This document shows, in pieces, positions 1 to 64,000 of a stretch of DNA of 64,000 nucleotides. Under the pieces are notes generated by a model. That model worked only from the letters and a program-made list of their open reading frames with translations, searched no databases and had not been told where the DNA came from. The DNA comes from Cellulophaga algicola DSM 14237 (GTDB lineage: Bacteria > Bacteroidota > Bacteroidia > Flavobacteriales > Flavobacteriaceae), in NCBI RefSeq assembly GCF_000186265.1, contig NC_014934.1, positions 3,162,001 through 3,226,000 of the forward strand, written 5' to 3'. The position numbers and the translations under genes are program-made. Every line of letters begins with the position of its first letter. Positions within the stretch are counted from its first letter, which is position 1.

Positions 1-1
1 T

Positions 2-934
2 ACAGATCGTTGTAATTTGCGGTGTAATTACTGTATGCCGTCTGAAGGAATAGACTTTGCAGAAAACGATAAACTTTTTACGATCGATGAACTGATTCGA
101 TTAAGTCAGATTCTGATTACACAGGGGATTACTAAAATTAGAATTACAGGAGGAGAACCTTTTGTCCGCAAAGACTTAATGGTTTTACTACGTGAACTTT
201 CTAAAATTGATGCGCTAGAAGATATTTCAATCACCACGAACGCTACCGTAATTGGTCCCTATATTTCAGAATTGAAAGCACTGGGTATTAAAAACATCAA
301 TGTAAGTTTAGATGCGATTACGAAAGATGTTTTTGAGAAAATTACTAGACGCAAGCAATACGACATTGTATATGAAAATATTATTCGTTTAATTACAGAA
401 GGTTTTAATGTTCGTATTAATTGTATCGCTTTAGAAGGGCAGAATATAAATGAAATTGTCCCGATGCTAGATTTGGCAAAGCACCACAATGTTTGTATTC
501 GTTATTTAGAAGAAATGCCATTTAATGGGGGATCCAAAAAGTTTACGGCCATTGCTTGGGACTATAAGCGAATTTTAGCACACATAGCAGAAACTTACCC
601 CGATTATTATCAATTAGAATCGCCAAAAACATCCACATCTATTAACTATAAAATTCCTGGGTTTATCGGTACTTTCGGTGTGATTCCTTCGTTTACAAGA
701 ACATTTTGTGGATCGTGTAACCGATTGAGGATTTCTGCAACAGGTGATGTAATTACTTGTCTGTATGCCAAAGCTAGTACTAATTTAATTACAGCGTTAC
801 GGGGTGAAAATTCAGAAGAAACAGTAAAAGAAAATATTTTAAAAGCAGTAGGCAATAGAGCTAAAACTGGTTTTGAGGCACAAGAGAATTATAAAGGAGT
901 TTTTTCAAACTCTATGACTTCAATAGGAGGATAA
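2..934 (+). CDS. moaA: GTP 3',8-cyclase MoaA (5' end cut off by window edge)
   Basis: Radical SAM enzyme for the first step of molybdenum-cofactor synthesis, turning GTP into 3',8-cyclo-GTP, which MoaC converts to cyclic pyranopterin phosphate. The frame is open from base 2 and reads TDRCNLRCNYC, the CxxxCxxC motif for the SAM 4Fe-4S cluster. The TTG at 17 lies inside this motif and cannot be the start, so roughly the first 15-25 residues lie outside the window. The second cluster motif CGSC-x13-C (about bases 708-761) and the C-terminal Gly-Gly tail needed for activity are present. The stop overlaps the moaC start by one base, so this is the first visible gene of a translationally coupled Moco operon. 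Confidence 0.96.
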   Translation, partial: TDRCNLRCNYCMPSEGIDFAENDKLFTIDELIRLSQILITQGITKIRITGGEPFVRKDLMVLLRELSKIDALEDISITTNATVIGPYISELKALGIKNINVSLDAITKDVFEKITRRKQYDIVYENIIRLITEGFNVRINCIALEGQNINEIVPMLDLAKHHNVCIRYLEEMPFNGGSKKFTAIAWDYKRILAHIAETYPDYYQLESPKTSTSINYKIPGFIGTFGVIPSFTRTFCGSCNRLRISATGDVITCLYAKASTNLITALRGENSEETVKENILKAVGNRAKTGFEAQENYKGVFSNSMTSIGG

Positions 935-1407
935 TGGAAAATAAATTATCACATATAGATGATTCGGGAAATGCGACCATGGTTGATGTTTCTCAAAAAG
1001 AAATTTCAACACGTGTAGCAATAGCAACCGGTCGAGTGATTTTTCCAAAAGAAGTGTTTACGACACTTTCTGCACAAGATTTTTTAGGAAAAAAAGGCAG
1101 TATTATTCAGACTGCAGTGATTGCCGGAATTCAAGCCGTGAAAAGAACTGCAGATTTAATTCCGCTTTGCCATCAATTGGCATTATCAAAAATTGCAATT
1201 GATATTCAGCCAGTGGGTACTAGTTTGCAAATTTCTTGTACTGTAAAATGTAACGAACGTACAGGAGTAGAGATGGAGGCATTAACTGGGGTTACAATTA
1301 GTGCTTTAACTATTTATGATATGTGTAAAGCTTTGTCTCAGGACATTACCATTACTGATGTGCAATTAGCTAAAAAAACAGGAGGTAAAAATGACTTCAA
1401 TAGATAA
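934..1407 (+). CDS. moaC: Cyclic pyranopterin monophosphate synthase MoaC
   Basis: Acts after MoaA to form cyclic pyranopterin monophosphate. The 157-residue length is normal for the family. Conserved MoaC segments are visible: DVSQKEISTRVA near the N-terminus, KRTADLIPLCHQL around residues 70-82, and the C-terminal block with NERTGVEMEALTG and KKTGGKNDF. The start ATG overlaps the moaA stop, and an AGGAGG-like purine run precedes it. This is one of the few Shine-Dalgarno-like sites in the window. The 3' end overlaps mobA by 17 bases. Confidence 0.97.
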   Translation: MENKLSHIDDSGNATMVDVSQKEISTRVAIATGRVIFPKEVFTTLSAQDFLGKKGSIIQTAVIAGIQAVKRTADLIPLCHQLALSKIAIDIQPVGTSLQISCTVKCNERTGVEMEALTGVTISALTIYDMCKALSQDITITDVQLAKKTGGKNDFNR

Positions 1408-1984
1408 ACTTTACGGATTAGTACTCTCTGGCGGTAAAAGTACCCGAATGGGAAAAGATAAGGGGTTGATAGCGTACCACGGAATTCCGCAGCGCGATTA
1501 TATTTATAAGCTACTGGAAGAAGTTTGTGACCAAACATTCCTAAGTATCCGAAATGATCAGGTTGATGCAATTTCTAAAGAGTTTCAGGTTATTACGGAT
1601 GATGATACGTTTAGAGGTCCGTATAATGGAATCTTATCAGCTCATAATAAATATCCGAATGTAGCTTGGCTAGTTCTTGCTTGTGATTTGCCGTTGATTG
1701 ATGTTCCGTCCTTGAAAGAATTAATAAATGCCAGAGATACGACTAAGTTGGCAACTTCATTTGCTTTAAAGGAAAATCCACTTCCAGAACCTTTGTGTGC
1801 AATTTGGGAAGCAGCAGGATTAAAAGCTTCTGTAATATATATGAATACACAACAAGGCAGTTGTCCGCGGAAATTTCTGATACATAATGATGTTGCACTC
1901 GTTTTTCCTTCAAATGAACAAGTATTGCTTAATGCTAATTCTATAACGGAATACGAAGAAGCACTGAAAATAGTAGCACAATAA
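1391..1984 (+). CDS. mobA: Molybdenum cofactor guanylyltransferase MobA-like
   Basis: Predicted to transfer GMP from GTP to molybdopterin, giving the bis-MGD form used by DMSO-reductase-family enzymes such as nitrate reductase. The N-terminal nucleotide-binding signature LSGGKSTRMGKDKG (residues about 13-26) and the acidic metal-binding segment ACDLPLIDVP (about 97-106) fit the MobA family, and 197 residues is the usual length. The gene starts inside moaC and its stop overlaps the next start by one base. MobA and the related MocA (cytidylyl) proteins are hard to tell apart by eye; the Moco operon context favours MobA. Confidence 0.88.
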   Translation: MTSIDKLYGLVLSGGKSTRMGKDKGLIAYHGIPQRDYIYKLLEEVCDQTFLSIRNDQVDAISKEFQVITDDDTFRGPYNGILSAHNKYPNVAWLVLACDLPLIDVPSLKELINARDTTKLATSFALKENPLPEPLCAIWEAAGLKASVIYMNTQQGSCPRKFLIHNDVALVFPSNEQVLLNANSITEYEEALKIVAQ

Positions 1985-3054
1985 TGAATCTAGAACGCTA
2001 TTCACGACAAACACAATTAAAAGAATTTGGTTTAGAAGCACAAGAAAAGCTATCTGTAGCCAAAATTTTAGTGATTGGTGCTGGTGGTTTGGGAGTTCCT
2101 GCATTAACGTATTTAAATGCTATGGGCGTAGGTACACTCGGTATTGTAGATAATGATGTGGTTAGTTTGTCTAATTTACACCGCCAAGTAAGTTATTATG
2201 AAAGTGAAGTAGGGGAGCCTAAAGTAACTTCATTAATAAAAAAATTAAAAGTCCAAAATTCTGATACAAAGCTTGTAGCACATCATACTTTTCTAACGAC
2301 AGAAAATGCTTTAGAGCTTATCGCTCAATATGACTTAGTGCTAGATGCCTCTGATAATTTTCCAACACGCTATTTGGTAAATGATGCTTGTGTTATTTTA
2401 AAACGACCTTTTGTATATGGAGCTTTGCATAGTTTTGAAGGTCAAGTAAGTGTTTTTAATTATCAAAACGGACCCACATATCGGTGTATTTTTCCAACAA
2501 TGCCAAATCCTGCCGAAATTCCGAATTGCGATGAGAATGGAGTATTAGGGGTTGTACCTGGTATCATAGGAAGTTTACAAGCACTAGAAGCCGTGAAGGT
2601 TATTACAGGAATAGGAGAGGTGTTATCAGGAAAGTTTTTGTTGTTTGATGGTCTGTCTCAGAATTACCAAAAAATAAATTTTAAAAAAGTAGCTGGTAAT
2701 ATTACTATAACAGCACTAAAAGATAGCTATGAATTTAATTGTGCGGTGCCACAAGCATCGGTTTCTGCGCAACAGTTTGCCGAACTATTACAATCTGAAA
2801 AAATACAATTGTTAGACGTGCGTACAACAGAAGAATATCATCATTATCACATAGCTGATTCCATACATATTCCTTTGTCCGATTTAGAAAGTAACCTTGA
2901 AAAAATCGATTATTCAAAAACGATTTATGTTATTTGTCAATCAGGTATCCGAAGTCAGAAAGCCATACATTTAATTACAGCAATTAAACCAGAAGTAAGG
3001 CTAGTAAATATAGAAGGCGGTATTAATAAACTGAAAAGTTATGCTCTTAGATAG
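1984..3054 (+). CDS. moeB: MoeB/ThiF-type adenylyltransferase fused to a rhodanese domain (MoeZ-like)
   Basis: E1-like enzyme that adenylates the C-terminus of the small sulfur carrier MoaD (or ThiS), with a rhodanese domain that could supply the sulfur. Residues 1 to about 245 form the ThiF/MoeB domain: ERYSRQ start, nucleotide motif GAGGLG and the conserved Cys segment NCDENGVLG. Residues about 255-350 form a rhodanese domain with the active-site loop CQSGIRS. The paired C-terminal zinc-binding cysteines of E. coli MoeB are not evident. MoaD and MoaE are not in the window and may lie upstream. The 3' end overlaps the transporter gene by 14 bases. Confidence 0.9.
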   Translation: MNLERYSRQTQLKEFGLEAQEKLSVAKILVIGAGGLGVPALTYLNAMGVGTLGIVDNDVVSLSNLHRQVSYYESEVGEPKVTSLIKKLKVQNSDTKLVAHHTFLTTENALELIAQYDLVLDASDNFPTRYLVNDACVILKRPFVYGALHSFEGQVSVFNYQNGPTYRCIFPTMPNPAEIPNCDENGVLGVVPGIIGSLQALEAVKVITGIGEVLSGKFLLFDGLSQNYQKINFKKVAGNITITALKDSYEFNCAVPQASVSAQQFAELLQSEKIQLLDVRTTEEYHHYHIADSIHIPLSDLESNLEKIDYSKTIYVICQSGIRSQKAIHLITAIKPEVRLVNIEGGINKLKSYALR

Positions 3055-3817
3055 TACTCCTCTAATACTTCTTTGTTTAGGGTTTTTTATTGTTGCCACG
3101 CTATATTCTTCGGTTGGTTTTGGGGGCGGTTCTAGTTATTTGGCTTTATTAACGTTATTCTTACCTAGTTTTTTTGCCATACGTTCTATTGCGCTTATTT
3201 GCAATTTGGTGGTGGTAAGCGGGAGTACTTATTTGTATTTTAAGCACGGCCATGCAAAAATCAAAGAATTTATTCCCTTTGTAATAGCGAGTATTCCCTT
3301 AGCATTTATTGGAGCATCATTTAAATTGAATGAGCGCGTTTTTTTTATTGTCCTAGGGGTGTCTTTAGTGCTTTCTGCTCTAGCTTTGGCGGGTCAAACA
3401 TTTACTAAAAAGAAAGAAGCGAAGGAGGTAAAGGAATACCCTAAATATTTTAGTTATGTCATGGGAGGAACTATCGGTTTTCTTTCTGGTCTGGTAGGGA
3501 TTGGAGGAGGTATTTTTTTAGCTCCCGTCTTAAATCATTTTAAATGGAACTCTGCATTGAAAATTGCAGCTTTGGCTAGTTTTTTTATTTTAGTAAATTC
3601 CTTTTCAGGATTATTAGGACTATTAAATAGTGGAACGATTGCTTTGCCTTGGAAAGAAACTTTACTATTAGCAATAGCTGTTTTTTTAGGAGGGCAATTG
3701 GGAATACGATTAAGTTTAAAGAAATTAACGCCCAATAATATAAAACGCTTGACGTCTTTATTGGTTTTTATAGTTGGAATACGAGTATTACTCAAAAATG
3801 GATTAGAAGTATTATGA
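3041..3817 (+). CDS. TSUP family anion permease (TauE/SafE-like)
   Basis: Inner-membrane protein of 258 residues with about eight hydrophobic segments and the two glycine-rich repeats typical of the TauE/SafE (TSUP) family: VGFGGGSSYLALL near residue 27 and GLVGIGGGIFLAPVL near 150. Family members move sulfite, sulfoacetate and other sulfur-containing or organic anions. The gene overlaps moeB upstream and moeA downstream, so it is translated as part of the Moco operon. A role in supplying or removing an anion linked to a molybdoenzyme (sulfite, nitrite or molybdate) is an inference from position; the substrate cannot be read from the sequence. Confidence 0.9.
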   Translation: MLLDSTPLILLCLGFFIVATLYSSVGFGGGSSYLALLTLFLPSFFAIRSIALICNLVVVSGSTYLYFKHGHAKIKEFIPFVIASIPLAFIGASFKLNERVFFIVLGVSLVLSALALAGQTFTKKKEAKEVKEYPKYFSYVMGGTIGFLSGLVGIGGGIFLAPVLNHFKWNSALKIAALASFFILVNSFSGLLGLLNSGTIALPWKETLLLAIAVFLGGQLGIRLSLKKLTPNNIKRLTSLLVFIVGIRVLLKNGLEVL

Positions 3818-5004
3818 TTACATATGAAGAGGCATTTAGGCGTGTAATGTTGTACACGAAAGATTTTGGAACAGTATCCGTACCACTTATGGAAAGTGTA
3901 AATTGTGTATTAGCAGAAACTATTTATGCTGATAGAGATTTCCCTCCTTTTAATAGGTCTACTAAAGATGGTATAGCGCTTCAGTTTAGCGCGTTTGAAG
4001 CTAATGAACAGCGCTTTAAAATAGCAGGTGTTATTAGTGCAGGTTTACCGCAGCAACAGCTAATACATGCTACCTCTTGTTTAGAGATTATGACCGGGGC
4101 AGTAGTGCCTGTTAACGCAGATACTGTTGTTATGTATGAAGATATTGATATTAAGGATGGCTTTGCAACCCTACATACAGCGCCTAGAGAAGGTCAGAAT
4201 ATACATGTTCAAGGGAGTGATAAAAAAGCAGGTACGGTTTTATTAGAAAAAGGGATTAGAATAGCTGCATCTGAGATTGGTATTTTAGCATCTGTAGGTA
4301 AAACGAGCGTTGTGATCAGAAAAACACCTACTGTTTGTGTAATTTCTACAGGTGATGAGTTAGTGCCCGTTGCACAAACACCTAAGCCTCATCAAATACG
4401 TACATCAAATGTATTGTCTTTACAAGCGGCTTTAATTAAAGAAAATATTGTTGCAACACATTTACATTTGCAAGATGATAAACCGGTCATAGAAGAAGCT
4501 ATTTTAAAAACACTTCAAGATTATGATGTGCTTTTATTAAGTGGGGGCGTTTCTAAAGGGAAATTTGATTTTATCCCTGAAGTTATGGATGAATTAGGCG
4601 TAGAAAAAGTTTTTCATAAAGTATTGCAACGACCAGGTAGGCCTTTTTGGTTTGGCGTTCATGAGGAATATGAAACAATCGTATTTTCTTTTCCAGGAAA
4701 CCCGGTGTCTACGTTCTCTAATTATTACGTGTATTTTTCACCTTGGTTGAAAAATTCTATGGGTTTAGGAGTTAGAGATCGTTTTGTGATTTTAAATAAT
4801 GATGTAGAAATACATCCGGTATTAACGCTCTATATTCCTGTAATCCTAGAATGGGAGGGCGCAACATTAATTGCAAGAACTATTGAAAATAATGGCTCAG
4901 GAGATTTAACTTCTTTGGCAGAAACAGACGGATTTGCATGTTTACCTCCGGGAGATACTAGTTATAAAAAAGGTGATCAAGTGCATTTTATACCTTCAAA
5001 ATAA
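3814..5004 (+). CDS. moeA: Molybdopterin molybdenumtransferase MoeA
   Basis: Inserts molybdate into adenylated molybdopterin. At 396 residues it is close to the usual ~400. Family motifs are present in order: FPPFNRSTKDGIAL (about 44-57; most MoeA proteins have a SAMDGYA-type sequence here), IMTGAVVP, STGDELV, and the MoCF-binding motif LLSGGVSKGKFDF, then FSFPGNPVS. The gene overlaps the TSUP gene by four bases and ends the operon; a strong rho-independent terminator follows directly. Confidence 0.95.
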   Translation: MITYEEAFRRVMLYTKDFGTVSVPLMESVNCVLAETIYADRDFPPFNRSTKDGIALQFSAFEANEQRFKIAGVISAGLPQQQLIHATSCLEIMTGAVVPVNADTVVMYEDIDIKDGFATLHTAPREGQNIHVQGSDKKAGTVLLEKGIRIAASEIGILASVGKTSVVIRKTPTVCVISTGDELVPVAQTPKPHQIRTSNVLSLQAALIKENIVATHLHLQDDKPVIEEAILKTLQDYDVLLLSGGVSKGKFDFIPEVMDELGVEKVFHKVLQRPGRPFWFGVHEEYETIVFSFPGNPVSTFSNYYVYFSPWLKNSMGLGVRDRFVILNNDVEIHPVLTLYIPVILEWEGATLIARTIENNGSGDLTSLAETDGFACLPPGDTSYKKGDQVHFIPSK

Positions 5005-5007
5005 TAT

Positions 5008-5044
5008 AAAAAAAGCGTCTGAATTTCTTCAGACGCTTTTTTTA
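5008..5044 (+). terminator. Rho-independent terminator after moeA
   Basis: A perfect 13-bp stem (AAAAGCGTCTGAA, 5011-5023, against 5028-5040) with a 4-base loop is followed by a T run. The A-rich 5' side also makes it usable from the opposite strand, so it could also terminate the convergent amidohydrolase gene. Confidence 0.9.
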
Positions 5045-5060
5045 TAAGGTGAAATCTAAG

Positions 5061-6356
5061 CTATTTTTTACCTTCATATTTCCTCATGTAACGTTTCCAT
5101 AGTTCTGTTTGGTGCGTTTCTAGGGATAAATCGCGTCCGTCAATATATGCGTGAGTTAATTGATTACTTCGTGTATCTAGTGCATCCCCTTCAGAGATAA
5201 AAAGCGTAGCACTTTTGCCTACTTCTAAGGTCCCATAGTCTGCATCAATACCTAATATTTTAGCAGTGTTTCCTGTGATTAATTGCAAAGCAGCTTCTTT
5301 GTCTAAACCTTGACCTACGGTTTGCCCAGCATAAAAAGGTAAGTTTCTGGTTTGAAAATTAGCAGCAGATGCGTTTTGAATCCCTACTAATACTCCAGCG
5401 TCAAATAAGAGTTTTGGATTCTTATAAGGTAAATCATAGTCATCATCTTCGAAATTTGGATTGTTGTGGGTAAAATTGATTAACACCGCAATGTTGTTTT
5501 CTTTTAGAAAATCGGTGATTTTATAAGCTCGGTATCCGCCCACGATTACAATTTCTTTTACACCATTGGCTTTTGCTAATGTTACAGCATCAATAATTTC
5601 TTTCTCGCCGTCGGTATAGATATATAGTTTCTGATTGCCATCAAATAACCCGCTCATTGCTTTATAAGCTAGATTCATTTCAGGGGCAGCAGCTTTACCA
5701 TAAGCCATAGCATTTTTAAAGAACGTAGTAATCTCATCTAGTTCTTCAGTATATTTCTCATTGGGCTTAAAACCACGTTCTTCACCCATCCACCAGCGAC
5801 CTTGCTTAAAAGAGTTTGGCCAGTTCATGTGAATTCCGTCATCTACTTTTACGGCAGCATCTTCCCAATTCCATGCATCAAATTGCACAATAGAAGAGGT
5901 TCCAGAGATACGACCTCCCTGTGGTGCTATCTGTCCAAGAAGTACGCCATTTGGGCGCATACTTTCAACTACTTTAGATTCTGCATTGTAGGCAATTAGA
6001 CTGCGAATATGAGGGATCATATCTCCTATTTCATCTTGGTCATCACTGGCACGTACGGCATCTACTTCAACCAAACCTAAAGATTTTGCTGGAGCAATAA
6101 AACCAGGGTATACATGCTTTCCTGTAGCATTAATGATGGTTCCTTTTCTGGCAATTCTCATTTTGGCATCACCTACAAATGTAATTTTGCCAGCCTCAAA
6201 CATAAGTAGCGAGTTTTCTATTACTTTTCCATTGCCCAAGTGTGCGGTAGCGCCTTCTATGGTAATGGCTTCCGTTTGTGCAGGCGCAGGTGTCTGCTGT
6301 GCAAAACTGAATGATGTGGCACATAATAATACGAGTATATATGTTATTTTTTTCAT
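5061..6356 (-). CDS. Secreted amidohydrolase-like protein, metal ligands apparently lost
   Basis: A 431-residue protein with an N-terminal signal peptide ending in SFAQQ. The composite-domain architecture is that of imidazolonepropionase-like amidohydrolases: an N-terminal beta-sandwich strand region, the 'GKHVYPGFI' entry and the C-terminal 'GTLEVGKSATL' segment. The usual HxH metal-binding motif that follows 'PGFID' is replaced by APAKS (residues 88-92), and the late catalytic Asp segment reads VGIQNAS. It is therefore probably a catalytically inactive partner of the 982-residue amidohydrolase encoded just upstream on the same strand (99-base gap). The substrate is unknown. Confidence 0.85.
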   Translation of the reverse strand: MKKITYILVLLCATSFSFAQQTPAPAQTEAITIEGATAHLGNGKVIENSLLMFEAGKITFVGDAKMRIARKGTIINATGKHVYPGFIAPAKSLGLVEVDAVRASDDQDEIGDMIPHIRSLIAYNAESKVVESMRPNGVLLGQIAPQGGRISGTSSIVQFDAWNWEDAAVKVDDGIHMNWPNSFKQGRWWMGEERGFKPNEKYTEELDEITTFFKNAMAYGKAAAPEMNLAYKAMSGLFDGNQKLYIYTDGEKEIIDAVTLAKANGVKEIVIVGGYRAYKITDFLKENNIAVLINFTHNNPNFEDDDYDLPYKNPKLLFDAGVLVGIQNASAANFQTRNLPFYAGQTVGQGLDKEAALQLITGNTAKILGIDADYGTLEVGKSATLFISEGDALDTRSNQLTHAYIDGRDLSLETHQTELWKRYMRKYEGKK

Positions 6357-6455
6357 TTTTGTATTTTTAAAATTTAGCTTTTAAGAACCAAACGCTATAG
6401 TGTTGTTGTACTATTTAATTCCTTTAAAATAAATATCAAGTAACCATAAGTGCTC

Positions 6456-9404
6456 TTATAAACTATCACAATTAAATTCTTCTTTGTCCTTTTTTGAAGG
6501 TTTTTGAGTGGGTTTACCACCTTCTTTTTCTAGAAGCATCATTGTAATTAGTTCGTTTCGTTCTTTTGCTATAGCTTCCCTTTGTAATTTGTCTTTTTCA
6601 ATATCAAAATAAACAGCACCATCAACTAGTGTTTTTTCAGATTTAGCGTAAACGGATAATGGATGATCTGACCACAAAACTAAATCAGCATCTTTACCTT
6701 CTTTTATACTTCCTGTTCTATCATCTAAGTGTAAAAGTTTTGCAGGATTAATAGTAACCATCTTCCAAGCCTCTTCCTCAGAAACGCCACCATATTTTAC
6801 AATTTTACCAGCTTCTTGATTAAGTCTACGAGACATTTCGCGATCATCACTATTAATGGCTACCGTAATTCCTTGACTGTGCATAATAGCTGCATTGTAA
6901 GGTATTGCGTCATTAACTTCATATTTATAGGCCCACCAATCGCTAAATGTAGAAGCACCAACACCGTGTTCTTTCATTTTATCGGCAACTTTATAACCTT
7001 CTAAAATATGCGTAAATGTGTTGATTCTAAAGTTGAATTTATCAGCAACTTTCATTAACATATTAATTTCACTTTGTACATAAGAGTGACAACTAATAAA
7101 ACGCTCACCATTTAGAATTTCAGCAATAACTTCCATCTCTTCGTCGTAGCGGTACGATTTTCCACTTTTCTTAAGTGCATCGTATTCTTTTCCTCTTTGA
7201 AAATAATTGATATATACTTGTTCAACACCCATTCTTGTTTGTGGAAAACGACTGAAACTACCCCAGTTAGATTGTTTTACATTTTCACCCAAAGCAAATT
7301 TTATAAATTTAGGACTGTTGTCGTAAATCATGTTTTTTGCAGATTCGCCCCATTTTAATTTTATGATTGCAGAACGACCACCGATTGGGTTTGCAGAACC
7401 ATGCAAGAGTTGGCCAGAGGTAACACCACCCGCCAAGTTGCGGTAAATATTCATGTCTTCAATATTCACAACGTCTTCCATAGTAACTTCTGCAGAAGAG
7501 TTTTGCCCTGCTTCATTTACATCTAAAAGTGCTATATGGGTGTGTTCATCTATAATTCCTGCCGTTAAATGCTTACCAGTAGCATCTATAACTTTTGCGC
7601 TACCGCCATTTAAATTCGTGCCAATTTTAGTAATTTTTCCATTTTTGACCAGAACATCGGTATTTTTTAAAACTCCTGCATCTTCGCTAGTCCATACTGT
7701 AGCGTTTTTAAATAAGATAGTTTCTTGCTGAGGTATTGAAGTATAACCGTATCCAATATTAGGGTAGGTTATAGGCATAATCTTAGGAGTTTTTTTCTCC
7801 TTTTCGTCCTTCTCTTTGTCTTCAAAACTTTTTGTTTTTGTTGCTTTAAAATTACCTTCTTTTCCGTTTGGTAAAATTAATCGTCCTGATAATTCATCGG
7901 TTGTAGTCACCAACCCGGTCATCCGGTATATTTTTTTACCTTCATCTGTGGAAAAGGATACATCTAACCAGTCATTTGCAAAACTAATTTTAGCTTTTAG
8001 TTTTACGGTGTCTTGCTTAATATCAACTTTAGGCTTGCTAGCTTCTCCAGTTATAGAGATAGCAAACGCAGTACCATCAGTATTTAAACTATAATCACCT
8101 CTAATATCTTTTAAGTTGATGTCATTTACGATGGTCTTACTACCTTGAACCCAGTTTTCATATAAGGTTGTATTCTTTTCAAAAATATCACCAGAGGTAA
8201 TTAAGAAGTTGGCATAACTACCTGTTTGTAAAGAACCTATTTTTGAACTTTTACCTAATATAGCTGCGGGTACGGTTGTTAGTGCTTCTAAAGCTTTTGT
8301 TTTTGAAAGTCCGTAAGTAATAGCTTTCATTATATTTTCTTTAAATTTTGCAGATGATTTTGAATCATGTATGGTAAAAGAAAAGGAAATACCATTATCT
8401 GCCATCATTTTAGGTGTCAAAGGCGCTTGATTCCAGTAGCGCATATCTTCTAATGAGACATAACCTGCTTGGTAGGGGTTAGCTACATCATAGGCATCAG
8501 GAAAATTTAAGGGCAAAATATATTGTGCACCTGTAGCTTTTATATCGGCAATGTTTTCATACTCATCGCCACCAGCAACAATCGCATATTGTATGCCATT
8601 AGCGTCTCCTATTTTATCGGCTAATAGATCATTGCCTTTGTCTTTAGCTTCAAAAATTTGCACTAAATTTTTATTAGCAATTAGAGCCTCTAGGGAACGG
8701 TCTTTAGTTTCAGATTTTCCTTGAGCATACCAGCTCATATCGCTGTACATTTGGCGCAATAGGGCAGTAGTACCCATTAATGATGTTGGATACGACTGAT
8801 TTTTTATCACACTACGCTCAAAAGAAAAGTATTGTGCAGATTTATCATCTAATACACGGTTGGCATCAGTGCCATCTGTATTTAATGCGATTAAGACTCC
8901 AGTACCTCTAGCAATTCCGTCTTGAAGGTGACTGTTTACAACGCCAAATCCAGCTTCTAATAATTCTTTTGCTTTTTTAGTATCATATTTAAATTCGGTG
9001 ATGCCATTTTTCTCTGGCATAATATGATCATTCCAGTAGAAACCTTCTCTTGTAGGTTCGTAGGATGCTGTTCTTCCGCTTCTAGATGGTCGCTTTGGTT
9101 TTTCAATTCCAAAATCAGAATAGATATCAATAAAAGAAGGGTAGATAGACTTTCCGCTCAAATCAATAGTAACGGTGTTTTTTGGTACCATAACTGTTTT
9201 ACCAGCTTGCACTACTTTACCATTTTGGATTAAAAGTGTTCCGTTCTCAATAATTTGAGTTGGCGTTACATAAATTTTAGCGTTGGTAAAAGCCGTGTAG
9301 TTGTTGTTTTTAGATTTTACACCATCATTTTTAGGAAAATAATCTTGCGCAAATAGATAACTGCTGCACCATAGGAAGGTGAGCACGAGTAATCGCATTT
9401 TCAT
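6456..9404 (-). CDS. Secreted double-domain amidohydrolase
   Basis: A 982-residue exported protein (signal peptide ending SSYLFAQD) with two tandem amidohydrolase-like domains. The N-terminal domain (about 35-430) has no HxH after YPSFIDIYSDFG and appears non-catalytic. A linker rich in Lys and Glu lies near 525-540. The C-terminal domain (about 560-960) keeps the full metal and catalytic set: HTH at 621-623, His773, His799 and Asp853/854 in INSDD. It probably hydrolyses a cyclic amide or peptide in the periplasm, but the substrate cannot be inferred. The smaller amidohydrolase gene follows and may be co-transcribed. Confidence 0.88.
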   Translation of the reverse strand: MKMRLLVLTFLWCSSYLFAQDYFPKNDGVKSKNNNYTAFTNAKIYVTPTQIIENGTLLIQNGKVVQAGKTVMVPKNTVTIDLSGKSIYPSFIDIYSDFGIEKPKRPSRSGRTASYEPTREGFYWNDHIMPEKNGITEFKYDTKKAKELLEAGFGVVNSHLQDGIARGTGVLIALNTDGTDANRVLDDKSAQYFSFERSVIKNQSYPTSLMGTTALLRQMYSDMSWYAQGKSETKDRSLEALIANKNLVQIFEAKDKGNDLLADKIGDANGIQYAIVAGGDEYENIADIKATGAQYILPLNFPDAYDVANPYQAGYVSLEDMRYWNQAPLTPKMMADNGISFSFTIHDSKSSAKFKENIMKAITYGLSKTKALEALTTVPAAILGKSSKIGSLQTGSYANFLITSGDIFEKNTTLYENWVQGSKTIVNDINLKDIRGDYSLNTDGTAFAISITGEASKPKVDIKQDTVKLKAKISFANDWLDVSFSTDEGKKIYRMTGLVTTTDELSGRLILPNGKEGNFKATKTKSFEDKEKDEKEKKTPKIMPITYPNIGYGYTSIPQQETILFKNATVWTSEDAGVLKNTDVLVKNGKITKIGTNLNGGSAKVIDATGKHLTAGIIDEHTHIALLDVNEAGQNSSAEVTMEDVVNIEDMNIYRNLAGGVTSGQLLHGSANPIGGRSAIIKLKWGESAKNMIYDNSPKFIKFALGENVKQSNWGSFSRFPQTRMGVEQVYINYFQRGKEYDALKKSGKSYRYDEEMEVIAEILNGERFISCHSYVQSEINMLMKVADKFNFRINTFTHILEGYKVADKMKEHGVGASTFSDWWAYKYEVNDAIPYNAAIMHSQGITVAINSDDREMSRRLNQEAGKIVKYGGVSEEEAWKMVTINPAKLLHLDDRTGSIKEGKDADLVLWSDHPLSVYAKSEKTLVDGAVYFDIEKDKLQREAIAKERNELITMMLLEKEGGKPTQKPSKKDKEEFNCDSL

Positions 9405-9547
9405 ATATGTAGTTTTAGTTAATTAGTCTGTCTTAAAAATAAGTTAAATAGCAAGTATATGGAAAGTATCACTTTGATTTTAACAGAGTATTGGCATCCT
9501 TATATCAACTTATAAAAAAAACAGCTTTAAAATTGAAAATAGATATT

Positions 9548-10615
9548 TTACAACGGATATTTTTGATGATAACTTACGAGCAAGAAAACTACTTTACTAT
9601 AGCTTTTAATGCCATCGTCTTGTTTATTCGCTTTTAGAAAAGAATTAAAAACCGCTTTAAATAGGGGTTCTGTTACGTTTTCATACTGCAACCAAAAGGT
9701 GTTTAATTCCTGATAATTCTGTAAAACACCAGCGTTTACTTTAGCTATTAATCTTTTAAAAAGTGCATTATCATTCTCTTTAATATTGCTTAAACAGTAA
9801 CTCAATGCATACGCATATGCTGAATATTTAAATTGTATATCGTCATTATTTAAGGTTACTAAATAGCCGATTAAATTGGTTTCATTTTCTGCAGAATATC
9901 CTAATTGATGTCCTATTTCATGACCAGTAATAACCGGAAAACGGAATGCTGGAATAAGCGCGTTTACTTGGGCTTCATTGGTAAACGGATTTAGATACCC
10001 ACCATAACCCATGTAACTTAAAGGGTAACTAAATAAAGATTCCTTTATACTTTTTTGATGGTAAGCTAGTATCGGATGAATTTTTTCTAAGCTTTTGTAT
10101 CCTTCAATTGTTTTTTGGAAAATTTCTGTATTGGAATAGGGGATTTTTACCATTTTAGTGGTGTCTCCCGTAATAGTCATTTGGGTTTGGTTCGTTTTTA
10201 TAATTAATTGTTCTACAAAAGAAATAAGTTCTTTTTTTGAAGTCTTTTCTTCTAATGCTAGTTTTTTTGAAATGGGTTCACGGTGGTAGTTGAGCCCCCA
10301 AGAAATATTAAAGGTGAAATAAGCAACAGCAAGAACCACCGCAATATTTCTTAAGAAAAGTAGTTTGTGAGAACAAATATATGTTCTTTTAACAATTAGA
10401 TACCTAAGGGCATATAAAATTAAGAAGGCATACAACACATCGCCTACAGAAAAAGGAATCCATCCTATAATAAAGCGAAAAAATTTAGAAGAATAGGGGT
10501 AGATTCCTGTACTGAAATAGTTTTCAATATATTCAGGATAGTTACTTAGCCATTGAACTAGAAGAAACTGCAACGGTAGGCTTAATGCAATTACATTTTT
10601 AAATTTATTATTCAT
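9548..10615 (-). CDS. DUF3810 family membrane zinc-protease-like protein
   Basis: A 355-residue protein with about three N-terminal transmembrane segments (residues 8-105), followed by a soluble domain with the zinc-metallopeptidase motif HEIGH within TGHEIGHQLGY (about residue 230). This layout matches the DUF3810 family of Bacteroidota. The domain presumably faces the periplasm. It is transcribed away from pepD across a 78-base divergent promoter region. The substrate is unknown. Confidence 0.85.
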   Translation of the reverse strand: MNNKFKNVIALSLPLQFLLVQWLSNYPEYIENYFSTGIYPYSSKFFRFIIGWIPFSVGDVLYAFLILYALRYLIVKRTYICSHKLLFLRNIAVVLAVAYFTFNISWGLNYHREPISKKLALEEKTSKKELISFVEQLIIKTNQTQMTITGDTTKMVKIPYSNTEIFQKTIEGYKSLEKIHPILAYHQKSIKESLFSYPLSYMGYGGYLNPFTNEAQVNALIPAFRFPVITGHEIGHQLGYSAENETNLIGYLVTLNNDDIQFKYSAYAYALSYCLSNIKENDNALFKRLIAKVNAGVLQNYQELNTFWLQYENVTEPLFKAVFNSFLKANKQDDGIKSYSKVVFLLVSYHQKYPL

Positions 10616-10639
10616 TAATCAAATTAAAAATTTCCAGTC

Positions 10640-10677
10640 TCAAAAATACGGTATTCTTTAAGTATCCGTATTTTTGA
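10640..10677. promoter_or_regulatory. Symmetric divergent promoter between DUF3810 gene and pepD
   Basis: A perfect 11-12 bp inverted repeat (CAAAAATACGG at 10641-10651; CCGTATTTTTG at 10666-10676) holds one copy of the Bacteroidota -7 box TATTTTTG on each strand: plus strand 10669-10676, minus strand 10641-10648. The predicted leaders are about 10-20 bases to each start codon. No clear TTG -33 element is seen on either side. The repeat could also bind a regulator or form a hairpin. Confidence 0.5.
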
Positions 10678-10693
10678 AGAAGATAAAAAAATT

Positions 10694-12151
10694 ATGAGTA
10701 AAGAGATAAGACAACTAGAGCCTAAAGCTGTTTGGAATAAGTTTGCAGATTTGAATGCGGTACCAAGACCTTCAAAAAAAGAAGAACGTGTTATTGAATT
10801 CATGTTAGATTTCGGAAAAAGTTTAGGGTTTGAAACTTTTAAGGATGACGTAGGGAATGTAATTATTAGAAAACCAGCAACTAAAGGTTTTGAAAAGCGT
10901 AAGATGGTAACGCTTCAATCTCATTTAGATATGGTACATCAAAAAAATAACGATACCGTTTTTGACTTTGATACACAAGGTATTGAAATGTTTATTGCAG
11001 GTGATTGGGTAAAAGCAAAAGGGACAACTCTTGGTGCGGATAATGGTATGGGAGTTGCTACAATCATGGCACTTCTAGAAAGTACAGCTATTGCTCACCC
11101 AGCTTTAGAGGCATTGTTTACCATAGATGAAGAAACTGGAATGACAGGTGCCATGGGGTTAAAAGGAGGTGTTCTAAAAGGAGATATCTTACTTAATTTA
11201 GATACGGAAGAAGATGATGAAATAGATATAGGATGTGCGGGTGGTATTGATGTTACTGCCAAACGAAACTATAAAGAACGATCTAAACCAATGGGCGCTG
11301 TTGCTTTTGAAATTAAAGTAAAAGGGCTTACTGGCGGACATAGTGGAATGGATATTCATAAAGGTTTGGGTAATGCCAATAAATTAATGAACCGTATCTT
11401 GTATTTAGGATCAGAAAAATATAAGCTTAGCATATCAGAAATAAATGGAGGAAGTCTCCGTAATGCAATACCAAGAGAAAGTGTTGCAATAGTTTGTTTG
11501 AAAAAAGCGAATGTTGAAGATTTTCAAAAAGATTTTGAATTATGGGCGAATGCAATCAAGGCTGAAAAATTAGGTACAGAACCTAATATGGTAATTAGCT
11601 TATCTGAAGCTGAAAAACCGAAGTCGGTTATGAATTTTAAAACGCAAGCATCATTATTAAAGTCTTTATACACGGCACACAATGGCGTGTATACGATGAG
11701 TGCTGCTATTGATGGTCTAGTAGAAACTTCTAATAATGTTGCACGTGTAAAAGTAGGAGCCGGAAAAATACATATTGGTTGTTTGACACGTTCTTCTGTA
11801 GATTCTTCAAAAATAGATCTATCGAATGCTTTAATAGCAGCTTTTGAACTGGCGGGTTGTAAAGTAAGCTTAAGTGGCGATTATCCGGGATGGAATCCTA
11901 ATCCTGATTCTGCTATTTTAGAGGTGCTAAAGGCACAATATAAGACGGTTTTTAAAGAAGAACCAAAAGTTGTAGCGTGTCATGCAGGTTTAGAATGTGG
12001 AATTCTAGGGCAGAATTATCCAGACCTTGATATGATTAGTTATGGTCCAACCATTAAAGGGGCACATTCTCCAGACGAACGGGTAAGTATCTCATCTGTA
12101 CAGAAGTTTTGGAAGTTTACTTTAGATATTCTTGAAAATATTCCAGAGTAA
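10694..12151 (+). CDS. pepD: Aminoacyl-histidine dipeptidase (PepD, M20 family)
   Basis: Cytosolic zinc dipeptidase that splits Xaa-His and similar dipeptides. The 485-residue length is normal for PepD. M20 metal and catalytic motifs are visible: QSHLDMV (about residue 77), LGADNGMG (about 116), DEETGMTGA (catalytic Glu, about 147), DTEEDDE, and a C-terminal HAGLECG followed by a late His in GAHSPDE. The start is preceded by a TATTTTTG box. Confidence 0.95.
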   Translation: MSKEIRQLEPKAVWNKFADLNAVPRPSKKEERVIEFMLDFGKSLGFETFKDDVGNVIIRKPATKGFEKRKMVTLQSHLDMVHQKNNDTVFDFDTQGIEMFIAGDWVKAKGTTLGADNGMGVATIMALLESTAIAHPALEALFTIDEETGMTGAMGLKGGVLKGDILLNLDTEEDDEIDIGCAGGIDVTAKRNYKERSKPMGAVAFEIKVKGLTGGHSGMDIHKGLGNANKLMNRILYLGSEKYKLSISEINGGSLRNAIPRESVAIVCLKKANVEDFQKDFELWANAIKAEKLGTEPNMVISLSEAEKPKSVMNFKTQASLLKSLYTAHNGVYTMSAAIDGLVETSNNVARVKVGAGKIHIGCLTRSSVDSSKIDLSNALIAAFELAGCKVSLSGDYPGWNPNPDSAILEVLKAQYKTVFKEEPKVVACHAGLECGILGQNYPDLDMISYGPTIKGAHSPDERVSISSVQKFWKFTLDILENIPE

Positions 12152-12211
12152 ATAAACCATAATTGCACTTTTAAAGTTAAATTTGAAACTTAAATAATTA
12201 AACCATAGATA

Positions 12212-12979
12212 ATGAAAACAAGTATTTTGATGGCTGTTTTTGCTTTAGGAACAATTAGTTTACAGGCACAATTCGGTAAAATATTAAAAAAAGGAAATGT
12301 TGACGCAGGAAAAAAAATGGTAGCTGCTGCATCTCTATCTGATGAGGATATGGCAAAGTTGTCATTAGAATCTGTTGTTTGGATGGATGAAAATAATCCT
12401 GTAGGGGAAGCAGGCGATCCGTATGCAGATCGTTTGGCAAACTTGGTAAAGGGTTTTGAAAGCGAAGATGGCCTAGATTTAAACTATAAAGTATATTTAG
12501 TAGTAGACATTAATGCTTTTGCTACGCCTGATGGTAGTGTACGTGTTATGGCTGGATTAATGGATTTAATGACAGATGATGAAATCTTAAGCGTTATTGG
12601 TCATGAAATAGGGCATGTAAAATTAGGACACTCAAAAGAACGTTATAAATCTGCTTACAAAATTTCTGCAGCTAAAGATTTAGCGGTTGCCAATACAAGT
12701 TCTGGTAAAGTTTTAGCCGATGGAGAAATTGGTGGTTTCGTAGAAAATGTATTAAATGCACAATTTTCACAGACGAATGAATCAGAATCTGATAAATACG
12801 GATTTGAGTTTTTAGTACGTCATGATTTAAATTACCATGCTATGGAAGGTGCTTTTCAGAAACTAGCTTCGTTAAGTGATAATGGAGGTAAAGGTTCTTT
12901 AACTTCTTCTCATCCAGGTTCTGCAAAACGATCTGAGAGAGCTAAAGAATGGGCTGAAAAAGAAGATGCTAAGAATTAA
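12212..12979 (+). CDS. Secreted M48 family zinc metalloprotease
   Basis: A 255-residue exported protein with a signal peptide ending in LQAQ. The zinc motif IGHEIGHVKLGHS (about residues 130-142) and the downstream third ligand region NESESDKYGFEF are characteristic of the M48 (Ste24/HtpX-like) peptidases of the secreted LoiP/YcaL type. It probably acts in envelope protein quality control. It lies 60 bases after pepD and could be co-transcribed; a terminator follows. Confidence 0.88.
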   Translation: MKTSILMAVFALGTISLQAQFGKILKKGNVDAGKKMVAAASLSDEDMAKLSLESVVWMDENNPVGEAGDPYADRLANLVKGFESEDGLDLNYKVYLVVDINAFATPDGSVRVMAGLMDLMTDDEILSVIGHEIGHVKLGHSKERYKSAYKISAAKDLAVANTSSGKVLADGEIGGFVENVLNAQFSQTNESESDKYGFEFLVRHDLNYHAMEGAFQKLASLSDNGGKGSLTSSHPGSAKRSERAKEWAEKEDAKN

Positions 12980-12998
12980 TTAGAATTCTATAGTATAG

Positions 12999-13036
12999 AA
13001 AAGCTCCTTACAAATTAGTTGTAAGGAGCTTTTTTT
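12999..13036. terminator. Bidirectional rho-independent terminator
   Basis: A 15-bp stem (AAAAGCTCCTTACAA, 12999-13013, pairing with 13019-13033) around a 5-base loop is followed by a T run on the plus strand and preceded by an A run. It lies between the convergent M48 and GH5 genes and can serve both. Confidence 0.9.
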
Positions 13037-13057
13037 ATGTGTTAATTTAACCTCTTC

Positions 13058-14158
13058 TTAGTAGGTAGGATTTTTTTCTAACATTTCTGAACGGACTAAC
13101 TTTCCAGAAACAGTAAGCTCACTTTCAGCCCAATTTCCTGAGCCACTAGCTCCTGGTGTTAATGCAGCGGCACTCTCATTTTTATCTGCAATAGACCAAT
13201 TACACCAAGAAATTTTATTTTCGTCTAAATAGCTCCACCACGTATTGGTAGACGCTTCATCAATATACCCATTTCCAGAAGCTTCTGTAACACCATACTC
13301 CGTAACAAAAATGGCGATATCATTGTTTAAAGCTATTTGCGCTATCTCTCTTAATTCTTCTTTATGGGTAGAAGCATAGTAATGTAAGGTGTACGCTACA
13401 TTTGCGTCATTAATCTTATTACCTACCACTTCATCTACACGTTGAGACCAAGTTCTAGTACCACAAATAACAAGATTGTCTGGATCATACTTTCGTATCT
13501 CTGCGATGATCGTTTCGTGGTACGGTTTTAAAACTCCAGTCCATGAAACATCTAAAGGCTCATTATACGTTTCATAGATAATATTTGGTTGGTCTCCGTA
13601 TTTCTGAGCAACTTCTGCAAAGAAAGCTTTAGCCTCAGGGATATGATCTTCTGCATGGTGGCTATGCCAATCTACAATTACATAGATACCAGCATTTATA
13701 GCAGCATCTATTACAGCAAATACTTTGGCTTTTTCAGTAGCAGGGTTGCTGATGTAGCCATCTGCATCCTCAACACCCATAGCAGCTCTAACTACGGTAG
13801 CATTCCAATCTGTTTGCAGCCAGTCCACCGTTCCTGTGGTGTAGTATTGTCCCATCCATTGGCTCCAAAATAAAGACATACCTCGTAGTTGAATAGGATT
13901 GTTGTTCTTATCTACAATTTTGTTTCCTGAAACACTCAGCTGTCCATAAGCTTCCACAACATTGGTAGCTGTTGCTGTATCAGTTTCAGGTTCAGGGGTG
14001 TTTTCTGGTTCGGGAGTAGCGGGTTCTTCATCCGTAGCATCTGAAGTTTCTTCGGTGTCTACAGGGTCAATAATTTCAGGCTCTGCATCGCTGCTACAGG
14101 AGACTATAAAAAATAGGCTTAAAAATACTGTTTTGAAAAGGGGAATTCTCATCATCAT
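13058..14158 (-). CDS. GH5 family glycoside hydrolase (endoglucanase-like) lipoprotein
   Basis: A 366-residue lipoprotein with lipobox FIVSC (Cys21). An acidic Pro/Glu/Thr/Asp linker (about 24-66) leads to a GH5 catalytic domain. The proton donor is Glu200 in YNEP and the nucleophile is Glu287 in VTEYG; the active-site DWHSHHAED and LHYYAST segments are also present. It resembles GH5 cellulases (beta-1,4-endoglucanases), probably displayed at the cell surface to cut plant or algal glucans. Specificity within GH5 is uncertain. Confidence 0.9.
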   Translation of the reverse strand: MMMRIPLFKTVFLSLFFIVSCSSDAEPEIIDPVDTEETSDATDEEPATPEPENTPEPETDTATATNVVEAYGQLSVSGNKIVDKNNNPIQLRGMSLFWSQWMGQYYTTGTVDWLQTDWNATVVRAAMGVEDADGYISNPATEKAKVFAVIDAAINAGIYVIVDWHSHHAEDHIPEAKAFFAEVAQKYGDQPNIIYETYNEPLDVSWTGVLKPYHETIIAEIRKYDPDNLVICGTRTWSQRVDEVVGNKINDANVAYTLHYYASTHKEELREIAQIALNNDIAIFVTEYGVTEASGNGYIDEASTNTWWSYLDENKISWCNWSIADKNESAAALTPGASGSGNWAESELTVSGKLVRSEMLEKNPTY

Positions 14159-14193
14159 TATGTGTATAGGTTAAGGGCTAAAGATATAGTAAA

Positions 14194-14226
14194 TAAAAAA
14201 CACCTGCATAGTGCGGGTGTTTTTCT
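14194..14226 (-). terminator. Terminator after the cyclophilin-FKBP gene
   Basis: Stem AAAAACACCTGCA (14197-14209) against TGCGGGTGTTTTT (14213-14225), 13 bp with one G-T pair and a 3-base loop, followed on the minus strand by a T-rich stretch. It separates the gldI-PPIase unit from the GH5 gene. Confidence 0.8.
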
Positions 14227-14252
14227 ATTTTTTAGTAAAAGAAGGTTTTTAA

Positions 14253-15392
14253 TTACTCCCCAATACTTACCATTTCTAAATCGAAAACTAAATCAGTACT
14301 AGCAGGTATTGGACCACGACCAGATTCGCCATAGGCTAAATGCGAGGGAATAAAAACACGTATTTTTTGACCTACTTTCATGGTCATTACAGCTTCTTTG
14401 AAACCTGCAATCATTGGTGCATCCATGCTTATTTGCATTGGCATTGGCTCATAGCCACCTTGATCTCTTCTGTTGAAGTTAAATTGGCCATATAAGGTAG
14501 ATGTTTCTTCAACGTTACTATCAAACAAACGACCATCTTCAAAATAACCGGCATAATATAAATTTGCAGTCTGACCAACTTTAGGTTTATCGCCTGTTCC
14601 TTCCTCTAGCGTAAATATCTTTAAACCAGATGCAAGAGTTTTTGCTGTTTTTTTCTGACCTTCTATAGCTTCAACGAAACTAGATGTTGCAAGATTTAAT
14701 TTTTCTTCGCGTTCTGCTTCTATCCTTAAGGCTTCTTTTTCTCTTACTTCTTCATCAGCAAAATATTGTTTCATTATGGCAACAGCATCAAATTTTCTAG
14801 CTTCTTTACCATTTCTGATAATTTTCACTTTGTTCATGATCACCGCATCAACAGGCTTGTTATTCTGGCCTACAGCTACATTAGCAATACTATCGACTAC
14901 TTCTATTCCGCTAACAACCTCGCCGAAAACAGTATGTTTGTTGTCTAGCCAAGGTGTAGCTTTATGGGTGATAAAAAACTGACTCCCATTTGTTTTAGGT
15001 CCTGAATTAGCCATAGAAAGAATTCCTTTTTTGCTGTGGCTTAAAGAATCTGCAAATTCATCAATAAAACGGTATCCAGGGTTTCCCATTCCACTTGCTG
15101 TAGGGTCACCACCTTGAATCATAAAATCTTTCATCACACGGTGAAACGTAAGTCCGTCATAATAATTTTTACCTTTTAAGCTATCGGTCACAAAAGGATT
15201 TTTTCCTTCGGCAAGAGATACAAAATTAGCAACAGTAACTGGTGTTTTGTCAAATTCTAATTTTACAATGATATCTCCTTGTGTTGTTTCAATATCTGCA
15301 AAGATACCATCACCTAAATCTGCCGTTTTACTAGATTTACAACTGCTTACTAAAACAGTAGCTATAAGAAATAAACTAAGAATGTTTTTCAT
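14253..15392 (-). CDS. Double peptidyl-prolyl isomerase lipoprotein (cyclophilin + FKBP)
   Basis: A 379-residue periplasmic lipoprotein with lipobox VSSC (Cys18 from the start used here). A cyclophilin domain (about 28-195; HRVMKDFMIQGGDPT, GSQFFIT, HTVFGEV) is followed by a charged linker (about 205-245) and an FKBP-type domain (about 255-378; GYFEDGRLFDSN, FIPSHLAYGE). A longer frame opens at 15428, but it would overlap gldI and push the signal peptide inward; the ATG at 15392 gives a clean lipoprotein signal. It is next to the FKBP-type GldI, so both foldases are probably made together for exported gliding and secretion proteins. Confidence 0.92.
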   Translation of the reverse strand: MKNILSLFLIATVLVSSCKSSKTADLGDGIFADIETTQGDIIVKLEFDKTPVTVANFVSLAEGKNPFVTDSLKGKNYYDGLTFHRVMKDFMIQGGDPTASGMGNPGYRFIDEFADSLSHSKKGILSMANSGPKTNGSQFFITHKATPWLDNKHTVFGEVVSGIEVVDSIANVAVGQNNKPVDAVIMNKVKIIRNGKEARKFDAVAIMKQYFADEEVREKEALRIEAEREEKLNLATSSFVEAIEGQKKTAKTLASGLKIFTLEEGTGDKPKVGQTANLYYAGYFEDGRLFDSNVEETSTLYGQFNFNRRDQGGYEPMPMQISMDAPMIAGFKEAVMTMKVGQKIRVFIPSHLAYGESGRGPIPASTDLVFDLEMVSIGE

Positions 15393-15402
15393 TTTTTTAA
15401 GA

Positions 15403-15951
15403 CTATTTATTTGTTGTGTATTTATCAATTTTTAAAATCTCTACTGATGATTTAATAGGGGTATTCGGATTAATTTTATTGTCATCTCCGTGGTATCCAA
15501 AAGCCAATGAAGACGGAAAAAGAAAAGTAGCCTTTTCATTTTCTCGCAAAAGGGTAAATGTTTTTCGTAGGCCTTTAAATAAGCTAGGTTTATTCACCTT
15601 TATATGTTGTATTCCAATTTCCTTTGCAGAATAGATGGTGTCATTAGTAAGTGTCATGATGTTGTAGGTTAGTGTAACCACATCTTCTTCTTGGGGCAGG
15701 TAGGGTAAAGAATCATTTTTAGTTTCATAATAAAACCATGATCCAGTGGTGGTTGGTATATAGGTATGTGCAGTATCTTTTTTTACCAACCCAGCTATAA
15801 TTTTTTCTTCTAGTGCTAAAAGGTCTTTATTACGCTCTACTGTAGATTTTATAAGTTTTGGTGTAGAAACACGAATAGGTCTGCGCGCAACAGGCTCTTC
15901 ACAGCTAATAAAAAGTAAAAAAAAGGCGCTTAAATAAAACAGATATTTCAT
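15403..15951 (-). CDS. gldI: Gliding motility-associated peptidyl-prolyl isomerase GldI
   Basis: A 182-residue lipoprotein (lipobox FISC, Cys17) with a C-terminal FKBP-type fold: VTLTYNIMTLTND, then LRKTFTLLRENEKATFLFPS and LAFGYHGD. Length, lipoprotein signal and the N-terminal RRPIR segment fit GldI, needed in Flavobacterium johnsoniae for gliding and probably for folding periplasmic gliding or secretion proteins. It overlaps the upstream DHH phosphoesterase gene by one base and is followed by a second PPIase gene. Confidence 0.85.
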   Translation of the reverse strand: MKYLFYLSAFFLLFISCEEPVARRPIRVSTPKLIKSTVERNKDLLALEEKIIAGLVKKDTAHTYIPTTTGSWFYYETKNDSLPYLPQEEDVVTLTYNIMTLTNDTIYSAKEIGIQHIKVNKPSLFKGLRKTFTLLRENEKATFLFPSSLAFGYHGDDNKINPNTPIKSSVEILKIDKYTTNK

Positions 15952-16967
15952 TACTTGGTTAATTCTTTTAGGTGTTTCGGTAGCAAGTTTACAAAATAGT
16001 CTGCAGTTTCTTTTAAAGATAAGTCGCTTTTTCCTCCAGCAGCATTATTATGTCCGCCTCCATGAAAATAAGCACGCGCAAATTCATTCACAGAAAAATC
16101 GCCTTCAGACCTAAATGATATTTTGATAATACCTTCCTCTTTATTTTCAATAAAAATTACGGCAAAACGTATTCCGTTTAACGTAAGTCCATAATTTACG
16201 AACCCTTCCGTATCTCCTTTTTGATATTTATAAGTATCAAGCTCGTCTTGACTTAAGGTGATATATGCGGTATTAAATTCCTCTAAAATCACCATATTTT
16301 TTAGGGCACAACCTAAAAGATGTAATCTACTAGGAGAATTGGTATCATAAACTAGATTGTGTATGCGGGTGTTTTCTGCACCTTTATCAATAAGTTCTGC
16401 AACAATTTTGTGTGTTTTACTGGTGGTAGATGAAAATTTAAACGACCCAGTATCCGTCATAATTCCTGTGTACAGGCAATTTGCAATTTCTGGCGTAATT
16501 TTAGAGGTATCGTCTAAATAAGCAATAAAATTATAAACCATCTCGCAGGTAGAACTCATCGTAACATCAGAGTAGGTTACCAAAGCATAATCAGAAGGCT
16601 CTTGGTGATGATCAATCATAATAAAAGTAGCTGTAGCTTCTTCTAAAAAAGAGTGCATTTGACCTACTCTACCTAAATGATTAAAATCTAAGGTGAAAAT
16701 TAAAGTTGCTTCTGTAATTGCTTTTTTAGCCTGTGAGTTTTCTGCCTCAAAATTTAAAATATCAGCACTGCCAGGCATCCATTTTAAAAACTTTGGCGCA
16801 TCATTAGGACTAATTACGGTAGCGTCTTGCCCATTGTTTTTTAGGTAATGCCAAAGTCCTAAAGTAGAACCAATAGCATCGCCATCAGGGTTTTTATGTG
16901 GTATAATAACAATTTTTTGTGGAACGCTAAGTAGCTCCTTTATTTTACTGATGTCCTCTGAATTCAT
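15951..16967 (-). CDS. DHH/DHHA1 phosphoesterase (NrnA-like nanoRNase/pAp phosphatase)
   Basis: A 338-residue cytosolic enzyme of the RecJ-like DHH family. Visible motifs are PHKNPDGDAIGS (about 22-33), the FTLDFNH motif, the MIDHHQ (DHH) motif near 117, and the DHHA1 glycine motif GGGHNNAAGG near 311. Family members degrade 2-5 nt RNA fragments and dephosphorylate pAp. A perfect -7 box (TATCTTTG, minus strand) lies just five bases before the ATG, which suggests a leaderless message. It heads the gldI unit. Confidence 0.9.
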   Translation of the reverse strand: MNSEDISKIKELLSVPQKIVIIPHKNPDGDAIGSTLGLWHYLKNNGQDATVISPNDAPKFLKWMPGSADILNFEAENSQAKKAITEATLIFTLDFNHLGRVGQMHSFLEEATATFIMIDHHQEPSDYALVTYSDVTMSSTCEMVYNFIAYLDDTSKITPEIANCLYTGIMTDTGSFKFSSTTSKTHKIVAELIDKGAENTRIHNLVYDTNSPSRLHLLGCALKNMVILEEFNTAYITLSQDELDTYKYQKGDTEGFVNYGLTLNGIRFAVIFIENKEEGIIKISFRSEGDFSVNEFARAYFHGGGHNNAAGGKSDLSLKETADYFVNLLPKHLKELTK

Positions 16968-16972
16968 GGCGA

Positions 16973-16980
16973 CAAAGATA
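16973..16980 (-). promoter_or_regulatory. -7 box of the DHH phosphoesterase-gldI unit
   Basis: TATCTTTG on the minus strand matches the Bacteroidota TAnnTTTG consensus. The spacing of four bases to the ATG codon (16967) puts the expected transcription start at or next to the start codon. No clear TTG lies 17-19 bases upstream. Confidence 0.5.
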
Positions 16981-17014
16981 CTATTTTATACTATAGTGGT
17001 TATATTGAAATTGC

Positions 17015-17022
17015 TATTTTTG
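17015..17022 (+). promoter_or_regulatory. -7 box of the PhoD-like gene
   Basis: TATTTTTG on the plus strand, 20 bases before the ATG at 17043, a typical promoter-to-start distance here. The -33 element is weak. Confidence 0.5.
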
Positions 17023-17042
17023 TAAGGAAACAATATTTGAAA

Positions 17043-18086
17043 ATGAAGAGATTACAAAACATATTTTATGCTGTGTTTATTTTATTCGGATTTTCCCCAG
17101 GGAAGGCTCAGACAGACACAACGGCTATAGCTACAACTAAGATGGCAGATTTTACGATTGCTTTTGGTTCTTGTAATAAAAATTCTATCCCTAATTTATT
17201 GTGGGATGATATTTTAAATACCCATCCCGATGTATGGATTTGGGGAGGTGATAATGTGTATGCAGATACGGATAACATGCAGAAGCTTCAGGAATTTTAC
17301 GAAGCGCAAGAAAATGTTGAAGGATATAAAAAATTAAAGGAAAAAGTTCCTGTGATTGGTACTTGGGATGATCATGATTACGGTTTAAATGATGGTGGAG
17401 TAGAGTATAAATCGAAGAAAGAAAGTCAGCAAGTATTCCTAGATTTTTTTAAAGTACCTAAAGGGAGTCCACGTAGAGCCCAAGAAGGCGTGTATGCTGT
17501 GCATAATTATGAGACGCCTAAAGGAACTGTAAAAGTAGTGGTGCTAGATACACGTTATTTTAGAACGGCGCTTACTAAAGATACGGTAACTAAGAAAAGA
17601 ACAAAACCGAATACCTATGGGGAAGGTACTGTTTTAGGAACAACACAATGGGAGTGGTTAGCGAATGAACTGAATACCAGTACGGCAGATTTTAATATTT
17701 TAGTGAGTAGCATACAGGTATTATCTAATGAGCATGGTTTTGAAACATGGGGTAATTTTCCGCATGAAGTAGATAAATTACAAAAATTGATTGCTGATTC
17801 TAAAGCAAAAGGCGTTGTGGTGCTCTCTGGAGACCGGCATATTTCTGAATTTTCAAAAACGCCTATTGAGGGGGTAGCATATCCTTTGATAGATTTTACG
17901 AGTAGCGGACTTACCCATGTGTATTCTTCCTATTCAGGAGAAGCCAATCCATATAGGGTAGGAGCGGTGGTTTCTGAGGTAAGTTTTGGTACTTTGAGTT
18001 TTAATTTTGAAACCAGTCATATTATTTTCAAAATGATAGGCGATGAAGGTAAAGTCTTGGGTATCTTGGAACAAGGGTTTAAATAA
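17043..18086 (+). CDS. Alkaline phosphatase D (PhoD)-like metallophosphoesterase, exported
   Basis: A 347-residue exported protein (signal peptide ending SPGKAQ). PhoD-type metal-binding motifs are present: FGSCN (about 39), WGGDNVYAD (about 72), TWDDHDYGLND (about 112) and LSGDRHISE (about 260). It probably hydrolyses phosphomonoesters or phosphodiesters in the periplasm. A TTG six bases upstream extends the frame by two codons; the ATG at 17043 is preferred. It is transcribed away from the gldI unit. Confidence 0.88.
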   Translation: MKRLQNIFYAVFILFGFSPGKAQTDTTAIATTKMADFTIAFGSCNKNSIPNLLWDDILNTHPDVWIWGGDNVYADTDNMQKLQEFYEAQENVEGYKKLKEKVPVIGTWDDHDYGLNDGGVEYKSKKESQQVFLDFFKVPKGSPRRAQEGVYAVHNYETPKGTVKVVVLDTRYFRTALTKDTVTKKRTKPNTYGEGTVLGTTQWEWLANELNTSTADFNILVSSIQVLSNEHGFETWGNFPHEVDKLQKLIADSKAKGVVVLSGDRHISEFSKTPIEGVAYPLIDFTSSGLTHVYSSYSGEANPYRVGAVVSEVSFGTLSFNFETSHIIFKMIGDEGKVLGILEQGFK

Positions 18087-18119
18087 TCGTTAACTTACCT
18101 TCAGTTTTTTATTAATCTA

Positions 18120-18149
18120 TTGTAGAATGTATTTAAAATAGTACTTTTG
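18120..18149 (+). promoter_or_regulatory. Consensus Bacteroidota promoter of ndk
   Basis: TTG at 18120-18122, a 19-base spacer, then TACTTTTG at 18142-18149. This matches TTG-N19-TAnnTTTG exactly, with a leader of about 10 bases before the ATG at 18167. Confidence 0.8.
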
Positions 18150-18166
18150 CACAAAATTTAAAGAAA

Positions 18167-18583
18167 ATGACAAATAGAACATTTACAATGCTTAAGCCAG
18201 ATGCTGTTCAAAACGGACATATTGGTGCTATTCTAGACAAAATTAATGCTGCTGGTTTTAAGATTGTAGCTATGAAATATACGCAATTAAGCAAAAGAGA
18301 TGCTCAAGCGTTTTACGCTGTTCATAGTGAGCGTCCTTTTTACGGAGAATTGGTAGACTTTATGTCTAGAGGACCAATCGTTGCTGCTATTTTAGAAAAA
18401 GATAACGCTGTTGAAGACTTTAGAGCTTTAATTGGTGCTACTAACCCAGCTGAGGCTGCGGATGGTACTATCCGTAAAATGTTTGCTACGTCTCTTGGTG
18501 AGAATGCAGTACACGGTTCTGATAGTGATGAGAATGCTGCTATAGAAGGAGCTTTCCATTTTTCTGGAAGAGAGATTTTCTAA
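18167..18583 (+). CDS. ndk: Nucleoside-diphosphate kinase
   Basis: Moves the gamma-phosphate of ATP to other nucleoside diphosphates through a phospho-histidine. The 138-residue length is normal. The N-terminal [11 protein letters not shown] and the active-site segment NAVHGSDS with the catalytic His are intact. It has a full consensus promoter and a terminator, so it is a single-gene transcript. The helicase-NUDIX module ends just beyond it on the other strand. Confidence 0.97.
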
Positions 18584-18605
18584 GGAAAATAACATAAGAT
18601 ATATG

Positions 18606-18636
18606 AAAGGCTACTCAGTGATGAGTGGCCTTTTTT
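18606..18636. terminator. Terminator between ndk and the helicase gene
   Basis: Stem GGCTACTCA (18609-18617) pairs with TGAGTGGCC (18622-18630) with one G-T pair, followed by six T residues on the plus strand and flanked by A on the other side. It sits between convergent genes; the helicase stop codon lies at its right edge. Confidence 0.8.
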
Positions 18637-21600
18637 AGTTTAGAACTTTAATAAACTCGCCAATAACCCTCATTTCATTACTGTTGTCTTCATTGATAAG
18701 GATATTTTTAAAATTATCATTATAAGAGTTAGGTTTCAATATAATTGAATTGTGCTGCCAACCTTCTTCTGTAATAATCTTCTCACTCGTATAGGTTTTG
18801 ATGGTAAAAGCAGAATTAAAATCAGGGTCTAGGGCATCTCTGTTTTCTATGAGTAAAATTTTTCCATTGCGAGAACCGGTTACGTTTTTTTTGAATAAAC
18901 ATATTGAGTTATTTGGAATGATCTTGTTCATTGATTCTCCTATAACTTTACATGCGAAAAATTCTTGTGTAGCAAATCTTTCTTGCACGGGAAGCAAACT
19001 GTAATCTTTTTCATCTTGCATTTCACTAAAGCTACCAGCTGCTGCGTGAAAATCATATAGAGGGATTGTGAATTCAGATACTTTTCCTTCTTCTTTTGAT
19101 TTTATTTCGAAATTAAGATTATTTGGAGCGAGTTTCTCTTCTTTTACTGCAGTTATGTAATTGTATAAGTCGTCTTTTACTGGTTGTTCTAATTGAAACT
19201 TAAAATGTACGACAGGTTTACTTGATTCAGGCATTTCTGCTTGTTGGATAGAATTCTTTATAATTGATACATCTCCCATGAAGTAGAAGTCAGTTCCTTC
19301 TGCATCTTCTTTTTTTACGAATAATAATATCCGCTTTGAAGCGACTACATTTTTTATTTCTTGACTTGATAATTTTCTGTTTGACCGGGATTCCCATGCG
19401 AAAACCGATGGGGAAACGAAGTAGTCATTATACTTTATGGTGTCTTCAATATCATCAGATTTATGATAAGTTACAAAACAAGGAGTAATTTCATTTCTTG
19501 TTCTGTAACCGTATACAGTACTACTAACATCATTTTCCCAGTTCAATAATCTACAAACATCTTTACGACTATATTTATTGAAAAGAAGCAATCCATCTCT
19601 GTAATAATCTTTGTTGAAATTTTTATTGAAGGTGTGTATTGAGTAAGTTATAGAATCAAGTAAGAACTCCTTAAAAGTAGTGTTTGAAAGTAAAGTAATA
19701 AATTCATCATAAAATTTGAAAGTTCTATTTTCTATAAAAATAATTTTCTCTTCCTTTCGGATAAAGCTGAAATTAATATTTGAAATACAGGATTTTATAG
19801 TTTCAGCACTTGGTTTGTAGTGATATTTCTCAAATATCAATTCATTTAAATTTGAAATACTTAACTCGTGATTATTTAATAGTTCCTTTAGAATAATACT
19901 TTCTTCAACTCTTTTTGCGTTGTTAATTTCTTTTGAAAAAAGCTCTAATAATCCAGAAAGATTTTTGTCTAAAAATTTATCAAATGTTTTGTCTACTTTG
20001 TTGATGAAATTAAAGTACGACTTCGAGTATTCAATGAATGAGAAAGGCTCTCTCGCTTCATTGTTTACAAAGTCCATCATCATGGGAATACGTCCAATCC
20101 TACTTTTTAAATTATTGTAATCTATTTTTAGATCAGATAACAATTGCATTTTCGCTGAATCAATGGAAGCATAGATTTTTTCTTTAGTGATTTCATCAAA
20201 ATTAATAGTTGATTCTCCTGGAATCATACTACTACCCTCAGAAATTAATTTTCTTATTTTGTCTTTATTAAAGGAGGTGTCTCCATATAAAGCTATTGGT
20301 ATTAAATAATTATTTTTATAGTTGCCAATAAAATCAATGATTGTTAAATAATATTTGTTGTCTGTCTTTCTTAATCCTCGTCCTAATTGCTGTATGAATA
20401 TTATTGCAGATTGGGTTGGACGAATCATTATGACTTGATTGATTTTTGGTATATCAATTCCTTCATTAAAAATGTCAATAGTAAATATGTAATCTAATTT
20501 TATTGCTAAATCATCACTTTCTAATAATTCAATGGCATTTGTTCTTTCCTGTTCTGAACTATCTCCTGTTAAAGCAACTGTCTTGTATCCTTTTTGATTG
20601 AATTTATCTGATAATTCTTTGGCTTCATCTTTTTTGGAGCAAAAAATTAAACCTCTTGTAATTCCATTATCAGAACCATAAAATTCAATTTTAGAAATAA
20701 TTTTACTAACTCTTTCGTCGGCTGTTAAAAGTCTGAAGTCTGATTCATTTTCAAGTATTTCATCATTAACAGATAAATCTGTGACTCCATAGTAATGAAA
20801 AGGAATAAGCATATTCTCTTCCATAGCTTTATTAAGTCTTATCTCATAAGCTATATTGTGGTCATATAAGGTATAAATGTCTTTATCGTCTGTTCTATCA
20901 GGTGTTGCAGTCATCCCAAGAAGAAACCTTGGGTTGAAATAATCTATTAATCTAATATATGAATCTGCTCCAGAACGATGGGATTCATCAATAATAATGT
21001 AATCGAAGAAATCTTTTTCAAATTGTTCTAAATGGTTTGATTTAGAAATTGTTTGTACAGTTGAAAACAAAAAGTCTTTGTCAAGTTCTCTTTGTTGACC
21101 AGAGTACAGACCCATTGTTCTGGTGTCTCTAAAAATAGTTTGAAAAGTTTTCATTGCTTTTTTTGCAATGTTTAGTCTATGAACAACGAATAAAAGCTTT
21201 TTAGGATTAAAATCTTTGGCATCAAAAGCTGCTAAATAGGTTTTACCTGTTCCGGTTGCCGAAATTATAAGCGCTTTATTATTTAGTTTTCTTAAGTTTT
21301 TTAAATTCTCTAATGCTTCAGTTTGCATAGAGTTAGGAGTTATTTCTAAATTTAACTCTTTTGATAATTCTTCTTTACTTTTTTTATATACTAGCGATTG
21401 CTTTTTGTATATGTCTTCATATTTTTCAATATAAGTTTCATCTACAATTTCGCCTATTTCAAAATCATCTTGAAATTCGTTAATCACTTTATCTACTAAG
21501 GAGCTTGAGTATCTTGCTGAAACTTTCATATTCCACTCTTTATTAGTAGATAATGCGGATGAAGTTAAATTACTACTTCCAATAACTAAGTTGTAGTATT

Positions 21601-22000
21601 CAGAGTGCTTAAAAATATACCCTTTGGAATGTGAGTCTTCTTTGGTTATTATTTTTAATTCTATATTTTGAAATTGTAAAAGTCTTTTTAACGCTTCGGG
21701 TTGTGTGAAGTTTAGATACTGAGAAACAAGGATTTTTCCTTTTACACCTTTTTCTTCAAGTGTTTTAAATGTGTTTATTAAAGTAGCAACACCGCTTGTT
21801 GTAACAAAAGCAACAGATATATAAAAGCTTTCGCAGTTTTCTAATTCTTTAATAATAGTAGTTAGAACTTTCTTTCTAGGAATTTTTCGATTGACAAGTA
21901 GTTCTGGTTGATATAAAGCGTCGGATTCTAAGGATTTATCAATGAACCCAGTTAATAGGCTATCTCTAAAATCATTATTAAATATTTTATCCATGCTCAA
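18635..22000 (-). CDS. PLD nuclease-like / SF2 helicase / DUF3427 / S24 peptidase multidomain protein
   Basis: A 1121-residue cytosolic protein. Residues about 40-180 form a phospholipase-D-type nuclease half-site (HSK at 124-126, GSSN at 141-144). Residues about 215-570 are an SF2 helicase: Walker A SATGTGKT (247-254), DESH (338-341), TATP, and motif VI QQLGRGLRK. A DUF3427-like region follows (about 590-970). The last ~135 residues are a LexA/UmuD-like S24 domain with Ser1023 in GESM, a probable Lys1068, and an Ala988-Gly989 pair 35 residues before the serine. The start overlaps the NUDIX gene by 14 bases. The combination suggests a defence or DNA-damage function with possible self-cleavage; no function is established here. 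Confidence 0.85.
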   Translation of the reverse strand: MSMDKIFNNDFRDSLLTGFIDKSLESDALYQPELLVNRKIPRKKVLTTIIKELENCESFYISVAFVTTSGVATLINTFKTLEEKGVKGKILVSQYLNFTQPEALKRLLQFQNIELKIITKEDSHSKGYIFKHSEYYNLVIGSSNLTSSALSTNKEWNMKVSARYSSSLVDKVINEFQDDFEIGEIVDETYIEKYEDIYKKQSLVYKKSKEELSKELNLEITPNSMQTEALENLKNLRKLNNKALIISATGTGKTYLAAFDAKDFNPKKLLFVVHRLNIAKKAMKTFQTIFRDTRTMGLYSGQQRELDKDFLFSTVQTISKSNHLEQFEKDFFDYIIIDESHRSGADSYIRLIDYFNPRFLLGMTATPDRTDDKDIYTLYDHNIAYEIRLNKAMEENMLIPFHYYGVTDLSVNDEILENESDFRLLTADERVSKIISKIEFYGSDNGITRGLIFCSKKDEAKELSDKFNQKGYKTVALTGDSSEQERTNAIELLESDDLAIKLDYIFTIDIFNEGIDIPKINQVIMIRPTQSAIIFIQQLGRGLRKTDNKYYLTIIDFIGNYKNNYLIPIALYGDTSFNKDKIRKLISEGSSMIPGESTINFDEITKEKIYASIDSAKMQLLSDLKIDYNNLKSRIGRIPMMMDFVNNEAREPFSFIEYSKSYFNFINKVDKTFDKFLDKNLSGLLELFSKEINNAKRVEESIILKELLNNHELSISNLNELIFEKYHYKPSAETIKSCISNINFSFIRKEEKIIFIENRTFKFYDEFITLLSNTTFKEFLLDSITYSIHTFNKNFNKDYYRDGLLLFNKYSRKDVCRLLNWENDVSSTVYGYRTRNEITPCFVTYHKSDDIEDTIKYNDYFVSPSVFAWESRSNRKLSSQEIKNVVASKRILLFVKKEDAEGTDFYFMGDVSIIKNSIQQAEMPESSKPVVHFKFQLEQPVKDDLYNYITAVKEEKLAPNNLNFEIKSKEEGKVSEFTIPLYDFHAAAGSFSEMQDEKDYSLLPVQERFATQEFFACKVIGESMNKIIPNNSICLFKKNVTGSRNGKILLIENRDALDPDFNSAFTIKTYTSEKIITEEGWQHNSIILKPNSYNDNFKNILINEDNSNEMRVIGEFIKVLN

Positions 22001-22385
22001 TTAATCTATTAACTATAGGGATATCTGCTGCTGCCCAGTCTAATTTTTTTAAATTTTCTAAAGAGAGCCATTGAGAAGAAATATGTTCATTTAACTGAAT
22101 TTCACTTTTATCAGATAAACATTTGAAAACATGCATTATTAATTTGAAGTCTGGATACTGATGATTGACTGTTAAATATAGTTCATCCATAATGATTGGT
22201 ATGAAGTTTAATTCTTCTTTTAATTCTCTATATAGAGCATCATTTAATGATTCCCCATTTTCTACTTTTCCTCCAGGAAATTCAAATTTTTCGGAAATAT
22301 AAGTCAATTTGTTTTCAGGTCTTTGAACGCACAGAATCTTATCTTCAAAATAGATTATTGCAGCAACAACTTCTATCTCTTTCAT
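21987..22385 (-). CDS. NUDIX (MutT-like) nucleoside triphosphate pyrophosphohydrolase
   Basis: A 132-residue NUDIX hydrolase. The Nudix box spans residues 39-61 (Gly39, Glu45, REL at 53-55, Glu57-Glu58), with Asn in place of the last conserved glycine. The C-terminal LDWAAADIPIV resembles CTP/dNTP pyrophosphohydrolases of the MutT type. The gene begins 19 bases after the DUF721 stop and its 3' end overlaps the helicase start by 14 bases, so the two are probably translated together. It may clean a nucleotide or a signal used by the helicase partner. Confidence 0.92.
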   Translation of the reverse strand: MKEIEVVAAIIYFEDKILCVQRPENKLTYISEKFEFPGGKVENGESLNDALYRELKEELNFIPIIMDELYLTVNHQYPDFKLIMHVFKCLSDKSEIQLNEHISSQWLSLENLKKLDWAAADIPIVNRLIEHG

Positions 22386-22404
22386 TTCTTTTCAAATTTA
22401 TAAT

Positions 22405-22701
22405 CTATCGCAACACCAACTTCTTCACCACTTCTTTTTTTAGTTCTTCATTAAGCATGGAAATAATTTTAGATTTTCCGAGGCTTAATTCTGACCGTAA
22501 AACAGAGGAAGAGAGTGACACGAATAAGGTGTCTCCGCGTAATTCTATAGCCGTGGTATAATTATTAACGCCATTCCCCATAAGATTGGTCCATGCTTCT
22601 CTAACATCAACCCTATCTATACCTTTCTGTAGCTTGTTGGTGTCAATAAAGTCTTGTAAAGCTTCACTTAATGGAATGTTTTCTCTGCGTCTTTTAGCCA
22701 T
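22405..22701 (-). CDS. DUF721 (DciA-like) protein
   Basis: A 98-residue basic protein of the DUF721 family, with the core VREAWTNLMGNGVNNYT followed by TLFVSLSSSVLRSELS. DUF721 members in other bacteria (DciA) help load the replicative helicase; whether this short Bacteroidota form does so is not shown. It overlaps the upstream lipoprotein gene by one base. Confidence 0.85.
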   Translation of the reverse strand: MAKRRRENIPLSEALQDFIDTNKLQKGIDRVDVREAWTNLMGNGVNNYTTAIELRGDTLFVSLSSSVLRSELSLGKSKIISMLNEELKKEVVKKLVLR

Positions 22702-23123
22702 TATTTGCTAATGTTTATCGGTTCGTAGCGTTTGTAAAAGTACGTGATATTATCTTCACTAGTGACTGAAAACTGATCTTTAGAAATGGATTTTAAGGTT
22801 TCTGTCCATTCGCTAATAGCTGTCTTGTACGTTAGCAAATAAGAGTCTCCTGTATGGAAAATCGTAAAGGTCTCAGCATCATCACTTGTCGTGTAAGTGC
22901 CGCTAAAATTAGGTTTCATTTTTTTTCTAAATCCTTTTAATCCGTCTAGTTGAATGTAATCAATTGTTTCATTCACTTTATATTCTTTCTTTTGTCCGTC
23001 AGAGAGTGTTACTTTCTCAATTTCCCAATACCCGTTTAAGCCAGACAATTGCGCTTCTGTAATCTTTTCAGAACAGGAAGTGATTAGGAATAGGAATACT
23101 ATGGCGCTTATATTTTTTATCAT
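22701..23123 (-). CDS. Lipocalin-like lipoprotein
   Basis: A 140-residue lipoprotein with lipobox ITSC (Cys17). The short beta-rich body with LNGYWEIEKV near the N-terminus and YKTAISEWTETLKSI near the end fits the small lipocalin-like proteins of Bacteroidota. The ligand is unknown. The gene lies just downstream (minus strand) of the 116-bp repeat array and starts a close-packed unit with DUF721, NUDIX and the helicase. Confidence 0.75.
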   Translation of the reverse strand: MIKNISAIVFLFLITSCSEKITEAQLSGLNGYWEIEKVTLSDGQKKEYKVNETIDYIQLDGLKGFRKKMKPNFSGTYTTSDDAETFTIFHTGDSYLLTYKTAISEWTETLKSISKDQFSVTSEDNITYFYKRYEPINISK

Positions 23124-23147
23124 TGCGTTGCTTTTTCTAGGATTGAA

Positions 23148-23620
23148 CTTTTTTATTTGGCATCTGTTCTCGATACTATTTTTGTTACGTTGCCCTGCAC
23201 AAAAATCACTCGAACTGACATGGTTTTTTATTTTGAACTTGACACTTGCACTTGATTCTTACCCTTTTTTATTTGGCATCTGTTCTCGATACTATTTTTG
23301 TTACGTTGCTCTGCACAAAAATCACTCGAACTGACATGGTTTTTTATTTTGAACTTGACATTTGGACATGATTCCTACACTTTTTTATTTGGCATCTGTT
23401 CTCGATACTATTTTTGTTACGTTGCCGTGCACAAAAATCACTCGAACTGACATGGTTTTTTATTTAGAACTTGACATTTGGACTTGATTCTTACCCTTTT
23501 TTATTTGGTATCTTTTCTCGATACTATTTTTGTTTTGTTGCCCTGCACAAAAATCACTCGAACTGACATGGTTTTTATTTTGAACTTGACATTTGGACTT
23601 GATTCTTACACTTTTTTAAT
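23148..23620. repeat. Four tandem copies of a 116-bp unit with a hairpin core
   Basis: Copies run 23148-23263, 23264-23379, 23380-23495 and 23496-23610 (the last one base shorter), plus a few bases of a fifth. They differ by only a few substitutions each. Each unit holds an imperfect palindrome (copy 1: 23166-23215) with arms ATTTTTGT/ACAAAAAT and outer GTTCTCGA/TCGAAC. The unit length is not a multiple of three and frames rotate, so this is not a coding repeat. It fills the whole gap between recF and the lipocalin-like gene, which contains no gene. Confidence 0.92.
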
Positions 23621-23629
23621 TACCATCAA

Positions 23630-24715
23630 TTAACTCCCTAGCTTAAACATCTTATAAGATTGATGAATGTTTTTTATAACATTTTCTGTTCTGTCAGCAT
23701 GTGTATCACTTATAAAGAGCTGTCCGAAATTTTCATCATTAACCAAGCTGATAATATGACTCACCCTATTTTCGTCTAACTTATCAAAAATATCATCTAA
23801 TAATAAGATAGGAGTAGTGCTAGATTGTTCTTTGATAAAATGAAATTGTGCTAGTTTTAAGGCAATCAAGAATGATTTTTGTTGTCCTTGGCTCCCAAAT
23901 TTTTTTATAGGATGCTCGCCCAAGTCAAAATTTAAATCGTCCTTATGGATTCCGACACTCGTGTATTGTATGGCCCTGTCTTTCTCTATGTTTTTTTCGA
24001 GTAATTCTAAAAGGTTTGTTTCCAGTATCTTACTGTCATAAATCAAAGAGACTTCTTCGTTTCCGCCAGAAATAACTTGGTATTGTTCTTTAAAGATAGG
24101 AATAAAGGTTTCTAAAAAAGCAACGCGTTTGTTAAAAATAACAGTGCCATAGGTGGTTAATTGCTCATTGTATACACTTAAGTTTGTTTTATCAAATGTG
24201 TGGTTTACCGCAAAATATTTTAAAAGCGAATTCCGTTGGCTAAGAATCTTATTGTATTTAAGTAAAGTTTGCAAGTAGTCTTTATCGGACTGAGAAATTA
24301 CGCCGTCTATAAATTTTCTTCTGGTATCACTTCCTTCTGTAATTAAATCTCTATCGGAAGGCGAAATAATGACAAGAGGTAAGAATCCAATATGGTCAGA
24401 AAGCTTGTCATATGCTTTGCCATTTTTCTTGATAATTTTCTTCATGCCTTTTTTAAGACTGCAGACTATTTTTTCTTCTCGGTCTAATTTTTCGAAGTTT
24501 CCTTCGATTACAAAGAAATCTTCACCGTGTTTTATGTTTTGAGTGGCTATGGGGTTAAAATAACTTTTACCAAACGATAAGTGATAAATGGCATCGAGGA
24601 TATTTGTTTTTCCAATTCCATTCTGACCAACGAAACAGTTGATTTTGCTGTCAAAATCGAAATTTTCGGAACTAAAATTCTTGTAATTTATAAGTGATAA
24701 TTTCTTCAGAAACAT
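23630..24715 (-). CDS. recF: DNA replication and repair protein RecF
   Basis: SMC-like ATPase that helps load RecA at single-strand gaps. The 361-residue length is normal. The N-terminal [12 protein letters not shown] and Walker [10 protein letters not shown] (about 30-38), the family segment [21 protein letters not shown], and the C-terminal signature GSQGQQKS with Walker [12 protein letters not shown] are all present. It is divergent from the TPR gene and is followed by the tandem repeat array. Confidence 0.96.
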
Positions 24716-24810
24716 GCTCTGTAGCCCTAATTTTTAGATTGAATAATAGATGAAGGTGCAAATTATCGAAAAATAACGAATAAGAAGCTTCCGATTTTGA
24801 ATAAAAACTT

Positions 24811-24818
24811 TATTTTTG
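24811..24818 (+). promoter_or_regulatory. -7 box of the TPR-ribH unit
   Basis: TATTTTTG on the plus strand, 21 bases before the ATG at 24840. A clear TTG at the ideal -33 distance is not seen. Confidence 0.55.
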
Positions 24819-24839
24819 CCCGATTATTAAAATTAAATA

Positions 24840-25616
24840 ATGGCTACATACAAGAAGCGAGGATATAAAGCAAAAGAAGTAAATATTGATTCTACAGACG
24901 AAGTTGAGTTCAATGAACAAGACAGTACAACGGCTGAGGTTTTTAGTACCTTAGATGAAGGTGCGAATAAAACTGAAGAGTGGGTTTCTAAGAATCAGAA
25001 TTATATTCTTGGCGTTATTGGTGCAATTGCAGTAGGGGTCTTAGGATATTTAGCCTATGATCAGTTTGTAAAAAAACCACAAGAGGCAGATGCTGGGAAC
25101 GAGATGTACTATGCAATGCAGTATTTTAATGAGGCTTTACAAAACCCAGTAGCACAAGATTCATTATACAATTTAGCACTTAAAGGTGGTAATGGTAAAT
25201 ATGGTTTAATTGATGTTATTGATAACTACGGTGGTACAGAAAGTGCAAACCTTGCTTCTTATGCAGCGGGTATGTCTTACTTAAATACTCAGAAATACCA
25301 AGAAGCTATTGATTATTTAAATGATTATACAGCTCATGATGCTATTACAGATGCTATAGCTAAAGGAGGTATTGGTGATGCATTCATGCAATTAAATCAG
25401 CCAGAAGATGCTTTAGGGTATTATGAAAAAGCGTTAAGTGCAAATACAAATGAGTATAGTACACCGATGTTTTTACAAAAAGCAGGTATCGTTGCTCTAG
25501 AATTGAATAAAAATGATGCTGCTTTAAAATATTTTGAAAGAATTAAAGTAGAATTTGCAAAATCTCCAGAAGCTAGTTTGGTAGATGCTTACATTGCAAT
25601 GGCTAAAAATAAATAA
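24840..25616 (+). CDS. Membrane-anchored tetratricopeptide repeat protein
   Basis: A 258-residue protein with an acidic cytosolic N-terminus, one transmembrane segment (about residues 54-71) and periplasmic TPR-like helices (about 95-255; for example AIDYLNDYTAHDA and EDALGYYEKAL). The layout resembles YfgM-type envelope TPR proteins. It is two bases upstream of ribH and probably co-transcribed with it. The partner is unknown. Confidence 0.88.
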   Translation: MATYKKRGYKAKEVNIDSTDEVEFNEQDSTTAEVFSTLDEGANKTEEWVSKNQNYILGVIGAIAVGVLGYLAYDQFVKKPQEADAGNEMYYAMQYFNEALQNPVAQDSLYNLALKGGNGKYGLIDVIDNYGGTESANLASYAAGMSYLNTQKYQEAIDYLNDYTAHDAITDAIAKGGIGDAFMQLNQPEDALGYYEKALSANTNEYSTPMFLQKAGIVALELNKNDAALKYFERIKVEFAKSPEASLVDAYIAMAKNK

Positions 25617-25618
25617 GT

Positions 25619-26101
25619 ATGGCTACAGCCAATAATAATTTATCGGTTTACGATAAAGCTACAATCCCAAATGCGAAAAATTTTCGATTTGGGATTGTTG
25701 TTTCTGAATGGAACACGAATATTACAGAAGGATTGTTTAACGGTGCTAAAGAAGCTTTATTAGATTGTGGCGCTTTAGAAGAAAATATTATCCGTTGGGA
25801 TGTTCCCGGTAGTTTTGAGTTAATATTTGGTAGCAAAAAAATGATAGCAACACAAAATGTTGATGCTGTTATTGCTATTGGAAGTGTAATTCAGGGCGAA
25901 ACGAAGCATTTCGATTTTGTATGTGAAGCTACAGCACAAGGCATAAAAGATTTGAATATACTGACGGATACTCCTGTTATCTTTTGTGTTTTGACCGATA
26001 ACAATCTTCAGCAAGCTATTGATCGTAGCGGAGGTATACACGGTAATAAAGGTACTGAAGGCGCGATTGCGGCAATAAAAATGGCTGCCCTAGGGAGATA
26101 G
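25619..26101 (+). CDS. ribH: 6,7-dimethyl-8-ribityllumazine synthase
   Basis: Penultimate step of riboflavin synthesis; joins the ribityl-pyrimidine and butanone phosphate to make lumazine in large capsids. The 160-residue length is normal. Key segments are SEWNTNITEGLFNGA, VPGSFELIFG and GSVIQGETKHFDFVC, the last with the catalytic histidine. A terminator follows about 165 bases downstream. Confidence 0.97.
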   Translation: MATANNNLSVYDKATIPNAKNFRFGIVVSEWNTNITEGLFNGAKEALLDCGALEENIIRWDVPGSFELIFGSKKMIATQNVDAVIAIGSVIQGETKHFDFVCEATAQGIKDLNILTDTPVIFCVLTDNNLQQAIDRSGGIHGNKGTEGAIAAIKMAALGR

Positions 26102-26265
26102 TTGTTAAATATTAAGTTAGAAGTGTAGTACGGAAAGTATTACGTCAGAATATTGATTACTAATAGAACTAAGGTTTACTTCATATTTTAAATAGTATAC
26201 AGAAAGGTCCTTGAGGCCAATATAAAGGTTCTAATTTGTGCTTTTTACAGCACACAATATAAGTC

Positions 26266-26312
26266 TAAACGAGCATGATACATAACGCTGTATTTCATGC
26301 TCGTTTTTTTTT
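26266..26312 (+). terminator. Terminator after ribH
   Basis: Stem AAACGAGCATG (26267-26277) pairs with CATGCTCGTTT (26296-26306). Inner pairing TACA/TGTA lies in the long loop, and a run of nine T residues follows. The rest of the gap from 26102 shows no gene. Confidence 0.85.
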
Positions 26313-26377
26313 GATGTGAATGTTAACAATTTTTAGCATTGGAATTCAGGTGGAGTCCTGTATTTGTAGTATTTTTG

Positions 26378-26692
26378 ATGCTGAATAATAACATTCTTAT
26401 CTTGAGATTAAAAGGATTTAAACTTCGAACAAATACTAGTTTTAAATACGTACCACGTTACATGGAGAACGATGGTGTGGAGAATCCTTATAAATTTGAT
26501 TCTAAATTTTCCAAATATAAAGATGCATCCGTTTCTGGCGATTTTCGCGGCAGTTGGGGAGAAGCACGAAAAGCAGGGAGAACTAAAGGAAATAGAGATA
26601 TTAACTTTAGACTAATTGCCATTATTGCGGTGCTGGTTTTTATAGTTTGGTGGTTTTTTGATTTTGACTTATCCCTATTTACTAGATTTTAA
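26378..26692 (+). CDS. Small membrane protein of the ribH-mutL cluster
   Basis: Small protein with basic and acidic cytosolic segments (FKYVPRYMENDG, RGSWGEARKAGR) and one C-terminal transmembrane helix followed by DFDLSLF. Homologues between ribH and mutL in Flavobacteriaceae are often named, misleadingly, riboflavin synthase subunit beta; no enzymatic domain is visible. The start is uncertain. A -7 box (TATTTTTG, 26370-26377) abuts the ATG used here, so the true start may be the TTG at 26402, which gives the basic N-terminus expected, or the ATG at 26462. The gene overlaps mutL by one base. Confidence 0.7.
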   Translation: MLNNNILILRLKGFKLRTNTSFKYVPRYMENDGVENPYKFDSKFSKYKDASVSGDFRGSWGEARKAGRTKGNRDINFRLIAIIAVLVFIVWWFFDFDLSLFTRF

Positions 26693-28545
26693 TGGCTGAC
26701 ATAATTCAACTTTTACCTGACCATGTTGCAAATCAAATTGCTGCTGGCGAGGTGGTGCAACGACCTGCTTCGGTTGTAAAAGAACTTTTAGAGAATGCTA
26801 TTGATGCTGGTGCAGATGCTATAAAATTGATCATTAAAGACGGTGGTAAAGCATTGATCCAAGTGGTAGATAATGGGGTTGGAATGAGCGCTACAGATGC
26901 GCGTTTGAGTTTTGAACGCCATGCAACATCAAAAATTAAAAGTGCAGATGATTTGTTTTGCTTGCATACGAAGGGGTTTAGAGGCGAAGCACTTGCTTCT
27001 ATTGCTGCAATTGCACATGTAGAGTTGCTTACCAGAACAGCAACCGATGAAATAGGCGTACAATTAAAAGTTGAGGGTAGTAAAATAAGTTCTCAAGAAC
27101 CAACGGTAACCCCTAAAGGAACTTCGTTTTGTGTAAAGAATCTTTTTTTTAATATTCCTGCTAGACGTAATTTTTTAAAATCTAATCAAGTAGAGTTTCG
27201 GCATATTACCGATGAGTTTCATCGGGTAGCTTTAGCGCATCCAGATATTCAATTTCATTTTTACAATAATGGGAGTGAAATTTTTCACCTTCCTAAGTCT
27301 AATTATAGACAGCGTATTGTTAATGTATTTGGTGCTAAAACTAATGAAAAGTTAGTTCCCGTAGAAGAAGAAACACAAGTAGTTAAGATTTCTGGCTTTA
27401 TAAGCAAACCAGAATTTTCTAAAAAGAGTAGAGGAGAGCAGTTTTTCTTTGTAAACAATAGATTTATCAAGAGCCCCTATTTGCACCATGCAGTGGTTAG
27501 TGCTTTTGAAGGCTTAATAAAATCTGAAAATCATCCAGGATATTTTTTATACCTAGATGTAGACCCAGCTTCTATTGATATCAATATACATCCAACAAAA
27601 ACGGAGATAAAGTTTGATGATGAGCATACGGTTTACGCCTTATTGCGTTCGGCTATTAAACATGCTTTAGGGCAATTTAATGTGGTACCAGCTTTAGATT
27701 TTGAAGCAGATCAGAACCTAGAGACCCCTTATAATTATAAAGCAAAGTTAGCAGAAGTACCAAGAGTCTCTGTAGATGCTAGTTTTAATCCTTTTGCAGA
27801 CGATACTCCTAAAGCCAGTCATAGAGCTTCTAATTATGAGAAGCCTAGTGCTAAAGGATGGGAGAATATGTATGTTGGTTTGGAGTCTAAGGTAGGTAAA
27901 GAAGCAGATTTTAGTAGTGTAAGCTTTGAGTCTGAAACGATTACCGGGTCTATTTTTGATACAGGAACAGAAACTATAGATTCTGTTTCTACCACGTTTC
28001 AATTAAAACGTAAGTATATTGTAACTACGATTAAGTCTGGAATGATTATTATAGACCAGAGTAGAGCGCACCAACGTGTTTTGTATGAAAATTTCTTAAA
28101 AAATATTACGATAAAAGAAGGGGTGAGTCAGCAATTACTTTTCCCTTTGCAATTAAATTTTTCAATAACAGAGGTAAATATCATCAAAGAAATAATTGAT
28201 AGCTTAATAAATTTAGGTTTTGCCTTTGATGCTATCGATGAAGAAAATGTTTTAATTTCTGGAGTACCTTTACTGGTGCCAGAAAGTGAAGTAGGAATGG
28301 TATTAGATCAACTTATTTCTGACTATCAGATGGATACTCCTGAAGATAGTTTCTCTCAGTCTGATATTGTGGCTAAAACCTTAAGTAAAACTTTAGCCGT
28401 AAAAACAGGGGAACAATTAGATAGTGAATCGCAATTGGCACTGGTGAATAATTTATTTGCGTGTAAGGAATTTAAGATTAGTCCGTTTAATAAACCAATA
28501 TATATAACCCTTACGGGTGAAGATATAGATAAAAAATTCTTTTAA
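26692..28545 (+). CDS. mutL: DNA mismatch repair protein MutL
   Basis: GHKL ATPase that links MutS mismatch recognition to strand removal. 617 residues. The N-terminal ATPase motifs are intact: LLENAIDAGAD, DNGVGM, and FRGEALASIAAI. In the C-terminal part the endonuclease motif expected as DQHA-x2-E-x4-E reads DQSRAHQRVLYE, and the late CPHGRP-like motif reads SPFNKPIYITL. The nuclease site therefore looks degenerate. It starts a close-packed unit with two rhomboid genes and an EEP hydrolase gene. Confidence 0.96.
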   Translation: MADIIQLLPDHVANQIAAGEVVQRPASVVKELLENAIDAGADAIKLIIKDGGKALIQVVDNGVGMSATDARLSFERHATSKIKSADDLFCLHTKGFRGEALASIAAIAHVELLTRTATDEIGVQLKVEGSKISSQEPTVTPKGTSFCVKNLFFNIPARRNFLKSNQVEFRHITDEFHRVALAHPDIQFHFYNNGSEIFHLPKSNYRQRIVNVFGAKTNEKLVPVEEETQVVKISGFISKPEFSKKSRGEQFFFVNNRFIKSPYLHHAVVSAFEGLIKSENHPGYFLYLDVDPASIDINIHPTKTEIKFDDEHTVYALLRSAIKHALGQFNVVPALDFEADQNLETPYNYKAKLAEVPRVSVDASFNPFADDTPKASHRASNYEKPSAKGWENMYVGLESKVGKEADFSSVSFESETITGSIFDTGTETIDSVSTTFQLKRKYIVTTIKSGMIIIDQSRAHQRVLYENFLKNITIKEGVSQQLLFPLQLNFSITEVNIIKEIIDSLINLGFAFDAIDEENVLISGVPLLVPESEVGMVLDQLISDYQMDTPEDSFSQSDIVAKTLSKTLAVKTGEQLDSESQLALVNNLFACKEFKISPFNKPIYITLTGEDIDKKFF

Positions 28546-29301
28546 ATGATTAGAATTACTGAAGCGGTAAAGCATTTAATTATCATTAATGTATTGTTCT
28601 TTGTTGCCACACTGGCCATAGGAGATCAAATGTATGAGTGGTTTGCTTTGTGGTTTCCCAAGAATGAAAATTTCCGAATTTGGCAAGTAATTACCCATAT
28701 GTTTATGCATGGAGGTCCAGCGCATATTCTTTTTAATATGTTTGGTCTTTGGATGTTTGGTTCTTCCGTAGAAGAATATTTAGGGAAGAAACAGTTTCTA
28801 TTTCTGTATTTTTCTGCAGGATTAGGTGCGGCGTTATTTCAACTAGGTTTTTACTATTATGAATATTTACCAATTCATTCAGAATTGATAAATCTTGGGT
28901 TAACTAGTGATCAGATCGTAGATATGATTAGTACGAATAGAACTATTGATGGATTGAGTGAGGTACAAGTCTCTAAGCTACAAGAGGCTTTTCCTATCTA
29001 TAGAAATACGTACTTTGCATCTATGGTAGGTGCTTCTGGGTGTATTATGGGTGTTTTAGCAGCCTTTGGTGTTATGAAGCCTAATGCAGAATTAATGTTG
29101 ATGTTTTTGCCGATACCTATAAAAGCGAAGTACTTTATCCCTGGGATTATTTTATTAGACCTCTTCTCTGCACTTTCGGGAAAATCATATTTTAGTCCTA
29201 GCAATACCGCTTTTATGGCACACGTAGGGGGTGCTGTTGTCGGATTTATTATGATGTGGTATTGGAAAAAAAATTCGTTTAATAAGAATCGTTGGGACTA
29301 A
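28546..29301 (+). CDS. Rhomboid family intramembrane serine protease (first copy)
   Basis: A 251-residue inner-membrane protein with about six transmembrane segments. The motif HMFMHGGPAHILFNMFG, the catalytic GASG serine (about residue 165) and the paired His in AHVGGA (about 225) are present, so it should be active. An unusually polar loop (about 105-150) follows the third transmembrane segment. It directly follows mutL and lies six bases before a second rhomboid gene. Confidence 0.93.
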   Translation: MIRITEAVKHLIIINVLFFVATLAIGDQMYEWFALWFPKNENFRIWQVITHMFMHGGPAHILFNMFGLWMFGSSVEEYLGKKQFLFLYFSAGLGAALFQLGFYYYEYLPIHSELINLGLTSDQIVDMISTNRTIDGLSEVQVSKLQEAFPIYRNTYFASMVGASGCIMGVLAAFGVMKPNAELMLMFLPIPIKAKYFIPGIILLDLFSALSGKSYFSPSNTAFMAHVGGAVVGFIMMWYWKKNSFNKNRWD

Positions 29302-29307
29302 TATAAT

Positions 29308-30174
29308 ATGGCAGTAGATTTAAAGTATCAGTTTGCGCGATTGAATATTGCTGAAAAGCTTATTGTAGTTAATGTAGTGATCTTTATCATTACCCGATTG
29401 GTAGCCGTACTTTTTAGTATAGAACCTGGTGTTATTGTGCATTGGTTTGAGCTTCCTAAAGATTTTGGAACCTTTATTTTACAACCTTGGTCTATCGTTA
29501 CATATGCCTTTTTTCATGGTGATTTTGGTCATATTTTTTGGAATATGGTAATGCTATACTTTACAGGAAGAATATTTATGAACCTTTTTGGGGAGCGTAA
29601 ATTTGTAAATGTATATTTCTTAGGTGCTATTTTTGGTGGACTCTTATTTATACTGAGTTATAATATATTCCCAGCACTCATTGGTTTAAATAATTCTTTA
29701 ATTGGTGCCTCTGCTGCGGTAATGGCGGTACTTATTTTTGTTTGTACCTATACGCCAAACCAAGAGGTAAGGGTCATATTATTTAATGTAAAGCTTTGGC
29801 ATGTAGGGGTAGTTTTTGTACTTATAGATTTATTTTTTATAGGTGGAGGCGTTAATATCGGAGGTAGATTATCTCACCTTGGTGGTGCATTTATCGGGTA
29901 TTTTTATGCGAGCCAACTAACTCAAGGGCGTGATATTGGTTCAGGATTTTCTAAAATGTTAGATAGTATTCAAAATCTATTTAAAAAAGAAAAGAAGGCA
30001 CCGTTAAAAACGGTATACAGGAAGCCAACTTCAAATGTGAAAAATACGGTAGTATCAGACCAAGTAAAACATCAAAGGCAAATAGATATTATTTTAGATA
30101 AGATTAGCAAATCTGGATACGAAAGTCTTTCTAAAGCAGAAAAAGACTTTTTATTTAAAGCAGGAAAAGAATAA
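29308..30174 (+). CDS. Rhomboid family intramembrane serine protease (second copy)
   Basis: A 288-residue rhomboid with FFHGDFGHIFWNMVM, the catalytic serine in GASAAVM (about 135) and the His in SHLGGAFIG (about 192). The C-terminal ~80 residues are basic and cytosolic and end in a short helical segment (SKAEKDFLFKAGKE). It differs clearly from the first copy, so this is an old duplication rather than a recent one. Confidence 0.93.
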   Translation: MAVDLKYQFARLNIAEKLIVVNVVIFIITRLVAVLFSIEPGVIVHWFELPKDFGTFILQPWSIVTYAFFHGDFGHIFWNMVMLYFTGRIFMNLFGERKFVNVYFLGAIFGGLLFILSYNIFPALIGLNNSLIGASAAVMAVLIFVCTYTPNQEVRVILFNVKLWHVGVVFVLIDLFFIGGGVNIGGRLSHLGGAFIGYFYASQLTQGRDIGSGFSKMLDSIQNLFKKEKKAPLKTVYRKPTSNVKNTVVSDQVKHQRQIDIILDKISKSGYESLSKAEKDFLFKAGKE

Positions 30175-30178
30175 CTAG

Positions 30179-31198
30179 GTGCGTATACAGACTTTTTTTA
30201 ACAAGATTTTTTTTGGACTTAACATTCTTCTTGGAATATTACTTCTGTTATCTTGTCTAGTACCTTATATTTCTATAGAAACAGTTCCTTTTATTGCTTT
30301 TTTTAGCCTAACAATCCCTATACTAGTACTATTAAATTTATTGTTTTTATTAGGTTACCTCTTTGGGAGAAACAAAAGAGCATTATTTTCTTTCTTTGTA
30401 CTGCTAGTTAGTTATGTATCCTTAAGTTCTTTTTTTAAACTTCGTTTTTCTAATCCTACGGATACCACTGCAGATTTATCTGTAATGACGTTTAATGTTC
30501 GTAGTTTTAATAAAAATATGAATATAAAAAACACCGCAGTTTTTGAAGAAACTTTGGAGCTTATAACTACAGAAGATCCCGATATTATTTGTTTTCAAGA
30601 GTTTTATTACAAAAAGCAGAAAGATTTTAAGAACTATAAATACATGTATTTAGAGTATATAAAAAATCCTGGGAAAGTAAAACTTGGTTTCTATTCTAAA
30701 TACCCTATTATCAATAAAGGTTTAATTAATTTTCCAGAAAGTCCTAATAATGCAGCTTTCGTAGATATAGTGGTTAAAAACGATACTGTGCGGGTTTATA
30801 ATCTTCATTTAGAGTCTTTACGTGTAATCCCAGATAAAGATATTATTGCCCAAGAAGAGTCTAAGAAGCTGTATAGGAGGCTTACTAATTCATTTAAGAA
30901 ACAACAACAGCAGGCACAGATAATAAAAGAACATAAAGATAAATCTCCTTATAGAGCCATAATCTGTGGAGATTTTAATGGCACGCAATATTCTAATGTC
31001 TATAAAACTATTCGAGGAGACATGCAGGATACCTTTCAAGAGAAAGGCTCTGGATATGGGAGAACATATAATTTTAGATACTACCCCGTTCGTATAGATT
31101 TTATTTTAGTGGAGGATAGTTTTAACGTGTTGTCGCATAAGAATTACAACGTAAAATTGTCAGATCATTTTCCTGTAATGACCTCATTCAATTTCTAA
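30179..31198 (+). CDS. Membrane-anchored endonuclease/exonuclease/phosphatase family protein
   Basis: A 339-residue protein with three N-terminal transmembrane segments (about 12-90) and an EEP-fold domain. Visible motifs are MTFNVRSF, DIICFQEFY (metal-binding Glu), CGDFNGT, RIDFILV and a final SDHFPVM. The substrate could be a phospholipid, nucleic acid or other phosphodiester. The start is a GTG at 30179, since the first ATG lies far inside, at the EEP domain. It closes the mutL unit and overlaps the convergent DUF6122 gene by 15 bases. Confidence 0.88.
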   Translation: MRIQTFFNKIFFGLNILLGILLLLSCLVPYISIETVPFIAFFSLTIPILVLLNLLFLLGYLFGRNKRALFSFFVLLVSYVSLSSFFKLRFSNPTDTTADLSVMTFNVRSFNKNMNIKNTAVFEETLELITTEDPDIICFQEFYYKKQKDFKNYKYMYLEYIKNPGKVKLGFYSKYPIINKGLINFPESPNNAAFVDIVVKNDTVRVYNLHLESLRVIPDKDIIAQEESKKLYRRLTNSFKKQQQQAQIIKEHKDKSPYRAIICGDFNGTQYSNVYKTIRGDMQDTFQEKGSGYGRTYNFRYYPVRIDFILVEDSFNVLSHKNYNVKLSDHFPVMTSFNF

Positions 31199-31510
31199 TT
31201 GCATTAAATAACAGTCTGTAGTATCTGCAAGCATATGCAGCAAGAGTGTAATACCGAAAATTCTCGTCTTTTTAAAGAACAGTAATCCAAAATAAAAAAC
31301 GATAGCCCAATATTGATGCAAAAAATGAAAGTTGATGCTACACCTATTAGGATCAAAAATTCGTGCAGCAAATAGATGATCTACATCAATTAAAATAGCC
31401 GCTAAGAGTATGATGATAGCACGAGCTCTATCTTCTTTCTTAAAAAAAATAAACCCTATGGCAATAGGTATTATAAAATGAATTCCGTAATGGATTAAAA
31501 ACCTAAGCAT
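31184..31510 (-). CDS. DUF6122 family membrane protein
   Basis: A 108-residue hydrophobic protein with about four transmembrane segments and conserved polar motifs: LIDVDHLFA, FHFLHQYW and HMLADTTDC. The Asp/His-rich motifs look like metal ligands in the membrane, similar to small metal-dependent hydrolase-like membrane proteins. The function is unknown. It overlaps the WbqC gene upstream by eight bases. Confidence 0.75.
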   Translation of the reverse strand: MLRFLIHYGIHFIIPIAIGFIFFKKEDRARAIIILLAAILIDVDHLFAARIFDPNRCSINFHFLHQYWAIVFYFGLLFFKKTRIFGITLLLHMLADTTDCYLMQLEIE

Positions 31511-32138
31511 CTAAAAAGTCAATAGCAATATGCTCTAAATACGTTAAAGCATTGGTGCCTTCATTAAAAAGTAAATCTAGAATACTTAAATTTTCTATAA
31601 AACCATTTCTGTCACCAAAAACTTGTACATAAGGTTCTAAATTTATTTTCACATTGTTTTTAGCACTAATTAAAGCACGAGCATCTATGTGGTGGCTGTC
31701 AACTGTTTTATGAAATACACTTGTATGTGTGGTGGGCATCTCTAATTGCAAACAGTCGCAAATAATCTCGATTGTTTTAAGATTAAATTCTAACAAAGAA
31801 TCAAATGTATTGGTGTACAATACGGAGATTTCATCTTCATAAAATTCAAAGAATGGAGATGTTCTATAAGCTGTTTGTAGGGTTCGCCAATGTTGGCGTT
31901 GCCAAGCATACTTATTATCAATTAATACCTCTGCATATGCATTTGTTCCTTTATTTTTTCCGCTGTGTTTTATAGGAATACTTAAGGTATGAAAACCTCG
32001 GTCATTAGCTATATTGCAACGATTTCTGAAACTCTGCTTTTGGTAATTGCCAGATACCTCCCAAATAATTTCTTTCTGAGCAATAACCGCAAAATTGGTC
32101 AGGTTAAGAAAATAACCTGGATGCATTATAACCTTCAT
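31503..32138 (-). CDS. WbqC family protein
   Basis: A 211-residue protein matching the WbqC family, with the N-terminal HPGYFLNL, a RTLQTAYRTSPFFEFY segment and a C-terminal EGTNALTYL. Some family members sit in O-antigen loci, but the reaction is not known. It lies nine bases downstream of lepB and is probably co-transcribed with it. Confidence 0.82.
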   Translation of the reverse strand: MKVIMHPGYFLNLTNFAVIAQKEIIWEVSGNYQKQSFRNRCNIANDRGFHTLSIPIKHSGKNKGTNAYAEVLIDNKYAWQRQHWRTLQTAYRTSPFFEFYEDEISVLYTNTFDSLLEFNLKTIEIICDCLQLEMPTTHTSVFHKTVDSHHIDARALISAKNNVKINLEPYVQVFGDRNGFIENLSILDLLFNEGTNALTYLEHIAIDFLDA

Positions 32139-32147
32139 AAGTTTGTT

Positions 32148-33848
32148 TTATTCTTTTTTAGCTTTCTTCTTTTTTCTATAAAAATCAAAACCGAAATAAG
32201 CTACTAAAAGGATCAAGAAATATTTGAAATAGGAGGTAGGTTCACCATCACCACTCACGGTTGTGAACACGCGTTCCCAACGAACATTCCAGTTTTTAAA
32301 TCCTTCTGTAAAGTGATCAATACTCATCCAGATGAATATAGGCGTACCTACTATATGGTCTTCAGGAACATATCCCCAAATTCTACTATCTTCAGATCGG
32401 TGTCTGTTGTCTCCCATCATCCAATAATAGCCTTGACTGAAGGTGTATTGGTTGGTAACAGTGCCATCAATGCTAATCTGATTGCCAGAAGCACTAAGCG
32501 TATGATGTTCGTAATCACGGATGATTTTTTTATAATACGGTAAATTTTCAAGCGTAAGCTTTACCGTTTGTCCTTTTTCAGGCAAGTACACTGGTCCAAA
32601 ATTATCTACTGTGCCTTCTAAGTTTTTATTCTGAGGGAAAACAGCTGTACTTGGATTATGTTCGCTAAAACGAAGTACTTCTGTAATGCCAGATTTGCCT
32701 ACTAGAGCAGCTGCTTCAGCATCGGTCATATTAAACAATGCCATATTCTTTACATTCTCTGCTTTCAGGAATGAAGCGACATTGTTGGCAGAAAAGTTAC
32801 CTGTGTAGTAATTGTAGGTAGCATCAGACTTTATAAATTCAAGAGAAGTTCTAGTCTTTAAGATTTCTTCTGCTTTATCTTGTAATAAAGCTTCTTTAGC
32901 GATTCTAATAATTCCACCTGCGTAATTTTGCATTCCGCCCGCTAATTCAATTATAGTATTGTCAATTTCTTTATCCGCAATTACGGTATGGTAAAATTGT
33001 GGTTTTGCTCTATCTGAGAGTACCAATTTTTTTCCATTGATAAATACATCGCCATTTATGACAGAAAGTGAATCTCCAGGAGTACCTACACAACGCTTTA
33101 CATAATTAGATTTTTTATCAACAGGCTTTATAACACCCTTGTCCTTTTTGAAAAATTGATATACCGTATCTGCAGGCCAGCTAAACACAACAATATCATT
33201 CTTTTTTACCTTTTTAAAACCAGGTAGTCTAAAATATGGTAATTGTGGTTTAGTTAGATAGGATTTGGTGCCTATCACAGGAAGGGTATCATGTACCATT
33301 GGAGCTGCAATAGTCGTCATAGGGGTTCTTGCGCCATAATGGAATTTACTTACAAATAGAAAATCACCCACCAGTAATGTTTTTTCTAAGGAAGCCGTAG
33401 GGATTACATAGGGCTGTACAAAATAAGTATGCACAATACTAGCGGCTACGACAGCAAATACGATAGAGCTAACCCATTCGCCAGCTACCGTTTTTGGTTG
33501 CAAGCTTCTGTTTTCAATATAAGTTACGTCTAGAGCGTAATTGACATAGTAGGTATAAAAACCTAAAGTAAGTAATACTAACCAAGTATCTAGTAAAGAG
33601 TTTTTACCAAAACTACGGATAGTCTCTACCCATATTACAGGAAACATTAAAAGATTAATGATAGGAATGAATAGCAAAACTACCCACCACTTTGGGCGGT
33701 TGATGATTTTCATCAATACGATTGCATTATATACAGGTATTGCTGCTTCCCAACCTTTTCTTCCGGCTTTAATATATAATTTCCAAGTTCCTAAAAAATG
33801 AATTACTTGAATAATTAGTATGAATATTAACCACTGCGTTCCGTTCAT
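32148..33848 (-). CDS. lepB: Signal peptidase I, Bacteroidota type with a large insertion
   Basis: Removes signal peptides at the outer face of the inner membrane. 566 residues, almost twice the usual length. The N-terminal ~105 residues form membrane helices like DUF5684, then a membrane anchor (about 124-146). The Ser-Lys dyad is Ser153 in IPTASLEKTL and Lys251 in NYVKRCVGTPGD. A region of about 210 residues (about 260-470) separates it from the last conserved block GDNRHRSEDSRIWGYVP. A C-terminal transmembrane segment precedes a Lys-rich end. Confidence 0.95.
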   Translation of the reverse strand: MNGTQWLIFILIIQVIHFLGTWKLYIKAGRKGWEAAIPVYNAIVLMKIINRPKWWVVLLFIPIINLLMFPVIWVETIRSFGKNSLLDTWLVLLTLGFYTYYVNYALDVTYIENRSLQPKTVAGEWVSSIVFAVVAASIVHTYFVQPYVIPTASLEKTLLVGDFLFVSKFHYGARTPMTTIAAPMVHDTLPVIGTKSYLTKPQLPYFRLPGFKKVKKNDIVVFSWPADTVYQFFKKDKGVIKPVDKKSNYVKRCVGTPGDSLSVINGDVFINGKKLVLSDRAKPQFYHTVIADKEIDNTIIELAGGMQNYAGGIIRIAKEALLQDKAEEILKTRTSLEFIKSDATYNYYTGNFSANNVASFLKAENVKNMALFNMTDAEAAALVGKSGITEVLRFSEHNPSTAVFPQNKNLEGTVDNFGPVYLPEKGQTVKLTLENLPYYKKIIRDYEHHTLSASGNQISIDGTVTNQYTFSQGYYWMMGDNRHRSEDSRIWGYVPEDHIVGTPIFIWMSIDHFTEGFKNWNVRWERVFTTVSGDGEPTSYFKYFLILLVAYFGFDFYRKKKKAKKE

Positions 33849-33880
33849 TATGTGTTTTTATTTAATGCTGTATTTTTTTG

Positions 33881-34582
33881 TTAATCAATGTGTAGTACGT
33901 CTTTCATAGAGAAGACGCCGTGTTTACCAACAATCCATTCTGCGGCTGTTAAAGCACCTAACGCAAAACCTTCTCTATTATGTGCTGTGTGTTTAATTTC
34001 TATGCTATCTACATGGCTTTCGTAGGTTACACTGTGTGTTCCAGGAACAGTAGCTTCTCTAATAGCTTTTATAGGTAATACGTGCTCTTTAGTAGCATCT
34101 AGTTCCCAGCTTTTATAAGAGGTATTTTTGATAATACTTTCTGCTAAAGTAATTGCCGTACCGCTTGGGGCATCTAATTTTTGAGTATGATGTATTTCTT
34201 CTAAAGAAACATGGTAATCTCTAAGATTTGCCATCATTTTGGCTAAATAGTCATTCAGCTCAAAAAATAAATTTACTCCTAAGCTAAAGTTTGATGCATA
34301 GATAAAGGCGCCATTATTTTCATTACATAAAATAACCGCATCTTCATAATGGTCTAGCCAACCAGTGGTACCACTAATAATGGGCGTATGGTTTTCTAAG
34401 CATCTTTTTATATTATTAAATGCTGCGGAAGGCTGACTAAAGTCTATAGCGACATCAATAGTAGAAAAATCAATTTCTGTATCATCAGCATCTATTTTTG
34501 CTACTATGGTGTGGTTTCTTTTTAGAGCCAAAGACGCTATCATTTTTCCCATTTTCCCATAACCAAACAGTGCAATTCTCAT
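33881..34582 (-). CDS. dapB: 4-hydroxy-tetrahydrodipicolinate reductase
   Basis: NAD(P)H-dependent step of lysine and meso-diaminopimelate synthesis. 233 residues. Nucleotide motif GYGKMGKMI at the N-terminus, SGTTGWL, ASNFSLGVN, and the catalytic EIHHTQKLDAPSGTA. It lies between the DUF5683 gene and lepB on the minus strand. Confidence 0.96.
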   Translation of the reverse strand: MRIALFGYGKMGKMIASLALKRNHTIVAKIDADDTEIDFSTIDVAIDFSQPSAAFNNIKRCLENHTPIISGTTGWLDHYEDAVILCNENNGAFIYASNFSLGVNLFFELNDYLAKMMANLRDYHVSLEEIHHTQKLDAPSGTAITLAESIIKNTSYKSWELDATKEHVLPIKAIREATVPGTHSVTYESHVDSIEIKHTAHNREGFALGALTAAEWIVGKHGVFSMKDVLHID

Positions 34583-34587
34583 GTTTT

Positions 34588-35214
34588 TTAAAATTTTATT
34601 GTTAGTGCCATTCCATAATTTGGTTGGGCGGTAATTTCATTGTAATCTAAATAAGGTTGAAAATCTACACTTAAATCATCATCAACATTAAACTGTTTTA
34701 AGTGAGAGTCTACATTGGCATCAATAATATTTAATACATATAAGCCAATAGTAACCAAAACCATTAAATCGCGATCTCGTTGGTAATTTTCTTGTGCATT
34801 TTGTAAGTCTCCAATGTCAAATTCAGGAAACTCGTCATTCGTGAAACCAGCCTGTCTGCTTTTAAACGCCGTTCTAAAACGCTTGTAACTCTTGTTGTTA
34901 AAATCGTATGCGTAGATGCTGGCTCCTAATGCAGCATATACAATAGGTACTTTCCAATATCTTTTGTTATAGACTTGACCCAATCCAGGGATAATTGCAG
35001 AATAAAATGCTGCTTTAGCGGGTGCTAAAGGGTTTATTTCTATCCGTTTTTTAAAAACAGAGTCCTGAACAACAATACCCTGACTTTTTAAGTTGGTTTG
35101 TATGCTATCTAATTGTTTGTCTTCTTTTTGCACAGTTTTTTCCTCCTCTTGTGCGAATGTTACACAAGTAAAGCCTACAAAAAACAGTATAAAAAATATA
35201 ATTTTATTCACCAA
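34588..35214 (-). CDS. DUF5683 family exported protein
   Basis: A 208-residue protein with a signal peptide ending TFAQE, a charged segment to about residue 50, then APAKAAFYSAIIPGLGQVYN. This motif and two hydrophobic helices are typical of DUF5683. Function is unknown. It overlaps the parB end by 11 bases and lies in the parA-parB-DUF5683-dapB-lepB cluster. Confidence 0.85.
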   Translation of the reverse strand: MVNKIIFFILFFVGFTCVTFAQEEEKTVQKEDKQLDSIQTNLKSQGIVVQDSVFKKRIEINPLAPAKAAFYSAIIPGLGQVYNKRYWKVPIVYAALGASIYAYDFNNKSYKRFRTAFKSRQAGFTNDEFPEFDIGDLQNAQENYQRDRDLMVLVTIGLYVLNIIDANVDSHLKQFNVDDDLSVDFQPYLDYNEITAQPNYGMALTIKF

Positions 35215-36109
35215 GAATTAATTTTTTAATACGCTCAAAATCCTCCTTAGAATTAAAAGGGATTGTTAATTTTCCTTTTCCTTTATCAGTAGCTTTAGCT
35301 TCAACCTTTACCGATAAGTATGAATTAAAATCATTCAAACTATTTTCAATAAAGCCTGGAGTTTTAGCTGTTTTTGGGGTGGTTTCTTTTTGGCTGGTAC
35401 TAGGGTTTTGGTATTCTTTTACCGCTTTTTCGGTATCGCGAACAGATAGATTTTCGCTTATTATTTGCTCGTATAATGAAAGCTGATCATCTTTTTTATC
35501 AATGTTAACAAGAGCTCTACCGTGTCCCATACTCAGAAAACCATCTCTAATTCCGGTTTGAATAATAGGGTCTAATCGTAATAAGCGTAAATAATTGGTA
35601 ATTGTAGAACGTTTTTTACCAACACGTTCACTCATTTTTTCCTGCGTTAATTGTATTTCATCAATTAGACGTTGGTAAGATAATGCAATTTCAATAGGGT
35701 CTAAATCCTGCCTTTGGATATTCTCTACCAAAGCCATTTCTAAGGATTCTTGATCGTTAGCAATACGGATGTATGCAGGGATGGTTTCTAAGCCTATTAA
35801 TTTAGATGCTCTAAATCTTCGTTCCCCAGATACTAATTGGTATTTGTTAAATTCTAATTTACGTACTGTAATTGGCTGAATAACGCCCAATTCTCTAATA
35901 GATGAAGCTAATTCATGTAAAGCCTCATCGTTAAAATTAGAACGTGGTTGAAAGGGGTTAACCTCAATAGCCACTAAATCTAACTCTACAATATTACCAA
36001 CAACTTTATCTGCATTTTTGTCTGATGCAGTTTTAATATCATTTTCAGGGTCTTTTAATAACGCAGATAGACCTCTACCTAATACTTGTTTTTGGGTTGC
36101 TTTCGCCAT
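35204..36109 (-). CDS. parB: Chromosome partitioning protein ParB
   Basis: CTP-dependent DNA clamp that loads at parS. 301 residues. The N-terminal RGLSALL, NPFQPR, the GERRFRA CTP-binding motif (about 106-112), the helix-turn-helix with EKMSERVGKKRSTITNYLRL, and a C-terminal dimerisation segment are present. No matching parS palindrome was found in the window. It overlaps parA by one base. Confidence 0.96.
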   Translation of the reverse strand: MAKATQKQVLGRGLSALLKDPENDIKTASDKNADKVVGNIVELDLVAIEVNPFQPRSNFNDEALHELASSIRELGVIQPITVRKLEFNKYQLVSGERRFRASKLIGLETIPAYIRIANDQESLEMALVENIQRQDLDPIEIALSYQRLIDEIQLTQEKMSERVGKKRSTITNYLRLLRLDPIIQTGIRDGFLSMGHGRALVNIDKKDDQLSLYEQIISENLSVRDTEKAVKEYQNPSTSQKETTPKTAKTPGFIENSLNDFNSYLSVKVEAKATDKGKGKLTIPFNSKEDFERIKKLILGE

Positions 36110-36882
36110 TATACTTTCTCCTTGTTTTTGTTTAATACTTCTTGTGCTAAGCTCAAATAATTTTCTGCTCCTTTACTTGAGGCATCATATTTTATTATAC
36201 TTTCTCCGTAACTAGGAGCTTCACTCAAACGAACATTACGTTGGATGATGGTGTCAAAAACCATTTCGCTAAAATGCTTGCGAACCTCTTCTACCACTTG
36301 ATTTGAAAGTCGTAAACGAGAATCATACATTGTTAATAACATTCCTTCAATATCTAAATCTGGATTGTGAATACGTTGTATGCTTTTAATCGTATTTAAC
36401 AGCTTACCTAGGCCTTCTAATGCAAAATATTCACATTGAATAGGAATGATAACAGAATCAGCAGCTGTTAAAGCATTCAACGTAAGTAAACCTAAAGACG
36501 GCGCACAGTCAATTAAGATATAATCGTATTTTTCTTTAAGCGACAAAATACTTTTTTTCATCATATACTCCCGCTCTTCCTTATCTACCAATTCAATTTC
36601 AATCGCAACTAAATCAATGTGCGCCGGAATTAAATCTACATTAGGAGAAGTGGTTTCAATGATAATTTCTTCTGCAGTCTTCGTATGTTCTAATAGTTGG
36701 TAAGTACCTATTTCGATACTGTCAACATCAATACCTAAACCAGATGTTGCATTTGCTTGGGGATCAGCATCTATTAAAAGTACCTTTTTCTCTAGCACGC
36801 CTAGGGCTGCGGCTAGATTTACAGTTGTAGTGGTTTTGCCTACACCACCTTTTTGATTTGCTATGGCTATTATTTTGCCCAT
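36109..36882 (-). CDS. parA: Chromosome partitioning ATPase ParA
   Basis: Walker-type ATPase that forms the DNA gradient used by ParB. 257 residues. The deviant Walker A KGGVGKTTTT (about 11-20), the DADPQANAT segment and LIDCAPSLG are present. It is the first gene of the parA-parB-DUF5683-dapB-lepB unit. Confidence 0.97.
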   Translation of the reverse strand: MGKIIAIANQKGGVGKTTTTVNLAAALGVLEKKVLLIDADPQANATSGLGIDVDSIEIGTYQLLEHTKTAEEIIIETTSPNVDLIPAHIDLVAIEIELVDKEEREYMMKKSILSLKEKYDYILIDCAPSLGLLTLNALTAADSVIIPIQCEYFALEGLGKLLNTIKSIQRIHNPDLDIEGMLLTMYDSRLRLSNQVVEEVRKHFSEMVFDTIIQRNVRLSEAPSYGESIIKYDASSKGAENYLSLAQEVLNKNKEKV

Positions 36883-37070
36883 AATATAAAGTAAGTTAGG
36901 GGCTAAAATACGATTATTTACATTGCTAAAAAATGTATTTTGTTAACAGTTCGTGAATAAACGTAGCTTATAGCGTTAAAAAAAGTTAATATTTTTAGTT
37001 TGAAACATACAATATCCTAGATTTTAATAAATAACTTAAGGTATTGTATTGATAATCAAACATTTTTAAA
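36883..37070. other. Intergenic region upstream of parA
   Basis: No gene is seen. It should hold the minus-strand promoter of parA, but only a poor -7-like sequence (TATTTTAG, minus, near 36903) was found. Short A/T runs are present; no parS-like palindrome. Confidence 0.5.
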
Positions 37071-37114
37071 ATAAATAGAGAGATGAACGGCTAAAGCTTC
37101 ATCTCTCTATTTAT
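37071..37114 (-). terminator. Hairpin terminator after methylmalonyl-CoA mutase
   Basis: A perfect 17-bp stem (ATAAATAGAGAGATGAA, 37071-37087, with 37098-37114) around a 10-base loop, about 110 bases downstream of the mutase large-subunit stop. The stem is A/T-rich at its base, and on the minus strand it is followed by a T-containing stretch. The remainder of 37115-37225 holds no gene. Confidence 0.65.
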
Positions 37115-37225
37115 ATAAGGGTAAATTTATTTAATTGGTTCTTTTAGTATATTCTATATTCTCAAATTTTTCATTCACTACAATATTTTTTTATTTCCAA
37201 AAGCTTAAATATTCGGGTAAACTTC

Positions 37226-39379
37226 CTAATCTATTAAAATTTCTAAAATCTCAATAGCCGCATCACTAATTTTGGTTCCAGGCCCGTAAATAGCAACAGC
37301 CCCTGCATCATATAAAAATTGATAGTCTTGTTTTGGAATTACACCTCCAACAACCACCATAATATCTTCACGCCCGTATTTTTTTAGTTCTTCTAGTACT
37401 TGAGGTACTAATGTTTTGTGCCCTGCAGCCAACGAAGACACTCCTAAAATGTGTACATCGTTTTCTACAGCCTGTTTGGCAGCTTCTGCTGGAGTTTGGA
37501 ATAATGGACCTATATCTACATCAAATCCAAGATCAGCATAACTTGTAGCAACTACTTTTGCTCCACGGTCATGGCCATCTTGTCCCATTTTTGCGACCAT
37601 TATTCGTGGTCTTCTACCGTCTTTTTTTGCAAAAATATCAGCTAGTTCCCGCGCTTTTTTAAAGCTTTCGTTATTTTGAATCTCTTTAGAATACACGCCT
37701 GTAAATGTTTTAATTACCGCTTTATGCCTGTTATAAACTGCTTCAAGAGCATCACTAATTTCACCCAATGTAGCACGTTCTCTAGCTGCTTCTACCGCTA
37801 AAGCTAATAAATTTTTATTCGTTTCGTTGTCTTCGGTTTTAGCATCTGCTTTTGCTATGGCCGCATTCGTTAATTTTAAAAGTGCAGCTGCTACTTTAGT
37901 TTCATTTCTATCTTTTCTAATTTGTGCTAAGCGTTCTAATTGTTGTCTTCGTACCTCTTGATTATCAACTTCTAAGATATGAAGCGGATCTTCTTTTTCT
38001 AAGCGATAACTATTAACGCCAATTATTTTATCCCGATTGCTATCTATTCTAGCTTGTTTTTTAGCCGCAGCTTCTTCAATACGCATTTTCGGAATTCCCG
38101 CTTCAATAGCTTTGGTCATTCCGCCTAATTCCTCAACCTCTTCTAATAAGGTCCAAGCTTTCTCTGCAATTTCATTGGTTAGCTTTTCTACATAATAACT
38201 GCCTGCCCAAGGATCTACCGTTTTGGTAACCTTAGTTTCTTCCTGAATATAAAGCTGTGTATTTCTTGCTATTCTTGCCGAGAAGTCTGTGGGTAATGCA
38301 ATTGCTTCATCTAAGGCGTTGGTATGTAAGCTTTGTGTGCCACCTAAAACAGCAGCCATAGCTTCAATAGTAGTTCTGGCAACATTATTAAAAGGATCTT
38401 GTTCTGTAAGACTCCAGCCACTAGTTTGGCAATGGGTACGTAGTGCTAATGATTTATCTGTTTTAGGGTGAAATTGTTTTACCAATTTAGCCCAAAGCAT
38501 TCTCCCAGCTCTTAATTTGGCAATTTCCATAAAATGATTCATTCCAATTCCCCAAAAGAAGGATAATCGAGGAGCAAATTCATCTATTTTAAGGCCAGAT
38601 TTTAATCCGGTTCTTATGTATTCTAATCCGTCTGCTAAAGTATATGCTAATTCAATATCTGCAGTAGCTCCGGCCTCTTGCATATGATAACCAGAAATAC
38701 TAATGCTGTTAAATTTCGGCATTTTCTTACTTGTATATTCAAAAATATCAGCAATAATTTGCATGGAGGGCGTAGGAGGGTAGATGTACGTATTACGTAC
38801 CATAAACTCCTTTAGAATATCATTTTGAATAGTTCCAGATAATTGCTCCAAAGAAACACCTTGTTCTTGTGCCGCAACAATATAGAAGGCCAGGATAGGT
38901 AAAACAGCTCCATTCATGGTCATGGAAACCGACATTTTATCTAAGGGAATACCGTCAAACAAAATTTTCATATCTTCTACAGAATCAATGGCAACACCTG
39001 CTTTTCCAACATCACCAACAACACGCTCATGGTCACTATCATATCCTCTGTGGGTAGGTAAATCAAAAGCTACAGAAAGTCCTTTTTGGCCTGCTTCTAA
39101 ATTACGCCTGTAAAAGGCATTACTTTCTTCCGCAGTAGAAAATCCTGCATACTGTCTAATCGTCCAAGGCCTTAAAACATACATGGTAGAATAAGGGCCT
39201 CTTAAATAAGGAGGGATACCAGCTGAAAAATTTAAGTGTTCTAAATTTTTTAAGTCTTCTTTGCTATAGGATGATTTTATATCAATTCCTTCCGCAGTTT
39301 CGAATGTACTGGGAGTTGTTATTTTTTTATCTTCAGAAGAAGTATTTAATGTGATATGTTGAAGGTCTTTTCTATTCAT
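37226..39379 (-). CDS. scpA: Methylmalonyl-CoA mutase large subunit
   Basis: Adenosylcobalamin enzyme that interconverts methylmalonyl-CoA and succinyl-CoA. 717 residues. The N-terminal TIM-barrel has [18 protein letters not shown], and the C-terminal ~130 residues form the B12-binding domain with GQDGHDRG (DxHxxG cobalt ligand), SSLAAGH and VVGGVIP. It overlaps the small subunit gene by eight bases; the two form the heterodimer used for propionyl-CoA metabolism. Confidence 0.97.
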
Positions 39380-40742
39380 TTTCCAACCTTTTTTGTTCTA
39401 TTGCTTCCGATAATCTTCTTTCGATAATTGGTTCTATACTGCTTTTTCTAGGCTTGTTTTTAGCAAAAGGAAATAATTCTAAATCTCCTTTCATTTTGTC
39501 TAAGCTAGATTCGTATTTATTGGTACCTACTAGAATCAATTTTTTACAATCAAATAAATCTTGCTCTTTTTGCGCGCTTTCCTTAATTTTTTTCTGAATG
39601 GTATTCGCTTTTAGCTGACTTAAGAATCCGCCTCCTTTTTCTAGTTCTTTAAAAAGTTCTAGTGCTTTATCGGCGAGTTGTTTTGTTAAGCTTTCTATAT
39701 AGTATGAACCGTCTGCAGGGTTGTTAGTTTTATCAAAATAACTTTCTTCTTTGAGTATAATTAATTGGTTGCGTGCAATACGTTCTGCAAAATCATTAGA
39801 TTTATGATAAATAACATCATAGGGTAAATTGCAAACTGCATCAGCACTGCCTAATATGGCCGACATGCATTCCGTTGTACTGCGGAGCATATTGGAATTA
39901 TAATCATAAAGTGTTTTATTTCTTTTCGTAGTAACAGCCAAAATATGACAATTTTCGGGAGCGCCATACGCAGCTGCTAATGTTTTGTAGAGTAAACGTA
40001 AGGCTCTAATTTTTGCAATTTCAAAAAAATAATTGCTGCCAATAGCTATTTTAAAATTGATGCTGAAACTAGAGATGTTCGCTTCTGGAATTCTATTTAG
40101 ATATTCATTGGCATGGGCTAAACTGTACGCTAATTGCTGTACAAGATTTGCTCCTGCATTTTGGTAATTGGTAGCATCCAGTGTTAATGTGTTTGTGTTA
40201 GCTGCAACAGCATCAAACTGTAAAAAATCTTCTTCAGAATTTGTATGCCAATTACCAGATGTTGTAAGGTGATGAATAATATCAACATTAAAATAAAATT
40301 TGGCGCCTACGCTACTTAAAAATTCATTAGCTATAGTACTGTACGTTGCAGAAATAAATTGAAAATCGAAATAAAACACGATCTGTTGGGGATCGATGTT
40401 TTTTAAGAGTAGCGCTATAGATACCTTTTCATTTGGAATGGTAAATAAAATGCTCTCAGCTCCTTTTTGTAGTGCTTTTATAGCTTTTTTGTTTGCTATT
40501 TCTTCATGACCAGCATAAATTGCTTGCGTAATACTCCAAGGTTTTAAAGGCGTGGGGATAGCATTTTTAATACAAGTATCTTCAGAATTATAGAAAGGTT
40601 TTACTTTTATACCTTCTAGAGATTCCCATACTACACATTCGTTGTAATCTTTTCCTTTTAAATCAAACTGAATTTTTTGCTTCCACTGTTGGGTAGAAAC
40701 ATCATTAAATTCACTAAAAAGGTTAGATTTACTCATCTTCAT
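39372..40742 (-). CDS. mutA: Methylmalonyl-CoA mutase small subunit
   Basis: Non-catalytic partner of the large mutase subunit. 456 residues, with the mutase barrel region but no C-terminal DxHxxG cobalamin site. Conserved mutase segments such as [22 protein letters not shown] and [14 protein letters not shown] are visible. It overlaps the FtsB-like gene upstream by 14 bases. Confidence 0.93.
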
Positions 40743-41061
40743 TGGTTTTTAAGCTATCTTCATATTCTATCAAATAGATCTCTTCGTTTTTTCTTTTTAG
40801 ATAGTATTGCTCTCTTGCAAATTTTTTAAGTTCGTCTTTATTAGATAATTTTTCTATAATTATTTTATCCTTTACTATTTCATTTTGCAAGTACTCTTTA
40901 GTTTTCTCGAGTTTATTAATTTCTTTTTTCAGCTCAAGATGTATCAAATAAGAATTTGTATCAAAAAAAAGCATCCAAATAAGAAACACAGTAAGCACCA
41001 ATACATACATGTTGGTGACAATAGAAAACCATTTTTTCTTTTTTAACTCCTTAATTTTCAT
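40729..41061 (-). CDS. FtsB/DivIC-like septum formation initiator
   Basis: A 110-residue single-pass membrane protein: basic N-terminus, one transmembrane helix (about 17-34), then a coiled coil (about 40-85) with a short C-terminal FAREQYYLKRKNEEIY. This is the layout of the FtsB/DivIC divisome family. It sits between udk and the mutase genes, in one minus-strand operon. Confidence 0.85.
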   Translation of the reverse strand: MKIKELKKKKWFSIVTNMYVLVLTVFLIWMLFFDTNSYLIHLELKKEINKLEKTKEYLQNEIVKDKIIIEKLSNKDELKKFAREQYYLKRKNEEIYLIEYEDSLKTNEDE

Positions 41062-41087
41062 CGAGTGTGTATCGTGAGGTTACTAAA

Positions 41088-41696
41088 TTACACCAATTTT
41101 TCGTTTATAATACTCTTTACTATTTCTACGGCAACAGTATTATATTTATTGTTGGGAATAATAATATCTGAGTATTCTTTAGAGGGTTCAATAAACTCTT
41201 CGTGCATAGGTTTAATTATAGACTGATACTTGCTGATAGTTTCATCAAGATCCCAACCACGTTCATTTACATCTCTTTTTAAGCGTCTAATGAGGCGTTC
41301 ATCAGAATCTGCATGTACGAATATTTTAATATCGAACATTTTTCTAATTTCAGGATTGGTAAGAATTAAAATACCTTCTACAATCATAACTTTTCTAGGA
41401 TGTGTAGGCACCGTTTCATCTGTTCTATTGCATTCTAAAAATGAATATACGGGTTGCTGTATCGATTTACCATCACGTAAATCTTTTAAATGTTGTGTTA
41501 ATAATTCAAAATCTATGGAATTAGGATGGTCAAAATTTGTTTTACGACGGTCCTGAAGTGTTAAATGTGATAAGTCGTTATAGTACGAATCTTGAGAGAT
41601 AACGCCAACTTCGCCTATTGGAAGTTCGTTAATTATCTGATTTACAACCGTAGTCTTTCCACAGCCAGTTCCTCCCGCAATTCCAATTATGAGCAT
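41088..41696 (-). CDS. udk: Uridine kinase
   Basis: Pyrimidine salvage kinase that phosphorylates uridine and cytidine. 202 residues. Walker A GIAGGTGCGKTT (about 5-16), SQDSYYNDL, FDHPNSIDFELL, and the lid region HADSDERLIRRLKRD are typical. It heads an operon with the FtsB-like and mutase genes and has a consensus promoter. Confidence 0.96.
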   Translation of the reverse strand: MLIIGIAGGTGCGKTTVVNQIINELPIGEVGVISQDSYYNDLSHLTLQDRRKTNFDHPNSIDFELLTQHLKDLRDGKSIQQPVYSFLECNRTDETVPTHPRKVMIVEGILILTNPEIRKMFDIKIFVHADSDERLIRRLKRDVNERGWDLDETISKYQSIIKPMHEEFIEPSKEYSDIIIPNNKYNTVAVEIVKSIINEKLV

Positions 41697-41713
41697 TTCA
41701 ATGAATTTTGTGA

Positions 41714-41742
41714 CAAAAATAGGTATTTGAAATAGAATACAA
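41714..41742 (-). promoter_or_regulatory. Consensus promoter of the udk operon
   Basis: On the minus strand, TTG (41740-41742), an 18-base spacer, then TATTTTTG (41714-41721), 17 bases before the udk ATG. This is a full match to the Bacteroidota promoter consensus. Confidence 0.75.
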
Positions 41743-41879
41743 AGTACGAAATGATAAATAGGATTGTGGATAATAGCTTAAAGCATATAAAAATAAAAGC
41801 ATCTTAAAATTCTAGTAATTAAACATTATTTTAACAGAAATGATTAAGTAAAAGAACCTTCTTAGACTGCGCTTATTGC

Positions 41880-41887
41880 TACTTTTG
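41880..41887 (+). promoter_or_regulatory. -7 box abutting the Bcr/CflA gene start
   Basis: TACTTTTG matches TAnnTTTG and ends four bases before the ATG at 41892, so transcription would start at or just after the start codon. No TTG is found at 17-19 bases upstream. Confidence 0.4.
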
Positions 41888-41891
41888 CAGG

Positions 41892-43100
41892 ATGAAAAAA
41901 GTGAGTGCCAAACCTAATTTTGAATTTATTGCTTTAATGGCATCTTTAATGTCTATTGTAGCCTTGTCTATAGATGCATTATTACCGGCATTGTCTGATA
42001 TTGGTGTAGCTATTAATAATGTGAATTCTACAGATCATCAGCTTTTAATTACCATGATTTTCTTAGGTCTAGGTGTAGGGCAGTTATTTTTTGGACCATT
42101 ATCAGATAGTTTTGGTCGTAAACCCATTGTGTATATTGGCTTTTTCATCTTCATCATAGCAAGTTTTATTTGTGTGTTTGCTACCTCATTAGAAGTAATG
42201 ATTATCGGTAGAATTTTGCAGGGTATTGGTTTATCTGCAGCTCGGACTATTTCAATTGCTATTATTAGAGATACTTATGAGGGTAATCATATGGCTAAAG
42301 TAATGTCTTTTGTTACAGCATTCTTTATTTTGGTTCCTGTTATTGCGCCGGCATTTGGAAAAATTATCCTAGAAACCATGGGCTGGGAAGCAATTTTTTA
42401 TATGCAAGTATTTTTTGCATTAGTTATAGGGATATGGTTTTGGAGAAGGCAAAAAGAAACCTTACATCCAGAATATAAAGTAAAATTTACTAGTCGCGTT
42501 TTTATAAGTGGCGTAAAAGAATTGGTAAAACATAAAGAAACATTAGCGTGTACCACAATTTCTGGTTTAATAACGGGAGCCTTTTTAGTGTATTTAAGTT
42601 CCGCACAACATGTTTTTGAAGATCAATATAATTTAAAAGAAACCTTTCCTTATTTATTTGCGGCATTAGCCGTTTTTATAGGAACCTCTACTTTTTTGAA
42701 CGGAACCTTAGTATTGCGGTTCGGAATGCGAAAATTGGCTTTTATAGCCCTCATTAGTTTTACTACGTTGTCTTTAGCTTATGTGGTGTTATTTTGGGGA
42801 AGTGCGAATCCAAGCGTTATTATCGTGATGATTTTTTTATCCTTGATCTTCTTTTGTTTAGGATTTATATGGGGAAATATGCGTTCTATTGCTATGGAAC
42901 CAATAGGGCATATAGCGGGAATAGGCGCAGCTATCACAGGATTTATTTCTACGGTAGTTTCAATCCCTATAGCAACATTTATAGGGAGTTACGTAACCAT
43001 TACCGTGTTGCCATTGTTTATAGGCTTGAGTGGATGTGGAATACTAGCCTTACTAATTTTCTTATCCTTTAGACAAGGACCATCAGAAGTGGTAATTTAA
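41892..43100 (+). CDS. Bcr/CflA family MFS drug-efflux transporter
   Basis: A 402-residue inner-membrane protein with 12 predicted transmembrane segments. The first contains LSIDALLPAL; the family motif A reads GPLSDSFGRKP (about 74-84), and GRILQGIGLSAARTISIAIIRD (in two segments) matches Bcr/CflA transporters that export drugs such as bicyclomycin or sulfonamides by proton antiport. The ATG at 41892 gives the usual short N-terminus before the first helix. Confidence 0.93.
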   Translation: MKKVSAKPNFEFIALMASLMSIVALSIDALLPALSDIGVAINNVNSTDHQLLITMIFLGLGVGQLFFGPLSDSFGRKPIVYIGFFIFIIASFICVFATSLEVMIIGRILQGIGLSAARTISIAIIRDTYEGNHMAKVMSFVTAFFILVPVIAPAFGKIILETMGWEAIFYMQVFFALVIGIWFWRRQKETLHPEYKVKFTSRVFISGVKELVKHKETLACTTISGLITGAFLVYLSSAQHVFEDQYNLKETFPYLFAALAVFIGTSTFLNGTLVLRFGMRKLAFIALISFTTLSLAYVVLFWGSANPSVIIVMIFLSLIFFCLGFIWGNMRSIAMEPIGHIAGIGAAITGFISTVVSIPIATFIGSYVTITVLPLFIGLSGCGILALLIFLSFRQGPSEVVI

Positions 43101-43139
43101 GGGTAAACCTTATCTTGTTTTTTCAGTGCGGCAAGCGTA

Positions 43140-43871
43140 TTAAAACTGCATGCCGTCTTCACATTTGGTACTATCCCACCGTTGAACTAAGAAATTTTTG
43201 AAGCTTGTATTGTTTTGTACAGTATCACTCATCGTAAAATCACCACCATATGAGTCTTCTGATCCACACATGATCATGGTTTCGCCCCTTAATGCATATT
43301 TTTCATTGTCCTCATACATAATTATTTTTAAGGAACTAGGATCCATTCCTCCACGACAAACAACTAGGTAAGGTATGCTGATTTCTGAAATGCCATCCTC
43401 ATCTATATCCGTAATGGTGGTTGCTTTCGCTAAAAATCCAATATGCCAATCTACTCCAAAACATGCTGTATAATCGTAGATTTTCCATTTTCTTTGATAA
43501 GTAGATTCTCCCTTTTTTTTGGTGAATAAATAGGCGTAGAGCTCTGCTTTATCTTGTACCATATAGTCTGTTCCATTATCCTCATAATCTTTCCAGTTAA
43601 AATGGCCTGTTACGGTTTGTATCAAAATGTTATTTCCTAATGCATCTTCCCAGTGTAACGCTTCTACAACGGTACCTCTAAAATCTAGCGTCTTAGGAAT
43701 ATCATCATAACTTAGCGTATCTATTTTAATTTTAGTACTAGAATTAGCACTATCCCAAATGCCCAACCACAAGTCGGGTTCTAAGGTGCTAATTTTTTCT
43801 AAATGTGTTTCTGATTGTGCGATTGTGATACTGGTAATTGTAATAAAGAATAGAGTTATGATACTTTTCAT
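43140..43871 (-). CDS. Exported protein of unknown function
   Basis: A 243-residue protein with a signal peptide ending SITIAQSE. No family was recognised with confidence. The body is beta-rich with many Trp, Tyr and Asp residues, a DIDEDGISEISIPYLV stretch that resembles an FG-GAP/calcium-loop sequence (DxDxDG), and several Cys residues (CRGGMD, CGSEDSYGG). It is probably periplasmic or surface-exposed. The gene converges with the Bcr/CflA gene without an obvious terminator. Confidence 0.7.
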   Translation of the reverse strand: MKSIITLFFITITSITIAQSETHLEKISTLEPDLWLGIWDSANSSTKIKIDTLSYDDIPKTLDFRGTVVEALHWEDALGNNILIQTVTGHFNWKDYEDNGTDYMVQDKAELYAYLFTKKKGESTYQRKWKIYDYTACFGVDWHIGFLAKATTITDIDEDGISEISIPYLVVCRGGMDPSSLKIIMYEDNEKYALRGETMIMCGSEDSYGGDFTMSDTVQNNTSFKNFLVQRWDSTKCEDGMQF

Positions 43872-43923
43872 TGTACTAAGGTTGCGGTAATTATATGTAT
43901 TTATAGTTGCTTAAAACTTACGT

Positions 43924-45135
43924 TTATGTACTGGTTTGAACAGCATCCCAATCTTGGTTTTGGTGGTTCGTAAGCCAGTTTAATGCATAATGTCTTTCAT
44001 ATACAACACTTGGGTTTATGCCTCCTGAGACTTCGGTGTCCTTTATTCTAGCAGCTACACAAGCCCAATTCATTCGGTACGTTTTGTCTAATTCGTCTAG
44101 AATCTGCAAAATATGTTTTGGTTGTACTAATTTTTCAAATTCTGCTCTTGAAGGCTGAAAAATGAAACTTACAATAGCGCTTACATCGCAAATTTCGTCA
44201 GGATATTTTAATTCTTCGGTTACGCCTAAGGCCCATAAGACTACATACAAGCTTTCATAGCGCCAAGTGGCGTAAGCTCTTTCTTGATCGCTTAAGGTTG
44301 CTGTGGTGTATATAAAAGTTTCATAGGGCGAAAAACTATCAATTTGCTTAGCTTCAACAGTTTTTATCAAATGTTCTTGTTCTACGCCTTCTCCTTTAGC
44401 AGCAATTACGAGTAAGGCATAGGCTCTATCTATTAGCTCTTTTTTAGTTCTAAGTATAGTTTCTGTAGAAGTGGGGGAGCAGGGTAAATTATTATTGACT
44501 TTAATACCTTTATTTTCTAAGAATGATGCTGATTTTTCTTTGCGTTCTATTTGTTCCTTGGTATAGCTTTCTGCAGGTTGATCGTGATATTTTGCATCTA
44601 CATTAACTTCTAATTCTTGAATTTCACAAGCACCAGTGCTATCAATAATTAAATCTAAGTTCTTATCAGCAAAATATTGCCCGCTAGATTTTGTGAAAAG
44701 CGTATTGGGTTGTGCAAAAATAAAGGCATCTAATTCTTGTGCCATTTCTCGTAAAACAACTTCAAATTCATTAGTTATATCTGGTTCTGCCATAAAAGAA
44801 ATTTCGCAGTTAGCGGACTTTACTTTATGTAAAAATTTATTTTTTATAGCTTCATTATCTGCCGGAAATGCTTGAATATAATTTACCATACCGTCTAAGT
44901 TTTGTGTAAGACTACACGTAACCTTATCTAAAGTGTAGGAAGGGTTTTTTCTTTGATGGTAGTTTATTTTTAAAGATTTAGACTTGCTGAAGAAACCCCC
45001 TTTGAGTATGGCTGTTATAGATTTATTTTCTTCCTGATCATTTAAATCAATATGAGCTTTTGGCAGGTGTTTTTTGAGCAATTCTACAATTTTCTCAAAT
45101 TCTAATTTGTGGCTATAAAGGGTGCAATTTTCCAT
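43924..45135 (-). CDS. DUF4272 domain protein
   Basis: A 403-residue soluble protein. The C-terminal half (about 205-400) matches DUF4272: RTKKELIDRAYALLVIAAKG, YATWRYESLYVVLWALGV, the PSRAEFEK region and a final MNWACVAARIKD...VYERHYALNWL. The N-terminal half has no recognised domain. Function is unknown. The next gene upstream on the strand is an unrelated small membrane protein gene. Confidence 0.8.
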   Translation of the reverse strand: MENCTLYSHKLEFEKIVELLKKHLPKAHIDLNDQEENKSITAILKGGFFSKSKSLKINYHQRKNPSYTLDKVTCSLTQNLDGMVNYIQAFPADNEAIKNKFLHKVKSANCEISFMAEPDITNEFEVVLREMAQELDAFIFAQPNTLFTKSSGQYFADKNLDLIIDSTGACEIQELEVNVDAKYHDQPAESYTKEQIERKEKSASFLENKGIKVNNNLPCSPTSTETILRTKKELIDRAYALLVIAAKGEGVEQEHLIKTVEAKQIDSFSPYETFIYTTATLSDQERAYATWRYESLYVVLWALGVTEELKYPDEICDVSAIVSFIFQPSRAEFEKLVQPKHILQILDELDKTYRMNWACVAARIKDTEVSGGINPSVVYERHYALNWLTNHQNQDWDAVQTST

Positions 45136-45190
45136 GTACTCTGTAGATTTTTTTTAATAATGTGCAGTTATCTAGGGTAAAGAGTTTGAG

Positions 45191-45910
45191 TTATTTTCTG
45201 AATAATCTAATTTTATTCTCCAATTCCTTAGAAGATACGTTTAATTTGTCAATGTTGTACTCTATGTCTTGTTTTGCTGTGATACGCGATATCACTAAAT
45301 ATTTAGAGACATGTTTTTTGGGTACTTTTTTTAGAGATATCATTAAAATATCTTGCCAATAAATAATACTTTGGTCTATAATTGTAATGCCATTAGCATC
45401 GATTAATATTCTAGTCTTATTTAGTTTTTTTTGAAAATACTTAAATGGTTTAATAATGCTGAGAATTAAACCAATTATGGCACAAATTAAGATTGCGTTA
45501 GTGGAAGATATTGAGTTAATAGTACCTTTAGCAAGAGGAAAGAGCCTTCCTATAAATAATATTATAACAAGGAAACTAAGAAGTTGATAAAAAGAAAAAC
45601 TATTTTTTAATTCAATTTTTTTAGGAGCCTGAGTTTTATTATCAGGAGTTGTTTTGGGATATTCATAATATGTAACTCTAGTTTTAAACAGGTTGTCTGT
45701 AAAATTCTCAGATCTGCTTACCAAGTTTTCATGAAATAACCTTTTCTCTTGTAATAATTTATTCCTTTCTTCCTCATCAAAATTATAGTCAGGACAATAT
45801 GTTTCAAAAGTAGGAGCAGCATCTGTTATGCTACAATAGATGCCCTCTTGGAGTGTATAAGTTCTATTTTTGCATACCATACAGAATGATAGTTGGTAAT
45901 CTTTGCTCAT
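45191..45910 (-). CDS. Membrane protein with an N-terminal zinc-ribbon-like segment
   Basis: A 239-residue protein. The N-terminus carries paired cysteines (FCMVCKN, later YCSI and YCPDYNF), which suggests a small metal site. Two transmembrane segments lie near residues 103-120 and 130-150. The C-terminal ~85 residues are a basic soluble domain (RILIDANGITI, YWQDILMISLKK) resembling PH-like bacterial domains. No family was assigned with confidence. Confidence 0.7.
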   Translation of the reverse strand: MSKDYQLSFCMVCKNRTYTLQEGIYCSITDAAPTFETYCPDYNFDEEERNKLLQEKRLFHENLVSRSENFTDNLFKTRVTYYEYPKTTPDNKTQAPKKIELKNSFSFYQLLSFLVIILFIGRLFPLAKGTINSISSTNAILICAIIGLILSIIKPFKYFQKKLNKTRILIDANGITIIDQSIIYWQDILMISLKKVPKKHVSKYLVISRITAKQDIEYNIDKLNVSSKELENKIRLFRK

Positions 45911-46382
45911 GATTATAGGCTATAATGTAGTGTTAAATAGAAACAATTAATTTTTGTAAAGAGTTCATTTAATAGGATAACGCTATCTGTTAATTTTTAT
46001 TTTTCTTTTTTTTTATGTTGAATAGATGCTAAAATTTAATGGTTCTTAATGATTTTTAGTCAATGTCTTTTATATACCATAGTCTAAGGCGCTCCCGTTT
46101 GTTGGTAATTGAAAGAACCGAAAATTGAACGATGGTCATTTTTTACATTAACCGTTATTCTATAGGTAGTTATGGGGTAAAACTAGGATCAAATTTTACA
46201 CCAATTTTAAAAGTGCTAGGCTACGCTCTACATCATCAAAATTATACGGTATTCTTTAAAAGTTTTATTTTTAAATGGGATGGTTTTAAACTTCACTTTT
46301 TTTATTTTATTGTTCTGCTAAGACTTCGTCTAAAAAATCATCAAATTATACTTCATTTTTCTGTGCTTTTCATTTTGGTAAT
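45911..46382. other. Intergenic region without a convincing gene
   Basis: AT-rich stretch upstream of the 239-residue gene and downstream of the DUF2723-like gene. A plus-strand frame (46132-46386) of 84 codons is highly hydrophobic and Leu/Phe/Ile-rich without any recognisable pattern, and was not accepted. No hairpin terminator or repeat was noticed. Confidence 0.5.
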
Positions 46383-48290
46383 TTAAAAACCATAGAAATC
46401 TTGTAAGGCATTTATGCGTTTATCTAGGCTACTATTTCCGGTGTTGAGCCTACTCATTTCAGATAGGAGAATGAAGTATTCTTCTAATTTTTCTTCACTC
46501 AATCGTTTTTCTTTTTTTTCTCCAAAAATTTTTTTCTTTAAAAATAGCGCCATAGTAGGTGTATTATCAATGTCATTCTTTTTTTGTTCATGCTCTAAGT
46601 TTTTCAATAAATAATCAAGCAGTATAGCTCCATCTTCAGTAGCTCCAATCTTATAGGCTATTTCAGTGATATCCATGGTCCAATAATGTGTTTGTAAGTA
46701 TAGGTCTTTAGCGTAAAACTCGATAAATTTTGATATTAATTCTTTGCATTTTTTTAGATCGCCCACCGTATAATAATGATTTAAAAGAATTTTATAGCTT
46801 GAGGCATAGCCTATCATAACAGATAACTTTGTACCTACATGCGTTTCCGTGATTTTATGAAATTTAAAGTCGTTTATTAATACGGAATAGGTTTTCTCAG
46901 CATCAATTCCTGCTAAATAAGAATCATTTTCAATGCTGTTTTGTGGTTTGCCAGTCAGCTTATATACGAAACCAGATACTTCTAAATAATGGGATAAAAT
47001 TGGTATTTCGTTGAATGCGCAATAAACGGGTCTATTTTTAATATTAGCCTGTATGATATCTAATGCAAGTATTTCGCCTTGCACTAAATATTGTGTTTTA
47101 AACATTACTTTTAGAGTGTCTTGGTTCGTTATTTTAATACCTAACTGTTTTGAGGGTAATTGAGCATATTTCTTGTCTGCTTCGTATAGGGTAGTAGGGT
47201 CATTGGAATTTAATAATTTTAATATGTTTTTTAAATCTGGGAAAGGTATGGAGGGCGTTTCATTACCTATAATAATGACGTCAAGCTTTTCCAGTGCATA
47301 TGTTTCTGGTGATAATGTGAATTTAATAGGAGGGGTACCCATTACGACATCATTTCTCAAATGATTTACATAGCTGCTCTGATTTAATAAACTAGTATTT
47401 ATTATAGTAACATCTTGGCGGTATTTTAATTTAGCTTGGGCATACAAAAGCGGGTAAGTGTCATTATCGCCCGTGGTAAATAAAATAGCATTAGGAGCAA
47501 CGGAGTTTAAGTAGTTTTTGGCGTAATCTATGAAAAAGTCGGAATAAAGGCCTTCTGGTAAAAAAGCTAAAGCCTCTTCTTCATTCTGGTAAATGCTAAG
47601 ATTCAGGTATACATCAACATATTCATTATGGAGTTTGTTGCAGATTCCACCAACTATAGTAGGGTAGTTAGGGTTTTTGTGACAAAGAATGGTATAGTTT
47701 TCGATAGCCTTTTCTTCATATTTTTTATATAATTTTAATTGTTCTTCAGAAAATTGATTTTTTCCTGATTCTTGCAAATGAAATTGAACGCTAGTATCAG
47801 CAAATGCAGAACTATTATTTAATAAATGACTGGCACTACTGCTATAAGCTCTTCCAAGAGCATAATAATCAATCTCTTTGAGGTTAGATTTCTCTTCTAA
47901 AAATGTAATAACATCTTTTGGCCAACCGGTGTAACCGAAAAATGGTAGTGTATTAAATCTTTCTTTGTAATAATCAGTCAGGTAATGCTCAATATGTTGG
48001 GTATCCAAATTGCTGTCTTCTGGAAAGCTTATTTTTTTATAAGTTTTTTCATCAGCGTTCCAAAAAAGTGCTCTTCTTCCAAATTCATTCGTGTTGTAAT
48101 CGTATTCTTCGATATAATATCCTTCTTTTTTTTTGACAAATCGTATGTCATCAGAATCTTGTCCTGTTCTTAAATCATAGGTAGTGAAAAAGGTATGTAC
48201 AATTTTATCAAAAGAGGGAAAATTATCTTGAGCATTGGTATACTTCCCTAGAAAAATAAAACATAATAAAAGGGTATATTTTTTAATCAT
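46383..48290 (-). CDS. Exported protein resembling the soluble C-terminal domain of DUF2723 proteins
   Basis: A 635-residue protein with a signal peptide (MIKKYTLLLC to TNAQD). Residues about 262-310 (APNAILFTTGDNDTYPLLYA, then QDVTIINTSLLNQ) resemble the soluble domain that follows the membrane glycosyltransferase-like half of Bacteroidota DUF2723 proteins. Here that membrane half is absent. The flanking regions contain TPR-like helices. A longer frame opens at 48377, but its extra 29 residues precede the signal peptide, so the ATG at 48290 is preferred. Function unknown; probably periplasmic. Confidence 0.75.
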   Translation of the reverse strand: MIKKYTLLLCFIFLGKYTNAQDNFPSFDKIVHTFFTTYDLRTGQDSDDIRFVKKKEGYYIEEYDYNTNEFGRRALFWNADEKTYKKISFPEDSNLDTQHIEHYLTDYYKERFNTLPFFGYTGWPKDVITFLEEKSNLKEIDYYALGRAYSSSASHLLNNSSAFADTSVQFHLQESGKNQFSEEQLKLYKKYEEKAIENYTILCHKNPNYPTIVGGICNKLHNEYVDVYLNLSIYQNEEEALAFLPEGLYSDFFIDYAKNYLNSVAPNAILFTTGDNDTYPLLYAQAKLKYRQDVTIINTSLLNQSSYVNHLRNDVVMGTPPIKFTLSPETYALEKLDVIIIGNETPSIPFPDLKNILKLLNSNDPTTLYEADKKYAQLPSKQLGIKITNQDTLKVMFKTQYLVQGEILALDIIQANIKNRPVYCAFNEIPILSHYLEVSGFVYKLTGKPQNSIENDSYLAGIDAEKTYSVLINDFKFHKITETHVGTKLSVMIGYASSYKILLNHYYTVGDLKKCKELISKFIEFYAKDLYLQTHYWTMDITEIAYKIGATEDGAILLDYLLKNLEHEQKKNDIDNTPTMALFLKKKIFGEKKEKRLSEEKLEEYFILLSEMSRLNTGNSSLDKRINALQDFYGF

Positions 48291-48478
48291 TAATAGCGTT
48301 TTAAAATTAGGTGTTTTAGTCCTTTTAAGGTTTGGTGCTAGAATTATGAAACATAAACTACTAGTGTGCCGCAGCACTCTGTTATTGTGAAATTTATGAT
48401 TTATATGTAATTATTTTTTAAACTCTTTTTATTAGAATAGTTTTAAAACTAGATGTATGCAAGATGGCTAGAAACAAC

Positions 48479-48513
48479 AACGGGATAATGACATTATTCA
48501 TTATCCCGTTTAT
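48479..48513 (-). terminator. Hairpin terminator after acs
   Basis: Stem AACGGGATAATGA (48479-48491) pairs with TCATTATCCCGTT (48498-48510), 13 bp with a 6-base loop. A moderately T-rich tract follows on the minus strand. Confidence 0.65.
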
Positions 48514-48567
48514 AAAAATATAAAAATAAATAATAAGTTCACTTATTTTCTAAACATACATAATATA

Positions 48568-50475
48568 CTATAAGGCATCTTTGATAATCTCATCAACCAC
48601 TTCTGGATTCAAGAGTGTACTGGTATCCCCTAAATTAGAAACATCCTTACTCGCAATCTTACGTAGAATACGGCGCATAATTTTTCCGCTGCGTGTTTTT
48701 GGAAGGCCAGAAACAAACTGAATCTTATCTAACTTGGCTATGGGGCCTATATGTTCTGTAATCTGTTGGTTAATTTCGTTTCGTAAATTATCCCGATCTC
48801 TAGTTTCTCCAGTTTCTTTTAAAATTACATATCCGTATAAGGCATTTCCTTTTACATCATGAGGGAAACCTACAATAGCAGATTCTGCCACTGCTGGGTG
48901 TTCATTGATTGCATCTTCAATAGGTGCAGTACCTAAGTTATGACCAGAAACAATAATAACGTCATCTACACGCCCGGTAATTCTATAATAACCTACAGCA
49001 TCACGTAATGCACCATCACCCGTAAAATAATTATTTTTATATGCGGTAAAATAGGTGTCTCTGTATCGGTCATGATCTCCCCAAATTGTTCTTGCAATAG
49101 AAGGCCAAGGAAATTTTATACACAAACGGCCCTCTACTTGGTTGCCTTTAATTTCATTGCCTTCTTCGTTCATTAATGCTGGTTGAATACCAATAAAAGG
49201 TAAGGTTGCGTATGTTGGTGTCGTTGGTGTTACATAAGGGATTGGGGTAATCATGATTCCACCAGTTTCAGTTTGCCACCAAGTATCTACAATCGGACTT
49301 TTTTTCTTACCTACGTTGTTGTTATACCAGTGCCATGCCTCTTCGTTTATTGGTTCTCCTACAGAACCAAGTACTTTTAAACTTGATAAATCACGGTTTT
49401 CTACATACTCTAAATTTTGTTTCGCTAGAGCTCTAATAGCTGTAGGAGCAGTATAAAACTGACTTACTTTATGCTTTTCAATAACGTCCCAAAAACGCCC
49501 AAAATCTGGGTATGAGGGTACGCCTTCAAACATTACTGTGGTTGCACCATTCGCTAAAGGTCCATAAACAATATAGGAGTGGCCAGTGATCCAACCAATG
49601 TCTGCAGTACACCAATACACATCATTCTCACGGTATTGAAATACATTTTTAAAGGTATAGGCGGTATACACCATATATCCTGCGGTGGTATGTACCATTC
49701 CTTTAGGCCTTCCTGTTGAGCCAGAAGTGTATAAAATAAATAGCGGATCTTCTGCATCCATTATTTCAGGAACACAATCGCCATAGGCAGCATCTAAAAG
49801 CGGCTGTAGCCATACGTCGCGATCTGCTTTCATTTCAATAGGACTATTTGTTCGGTTTACTACCAATACATTTTCTATGCCTGGACATTCTTCTAAAGCT
49901 TTATCTACAATGCCTTTTAAATCTATAGATTTATTCCCGCGAAATGAACCGTCTGAGGTAACTATAATTTTACAATCAGAATCATTTATTCTGGTTGCTA
50001 AAGCATTGGATGAGAATCCTGCAAAGACAACAGAATGTATAGCACCAATGCGTGCACAAGCAAGAATGGTAATCGCTAATTCAGGAATCATAGGCAGGTA
50101 AACACATACGCGATCTCCTTTTTTAACTCCTTTCTCTTTCAAGACATTTGCCATACGACATACACGATCATGTAATTGGTAATAGCTAATATGTTGCGCT
50201 TCTTCTTCTGGGTTATTAGGTTCAAAAATAATAGCTGTTTTTTCACCTCTTGTCGTTAAATGACGATCTATACAATTCTCTGTAATATTGAGTTGTGCAC
50301 CTTCAAACCATTTTACTTCTGGTTTAGAAAAATCCCAGCTTAAAACTTTATTCCATTTTTTACGCCATAAAAAATGTTCTTCGGCAATTTCTTCCCAAAA
50401 AGCTTCCGGATTACGGACAGATTTTCGGTAGACCTGAAAATATTCTTCTAAGTGTTTGATGTGATAATTACTCAT
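48568..50475 (-). CDS. acs: Acetyl-CoA synthetase
   Basis: AMP-forming enzyme that activates acetate to acetyl-CoA. 635 residues. The AMP-binding signature YTSGSTGRPKGMVH (about 249-262), the WWQTETGG motif near 401, TGDGALRD, and the C-terminal KTRSGKIMRR with the regulatory lysine are intact. It is a single minus-strand gene, flanked by a hairpin downstream and a 260-base gap upstream that shows no gene and no clear promoter. Confidence 0.97.
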   Translation of the reverse strand: MSNYHIKHLEEYFQVYRKSVRNPEAFWEEIAEEHFLWRKKWNKVLSWDFSKPEVKWFEGAQLNITENCIDRHLTTRGEKTAIIFEPNNPEEEAQHISYYQLHDRVCRMANVLKEKGVKKGDRVCVYLPMIPELAITILACARIGAIHSVVFAGFSSNALATRINDSDCKIIVTSDGSFRGNKSIDLKGIVDKALEECPGIENVLVVNRTNSPIEMKADRDVWLQPLLDAAYGDCVPEIMDAEDPLFILYTSGSTGRPKGMVHTTAGYMVYTAYTFKNVFQYRENDVYWCTADIGWITGHSYIVYGPLANGATTVMFEGVPSYPDFGRFWDVIEKHKVSQFYTAPTAIRALAKQNLEYVENRDLSSLKVLGSVGEPINEEAWHWYNNNVGKKKSPIVDTWWQTETGGIMITPIPYVTPTTPTYATLPFIGIQPALMNEEGNEIKGNQVEGRLCIKFPWPSIARTIWGDHDRYRDTYFTAYKNNYFTGDGALRDAVGYYRITGRVDDVIIVSGHNLGTAPIEDAINEHPAVAESAIVGFPHDVKGNALYGYVILKETGETRDRDNLRNEINQQITEHIGPIAKLDKIQFVSGLPKTRSGKIMRRILRKIASKDVSNLGDTSTLLNPEVVDEIIKDAL

Positions 50476-50735
50476 TGCGCTGCCTATTTTAATTTTTTAA
50501 TACTCTTTTGCGATTTTGTGCTATTGAGTATTTAGATATTTTCTAATTTTCTGTTCTTTTTGAAGTATATTTCAGGATGACTAGTAAGGCTAGTCGGTAA
50601 AGAAATCCTATCAAAGCCTTGGGGGTGATTTTATGTTATAAATTTAATTAATAAATGTATTTTAATGAAATTATACTTTAATTATTTATAAATATCTTAA
50701 GATAATAGTTTATATAAATGTAAATAGGCAAAATT

Positions 50736-51812
50736 TTAACTTGGCAAGTAAATAACACCGCTAGAAGAATTTCTTTTTGCACCTGTTACAGAGGCGAGAA
50801 CATTTATATTTTTAGTAAGGCGAAGCACTCCCATTAATGCAAAAACTAAAGCTTCTTTAAATTCGATAATTTGTTGGGTAGGCACTACGACATGTACACT
50901 ATTACCTAATTTTTCTTGTAGCATTTCTATCAGAAAAGTGTTTAATACTCCGCCACCTGTTGCTAATAATTCATTCTCAGGTTTTATGGTGTTTTGTAAA
51001 ACTTCTTCCGCAATTTTAGTGCTCACATGGAGCACCATGGTATGTAATAGATTTTCTAAAGTATCTTCTGTTGCATCAATTATGGGGATTACTTCATTTA
51101 CAAACCATTCAAAGCCAATAGATTTAGGGAACGGCAACTCGTAAAACGCTAATTTATTTAAGGCAGATAACATGGTTTGATTAGGTATCCCTTTTCGAGC
51201 CAATTTACCCGCGTCATCAAAATTTAGGCCTTCTTTTTTTGTAATATAATTGAGCCCCATATTCGCTAAGCCAATATCATAAGCGATTCTTTTACCATGA
51301 AAATCAAAAGATATATTGCTGATGCCTCCTAAGTTTAAACAGAAGTCATAATCATTAAAAAACAATTGATCTCCAATAGGCACTAATGGCGCACCTTGCC
51401 CTCCAAGTGCAACATCATTAGTTCTAAAATCACAGAGCACAGGAAGTCCTACTTCATTCGCTAAATGTTGACCAGAACCTATCTGAAACGTTAATCCATT
51501 TTGAGGTTGGTGGTGTGTGGTGTGTCCATGACTTGCAATGTAGTCTACCTCTAAATTATTCTCACTAATAAATACTTTTGCTTCTGTGCCAAGCCACTCG
51601 CCATAGCTATTATTAAATTTCAATAAATCTGATGCTGATAGAAAAATAGAATTCTTTAGCTTTTCTTCCATCTCGGCGGTATAAGAAACACTTTTAGTCG
51701 CTATAATTTTAAAATTCCACATAGAATTTTCTTCCCAGATGTGGCAATAAGCGAGGTCTAATCCGTCTAAAGAGGTACCAGACATTAACCCAATAATTTT
51801 ATATTTTTTCAT
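50736..51812 (-). CDS. anmK: Anhydro-N-acetylmuramic acid kinase
   Basis: Recycles peptidoglycan: splits the 1,6-anhydro ring of anhMurNAc and phosphorylates it to MurNAc-6-P. 358 residues, normal length. The N-terminal GLMSGTSLDGLDLA, ASHGHTTHHQP, and ATGGGVLNTFL motifs are those of AnmK. It lies 10 bases after the GH3 gene and is the last gene of the AmpG-NagZ-AnmK unit. Confidence 0.96.
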   Translation of the reverse strand: MKKYKIIGLMSGTSLDGLDLAYCHIWEENSMWNFKIIATKSVSYTAEMEEKLKNSIFLSASDLLKFNNSYGEWLGTEAKVFISENNLEVDYIASHGHTTHHQPQNGLTFQIGSGQHLANEVGLPVLCDFRTNDVALGGQGAPLVPIGDQLFFNDYDFCLNLGGISNISFDFHGKRIAYDIGLANMGLNYITKKEGLNFDDAGKLARKGIPNQTMLSALNKLAFYELPFPKSIGFEWFVNEVIPIIDATEDTLENLLHTMVLHVSTKIAEEVLQNTIKPENELLATGGGVLNTFLIEMLQEKLGNSVHVVVPTQQIIEFKEALVFALMGVLRLTKNINVLASVTGAKRNSSSGVIYLPS

Positions 51813-51822
51813 AAAACTTATT

Positions 51823-53397
51823 TTAACGTTTAATGGTAACAGGCGTTTTTCCTGGAGCGAGGTTATGGCCTAAAAAATGCAAGGCTGCATTCTCTTGAAA
51901 TACTTCAAAATTCTGATATGCAATAACTACCGCTTTTGTGCTTTCTGTTTTAAGGTGATTTAATACATAAGGATTTCCAAAGAGATAAATCACTACATTT
52001 TTTGTTGCACTAAGGGTATTAATTAAATCTAACTGTTCTTGAGGAATATCAAATAAGTTTGCGGGTTTAGCCTTCGGCGGATAAATTGCAATCAGTACAT
52101 TGTCAAATTTAGATAAATTAGCTTCGGATTGTTCTAAGTCACTAACCTTTTCAAAACTTAGTTCTTTGCCGATAGCATCAAAAAAGGCGGAGTTTTTAGT
52201 TGAACCTATTGTTAAACCAATAAAATGCTGCTTTTTGAAATCTGCGACTGAACCTTTATAAATAGTTAGACTTTCTTTGGCTATAGCTGTATTTAAATCC
52301 GAAGCATCAGATAGTGTAATTGAGGTAGCCTCTTTCATGAAAGCTTTTTCTTTTAGATGCCAAATACGTTTAAAACTTTCTTCAATTTGCTTTTCCGATG
52401 CATTTTTAAGAATAGCTTCAATACCTTCTTGTGCATATTCTGAAAAGCATAAAACATCATTTCCTGCGTCAAAAGCTAACCATTCTAGTTCTCCTTTAGT
52501 GGTGTAGTTTTTAGATATGGCATGCATATTTAGCGCATCAGAAATTACGACTCCTTTAAAATTCATTTCATCACGCAACAAATTTTTAAGCATTTTTTTT
52601 GATAGACTAGAAGGGATAGCATCTCCATCTGCTAAGGCAGGAATAGATAAATGTCCTGCCATAATACTATCAACTCCTTCATTGATTAAGTGTTGGAAAG
52701 GAAATAATTCATTCTTAAGTAATTCTTCTTTAGATTTTTCAATTAACGGAAGTCCTAAATGTGAATCTACGGCAGTATCCCCATGTCCTGGAAAATGTTT
52801 TATACAGGTAAGTACACCTTCCATTTCTGTGCCTTTGATAAATGCAGCTGCTTTTAGGGTAACGAGGTATTTATTCTCACCAAAAGAACGGTAACCTATC
52901 ACTGGATTATTAGGGTTATTATTGATATCTACAACGGGAGCTAAATTCCAATGGATACCTGCAGCTTTGCAATCGGCAGCAATTTGCTTGCCTAATTTAA
53001 AGAGTAGATTTTCATTGTTTTGTATCGCTCCTAAGGTAATGGCGTAAGGGTACTGTGGTGTATTTTCAATCCGCATCGCTAAACCCCATTCCGCATCAAT
53101 ACTCATTAAAAGTGGGTATTTTGCAGCTTTTTGATAGCGCTGGATCAGTTTATTTAATGTTTCAAAACTGTTTTCATTATACACAATTTTCTTTTGACCT
53201 TCAAAATTAGTTGCGGCACTTGCACGACTATGAAAAAAACATAAGCTGCCAATGGCATACTCAGAAATCAGCTTTTCTATCTGTAAAATTTCTTCTTCCG
53301 TATCATTGATGAAGGCTGCGGGCATGAATAACTGTCCTACTTTTTCCTGCAAAGAAAGTGTTGTTATAGCCTTGCTATATGCGATAATATTATTCAT
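51823..53397 (-). CDS. nagZ: GH3 family beta-N-acetylhexosaminidase (NagZ-like)
   Basis: About 524 residues with a GH3 barrel. The NagZ-type active-site loop KHFPGHGDTAVDSHLGLP supplies the His-Asp dyad, and VVISDALNMHA holds the nucleophile Asp. It has no signal peptide, so it should remove GlcNAc from anhydro-muropeptides in the cytosol. It is longer than E. coli NagZ (about 340); the last ~170 residues look like a second alpha/beta domain as in larger GH3 enzymes. A start four codons upstream (53409) is possible; both overlap the transporter gene. Confidence 0.9.
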   Translation of the reverse strand: MNNIIAYSKAITTLSLQEKVGQLFMPAAFINDTEEEILQIEKLISEYAIGSLCFFHSRASAATNFEGQKKIVYNENSFETLNKLIQRYQKAAKYPLLMSIDAEWGLAMRIENTPQYPYAITLGAIQNNENLLFKLGKQIAADCKAAGIHWNLAPVVDINNNPNNPVIGYRSFGENKYLVTLKAAAFIKGTEMEGVLTCIKHFPGHGDTAVDSHLGLPLIEKSKEELLKNELFPFQHLINEGVDSIMAGHLSIPALADGDAIPSSLSKKMLKNLLRDEMNFKGVVISDALNMHAISKNYTTKGELEWLAFDAGNDVLCFSEYAQEGIEAILKNASEKQIEESFKRIWHLKEKAFMKEATSITLSDASDLNTAIAKESLTIYKGSVADFKKQHFIGLTIGSTKNSAFFDAIGKELSFEKVSDLEQSEANLSKFDNVLIAIYPPKAKPANLFDIPQEQLDLINTLSATKNVVIYLFGNPYVLNHLKTESTKAVVIAYQNFEVFQENAALHFLGHNLAPGKTPVTIKR

Positions 53398-54664
53398 TTT
53401 TAATGACATCTTTTTTTCCGAAATCTGCCGGATATTTTAAATATTTTAATAAAAATAAAGAGGGTAAGGCAGCAATAACAACCCACACAAAGAAGCCGCC
53501 GTAGCCTAACCAACTTTGCATAAACCCACTAATCATTCCTGGAACCATCATGCCTAAAGCCATAAACCCTGTAGCAATTGCATAGTGAGAGGTTTTAGAT
53601 TTACCGTCTGCGATATAAATTAAGTACATAAGAAATGCTGCGAAACCAAACCCATACCCAAATTTCTCAAGTACAATAGTAGCAGAAACAGCAATGATAT
53701 TTGTAGTTTTTGTAAGTGCCAGAATAGCATAGAAAAAATTTGGGATGTTTAGCGATAATACCATAGGGAGCATCCATTTTTTTAAACCATCTTTAGAAAT
53801 TAATATTCCACCTAATATTCCGCCTACAGTAAGGGCAACCACACCAATAGTACCTAAAACAATTCCTAATTCTTTTGTCGTAAAACCAAGACCTCCTTTT
53901 TCAGGGGTATCTAATAAAAAGGGAGAAGACATTTTTACCAGTTGAGATTCTCCTAAACGATAGGTAAGAATAAATGCTAGAGCAATTGCTATCTGAGGTT
54001 TCTTAAAAAAGCTACGAAATATTTCTAAGAAGCCTTCTGGTTTTTGAATCGGTTCTTCAGATGAAGATTCGTATTTGGGACTTGCAAAAAAGTTAGCTAC
54101 AGTTAGTGCGAGCATTAAGACCGCTGTTGCGGTCATCGTAATACTCCAAGCTTTTGTAGAATCGCCATATTTTTCTTCTAAAAACCCAGCGCCAAAAACA
54201 ATTAATCCTTCTCCTGTAACCATAGCTAATCGGTAGAAGGTACTTCTTAACCCTACAAAAAAGGATTGTTTTTTTTCTGTTAGGCCTAGCATGTAATACC
54301 CGTCTGAAGCAATATCATTGGTGGCAGATGCAAAAGCCGCCATCCAAAAACAAGCTAGGGTAGTGGTAAAGAACATATTGGTAGGAATGGTTAAGCCAAC
54401 ACCAAACAATGCTATGGCGATGAGTAATTGCATGCCTAAAAACCATTTTCTTTTAGTACTTTTTAAATCTACAAGCGGACTCCAAAATGGTTTTAAAACC
54501 CAAGGGAGGTATAGTAGACTAGTATAGAGACCAATATCTTCATTACTTACCCCTAGTTTTTTATACATGATTACAGATACGGTAACCACCAAAACATAAG
54601 GTAGGCCTTGTGTAAAATATAAAATGGGCACCCAAGCCCATGCTCCTTTATCTTTTTTAATCAT
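53390..54664 (-). CDS. ampG: AmpG-like MFS permease (muropeptide import)
   Basis: A 424-residue transporter with 12 predicted transmembrane segments. The N-terminus (YFTQGLPYVLVVTVSVIMYK), LYLPWVLKPFWSPLVD and ASATNDIASDGYYML match the AmpG branch of the MFS, which imports anhydro-muropeptides. Its position beside nagZ and anmK supports this. It overlaps both neighbours by eight bases or fewer. Confidence 0.9.
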   Translation of the reverse strand: MIKKDKGAWAWVPILYFTQGLPYVLVVTVSVIMYKKLGVSNEDIGLYTSLLYLPWVLKPFWSPLVDLKSTKRKWFLGMQLLIAIALFGVGLTIPTNMFFTTTLACFWMAAFASATNDIASDGYYMLGLTEKKQSFFVGLRSTFYRLAMVTGEGLIVFGAGFLEEKYGDSTKAWSITMTATAVLMLALTVANFFASPKYESSSEEPIQKPEGFLEIFRSFFKKPQIAIALAFILTYRLGESQLVKMSSPFLLDTPEKGGLGFTTKELGIVLGTIGVVALTVGGILGGILISKDGLKKWMLPMVLSLNIPNFFYAILALTKTTNIIAVSATIVLEKFGYGFGFAAFLMYLIYIADGKSKTSHYAIATGFMALGMMVPGMISGFMQSWLGYGGFFVWVVIAALPSLFLLKYLKYPADFGKKDVIKNE

Positions 54665-56171
54665 ACGGTACGATTTGATCTAAATTTATAAAAATAGGCT
54701 GTGTTTCTTGTCCGAATTTATCAATAAATACTAACGCAATTTTCTTTTTATTTTTAAGAATTGTATTAGAAAGTGTTATAGAATTTAGAGATAACGGAAT
54801 CTTAGTACGTAGTAGTTTTTTTAATTTAAGCTGATTTTTTCCACTCTTTTTAGCACCAAATGCTAATCCATATCTAAAATTCTCAAGGCCGTTAAATTGA
54901 ATGTTAACGGAGGTGTTTGTCTTATGAATACGTACTATTTTAGGAATAGCAATTTTATTTCCTATACGGTTAGGTGTACTTGGGTTCAAAGCAATTTTAC
55001 TATAATATTTTCTTTTTAATATGTTGACTACATCTTCATGGTCATTCATTAAGCTTTTGGCACTAAAAAATGCATTTCCTTGTATGTTAGGGGTCTTGCG
55101 ACCTAATTTTATTTGATTAGGGAGTTCCTTTTTATTGTCCCAAGCTTTGTCGCTATTATTTCTAATTTTGTATGGGCCGTTACCCATATAAAGATTGGTA
55201 TTTGGGCTATTTGCCGCCCACCACTCCATAATTGTCTTGTGTGAGGCAACAGGTAGAGCTATGCTCCAATAGGCTTGTGGAATAATGTAATCAATCCAGC
55301 CTTCTTGCATCCAAAGTAACGGATCGGCATAGAGGTCATCATAGGTAGTTTGTCCGGCTTGAGTATCAGAACCTCTAGAATCTGTAGCTTTATTTTTCCA
55401 AACTCCAAACGGACTTACTCCAAATTGGACCCAAGGTTTTTCTTTTTTAATGGCATAATGTGTTTTTCTAATAAGGGAATCTATACTACTACGTCTCCAA
55501 TCTTCAATGGTTTGATTAGGTAATTTATACAGATTGAAAGCAGCTACATCATTAAAAGTTTCGCCAGTTATTTTATAGGGATAAAAATAATCATCAAAAT
55601 GAATAGCATCAATCGTATAGTTTTTTACTATTTCATCTATAAGCGCTATCATGTGATCTTGGACTGCTGGTTCTCCAGGATTGTAATAATATTTTTTACC
55701 GTATTTTACCATCCAATCGGGATGCGTATAGTAGTCATGTTGTTCGCTTAAAAGTGTGGTGTTAAGATCAAAAGTGGCTCTATATGGATTTAACCAAGCG
55801 TGAAACTCCATACCTCTTTCATGTGTTTCAGAAATCATCCATGCTAATAAGTTCTCTTCTGTATCAGGAGCAATACCTTGTTCTCCTGTTAAATATTGTG
55901 ACCAAGGTGCATAATCAGAAGGATAAAAAGCATCTCCCGCTGTTCGTATTTGAACAATGGCTGTATTAAAGTTTAGCTGGTCATAAAAGTCTAAAATTTT
56001 AAGATAGTCCTCCTTTTGCTTTTCAATAGCATCTTTACCATTTTTTGGCCAATCAATATTTACGACAGTAGCTACCCAAAAACCTCTAAATTCCCTCTCG
56101 GGTAATTTTTGTTTAAGAGCGGCGCAAGAGGTAAATAATGCGAGTAGTACTATTAAAAATATTTTTTTCAT
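54657..56171 (-). CDS. GHL10/DUF187 family glycoside hydrolase-like lipoprotein (YddW-like)
   Basis: A 504-residue lipoprotein (lipobox FTSC, Cys16) with a large barrel domain. Its motifs are REFRGFWVATVVNIDWP, VQIRTAGDAFYPSDYAPWS, HAWLNPYRA and IDAIHFDDYFYPY, as in GHL10 (DUF187, YddW-type) proteins. A C-terminal beta domain (about 405-500) follows. Members are thought to act on peptidoglycan-derived sugars; the context (ampG, nagZ, anmK, nagB) agrees. Confidence 0.87.
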   Translation of the reverse strand: MKKIFLIVLLALFTSCAALKQKLPEREFRGFWVATVVNIDWPKNGKDAIEKQKEDYLKILDFYDQLNFNTAIVQIRTAGDAFYPSDYAPWSQYLTGEQGIAPDTEENLLAWMISETHERGMEFHAWLNPYRATFDLNTTLLSEQHDYYTHPDWMVKYGKKYYYNPGEPAVQDHMIALIDEIVKNYTIDAIHFDDYFYPYKITGETFNDVAAFNLYKLPNQTIEDWRRSSIDSLIRKTHYAIKKEKPWVQFGVSPFGVWKNKATDSRGSDTQAGQTTYDDLYADPLLWMQEGWIDYIIPQAYWSIALPVASHKTIMEWWAANSPNTNLYMGNGPYKIRNNSDKAWDNKKELPNQIKLGRKTPNIQGNAFFSAKSLMNDHEDVVNILKRKYYSKIALNPSTPNRIGNKIAIPKIVRIHKTNTSVNIQFNGLENFRYGLAFGAKKSGKNQLKLKKLLRTKIPLSLNSITLSNTILKNKKKIALVFIDKFGQETQPIFINLDQIVPYD

Positions 56172-56211
56172 TTACGGTTTTATTAGCCAAGGTAAGATAT
56201 TCTGTTTTTTT

Positions 56212-56246
56212 AAAAAACCCAGCACAACAGAGTTGTAACTGGGCAT
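56212..56246 (-). terminator. Terminator between the SusC-like remnant and the GHL10 gene
   Basis: On the minus strand CCCAGTTACAAC pairs with GTTGTGCTGGG (imperfect, one bulge) and is followed by a T run (plus strand 56211-56217 is A-rich). It can end transcription coming from nagB. Confidence 0.7.
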
Positions 56247-56274
56247 CTTTAAAAATCAACTCACAAAACACTAT

Positions 56275-56403
56275 TTACTTACTATGAGGAACTCCATCGG
56301 TAGCATGTACTGTACCTGATACTATTGTTGATTGTGCAAGAAGGCCTTGCGCAAAAAAGAGCATCAGAAAAAATGAGAATGAGAGTTGCATTTTTTTCAT
56401 CAT
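56275..56403 (-). pseudogene. Remnant resembling the N-terminus of a SusC/TonB-dependent receptor
   Basis: A 42-codon frame reads a signal peptide (MQLSFSFFLMLFFAQG and LLAQS) followed by IVSGTVHATDGVPHSK and a stop. The last part matches the start of the carboxypeptidase-like plug found in SusC-type receptors (VSGTV-x3-DGVP). Nothing recognisable follows; the terminator comes next. It looks like the stump of a deleted outer-membrane receptor for cell-wall sugars, but it could be a real small exported peptide. Confidence 0.6.
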
Positions 56404-56422
56404 AAAAGTGAGTTAGTTAATA

Positions 56423-57078
56423 TTAAAATTTATAGCGTACAAAGCTTTCCATTGCTTCATATTCTGCAAGACCTAATGCATTGTATTTTCTTGCAGTTTC
56501 TTTATTTCTTTGCTCCGCACGTTCCCAGAATTCACGATCATCATTCCCAGGAAACATTGCTGCATCTTTTTGAGATTGGTGCTTAAAAATGGCATTCTTT
56601 TTACGTTGCATATCTTTAGGACCAATAGGAACGGTCATTTCCATATCGGCAATATCCCATTCTTGCCATGCACCACGGTAGAGCCATAAGTAACAATCTT
56701 CTATCCAGTCTACTTTATCTTTTTTAAGTTGGGCAAAAGCTTCAAATACTATTTTAAGGCACACTCTATGTGTACCATGAGGATCAGATAAATCTCCTGC
56801 AGCAAAAACTTGAGTAGGTTTTATTCTATTAAGTATGTCATACGTAATTTGGATATCTTCTTGTGAATGTGGTTTTTTCTTTACCGTTCCAGTTTCGTAA
56901 AAAGGAAGGTTTTGAAAATGTGCATTGTCTTCTTCAACGCCACAATATCTGCAAGCAGATAATACTTCTCCTTTTCTAATTAATCCTTTTATTTTCTGAA
57001 TTTCGGGACTGTCTATTTCGCCGGGTTTTTTATTTTTTAAAAAGCCTCTAACTTTCTCAAATTGTACTTTTAATTCTT
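56423..57078 (-). pseudogene. nagB: 3' fragment of the nagB-PIG-L gene, cut off by the IS element
   Basis: The frame reads without stops from the IS junction. It includes the second half of the PIG-L-like domain (RKGEVLSACRYCGVEE, FAAGDLSDPHGTHRV) and the C-terminal YEAMESFVRYKF. Only its last part has an alternative start (GTG at 56764). Joined to the 5' fragment after removal of the IS and one target copy, it forms a 637-residue protein in a single frame. Taken alone it lacks a normal start and is presumably silent. Confidence 0.9.
57071..57078. repeat. Left target-site duplication of the IS element
   Basis: TAATTCTT, identical to 58038-58045 on the other side of the element. The length of eight bases fits IS1595-type transposition. 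Confidence 0.9.
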
Positions 57079-58037
57079 TAGAGGTCAGTAGCTAACTTCG
57101 TATCTTGATACTCAGTAAATATATTAAATTATGGATATTTTCAAGGGTCAAAATCTTCTAGAGTTCTCTGATTGCTTCAAAACGGACAATGATTGCAAAG
57201 AATATTTAGCAAATATTAAGTCTAAAACCCCTTTTAAATGTTCTAGATGCAATCATATAGCCTGTCAAACACGTGCTGATTTCTCTAGGCAATGTAATAT
57301 TTGTAGACATACAGAATCCGCAACAGCAGATACATTATTTCACAAGGTAAAGTTTGGTGTTCGCAAAGCATTTTTTATTTGTTTTGAGATGGCTACAAGC
57401 ACGAAAAGCTTATCTGCAAGTTATATGGGAGTACGTTACGGAGTAACAGAAAAAACAGCTAGACTTTTTATGCTTAAGGTCAGAGAAGCTATGTCTTCGA
57501 GTGGGAATAATCCTATGGACGGAGTTGTTCATGTAGATGAATTTGTTTTAGGGGGCAGAGAAGAAACAAAAGTTGGCAGAAGCTACAATGCTAAGAAAAA
57601 GAAGGCGGTTACAGCTGTACAGCTTACAGAAGATGGAAAGGTAAAAAGAATGTATGCTATGAAAATAGATGATTTTTCAGCACAATCCTTACAATATATT
57701 TTTGTCAACCATATCAGCCGAAACGCAAAGATTACTACAGATAAATGGAGAGGCTATAGTCCTATTGCAAAGGCTTACGACATCACACAAATAGAAAGTA
57801 ATGGAGGGTTAAATTTTAAAGCGCTTCATACAATGATACATCAGGTTAAATCTTGGATAAGAACAACTTATTCTTGGGTTAGTGACAATAATTTAAATAG
57901 ATATTTCAATGAATTTTGTTTTAGAATAAACAGATCTCAAAGTAAAGCTACAATATTCAATAATCTTATTGTTAAAATGGTCAATAATGATAAAATCAAT
58001 CAAGCTGAATTAATAAGTAATTAACTACTGACCTCTA
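57079..58037. mobile_element. IS1595-type insertion sequence (959 bp) inside nagB
   Basis: The element has 17-bp terminal inverted repeats (16 of 17 identical; TAGAGGTCAGTAGCTAA at the left, TAGAGGTCAGTAGTTAA read inward from the right), one transposase gene and 8-bp direct target duplications. Size, repeats, duplication length and transposase all fit the IS1595 family. The transposase stop lies within the right repeat. The right terminal TAG also gives the truncated nagB frame its stop codon. Confidence 0.95.
57131..58024 (+). CDS. IS1595 family transposase (ISXO2-like)
   Basis: A 297-residue DDE-type transposase. The N-terminal zinc-ribbon is CSRCNHIACQ...CNICRH (about 35-60). The catalytic domain includes VHVDEFVLGG (first Asp, about 139) with GREETKVGRS, ITTDKWRGY (second Asp) and the C-terminal SDNNLNRYFNEFCFRIN. 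The frame is intact, so the element may still move. It is encoded on the strand opposite to nagB. No other copy is in the window. Confidence 0.95.
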   Translation: MDIFKGQNLLEFSDCFKTDNDCKEYLANIKSKTPFKCSRCNHIACQTRADFSRQCNICRHTESATADTLFHKVKFGVRKAFFICFEMATSTKSLSASYMGVRYGVTEKTARLFMLKVREAMSSSGNNPMDGVVHVDEFVLGGREETKVGRSYNAKKKKAVTAVQLTEDGKVKRMYAMKIDDFSAQSLQYIFVNHISRNAKITTDKWRGYSPIAKAYDITQIESNGGLNFKALHTMIHQVKSWIRTTYSWVSDNNLNRYFNEFCFRINRSQSKATIFNNLIVKMVNNDKINQAELISN

Positions 58038-59303
58038 TAATTCTTTATTATTTGGTTGCAAGTCTAGAGCGAAATCTAGAAAACGAATTACTTCATCATC
58101 AAAAACGGCTATATTTCCTGAAGTTTGGTAAGCTACATGAACATGATGGCCTTGGTCTACCAAACGTAATAATGTTCCTCCCATAGAAATAACGTCATCG
58201 TCTGGGTGTGGACTAAAAATTAAAGATGTTTTTGGGTAGGGATCTTTACGTTCTGGTCTATTGCTATCATCAGCATTTGGTTTACCACCAGGCCAACCAG
58301 TTATGGTGCTTTGTAAGGTGTTAAAGACTTTAAGGTTAATGTTTTCTGCAGAACCTATATCAGCTATTAAGCTGCCCATACCATGTTCATTGTAATCTTC
58401 GTTGGTAAGTTTTAATATAGCTTTATCTAGTTTTTCTGATAACCAAATAGTAGCTTTTTTAATTAAATCATCTGTCCAAATACAATCACTTACTAACCAA
58501 GGGTTGTATGTTCTGGTAAGTCCTGATGCAGCGGCACTATCTAAGATAAAATCACAATTGGCATGTTGTTGTAAGAAGGTCGCAGGAATAGATTCACGAA
58601 TTTCTCCTTCTACGGCCTGTTTAATTATTTGAGCTTTGCCTTCTCCCCAAGCCATTAAAATAATGCGTCTAGCAGCCATAATAGTACCAACTCCCATGGT
58701 GATTGCTTTAGAAGGGACGTTTTCTAGCCCAAAAAAGTCGCTAGCGGCATCTAATAGCGTTACTCTGTCAAGTCTAACCATACGTGTTTTACTAGATAAA
58801 GAGGAACCAGGTTCATTAAATCCAATATGACCTGTTCTACCAATACCTAAAATTTGAATGTCTATTCCGCCAGATTTTTCGATATTAGCTTCATAAGCTT
58901 CGCAAAATTCTTTTACGTTTTCTATGGTTCGTGTGCCATCAGGAATATGAATATTTTCTTTTTTGATATCAATATGATCAAATAAGTGCTCATTCATAAA
59001 ACGGACATAGCTATGAATAGATTCTGGATGCATTGGAAAATATTCATCTAGATTAAAAGTAATTACATTGCTAAAACTTAAGCCATCTTTATGAAATTGG
59101 ACTAAGTACTCATAAACTTTGGTAGGAGTAGATCCAGTAGCTAATCCCAATACAATAGTTTTATTTTCTTTTTGTCTTTCTTTAATAAGGTGAACAATCT
59201 CTTTTGCAACATATAAGGATGCCTCTTCAGAACTATTATGAATAATAGTATTAATTTTTTCAAATTTGATAATCTCATTATCTTTTTCAAGTGTTTCCTG
59301 CAT
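58035..59303 (-). CDS. nagB: 5' part of glucosamine-6-phosphate deaminase NagB fused to PIG-L domain (truncated by IS)
   Basis: 422 residues remain. The N-terminal deaminase domain (about 1-285) is complete: LATGSTPTKVYE, NLDEYFPMHPES, GIGRTGHIGFNEPGSS. It converts GlcN-6-P to fructose-6-P. The PIG-L/LmbE-like domain begins with FSPHPDDDVISMGG (about 370) and is broken by the IS after NNKEL, with the stop provided by the IS end. The deaminase could still work; the PIG-L part, which may be a deacetylase-like or structural domain, is lost. It is divergent from the DeoR-family regulator. Confidence 0.92.
   Translation of the reverse strand: MQETLEKDNEIIKFEKINTIIHNSSEEASLYVAKEIVHLIKERQKENKTIVLGLATGSTPTKVYEYLVQFHKDGLSFSNVITFNLDEYFPMHPESIHSYVRFMNEHLFDHIDIKKENIHIPDGTRTIENVKEFCEAYEANIEKSGGIDIQILGIGRTGHIGFNEPGSSLSSKTRMVRLDRVTLLDAASDFFGLENVPSKAITMGVGTIMAARRIILMAWGEGKAQIIKQAVEGEIRESIPATFLQQHANCDFILDSAAASGLTRTYNPWLVSDCIWTDDLIKKATIWLSEKLDKAILKLTNEDYNEHGMGSLIADIGSAENINLKVFNTLQSTITGWPGGKPNADDSNRPERKDPYPKTSLIFSPHPDDDVISMGGTLLRLVDQGHHVHVAYQTSGNIAVFDDEVIRFLDFALDLQPNNKEL
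58038..58045. repeat. Right target-site duplication of the IS element
   Basis: TAATTCTT, the second copy of the 8-bp duplication (see 57071-57078), placed directly after the right inverted repeat. Confidence 0.9.
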
Positions 59304-59357
59304 AATCTATCGTGCTTTAATTGTCTTTGGTTTACTAGTAGGTAAAACAGTATGACT

Positions 59358-59365
59358 CAAAAATA
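59358..59365 (-). promoter_or_regulatory. Likely -7 box of nagB
   Basis: TATTTTTG on the minus strand, 54 bases before the nagB ATG. The left operator arm lies 15 bases upstream of it, where the -33 region should be. Confidence 0.5.
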
Positions 59366-59379
59366 AACAAAAAAATTGT

Positions 59380-59439
59380 ATTTGCTGTTTTTTGCTGTTT
59401 TTTATTTTAAATTTATTAAAATAGCAAAAAACAGCAAAT
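59380..59439. promoter_or_regulatory. Paired operator-like inverted repeat between nagB and the DeoR regulator
   Basis: Left arm ATTTGCTGTTTTTTGCTGT (59380-59398) and right arm (59421-59439, the reverse complement with one mismatch) frame a 22-base A/T centre. Each arm also contains a TTGCTGTTTTTTGCT internal direct repeat. The arms lie next to the promoter of each divergent gene, as expected for a DeoR-type repressor that controls both nagB and its own gene. Confidence 0.7.
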
Positions 59440-59446
59440 ATATATT

Positions 59447-59454
59447 TATATTTG
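59447..59454 (+). promoter_or_regulatory. -7 box of the DeoR regulator gene
   Basis: TATATTTG on the plus strand matches TAnnTTTG and lies 35 bases before the ATG at 59490, eight bases from the right operator arm. Confidence 0.5.
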
Positions 59455-59489
59455 TTGTATCTTTTCAAAGATTAAAATGATTAATTAAA

Positions 59490-60239
59490 ATGTTAAAAGA
59501 AGAACGACATAAGTTTATTCTTAATGAAGTAGAACTGCACAACCGCATTTTACTTACAGATATTGCTGAGCAATTAGAGGTGTCTATAGATACAATTCGT
59601 AGAGATGTAAAAGAATTGGATGCAGGAGAACAATTAAAAAAAGTACATGGAGGAGCTATAGCATTGGGGTTTACCAATTATGCTACGACAAATAAAAATA
59701 TTTATGCTCAGGATGATAAAATAATCATAGCAGAGAAAGCGTTGTCTTTAATAAATTCAGGAAGTACAATTCTTATTCATGGTGGAACAACCTGTTTAGA
59801 GTTGGCTAAAGCAATTCCGAATAAATTAGAAATTACATGCTTCACAACCAGTCTTGCTGTTGCGATGGAGTTATTAACTAAAAAAGGGGTAGATGTTTTA
59901 TTTATTGGTGGTAGGTTGTCAAAGGATTCTCAGTTAGCTATTGGTGCTAGTGCTATTCATCAATTATCAGAAATTACTTTAGACTATAGTTTTATAGGTA
60001 CAGGATATGTAGCTGTAGATTATGGTTTAACGGAATTTGATTTGGAAAGTGTGCAAGTAAAAAAAGCAATCATAAAATCATCTAAGAAAACTGTACTTTT
60101 GCTAATATCAGAAAAATTAAATTCTAAACATCGTTATAAGACTTGTGAGATTAATGCTATTAACACAATGATTACCGAAATAGATCCCAAAAATACTTTA
60201 TTAGATAATTTTAGAAAACAAGACATTCGTTTGTTATAA
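59490..60239 (+). CDS. DeoR family transcriptional regulator of the peptidoglycan-sugar genes
   Basis: A 249-residue repressor. The N-terminal helix-turn-helix (about 16-38) contains LLTDIAEQLEVSIDTIRRD. The C-terminal sugar-phosphate-binding domain (about 75-235) has ISEIT-like and GGTTCLELAKAIPN segments and GGRLSKDSQL. A GlcN-6-P or MurNAc-6-P type effector is likely from context. It lies four bases upstream of murQ and divergent from nagB, with operator-like arms between them. Confidence 0.92.
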   Translation: MLKEERHKFILNEVELHNRILLTDIAEQLEVSIDTIRRDVKELDAGEQLKKVHGGAIALGFTNYATTNKNIYAQDDKIIIAEKALSLINSGSTILIHGGTTCLELAKAIPNKLEITCFTTSLAVAMELLTKKGVDVLFIGGRLSKDSQLAIGASAIHQLSEITLDYSFIGTGYVAVDYGLTEFDLESVQVKKAIIKSSKKTVLLLISEKLNSKHRYKTCEINAINTMITEIDPKNTLLDNFRKQDIRLL

Positions 60240-60243
60240 ACCT

Positions 60244-61059
60244 ATGAATTATAAAAAAATCACAGAAACAGCTTCAAATTATGATAATTTGGAGCAAATG
60301 GATACACAATTAGTATTAGAAAATATTAATCGTGAAGATCAAAAAGTTGCAGAAGCAGTACGCTTAGTTATTCCTTCAATAACTAAATTGGTAGACGAAA
60401 TAGTCCTACGTTTTAATAGGGGAGGACGCTTATTTTATATAGGTGCTGGTACTAGCGGTAGATTGGGGATATTAGATGCATCAGAAATACCGCCAACTTT
60501 TGGAATGCCACATGAAAGTGTTGTTGGAATTATTGCTGGTGGCGATATTGCGATTAGAAAAGCAGTAGAAAATGCTGAAGACAATGCGGAACAAGCTTGG
60601 ATAGATTTAAACGAGTATAATATTACTAAAGATGATGTTTTAATTGGTATAGCAGCCTCCGGAAGTACTCCTTATGTTATAGGCGGAATTTATGAGGCAA
60701 GAGCAAATGGAATATTAACAGCGTGTATTACTAATAACCCAGGTTCTCCTTTAGCACAAGCAGCAGATATTCCTATAGCAATTAATGTAGGTCCAGAGTT
60801 TGTAACTGGGAGTACGCGCATGAAAAGTGGTACCTCACAGAAATTAGTATTAAATATGATTTCTACAACACTAATGATTAAAATTGGTCGTGTACGAGGT
60901 AATAAAATGGTAAACATGCAATTGAGTAATGATAAATTAGTTGATAGAGGGACTAGATATTTAGTCGAAGCTTTAGCTATTCCTTATAATGAAGCAGAAA
61001 AGCTGCTTAAAATACATGGATCTGTACATAAAGCAACCGAAGCTCATAACGTAAAATAA
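60244..61059 (+). CDS. murQ: N-acetylmuramic acid 6-phosphate etherase
   Basis: Removes the D-lactyl ether from MurNAc-6-P to give GlcNAc-6-P. A 271-residue SIS-domain protein, slightly shorter than E. coli MurQ (298). Key segments are GAGTSGRLGILDASEIPPTFG (in two parts), IAGGDIAIRKAVENAEDN, GIAASGSTPYV and TGSTRMKSGTSQKLVLN. It is co-transcribed with the DeoR-family regulator and followed by a hairpin terminator. Confidence 0.96.
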   Translation: MNYKKITETASNYDNLEQMDTQLVLENINREDQKVAEAVRLVIPSITKLVDEIVLRFNRGGRLFYIGAGTSGRLGILDASEIPPTFGMPHESVVGIIAGGDIAIRKAVENAEDNAEQAWIDLNEYNITKDDVLIGIAASGSTPYVIGGIYEARANGILTACITNNPGSPLAQAADIPIAINVGPEFVTGSTRMKSGTSQKLVLNMISTTLMIKIGRVRGNKMVNMQLSNDKLVDRGTRYLVEALAIPYNEAEKLLKIHGSVHKATEAHNVK

Positions 61060-61095
61060 GGTAGTACTTAAAATAAACTACGTATTCCAGACTTA

Positions 61096-61140
61096 TTATT
61101 CCATAGCCTTTTCTGTTCAGGGAAAGGCTATGGAATAATT
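61096..61140 (+). terminator. Hairpin terminator after murQ
   Basis: A 16-bp perfect stem (TTATTCCATAGCCTTT, 61096-61111, with 61123-61138) around an 11-base loop, followed by an A/T-rich tract without a long T run. Confidence 0.65.
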
Positions 61141-61716
61141 ATTTATGTTATTTCCTCAATGATAGATTTTGCATAAGTAGCTTTTAGCTATGAGCCCTCT
61201 AATTTTACTTTCTTTTCTATACAACCTTTTTTTGTAGGTGAGAATGTATGGATTTTATACTATATACAACTTAAATTTTAGGATAATAATTAGAGTAATT
61301 AAGGCGCTTTTAAAATTATCTTTACCACATTATTTCTTTAGATATTTCTCGTAATCCCTTAAATTTCTCCTTTTTTGCTATTTAAAATACGATATGATTT
61401 TTTCTTTATCGGTGGCTAGAATATTTTAGTGAAGCAGTATGGTTTTGCCCTTTGAAACAAATGCTTTATCGATAAGTAACATTATCTAATATAGCGAGTC
61501 TACGCTATTTTTCTATCCTAGACCGTAAGACTTGTTAAGCGTTACAACGATAAAATAGATGCAAACAATACTATTTTTCATACCTTGACGTTTAAGTTAT
61601 ATATAAGGAATATAAGTTCATTTTAAAGATAAAAGAAATATTAAGTAAAAATAATTACACATAAGATTATTGTTGATCCCAAGTCTTACAATTTTCACAA
61701 ATAACCTACGTAACCT
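61141..61716. other. Long AT-rich upstream region of the SprB-like gene
   Basis: No coding region, RNA gene or clear repeat was recognised. It probably holds the promoter and control region of the adhesin, but no full TTG-N-TAnnTTTG promoter was found. Confidence 0.5.
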
Positions 61717-64000
61717 ATGTCATTCAAAAAATCAAGAAAATCTTGGTACTTTTTAGTGCTACTTGTTTTCTTTTTCGTCTTTTCTTCACTATTGGCTGAG
61801 ACCAAAATTTTTAACTATATCGGGGAATTTTCTGCGAATATTGTTTCTTCTATTGAAGAAAGTTTTACAAAAAAGAAAACTCAAGAACAGAATCAATCAC
61901 AACTTAATTCTGAACAAACAGGAAATGCTCTTGCTGCGGCACCTTTCTTTGCTACAATTATTGCAAATGCAGATGAAACGGTTACCTGTTCAAATGATGG
62001 GGCTACGCTAGCTCGATTTAATCTATGTGGTAATTTTGATACGCGCGTAATTGCTTTAGATCAAGCGTATAGTTCTTATCTATGGGAAAGATTAACGGTG
62101 GCTTCATGTCCTAGTTTTAATGCGGATTTACAATGCCCAACATATACCTGTTCCACAGCATGGGTTCCTGCGGGAACATCTCCAACATTAACTATAGATC
62201 CAAATTCAGTTCCAGCAGGAACAGGAGCAGAATTTAGGGTAAGAGTTAATGGGGGACTACCTTATTATATTAAGGTAAAGAAAAGTACCATTAGTCAGAC
62301 TTATGTTAAACGCGATTATATTTGTGGGGTTGCTGGTAGAATTCAAGTTACCAACTTATCAAGTGCTTATGAATATGCCATTAATGACGGTAGCGGATTT
62401 GGCGCATGGCAAGGTGCAATATTTGATGATTTAATTCCGGGTACTTATATTGTTAAAGCAAGATTAAAAAATACACCAAATACCTGTGAATATCCGTATG
62501 AGCCAATTGTAATTGAATCTAAAGAAATAGATATTGATGTTACAGTAGTTGATGCGCAATGTTTTGGAGAAAACGGTAGTATCTCGGTTCAAGTTAATGA
62601 TGTTCCTGGTCCTTATAAATATACCTTGTTAGATAGTAGTGGGTTCCCTCAGGAATTTACATCTTTTATAGCAAGTGATACTTACAATTTTGCTGCTGTA
62701 GGTTTTGGTACCTATAGTGTGCAAGTAGAAACACAACAGTGTAAGGCAGACCCAGCAAATGGTATTGCAGCTCCTAGACAAGATGTAGATACGAGTGGAA
62801 ATCCTATAGTTATAGGAAATGGCTTGGTAGCTTTGTCCGCCTCCACCGAAGTGAATAGTAGTTTTGGCTGTGCAGATATTACCAGTGTAGATATTATTGT
62901 GCGTACCTCTGGAGGTGCCGCACCATATACCTTTACCGTAAATGGAGCAGCAGCAGTTAGCCCAACATATACAGGACAAACAACGTATACGGTTACTGCT
63001 TCAGGTGATTACAATTTTTTAATTACTGATACCAATGGTTGTACCATAACAGCTTCAGCAAACGTAAAAGAATTAACGCCTCCCGTAGTTTCGGCCTCAG
63101 GGGTAGATGGTACCTGTACCAATGGAGGAGCTAAAATAAATTTCAATGTAACCGATGCCAAAGGGTATAATTTATCATTTAGAACACAACCATCAGATCC
63201 TTGGGTAGCTTCTACTCAGATTTCTGTAGTAGATGGCACTTATAATAACTTAGAAGTTAGGTATGAGCAAGGAAGCTTTTCGTGTACGATGACTTTACCG
63301 TCAGTAACCGTAACAAGTGATGCGAGTATAGCAGGGACCGTAACAAAATTAGGTGATGAAACCTGTGATGGTATAGGAGGCACCGATGGCGGTAGTATTC
63401 AATTTGGAACAGCAAGTGGAGGTTCTGGTAGTGGTTATGAATATAGTGTAGACGGAGTTAATTATACGACTACACCATTATTTTCTGATTTAGCAGCAGG
63501 AACCTATACACCTATAATTAGAGATGATAGCGGTTGTAGATTAGAACTGACTCCAATAGTAATAGATCAAGTAGATCCGCCAACAAATTTAGATTTTCTT
63601 CAAAGTAATATTAATTGTGCTTCTGGAACAACAGATCTTCAATTAACGCCTACGAGTGCAGTAGCAATTGCAAATTATAGCATTATAAGTCCTAGTACTG
63701 TAAATAATGGTGGTAGTGATACGTTCACAGGGTTGAGTACATCTACAACATATACGTTTAGAATTACAGATGCTAATGGTTGTATTTATACCGAAAGTTT
63801 TACTCCCGTAGTTATCAGCTCAATTAGAGCTCGTGCAAAAGCAGGAGGAGATTTAAAAGTGTGTAATGGTGCTGGTGATGGTAGTGGCGCCTTCATTATT
63901 GATGGATTCAGTACTAATTATACGTATCAAATTAATGCTGAGCCTGTAAGTGCTTTACAAAGTGCTGCGCAAGTAGATATTTCTTCTAGAGGCGCAGGAA
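61717..64000 (+). CDS. Large SprB-like repeat adhesin, 5' part (continues beyond the window)
   Basis: The frame is open from ATG 61717 to the right edge (761 codons). It starts with a signal peptide (KKSRKSWYFLVLLVFFFVFS) and then a Cys-containing N-terminal region. About 90-100-residue repeats follow, each ending in a DxxGC-like turn (ITDTNGCTITA, IRDDSGCRLELT, ITDANGCIYTE). This pattern is seen in SprB-type gliding adhesins exported by the type IX system; the expected C-terminal sorting domain lies outside the window. It would be a cell-surface protein working with the gliding machinery. Other T9SS repeat proteins are possible. Confidence 0.8.
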   Translation, partial: MSFKKSRKSWYFLVLLVFFFVFSSLLAETKIFNYIGEFSANIVSSIEESFTKKKTQEQNQSQLNSEQTGNALAAAPFFATIIANADETVTCSNDGATLARFNLCGNFDTRVIALDQAYSSYLWERLTVASCPSFNADLQCPTYTCSTAWVPAGTSPTLTIDPNSVPAGTGAEFRVRVNGGLPYYIKVKKSTISQTYVKRDYICGVAGRIQVTNLSSAYEYAINDGSGFGAWQGAIFDDLIPGTYIVKARLKNTPNTCEYPYEPIVIESKEIDIDVTVVDAQCFGENGSISVQVNDVPGPYKYTLLDSSGFPQEFTSFIASDTYNFAAVGFGTYSVQVETQQCKADPANGIAAPRQDVDTSGNPIVIGNGLVALSASTEVNSSFGCADITSVDIIVRTSGGAAPYTFTVNGAAAVSPTYTGQTTYTVTASGDYNFLITDTNGCTITASANVKELTPPVVSASGVDGTCTNGGAKINFNVTDAKGYNLSFRTQPSDPWVASTQISVVDGTYNNLEVRYEQGSFSCTMTLPSVTVTSDASIAGTVTKLGDETCDGIGGTDGGSIQFGTASGGSGSGYEYSVDGVNYTTTPLFSDLAAGTYTPIIRDDSGCRLELTPIVIDQVDPPTNLDFLQSNINCASGTTDLQLTPTSAVAIANYSIISPSTVNNGGSDTFTGLSTSTTYTFRITDANGCIYTESFTPVVISSIRARAKAGGDLKVCNGAGDGSGAFIIDGFSTNYTYQINAEPVSALQSAAQVDISSRGAG

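Follow-up and report, generated by a model that had tools for sequence, protein, structure and literature searches.

A SauUSI-type restriction enzyme with a LexA-like tail and a linked NUDIX hydrolase as a probable accessory defence pair in Cellulophaga algicola

A gene pair in an accessory slot between ndk and dciA

The window analysed here is a 64,000-nt stretch of Cellulophaga algicola DSM 14237 (NC_014934.1, 3,162,001–3,226,000, forward strand), and all coordinates are counted from its first letter as position 1. Two genes on its minus strand form the pair under study, a NUDIX hydrolase of 132 aa (21987..22385), which falls in the clade containing Bacteroides fragilis 3GWY, and a SauUSI-type restriction enzyme with a C-terminal S24 domain (18635..21994; 1119 aa from the ATG at 21994). 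The earlier note on this DNA had placed the pair at 18635–22385, and two minus-strand open reading frames, 18635–22000 and 21987–22385, are indeed present; the larger, as listed, extends to a TTG at 22000 (1121 aa). The overlap of the two genes reported there exists, but its length of 14 bases presumes the TTG start. An ATG at 21994 lies two codons inside the TTG-started frame, and since its methionine is invariant across a five-row alignment of the closest relatives and a NUDIX-to-enzyme gap of −8 is the most frequent one among S24-bearing loci (12 of the 25 gaps counted), the genes probably overlap by 8 bases.

The pair was described as lying between ndk and a DUF721 segment, and this placement is correct. 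One edge of the slot is the terminator-like hairpin of ndk (18605..18634, plus strand), which is kept in the two compared empty sites (G005 and G016), and the other is the DUF721 gene, identified by Pfam as dciA (22405..22701, minus strand). dciA lies upstream of the NUDIX gene, and co-transcription of the two is likely because they share one strand and only 19 nt separate the dciA stop from the NUDIX start. The GC content dips to 0.29 at the pair, versus about 0.33–0.36 nearby. Among 18 genomes of the genus, C. algicola included, the pair occupies the slot between ndk and dciA in four, a diverged SauUSI-like gene occupies it in two, and the slot is empty in 12, which bears out the suggested accessory insertion. 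The pair is not a fixed core gene in these genomes, a check that the earlier note had set, nor is it bound to a single context, since it also turns up at different loci and beyond this phylum. The defence reading is likewise supported and can be narrowed by the sequence relationship of the large protein to the SauUSI Type IV family, so that the two genes probably constitute an accessory bacterial defence pair. Neither the SauUSI family nor the likely specificity of the NUDIX protein for 5-modified dCTP had been recognized in the earlier note.

A SauUSI-family enzyme carrying an S24 tail

Pfam recovered all four domains claimed for the large protein, namely a nuclease domain (PLDc_2; residues 50–178; 21467..21853; 42 bits), an SF2 ATPase/helicase (ResIII/Helicase_C; residues 220–544; 20369..21343) with GTGKT Walker A and DESH Walker B motifs, DUF3427 (residues 688–950; 19151..19939; 260 bits), and a LexA-like Peptidase_S24 domain (residues 980–1115; 18656..19063; 28.8 bits, cut-off 23.3), all encoded on the minus strand. 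Residues H124, K126, N144, and E155 of the PLDc_2 domain are invariant in a 42-row alignment and are, by our own assignment, the predicted catalytic four of the PLD nuclease. The protein matches SauUSI of Staphylococcus aureus (7CLG) with 768 bits over residues 8–950 and the PADLOC mREase_IV profile with 790 bits, and its predicted model aligns to 7CLG with a TM score of 0.86 on the target. The evidence is strong that it is a full-length relative of SauUSI in the Type IV (modification-dependent) restriction enzyme family. An identity as a RadD/Hef-type DNA-repair helicase instead of a restriction enzyme is highly improbable: outside the restriction enzymes, RadD gives the best profile and structure matches, but it covers the ATPase part only (96 bits, cut-off 720; query TM 0.25), unlike the SauUSI match, which spans the PLD domain through the end of DUF3427. 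Moreover, the 12 genomes with an empty slot have no match at E ≤ 1e-60, which argues against a repair helicase. This identity was rejected, the match being confined to the ATPase part.

SauUSI is reported to be a Type IV enzyme that cuts 5mC and 5hmC DNA, and its DUF3427 region to house an SRA-like 5mC reader (PMC7913695). By homology, the C. algicola enzyme may cut 5mC/5hmC DNA in an ATP-dependent manner. The lone SauUSI polypeptide is enough for restriction in E. coli according to PMC3874153, and a NUDIX partner would thus not be needed for cutting.

The LexA-type peptidase proposed for the C-terminus is substantiated by the fold and the active-site residues as well as by the Pfam domain. 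The predicted autocleavage site Ala988–Gly989 (19034..19039) and the predicted catalytic Ser1023 (18932..18934) and Lys1068 (18797..18799), all on the minus strand, are conserved in 43 of 43 rows. The modelled tail (mean pLDDT 74) matches LexA in Foldseek with an E-value of 1e-5, and all 21 of its matches at E ≤ 1e-3 are LexA or lambda repressor. With intact residues and a LexA fold, the tail is a candidate self-cleaving peptidase. No LexA-type N-terminal DNA-binding winged helix was found in the large protein by Pfam, and the S24 domain is a C-terminal tail. Confidence in the full-length model is very low at the cleavage site, and the model is therefore uninformative on inhibition.

SauUSI enzymes mostly lack S24, and the matches of tail-less relatives stop near residue 950. 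On the SauUSI tree, S24 occurs at two separate places, with well-supported branches forcing two changes by a quick method, and the tail is also borne by GIY-YIG-SLFN3 proteins and by one HsdR. Judging from the tail, self-cleavage may tie some restriction enzymes to DNA damage. In the literature consulted, mostly as titles and the openings of abstracts, no self-cleavage control of restriction enzymes and no S24-tailed restriction enzyme was found.

The linked NUDIX hydrolase and its likely substrate

The genetic linkage between NUDIX and SauUSI-type genes is strong. In the closest 80 loci, kept from 176 relatives found, a NUDIX is adjacent or fused in 76 (74 upstream, one fused, and one adjacent downstream), and two loci are truly NUDIX-less. 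It is present at 27/27 S24-bearing loci and lies upstream in 42 of the 48 tail-less loci that are not cut at the gene end. S24 and NUDIX were also considered as a single module, which was rejected on the grounds that the NUDIX link is far wider than S24 and that S24 appears twice on the SauUSI tree. In the reverse search, 3GWY-type NUDIX proteins (E ≤ 1e-35) were found in seven of 198 Bacteroidota genomes, and all seven adjoin a SauUSI-like gene. The evolutionary distances of the partners are correlated (r = 0.71 over 73 pairs; 0/2000 permutations as high). The S. aureus SauUSI itself is adjoined by a NUDIX, and in another S. aureus record the SauUSI-adjacent NUDIX gives a full-length match to PDB 5X1X. 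The linkage thins with distance, more distant SauUSI relatives often having no NUDIX. Of the 21 loci in the diverged subfamily II, 11 have no NUDIX recognized by a profile built on the subfamily of the C. algicola enzyme, and two of these 11 have fewer than 300 bases upstream. Ten plasmid records contain a SauUSI-like match, and a NUDIX is present in four of the seven regions read (L196, L197, L198, and L226) and lacking in three (L227, L228, and L229). No NUDIX was seen on three viral contigs whose SauUSI-like genes are partial (L230–L232).

The neighbouring gene had been called NUDIX, which its Pfam match confirms, and MutT-like. It misses the NCBIfam equivalog cut-offs of both MutT, the 8-oxo-dGTP diphosphatase (TIGR00586; 74.2 bits against 97.9), and E. 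coli NudG (NF007834; 77.0 bits against 156). Its closest solved relative is B. fragilis Q5LBB1 (3GWY), at 134 bits and about 52% identity. 3GWY is described as a 5-methyl-(d)CTP and 5-hydroxymethyl-dCTP pyrophosphatase, with kcat/Km values of 4.8e6 for 5-Me-dCTP and 4.4e6 for 5-MeOH-dCTP (PMC5158307), the latter being read here as 5-hydroxymethyl-dCTP. In a tree of 99 rows, 3GWY groups in one clade with 73 SauUSI-linked NUDIX proteins (support 100/99, the bootstrap not having settled), and this clade leaves out the 14 unlinked NUDIX proteins sampled. When the tree was rebuilt from a thinned set with further rows added, the 3GWY clade kept a support of 94/68 and did not take in the NUDIX proteins of S. 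aureus and lactobacillus. 3GWY sits on a long branch and is the only measured member of the clade in the literature consulted. From these relationships, the C. algicola NUDIX is likely specific for 5-modified dCTP.

A plain MutT-like cleaner of 8-oxo-dGTP, linked to the enzyme by chance or acting against oxidative stress in infection, is considered a rather remote reading. Its NCBIfam MutT score (74 bits) nearly equals that for NudG (77 bits), record annotations of the relatives name MutT or (deoxy)NTP pyrophosphohydrolase, and the position of the S. aureus partner in the second tree agrees with such a function. However, membership of the linked proteins in one clade with a 5-methyl-dCTP enzyme, apart from the unlinked ones sampled, together with the missed equivalog cut-offs, disfavours it; the linkage also reaches across several phyla, and the C. 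algicola genome already has seven other NUDIX matches. The PADLOC candidate PDC-S07 matches the C. algicola NUDIX with 142 bits. It was rejected as a specific marker, being present in 161 of 296 Bacteroidota and five of 14 control genomes, E. coli included; because control genomes are also matched, PDC-S07 alone does not mark the NUDIX–SauUSI system.

Proposed function and comparison with known systems

A guard NUDIX, a SauUSI-type cutter, and an S24 licensing latch together form the explanation that we moderately favour as a whole. It starts from the family membership, the genetic linkage, the accessory nature of the pair, and the intact S24 residues and fold described above. The DUF3427/SRA region would read 5-methyl- or 5-hydroxymethyl-cytosine in invading DNA, upon which the SF2 motor would translocate and the PLD nuclease cut, as in SauUSI. 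The NUDIX would keep modified dC out of host DNA, and the enzyme would therefore spare self. Within the genus, C5-methyltransferases and SauUSI-like genes tend to be mutually exclusive, a C5-methyltransferase being present in one of six carriers versus 11 of 12 non-carriers (Fisher p = 0.0039); for subfamily I, that of the C. algicola enzyme, alone, p is 0.083, neither value being corrected for phylogeny. Methyltransferase avoidance as a general rule is unsupported across the phylum (p = 0.24 over 395 Bacteroidota, likewise uncorrected).

The NUDIX might instead be an offensive arm that destroys the 5-hydroxymethyl-dCTP pool of phages making modified genomes, which would be either starved of modified dCTP or cut. 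The hydrolysis of 5-MeOH-dCTP as well as 5-Me-dCTP by the 3GWY relative fits this reading, as do the accessory nature of the pair and the occurrence of relatives on plasmids. Nevertheless, removal of modified dCTP would hide the phage DNA from the nuclease, so that the two activities would be opposed unless another restriction system took part, and the title of PMC7913695 presents SauUSI as hindering horizontal gene transfer, for which no phage nucleotide pool is required. An offensive role is unlikely on balance.

As for the tail, S24 would act as a LexA-type latch, with DNA damage or infection leading to RecA filaments and cleavage at Ala988–Gly989. Cleavage there would most likely license or free the enzyme, because the tail alone would be removed and the remainder approximates the extent of the tail-less enzymes. 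The opposite direction, in which damage-triggered cleavage lowers the activity and shields the chromosome during repair, appears unlikely. In other systems, DNA damage is known to relieve restriction, which would be a precedent for it, and the intact S24 residues are compatible with any RecA-gated switch. Against an off-switch, cleavage at 988/989 would keep every domain of the tail-less SauUSI enzymes, and the tail-less S. aureus enzyme of 953 aa is reported to be active. Activity could nevertheless fall if the tail serves dimerisation and is lost.

PMC7913695 and PMC3874153 treat SauUSI as the product of a single gene acting by itself, and no link between SauUSI and NUDIX was found in the literature consulted, mostly as titles and the openings of abstracts. 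The present analysis gives SauUSI a partner that close relatives almost always share, and the measured substrates of the partner's relative match the target bases of the enzyme. This NUDIX partner may explain how such bacteria spare their own DNA. It offers a testable answer to how hosts of modification-dependent nucleases avoid self-attack when modified nucleotides are salvaged, and to what role 5-methyl-dCTP pyrophosphatases play in bacteria.

Similar couplings were detected elsewhere. In 13/13 viral loci of one lineage, a sister NUDIX lies ahead of an SRA-HNH 5mC-type nuclease that has no relationship to SauUSI. Among the SRA-HNH plasmid or phage regions read (12 of 74 matching records), 10 lack a NUDIX and two have one next to or fused to the nuclease, in both cases from outside the linked clade. 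A NUDIX–SRA-HNH fusion occurs in Paenibacillus (L262) with a weaker NUDIX match of 61 bits, and one suspected in Tepidibacter (L265) was not found. S24-tailed GIY-YIG-SLFN3 proteins are accompanied by a DCTPP1-like MazG gene in 9/9 cases; for the one partner searched (L051), the best solved match is human DCTPP1 (4e-20). Human dCTP pyrophosphatase 1 (DCTPP1/RS21-C6) is reported to act on 5-modified dCTP (PMC7162842; PMC10742078). Somewhat tentatively, modification-dependent restriction may often be two-part, combining a modified-cytosine nuclease with a guard of the nucleotide pool that excludes that base from host DNA. Such guards would have been recruited repeatedly, as a NUDIX alongside the PLD-SF2-SRA SauUSI, a sister NUDIX alongside SRA-HNH, and a DCTPP1-like MazG alongside GIY-YIG-SLFN3. 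RecA-gated licensing would be added by a transferable LexA-type S24 tail, which restriction or restriction-like motor-nucleases of at least three kinds bear. If this guard reading is true, the GIY-YIG-SLFN3 proteins are predicted to be modification-dependent too.

Compared with known systems, the C. algicola enzyme shares with S. aureus SauUSI the order of PLD, SF2 ATPase, and DUF3427/SRA region and a NUDIX gene directly upstream, but differs in its sequence, with 41–43% identity, and in about 170 added C-terminal residues (linker and S24). The tail shares its fold, Ala-Gly site, and Ser-Lys pair with LexA, UmuD, and lambda CI; unlike LexA, it lacks a DNA-binding helix-turn-helix and is appended to a restriction motor-nuclease. 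The SRA-HNH nucleases (EcoKMcrA, ScoMcrA, and TagI), one such lineage of which is coupled to the sister NUDIX clade, are unrelated to the SauUSI-type nuclease and have neither an ATPase nor S24. DCTPP1 resembles the 3GWY-type NUDIX in taking 5-modified dCTP as a substrate, whereas its MazG fold is unrelated to NUDIX and its gene is absent from the C. algicola window.

SauUSI-like protein and NUDIX gene in the ndk-dciA slot

Two minus-strand genes lie between ndk and dciA, a large gene (18635–21994) and a NUDIX gene (21987–22385), and both are real and located where the earlier note placed them. The domains claimed for the large protein, PLDc_2, SF2 ATPase, DUF3427 and Peptidase_S24, were all recovered with Pfam, as was the NUDIX hydrolase domain of its small neighbor. 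The proposed gene overlap also stands, and its length is revised from 14 to 8 bases with the ATG at 21994 as the likely start of the large gene; the neighbor toward recF, listed as a DUF721 gene, is dciA. The large protein matches the SauUSI structure (PDB 7CLG) with 768 bits (query 8–950 versus chain 5–952), covering nearly all 953 SauUSI residues, and PADLOC mREase_IV with 790 bits. The AlphaFold model of the full-length protein (mean pLDDT 77, pTM 0.64) aligns to 7CLG with a TM-score of 0.86 on the target, and a 42-row alignment shows that four PLD-domain residues (H124, K126, N144, E155) and four in the ATPase (K253, T254, D338, E339) are invariant. Membership in the SauUSI family is well supported. 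According to PMC7913695, SauUSI is a Type IV enzyme that requires ATP and cleaves DNA at S-5mC-NGS, accepting 5hmC for 5mC.

The view of the pair as an accessory insertion is borne out by 18 genomes of the genus, including that of the window: four of the 18 (G000, G010, G014, G011) have the pair between ndk and dciA, and 12 have nothing in the slot. In two of 18 (G001, G013), the same slot holds a diverged PLD-helicase-DUF3427 gene of ~30% identity, which in G001 has neither S24 nor NUDIX and in G013 is cut by the contig end, leaving its upstream region unreadable. The gap (18584–22404 in the window, with its genus counterparts) is occupied in 6/18 by SauUSI-type genes of two subfamilies. One member of the family from a different genus (L049) has the pair at another locus. 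Since the insertion is flanked by a terminator-like hairpin of ndk and by dciA, whose stop codon is 19 nt from the start of the NUDIX gene, the pair is likely transcribed by read-through from the recF-dciA side.

In the METHYLTRANSFERASE test, the presence of a C5-methyltransferase was compared between carriers and non-carriers of a SauUSI-like gene. Within the genus, it was found in 1/6 carriers vs 11/12 non-carriers (Fisher p=0.0039), and the window's subfamily alone gave p=0.083, both uncorrected for kinship; across 395 Bacteroidota genomes, there was a weak trend (14/40 vs 162/355, p=0.24, kinship again uncorrected). A search of the window genome for a C5-methyltransferase returned no match.

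Linkage and probable substrate of the NUDIX enzyme

A scan of genome contigs yielded 176 relatives of the large protein. Among the best 80 of these 176 loci, a NUDIX gene is directly upstream of the SauUSI-like gene in 74, fused to it in one (Clostridium algoriphilum, L144) and convergent beside it in one (L163); none was seen in four, of which L146 and L148 truly lack one, and in L108 and L125 little or none of the upstream DNA is readable. All 27 S24-bearing loci among the 80 have a NUDIX gene, and five further loci lie too close to a contig end to show whether S24 is present. The linked NUDIX sequences span Bacteroidota, Pseudomonadota, Bacillota, Campylobacterota, Balneolota, Poribacteria and Methanosarcinaceae. 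Family matches occur in 40 of 395 Bacteroidota genomes, nine of them to the window's own subfamily (a NUDIX beside the gene in 9/9) and 31 to the diverged subfamily II (NUDIX at 10 of the 21 loci read). Ten plasmid records match, with NUDIX in 4/7 regions read. Searching in reverse, enzymes of the type of 3GWY, the structure of Bacteroides fragilis Q5LBB1, were found in 7/198 Bacteroidota genomes (E<=1e-35), and a SauUSI-like gene adjoins all seven. The distances of NUDIX and SauUSI-like partners are correlated (r=0.71, 73 pairs, 0/2000 permutations as high), as expected if the two genes were inherited together. The S. aureus SauUSI also fits the pattern: a record labelled unverified Staphylococcus phage carries an intact 953-residue ORF matching 7CLG end to end (2066 bits), with a NUDIX gene adjoining its start, and the NUDIX of another S. 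aureus record matches PDB 5X1X, 'Mutator mutT protein', end to end (286.5 bits). The link is well supported among close relatives, and no description of it was found in the literature searched, whose coverage was partial.

The best solved match of the window NUDIX is 3GWY (134 bits). PMC5158307 reports for Q5LBB1 kcat/Km values (per M per s) of 6.7e6 for 5-Me-CTP, 4.8e6 for 5-Me-dCTP, 4.4e6 for 5-MeOH-dCTP and 8.5e4 for 5-OH-dCTP, canonical NTPs being much poorer substrates. In a NUDIX tree of 99 sequences, 73 SauUSI-linked sequences and 3GWY, itself on a long branch, formed one clade (support 100/99; present in 200/200 bootstrap trees examined, the bootstrap not being settled), outside which fell 11 subfamily-II-linked and 14 unlinked sequences. 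A second, 64-row tree kept 25 of the 73 linked sequences and took in 13 new ones; in it, support for the 3GWY clade fell to 94/68, and the S. aureus and lactobacillus partners were placed outside this clade. Judging from sequence, the window NUDIX probably acts on 5-modified dCTPs such as those of 3GWY. SauUSI targets 5mC and 5hmC, and the triphosphates of those bases are destroyed by 3GWY, the measured relative of its NUDIX partner; the NUDIX may serve as a guard that removes modified dCTP.

Pairing with SRA-HNH proteins

The search with the 3GWY sequence found 13 viral contigs (L249–L261), all of one lineage and all with a NUDIX gene immediately upstream of an SRA-HNH gene (11 intact, one cut by a contig end and one in pieces). 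Two of these SRA-HNH proteins were scanned, giving HNH above and SAD_SRA below the Pfam cut-off and PADLOC mREase_IV, and one compared with the PDB matched 5-methylcytosine-specific restriction enzyme A, ScoMcrA and TagI over its HNH part. Six of the 13 viral NUDIX sequences were included in the 64-row tree, where they branch as the sister group of the SauUSI-linked clade (joint support 95/85). NUDIX was absent from 10/12 SRA-HNH regions read on plasmids and phages, which counts against the generality of this pairing. On the Selenomonas plasmid pSRC2 (L225), a NUDIX gene that does not adjoin a SauUSI-like gene lies near genes for a nucleoside 2-deoxyribosyltransferase and macro-domain and DUF262 proteins; PMC3874153 lists DUF262 for GmrSD, a Type IV enzyme.

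The S24 tail and its carriers

Among 296 Bacteroidota genomes, the S24 tail occurs in 12, carried by five SauUSI-like proteins, six of the GIY-YIG-SLFN3 type (724–801 aa) and one HsdR-like Type I subunit (L283:3036-6584) with a specificity subunit nearby. Nine S24-tailed GIY-YIG-SLFN3-type proteins were examined (L050–L053, L284–L288; four scanned with Pfam), and each has a MazG-like gene directly upstream, three of the nine loci having seeded the MazG profile. The one MazG from these loci that was searched has dCTP pyrophosphatase 1 as its best solved match, which is also a 5-modified-dCTP enzyme according to PMC7162842 and PMC10742078. GIY-YIG-SLFN3 with S24 and a MazG-like gene possibly constitutes an undescribed sister system. 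MazG and SLFN3-helicase genes lie near SauUSI at 6 of the best 80 of 176 loci, where the SLFN3 proteins are all without S24 and only two look GIY-YIG-like. On a Lactiplantibacillus plasmid (L197), a NUDIX gene, a SauUSI-like gene, a MazG-like gene and an SLFN3-type helicase gene follow one another.

On the SauUSI tree, S24 is present in 32/81 rows at two separate places, with two forced changes by a quick method. L109, sister of the main S24 clade, encodes a protein without S24 that ends near the expected cleavage region. The model of the S24 tail (mean pLDDT 74) has LexA and lambda repressor as top matches, with 21 at E<=1e-3, and A988, G989, S1023 and K1068 are kept in 43/43 rows (34 locus ORFs and nine seeds, with some duplicates). 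A cut at 988/989 would spare every domain present in the tail-less enzymes, and the tail may act as a RecA-triggered, self-cleaving latch. In E. coli LexA, the corresponding residues are A84 and S119, and the spacing from Ala988 to Ser1023 in the window S24 tail is the same, 35 residues.
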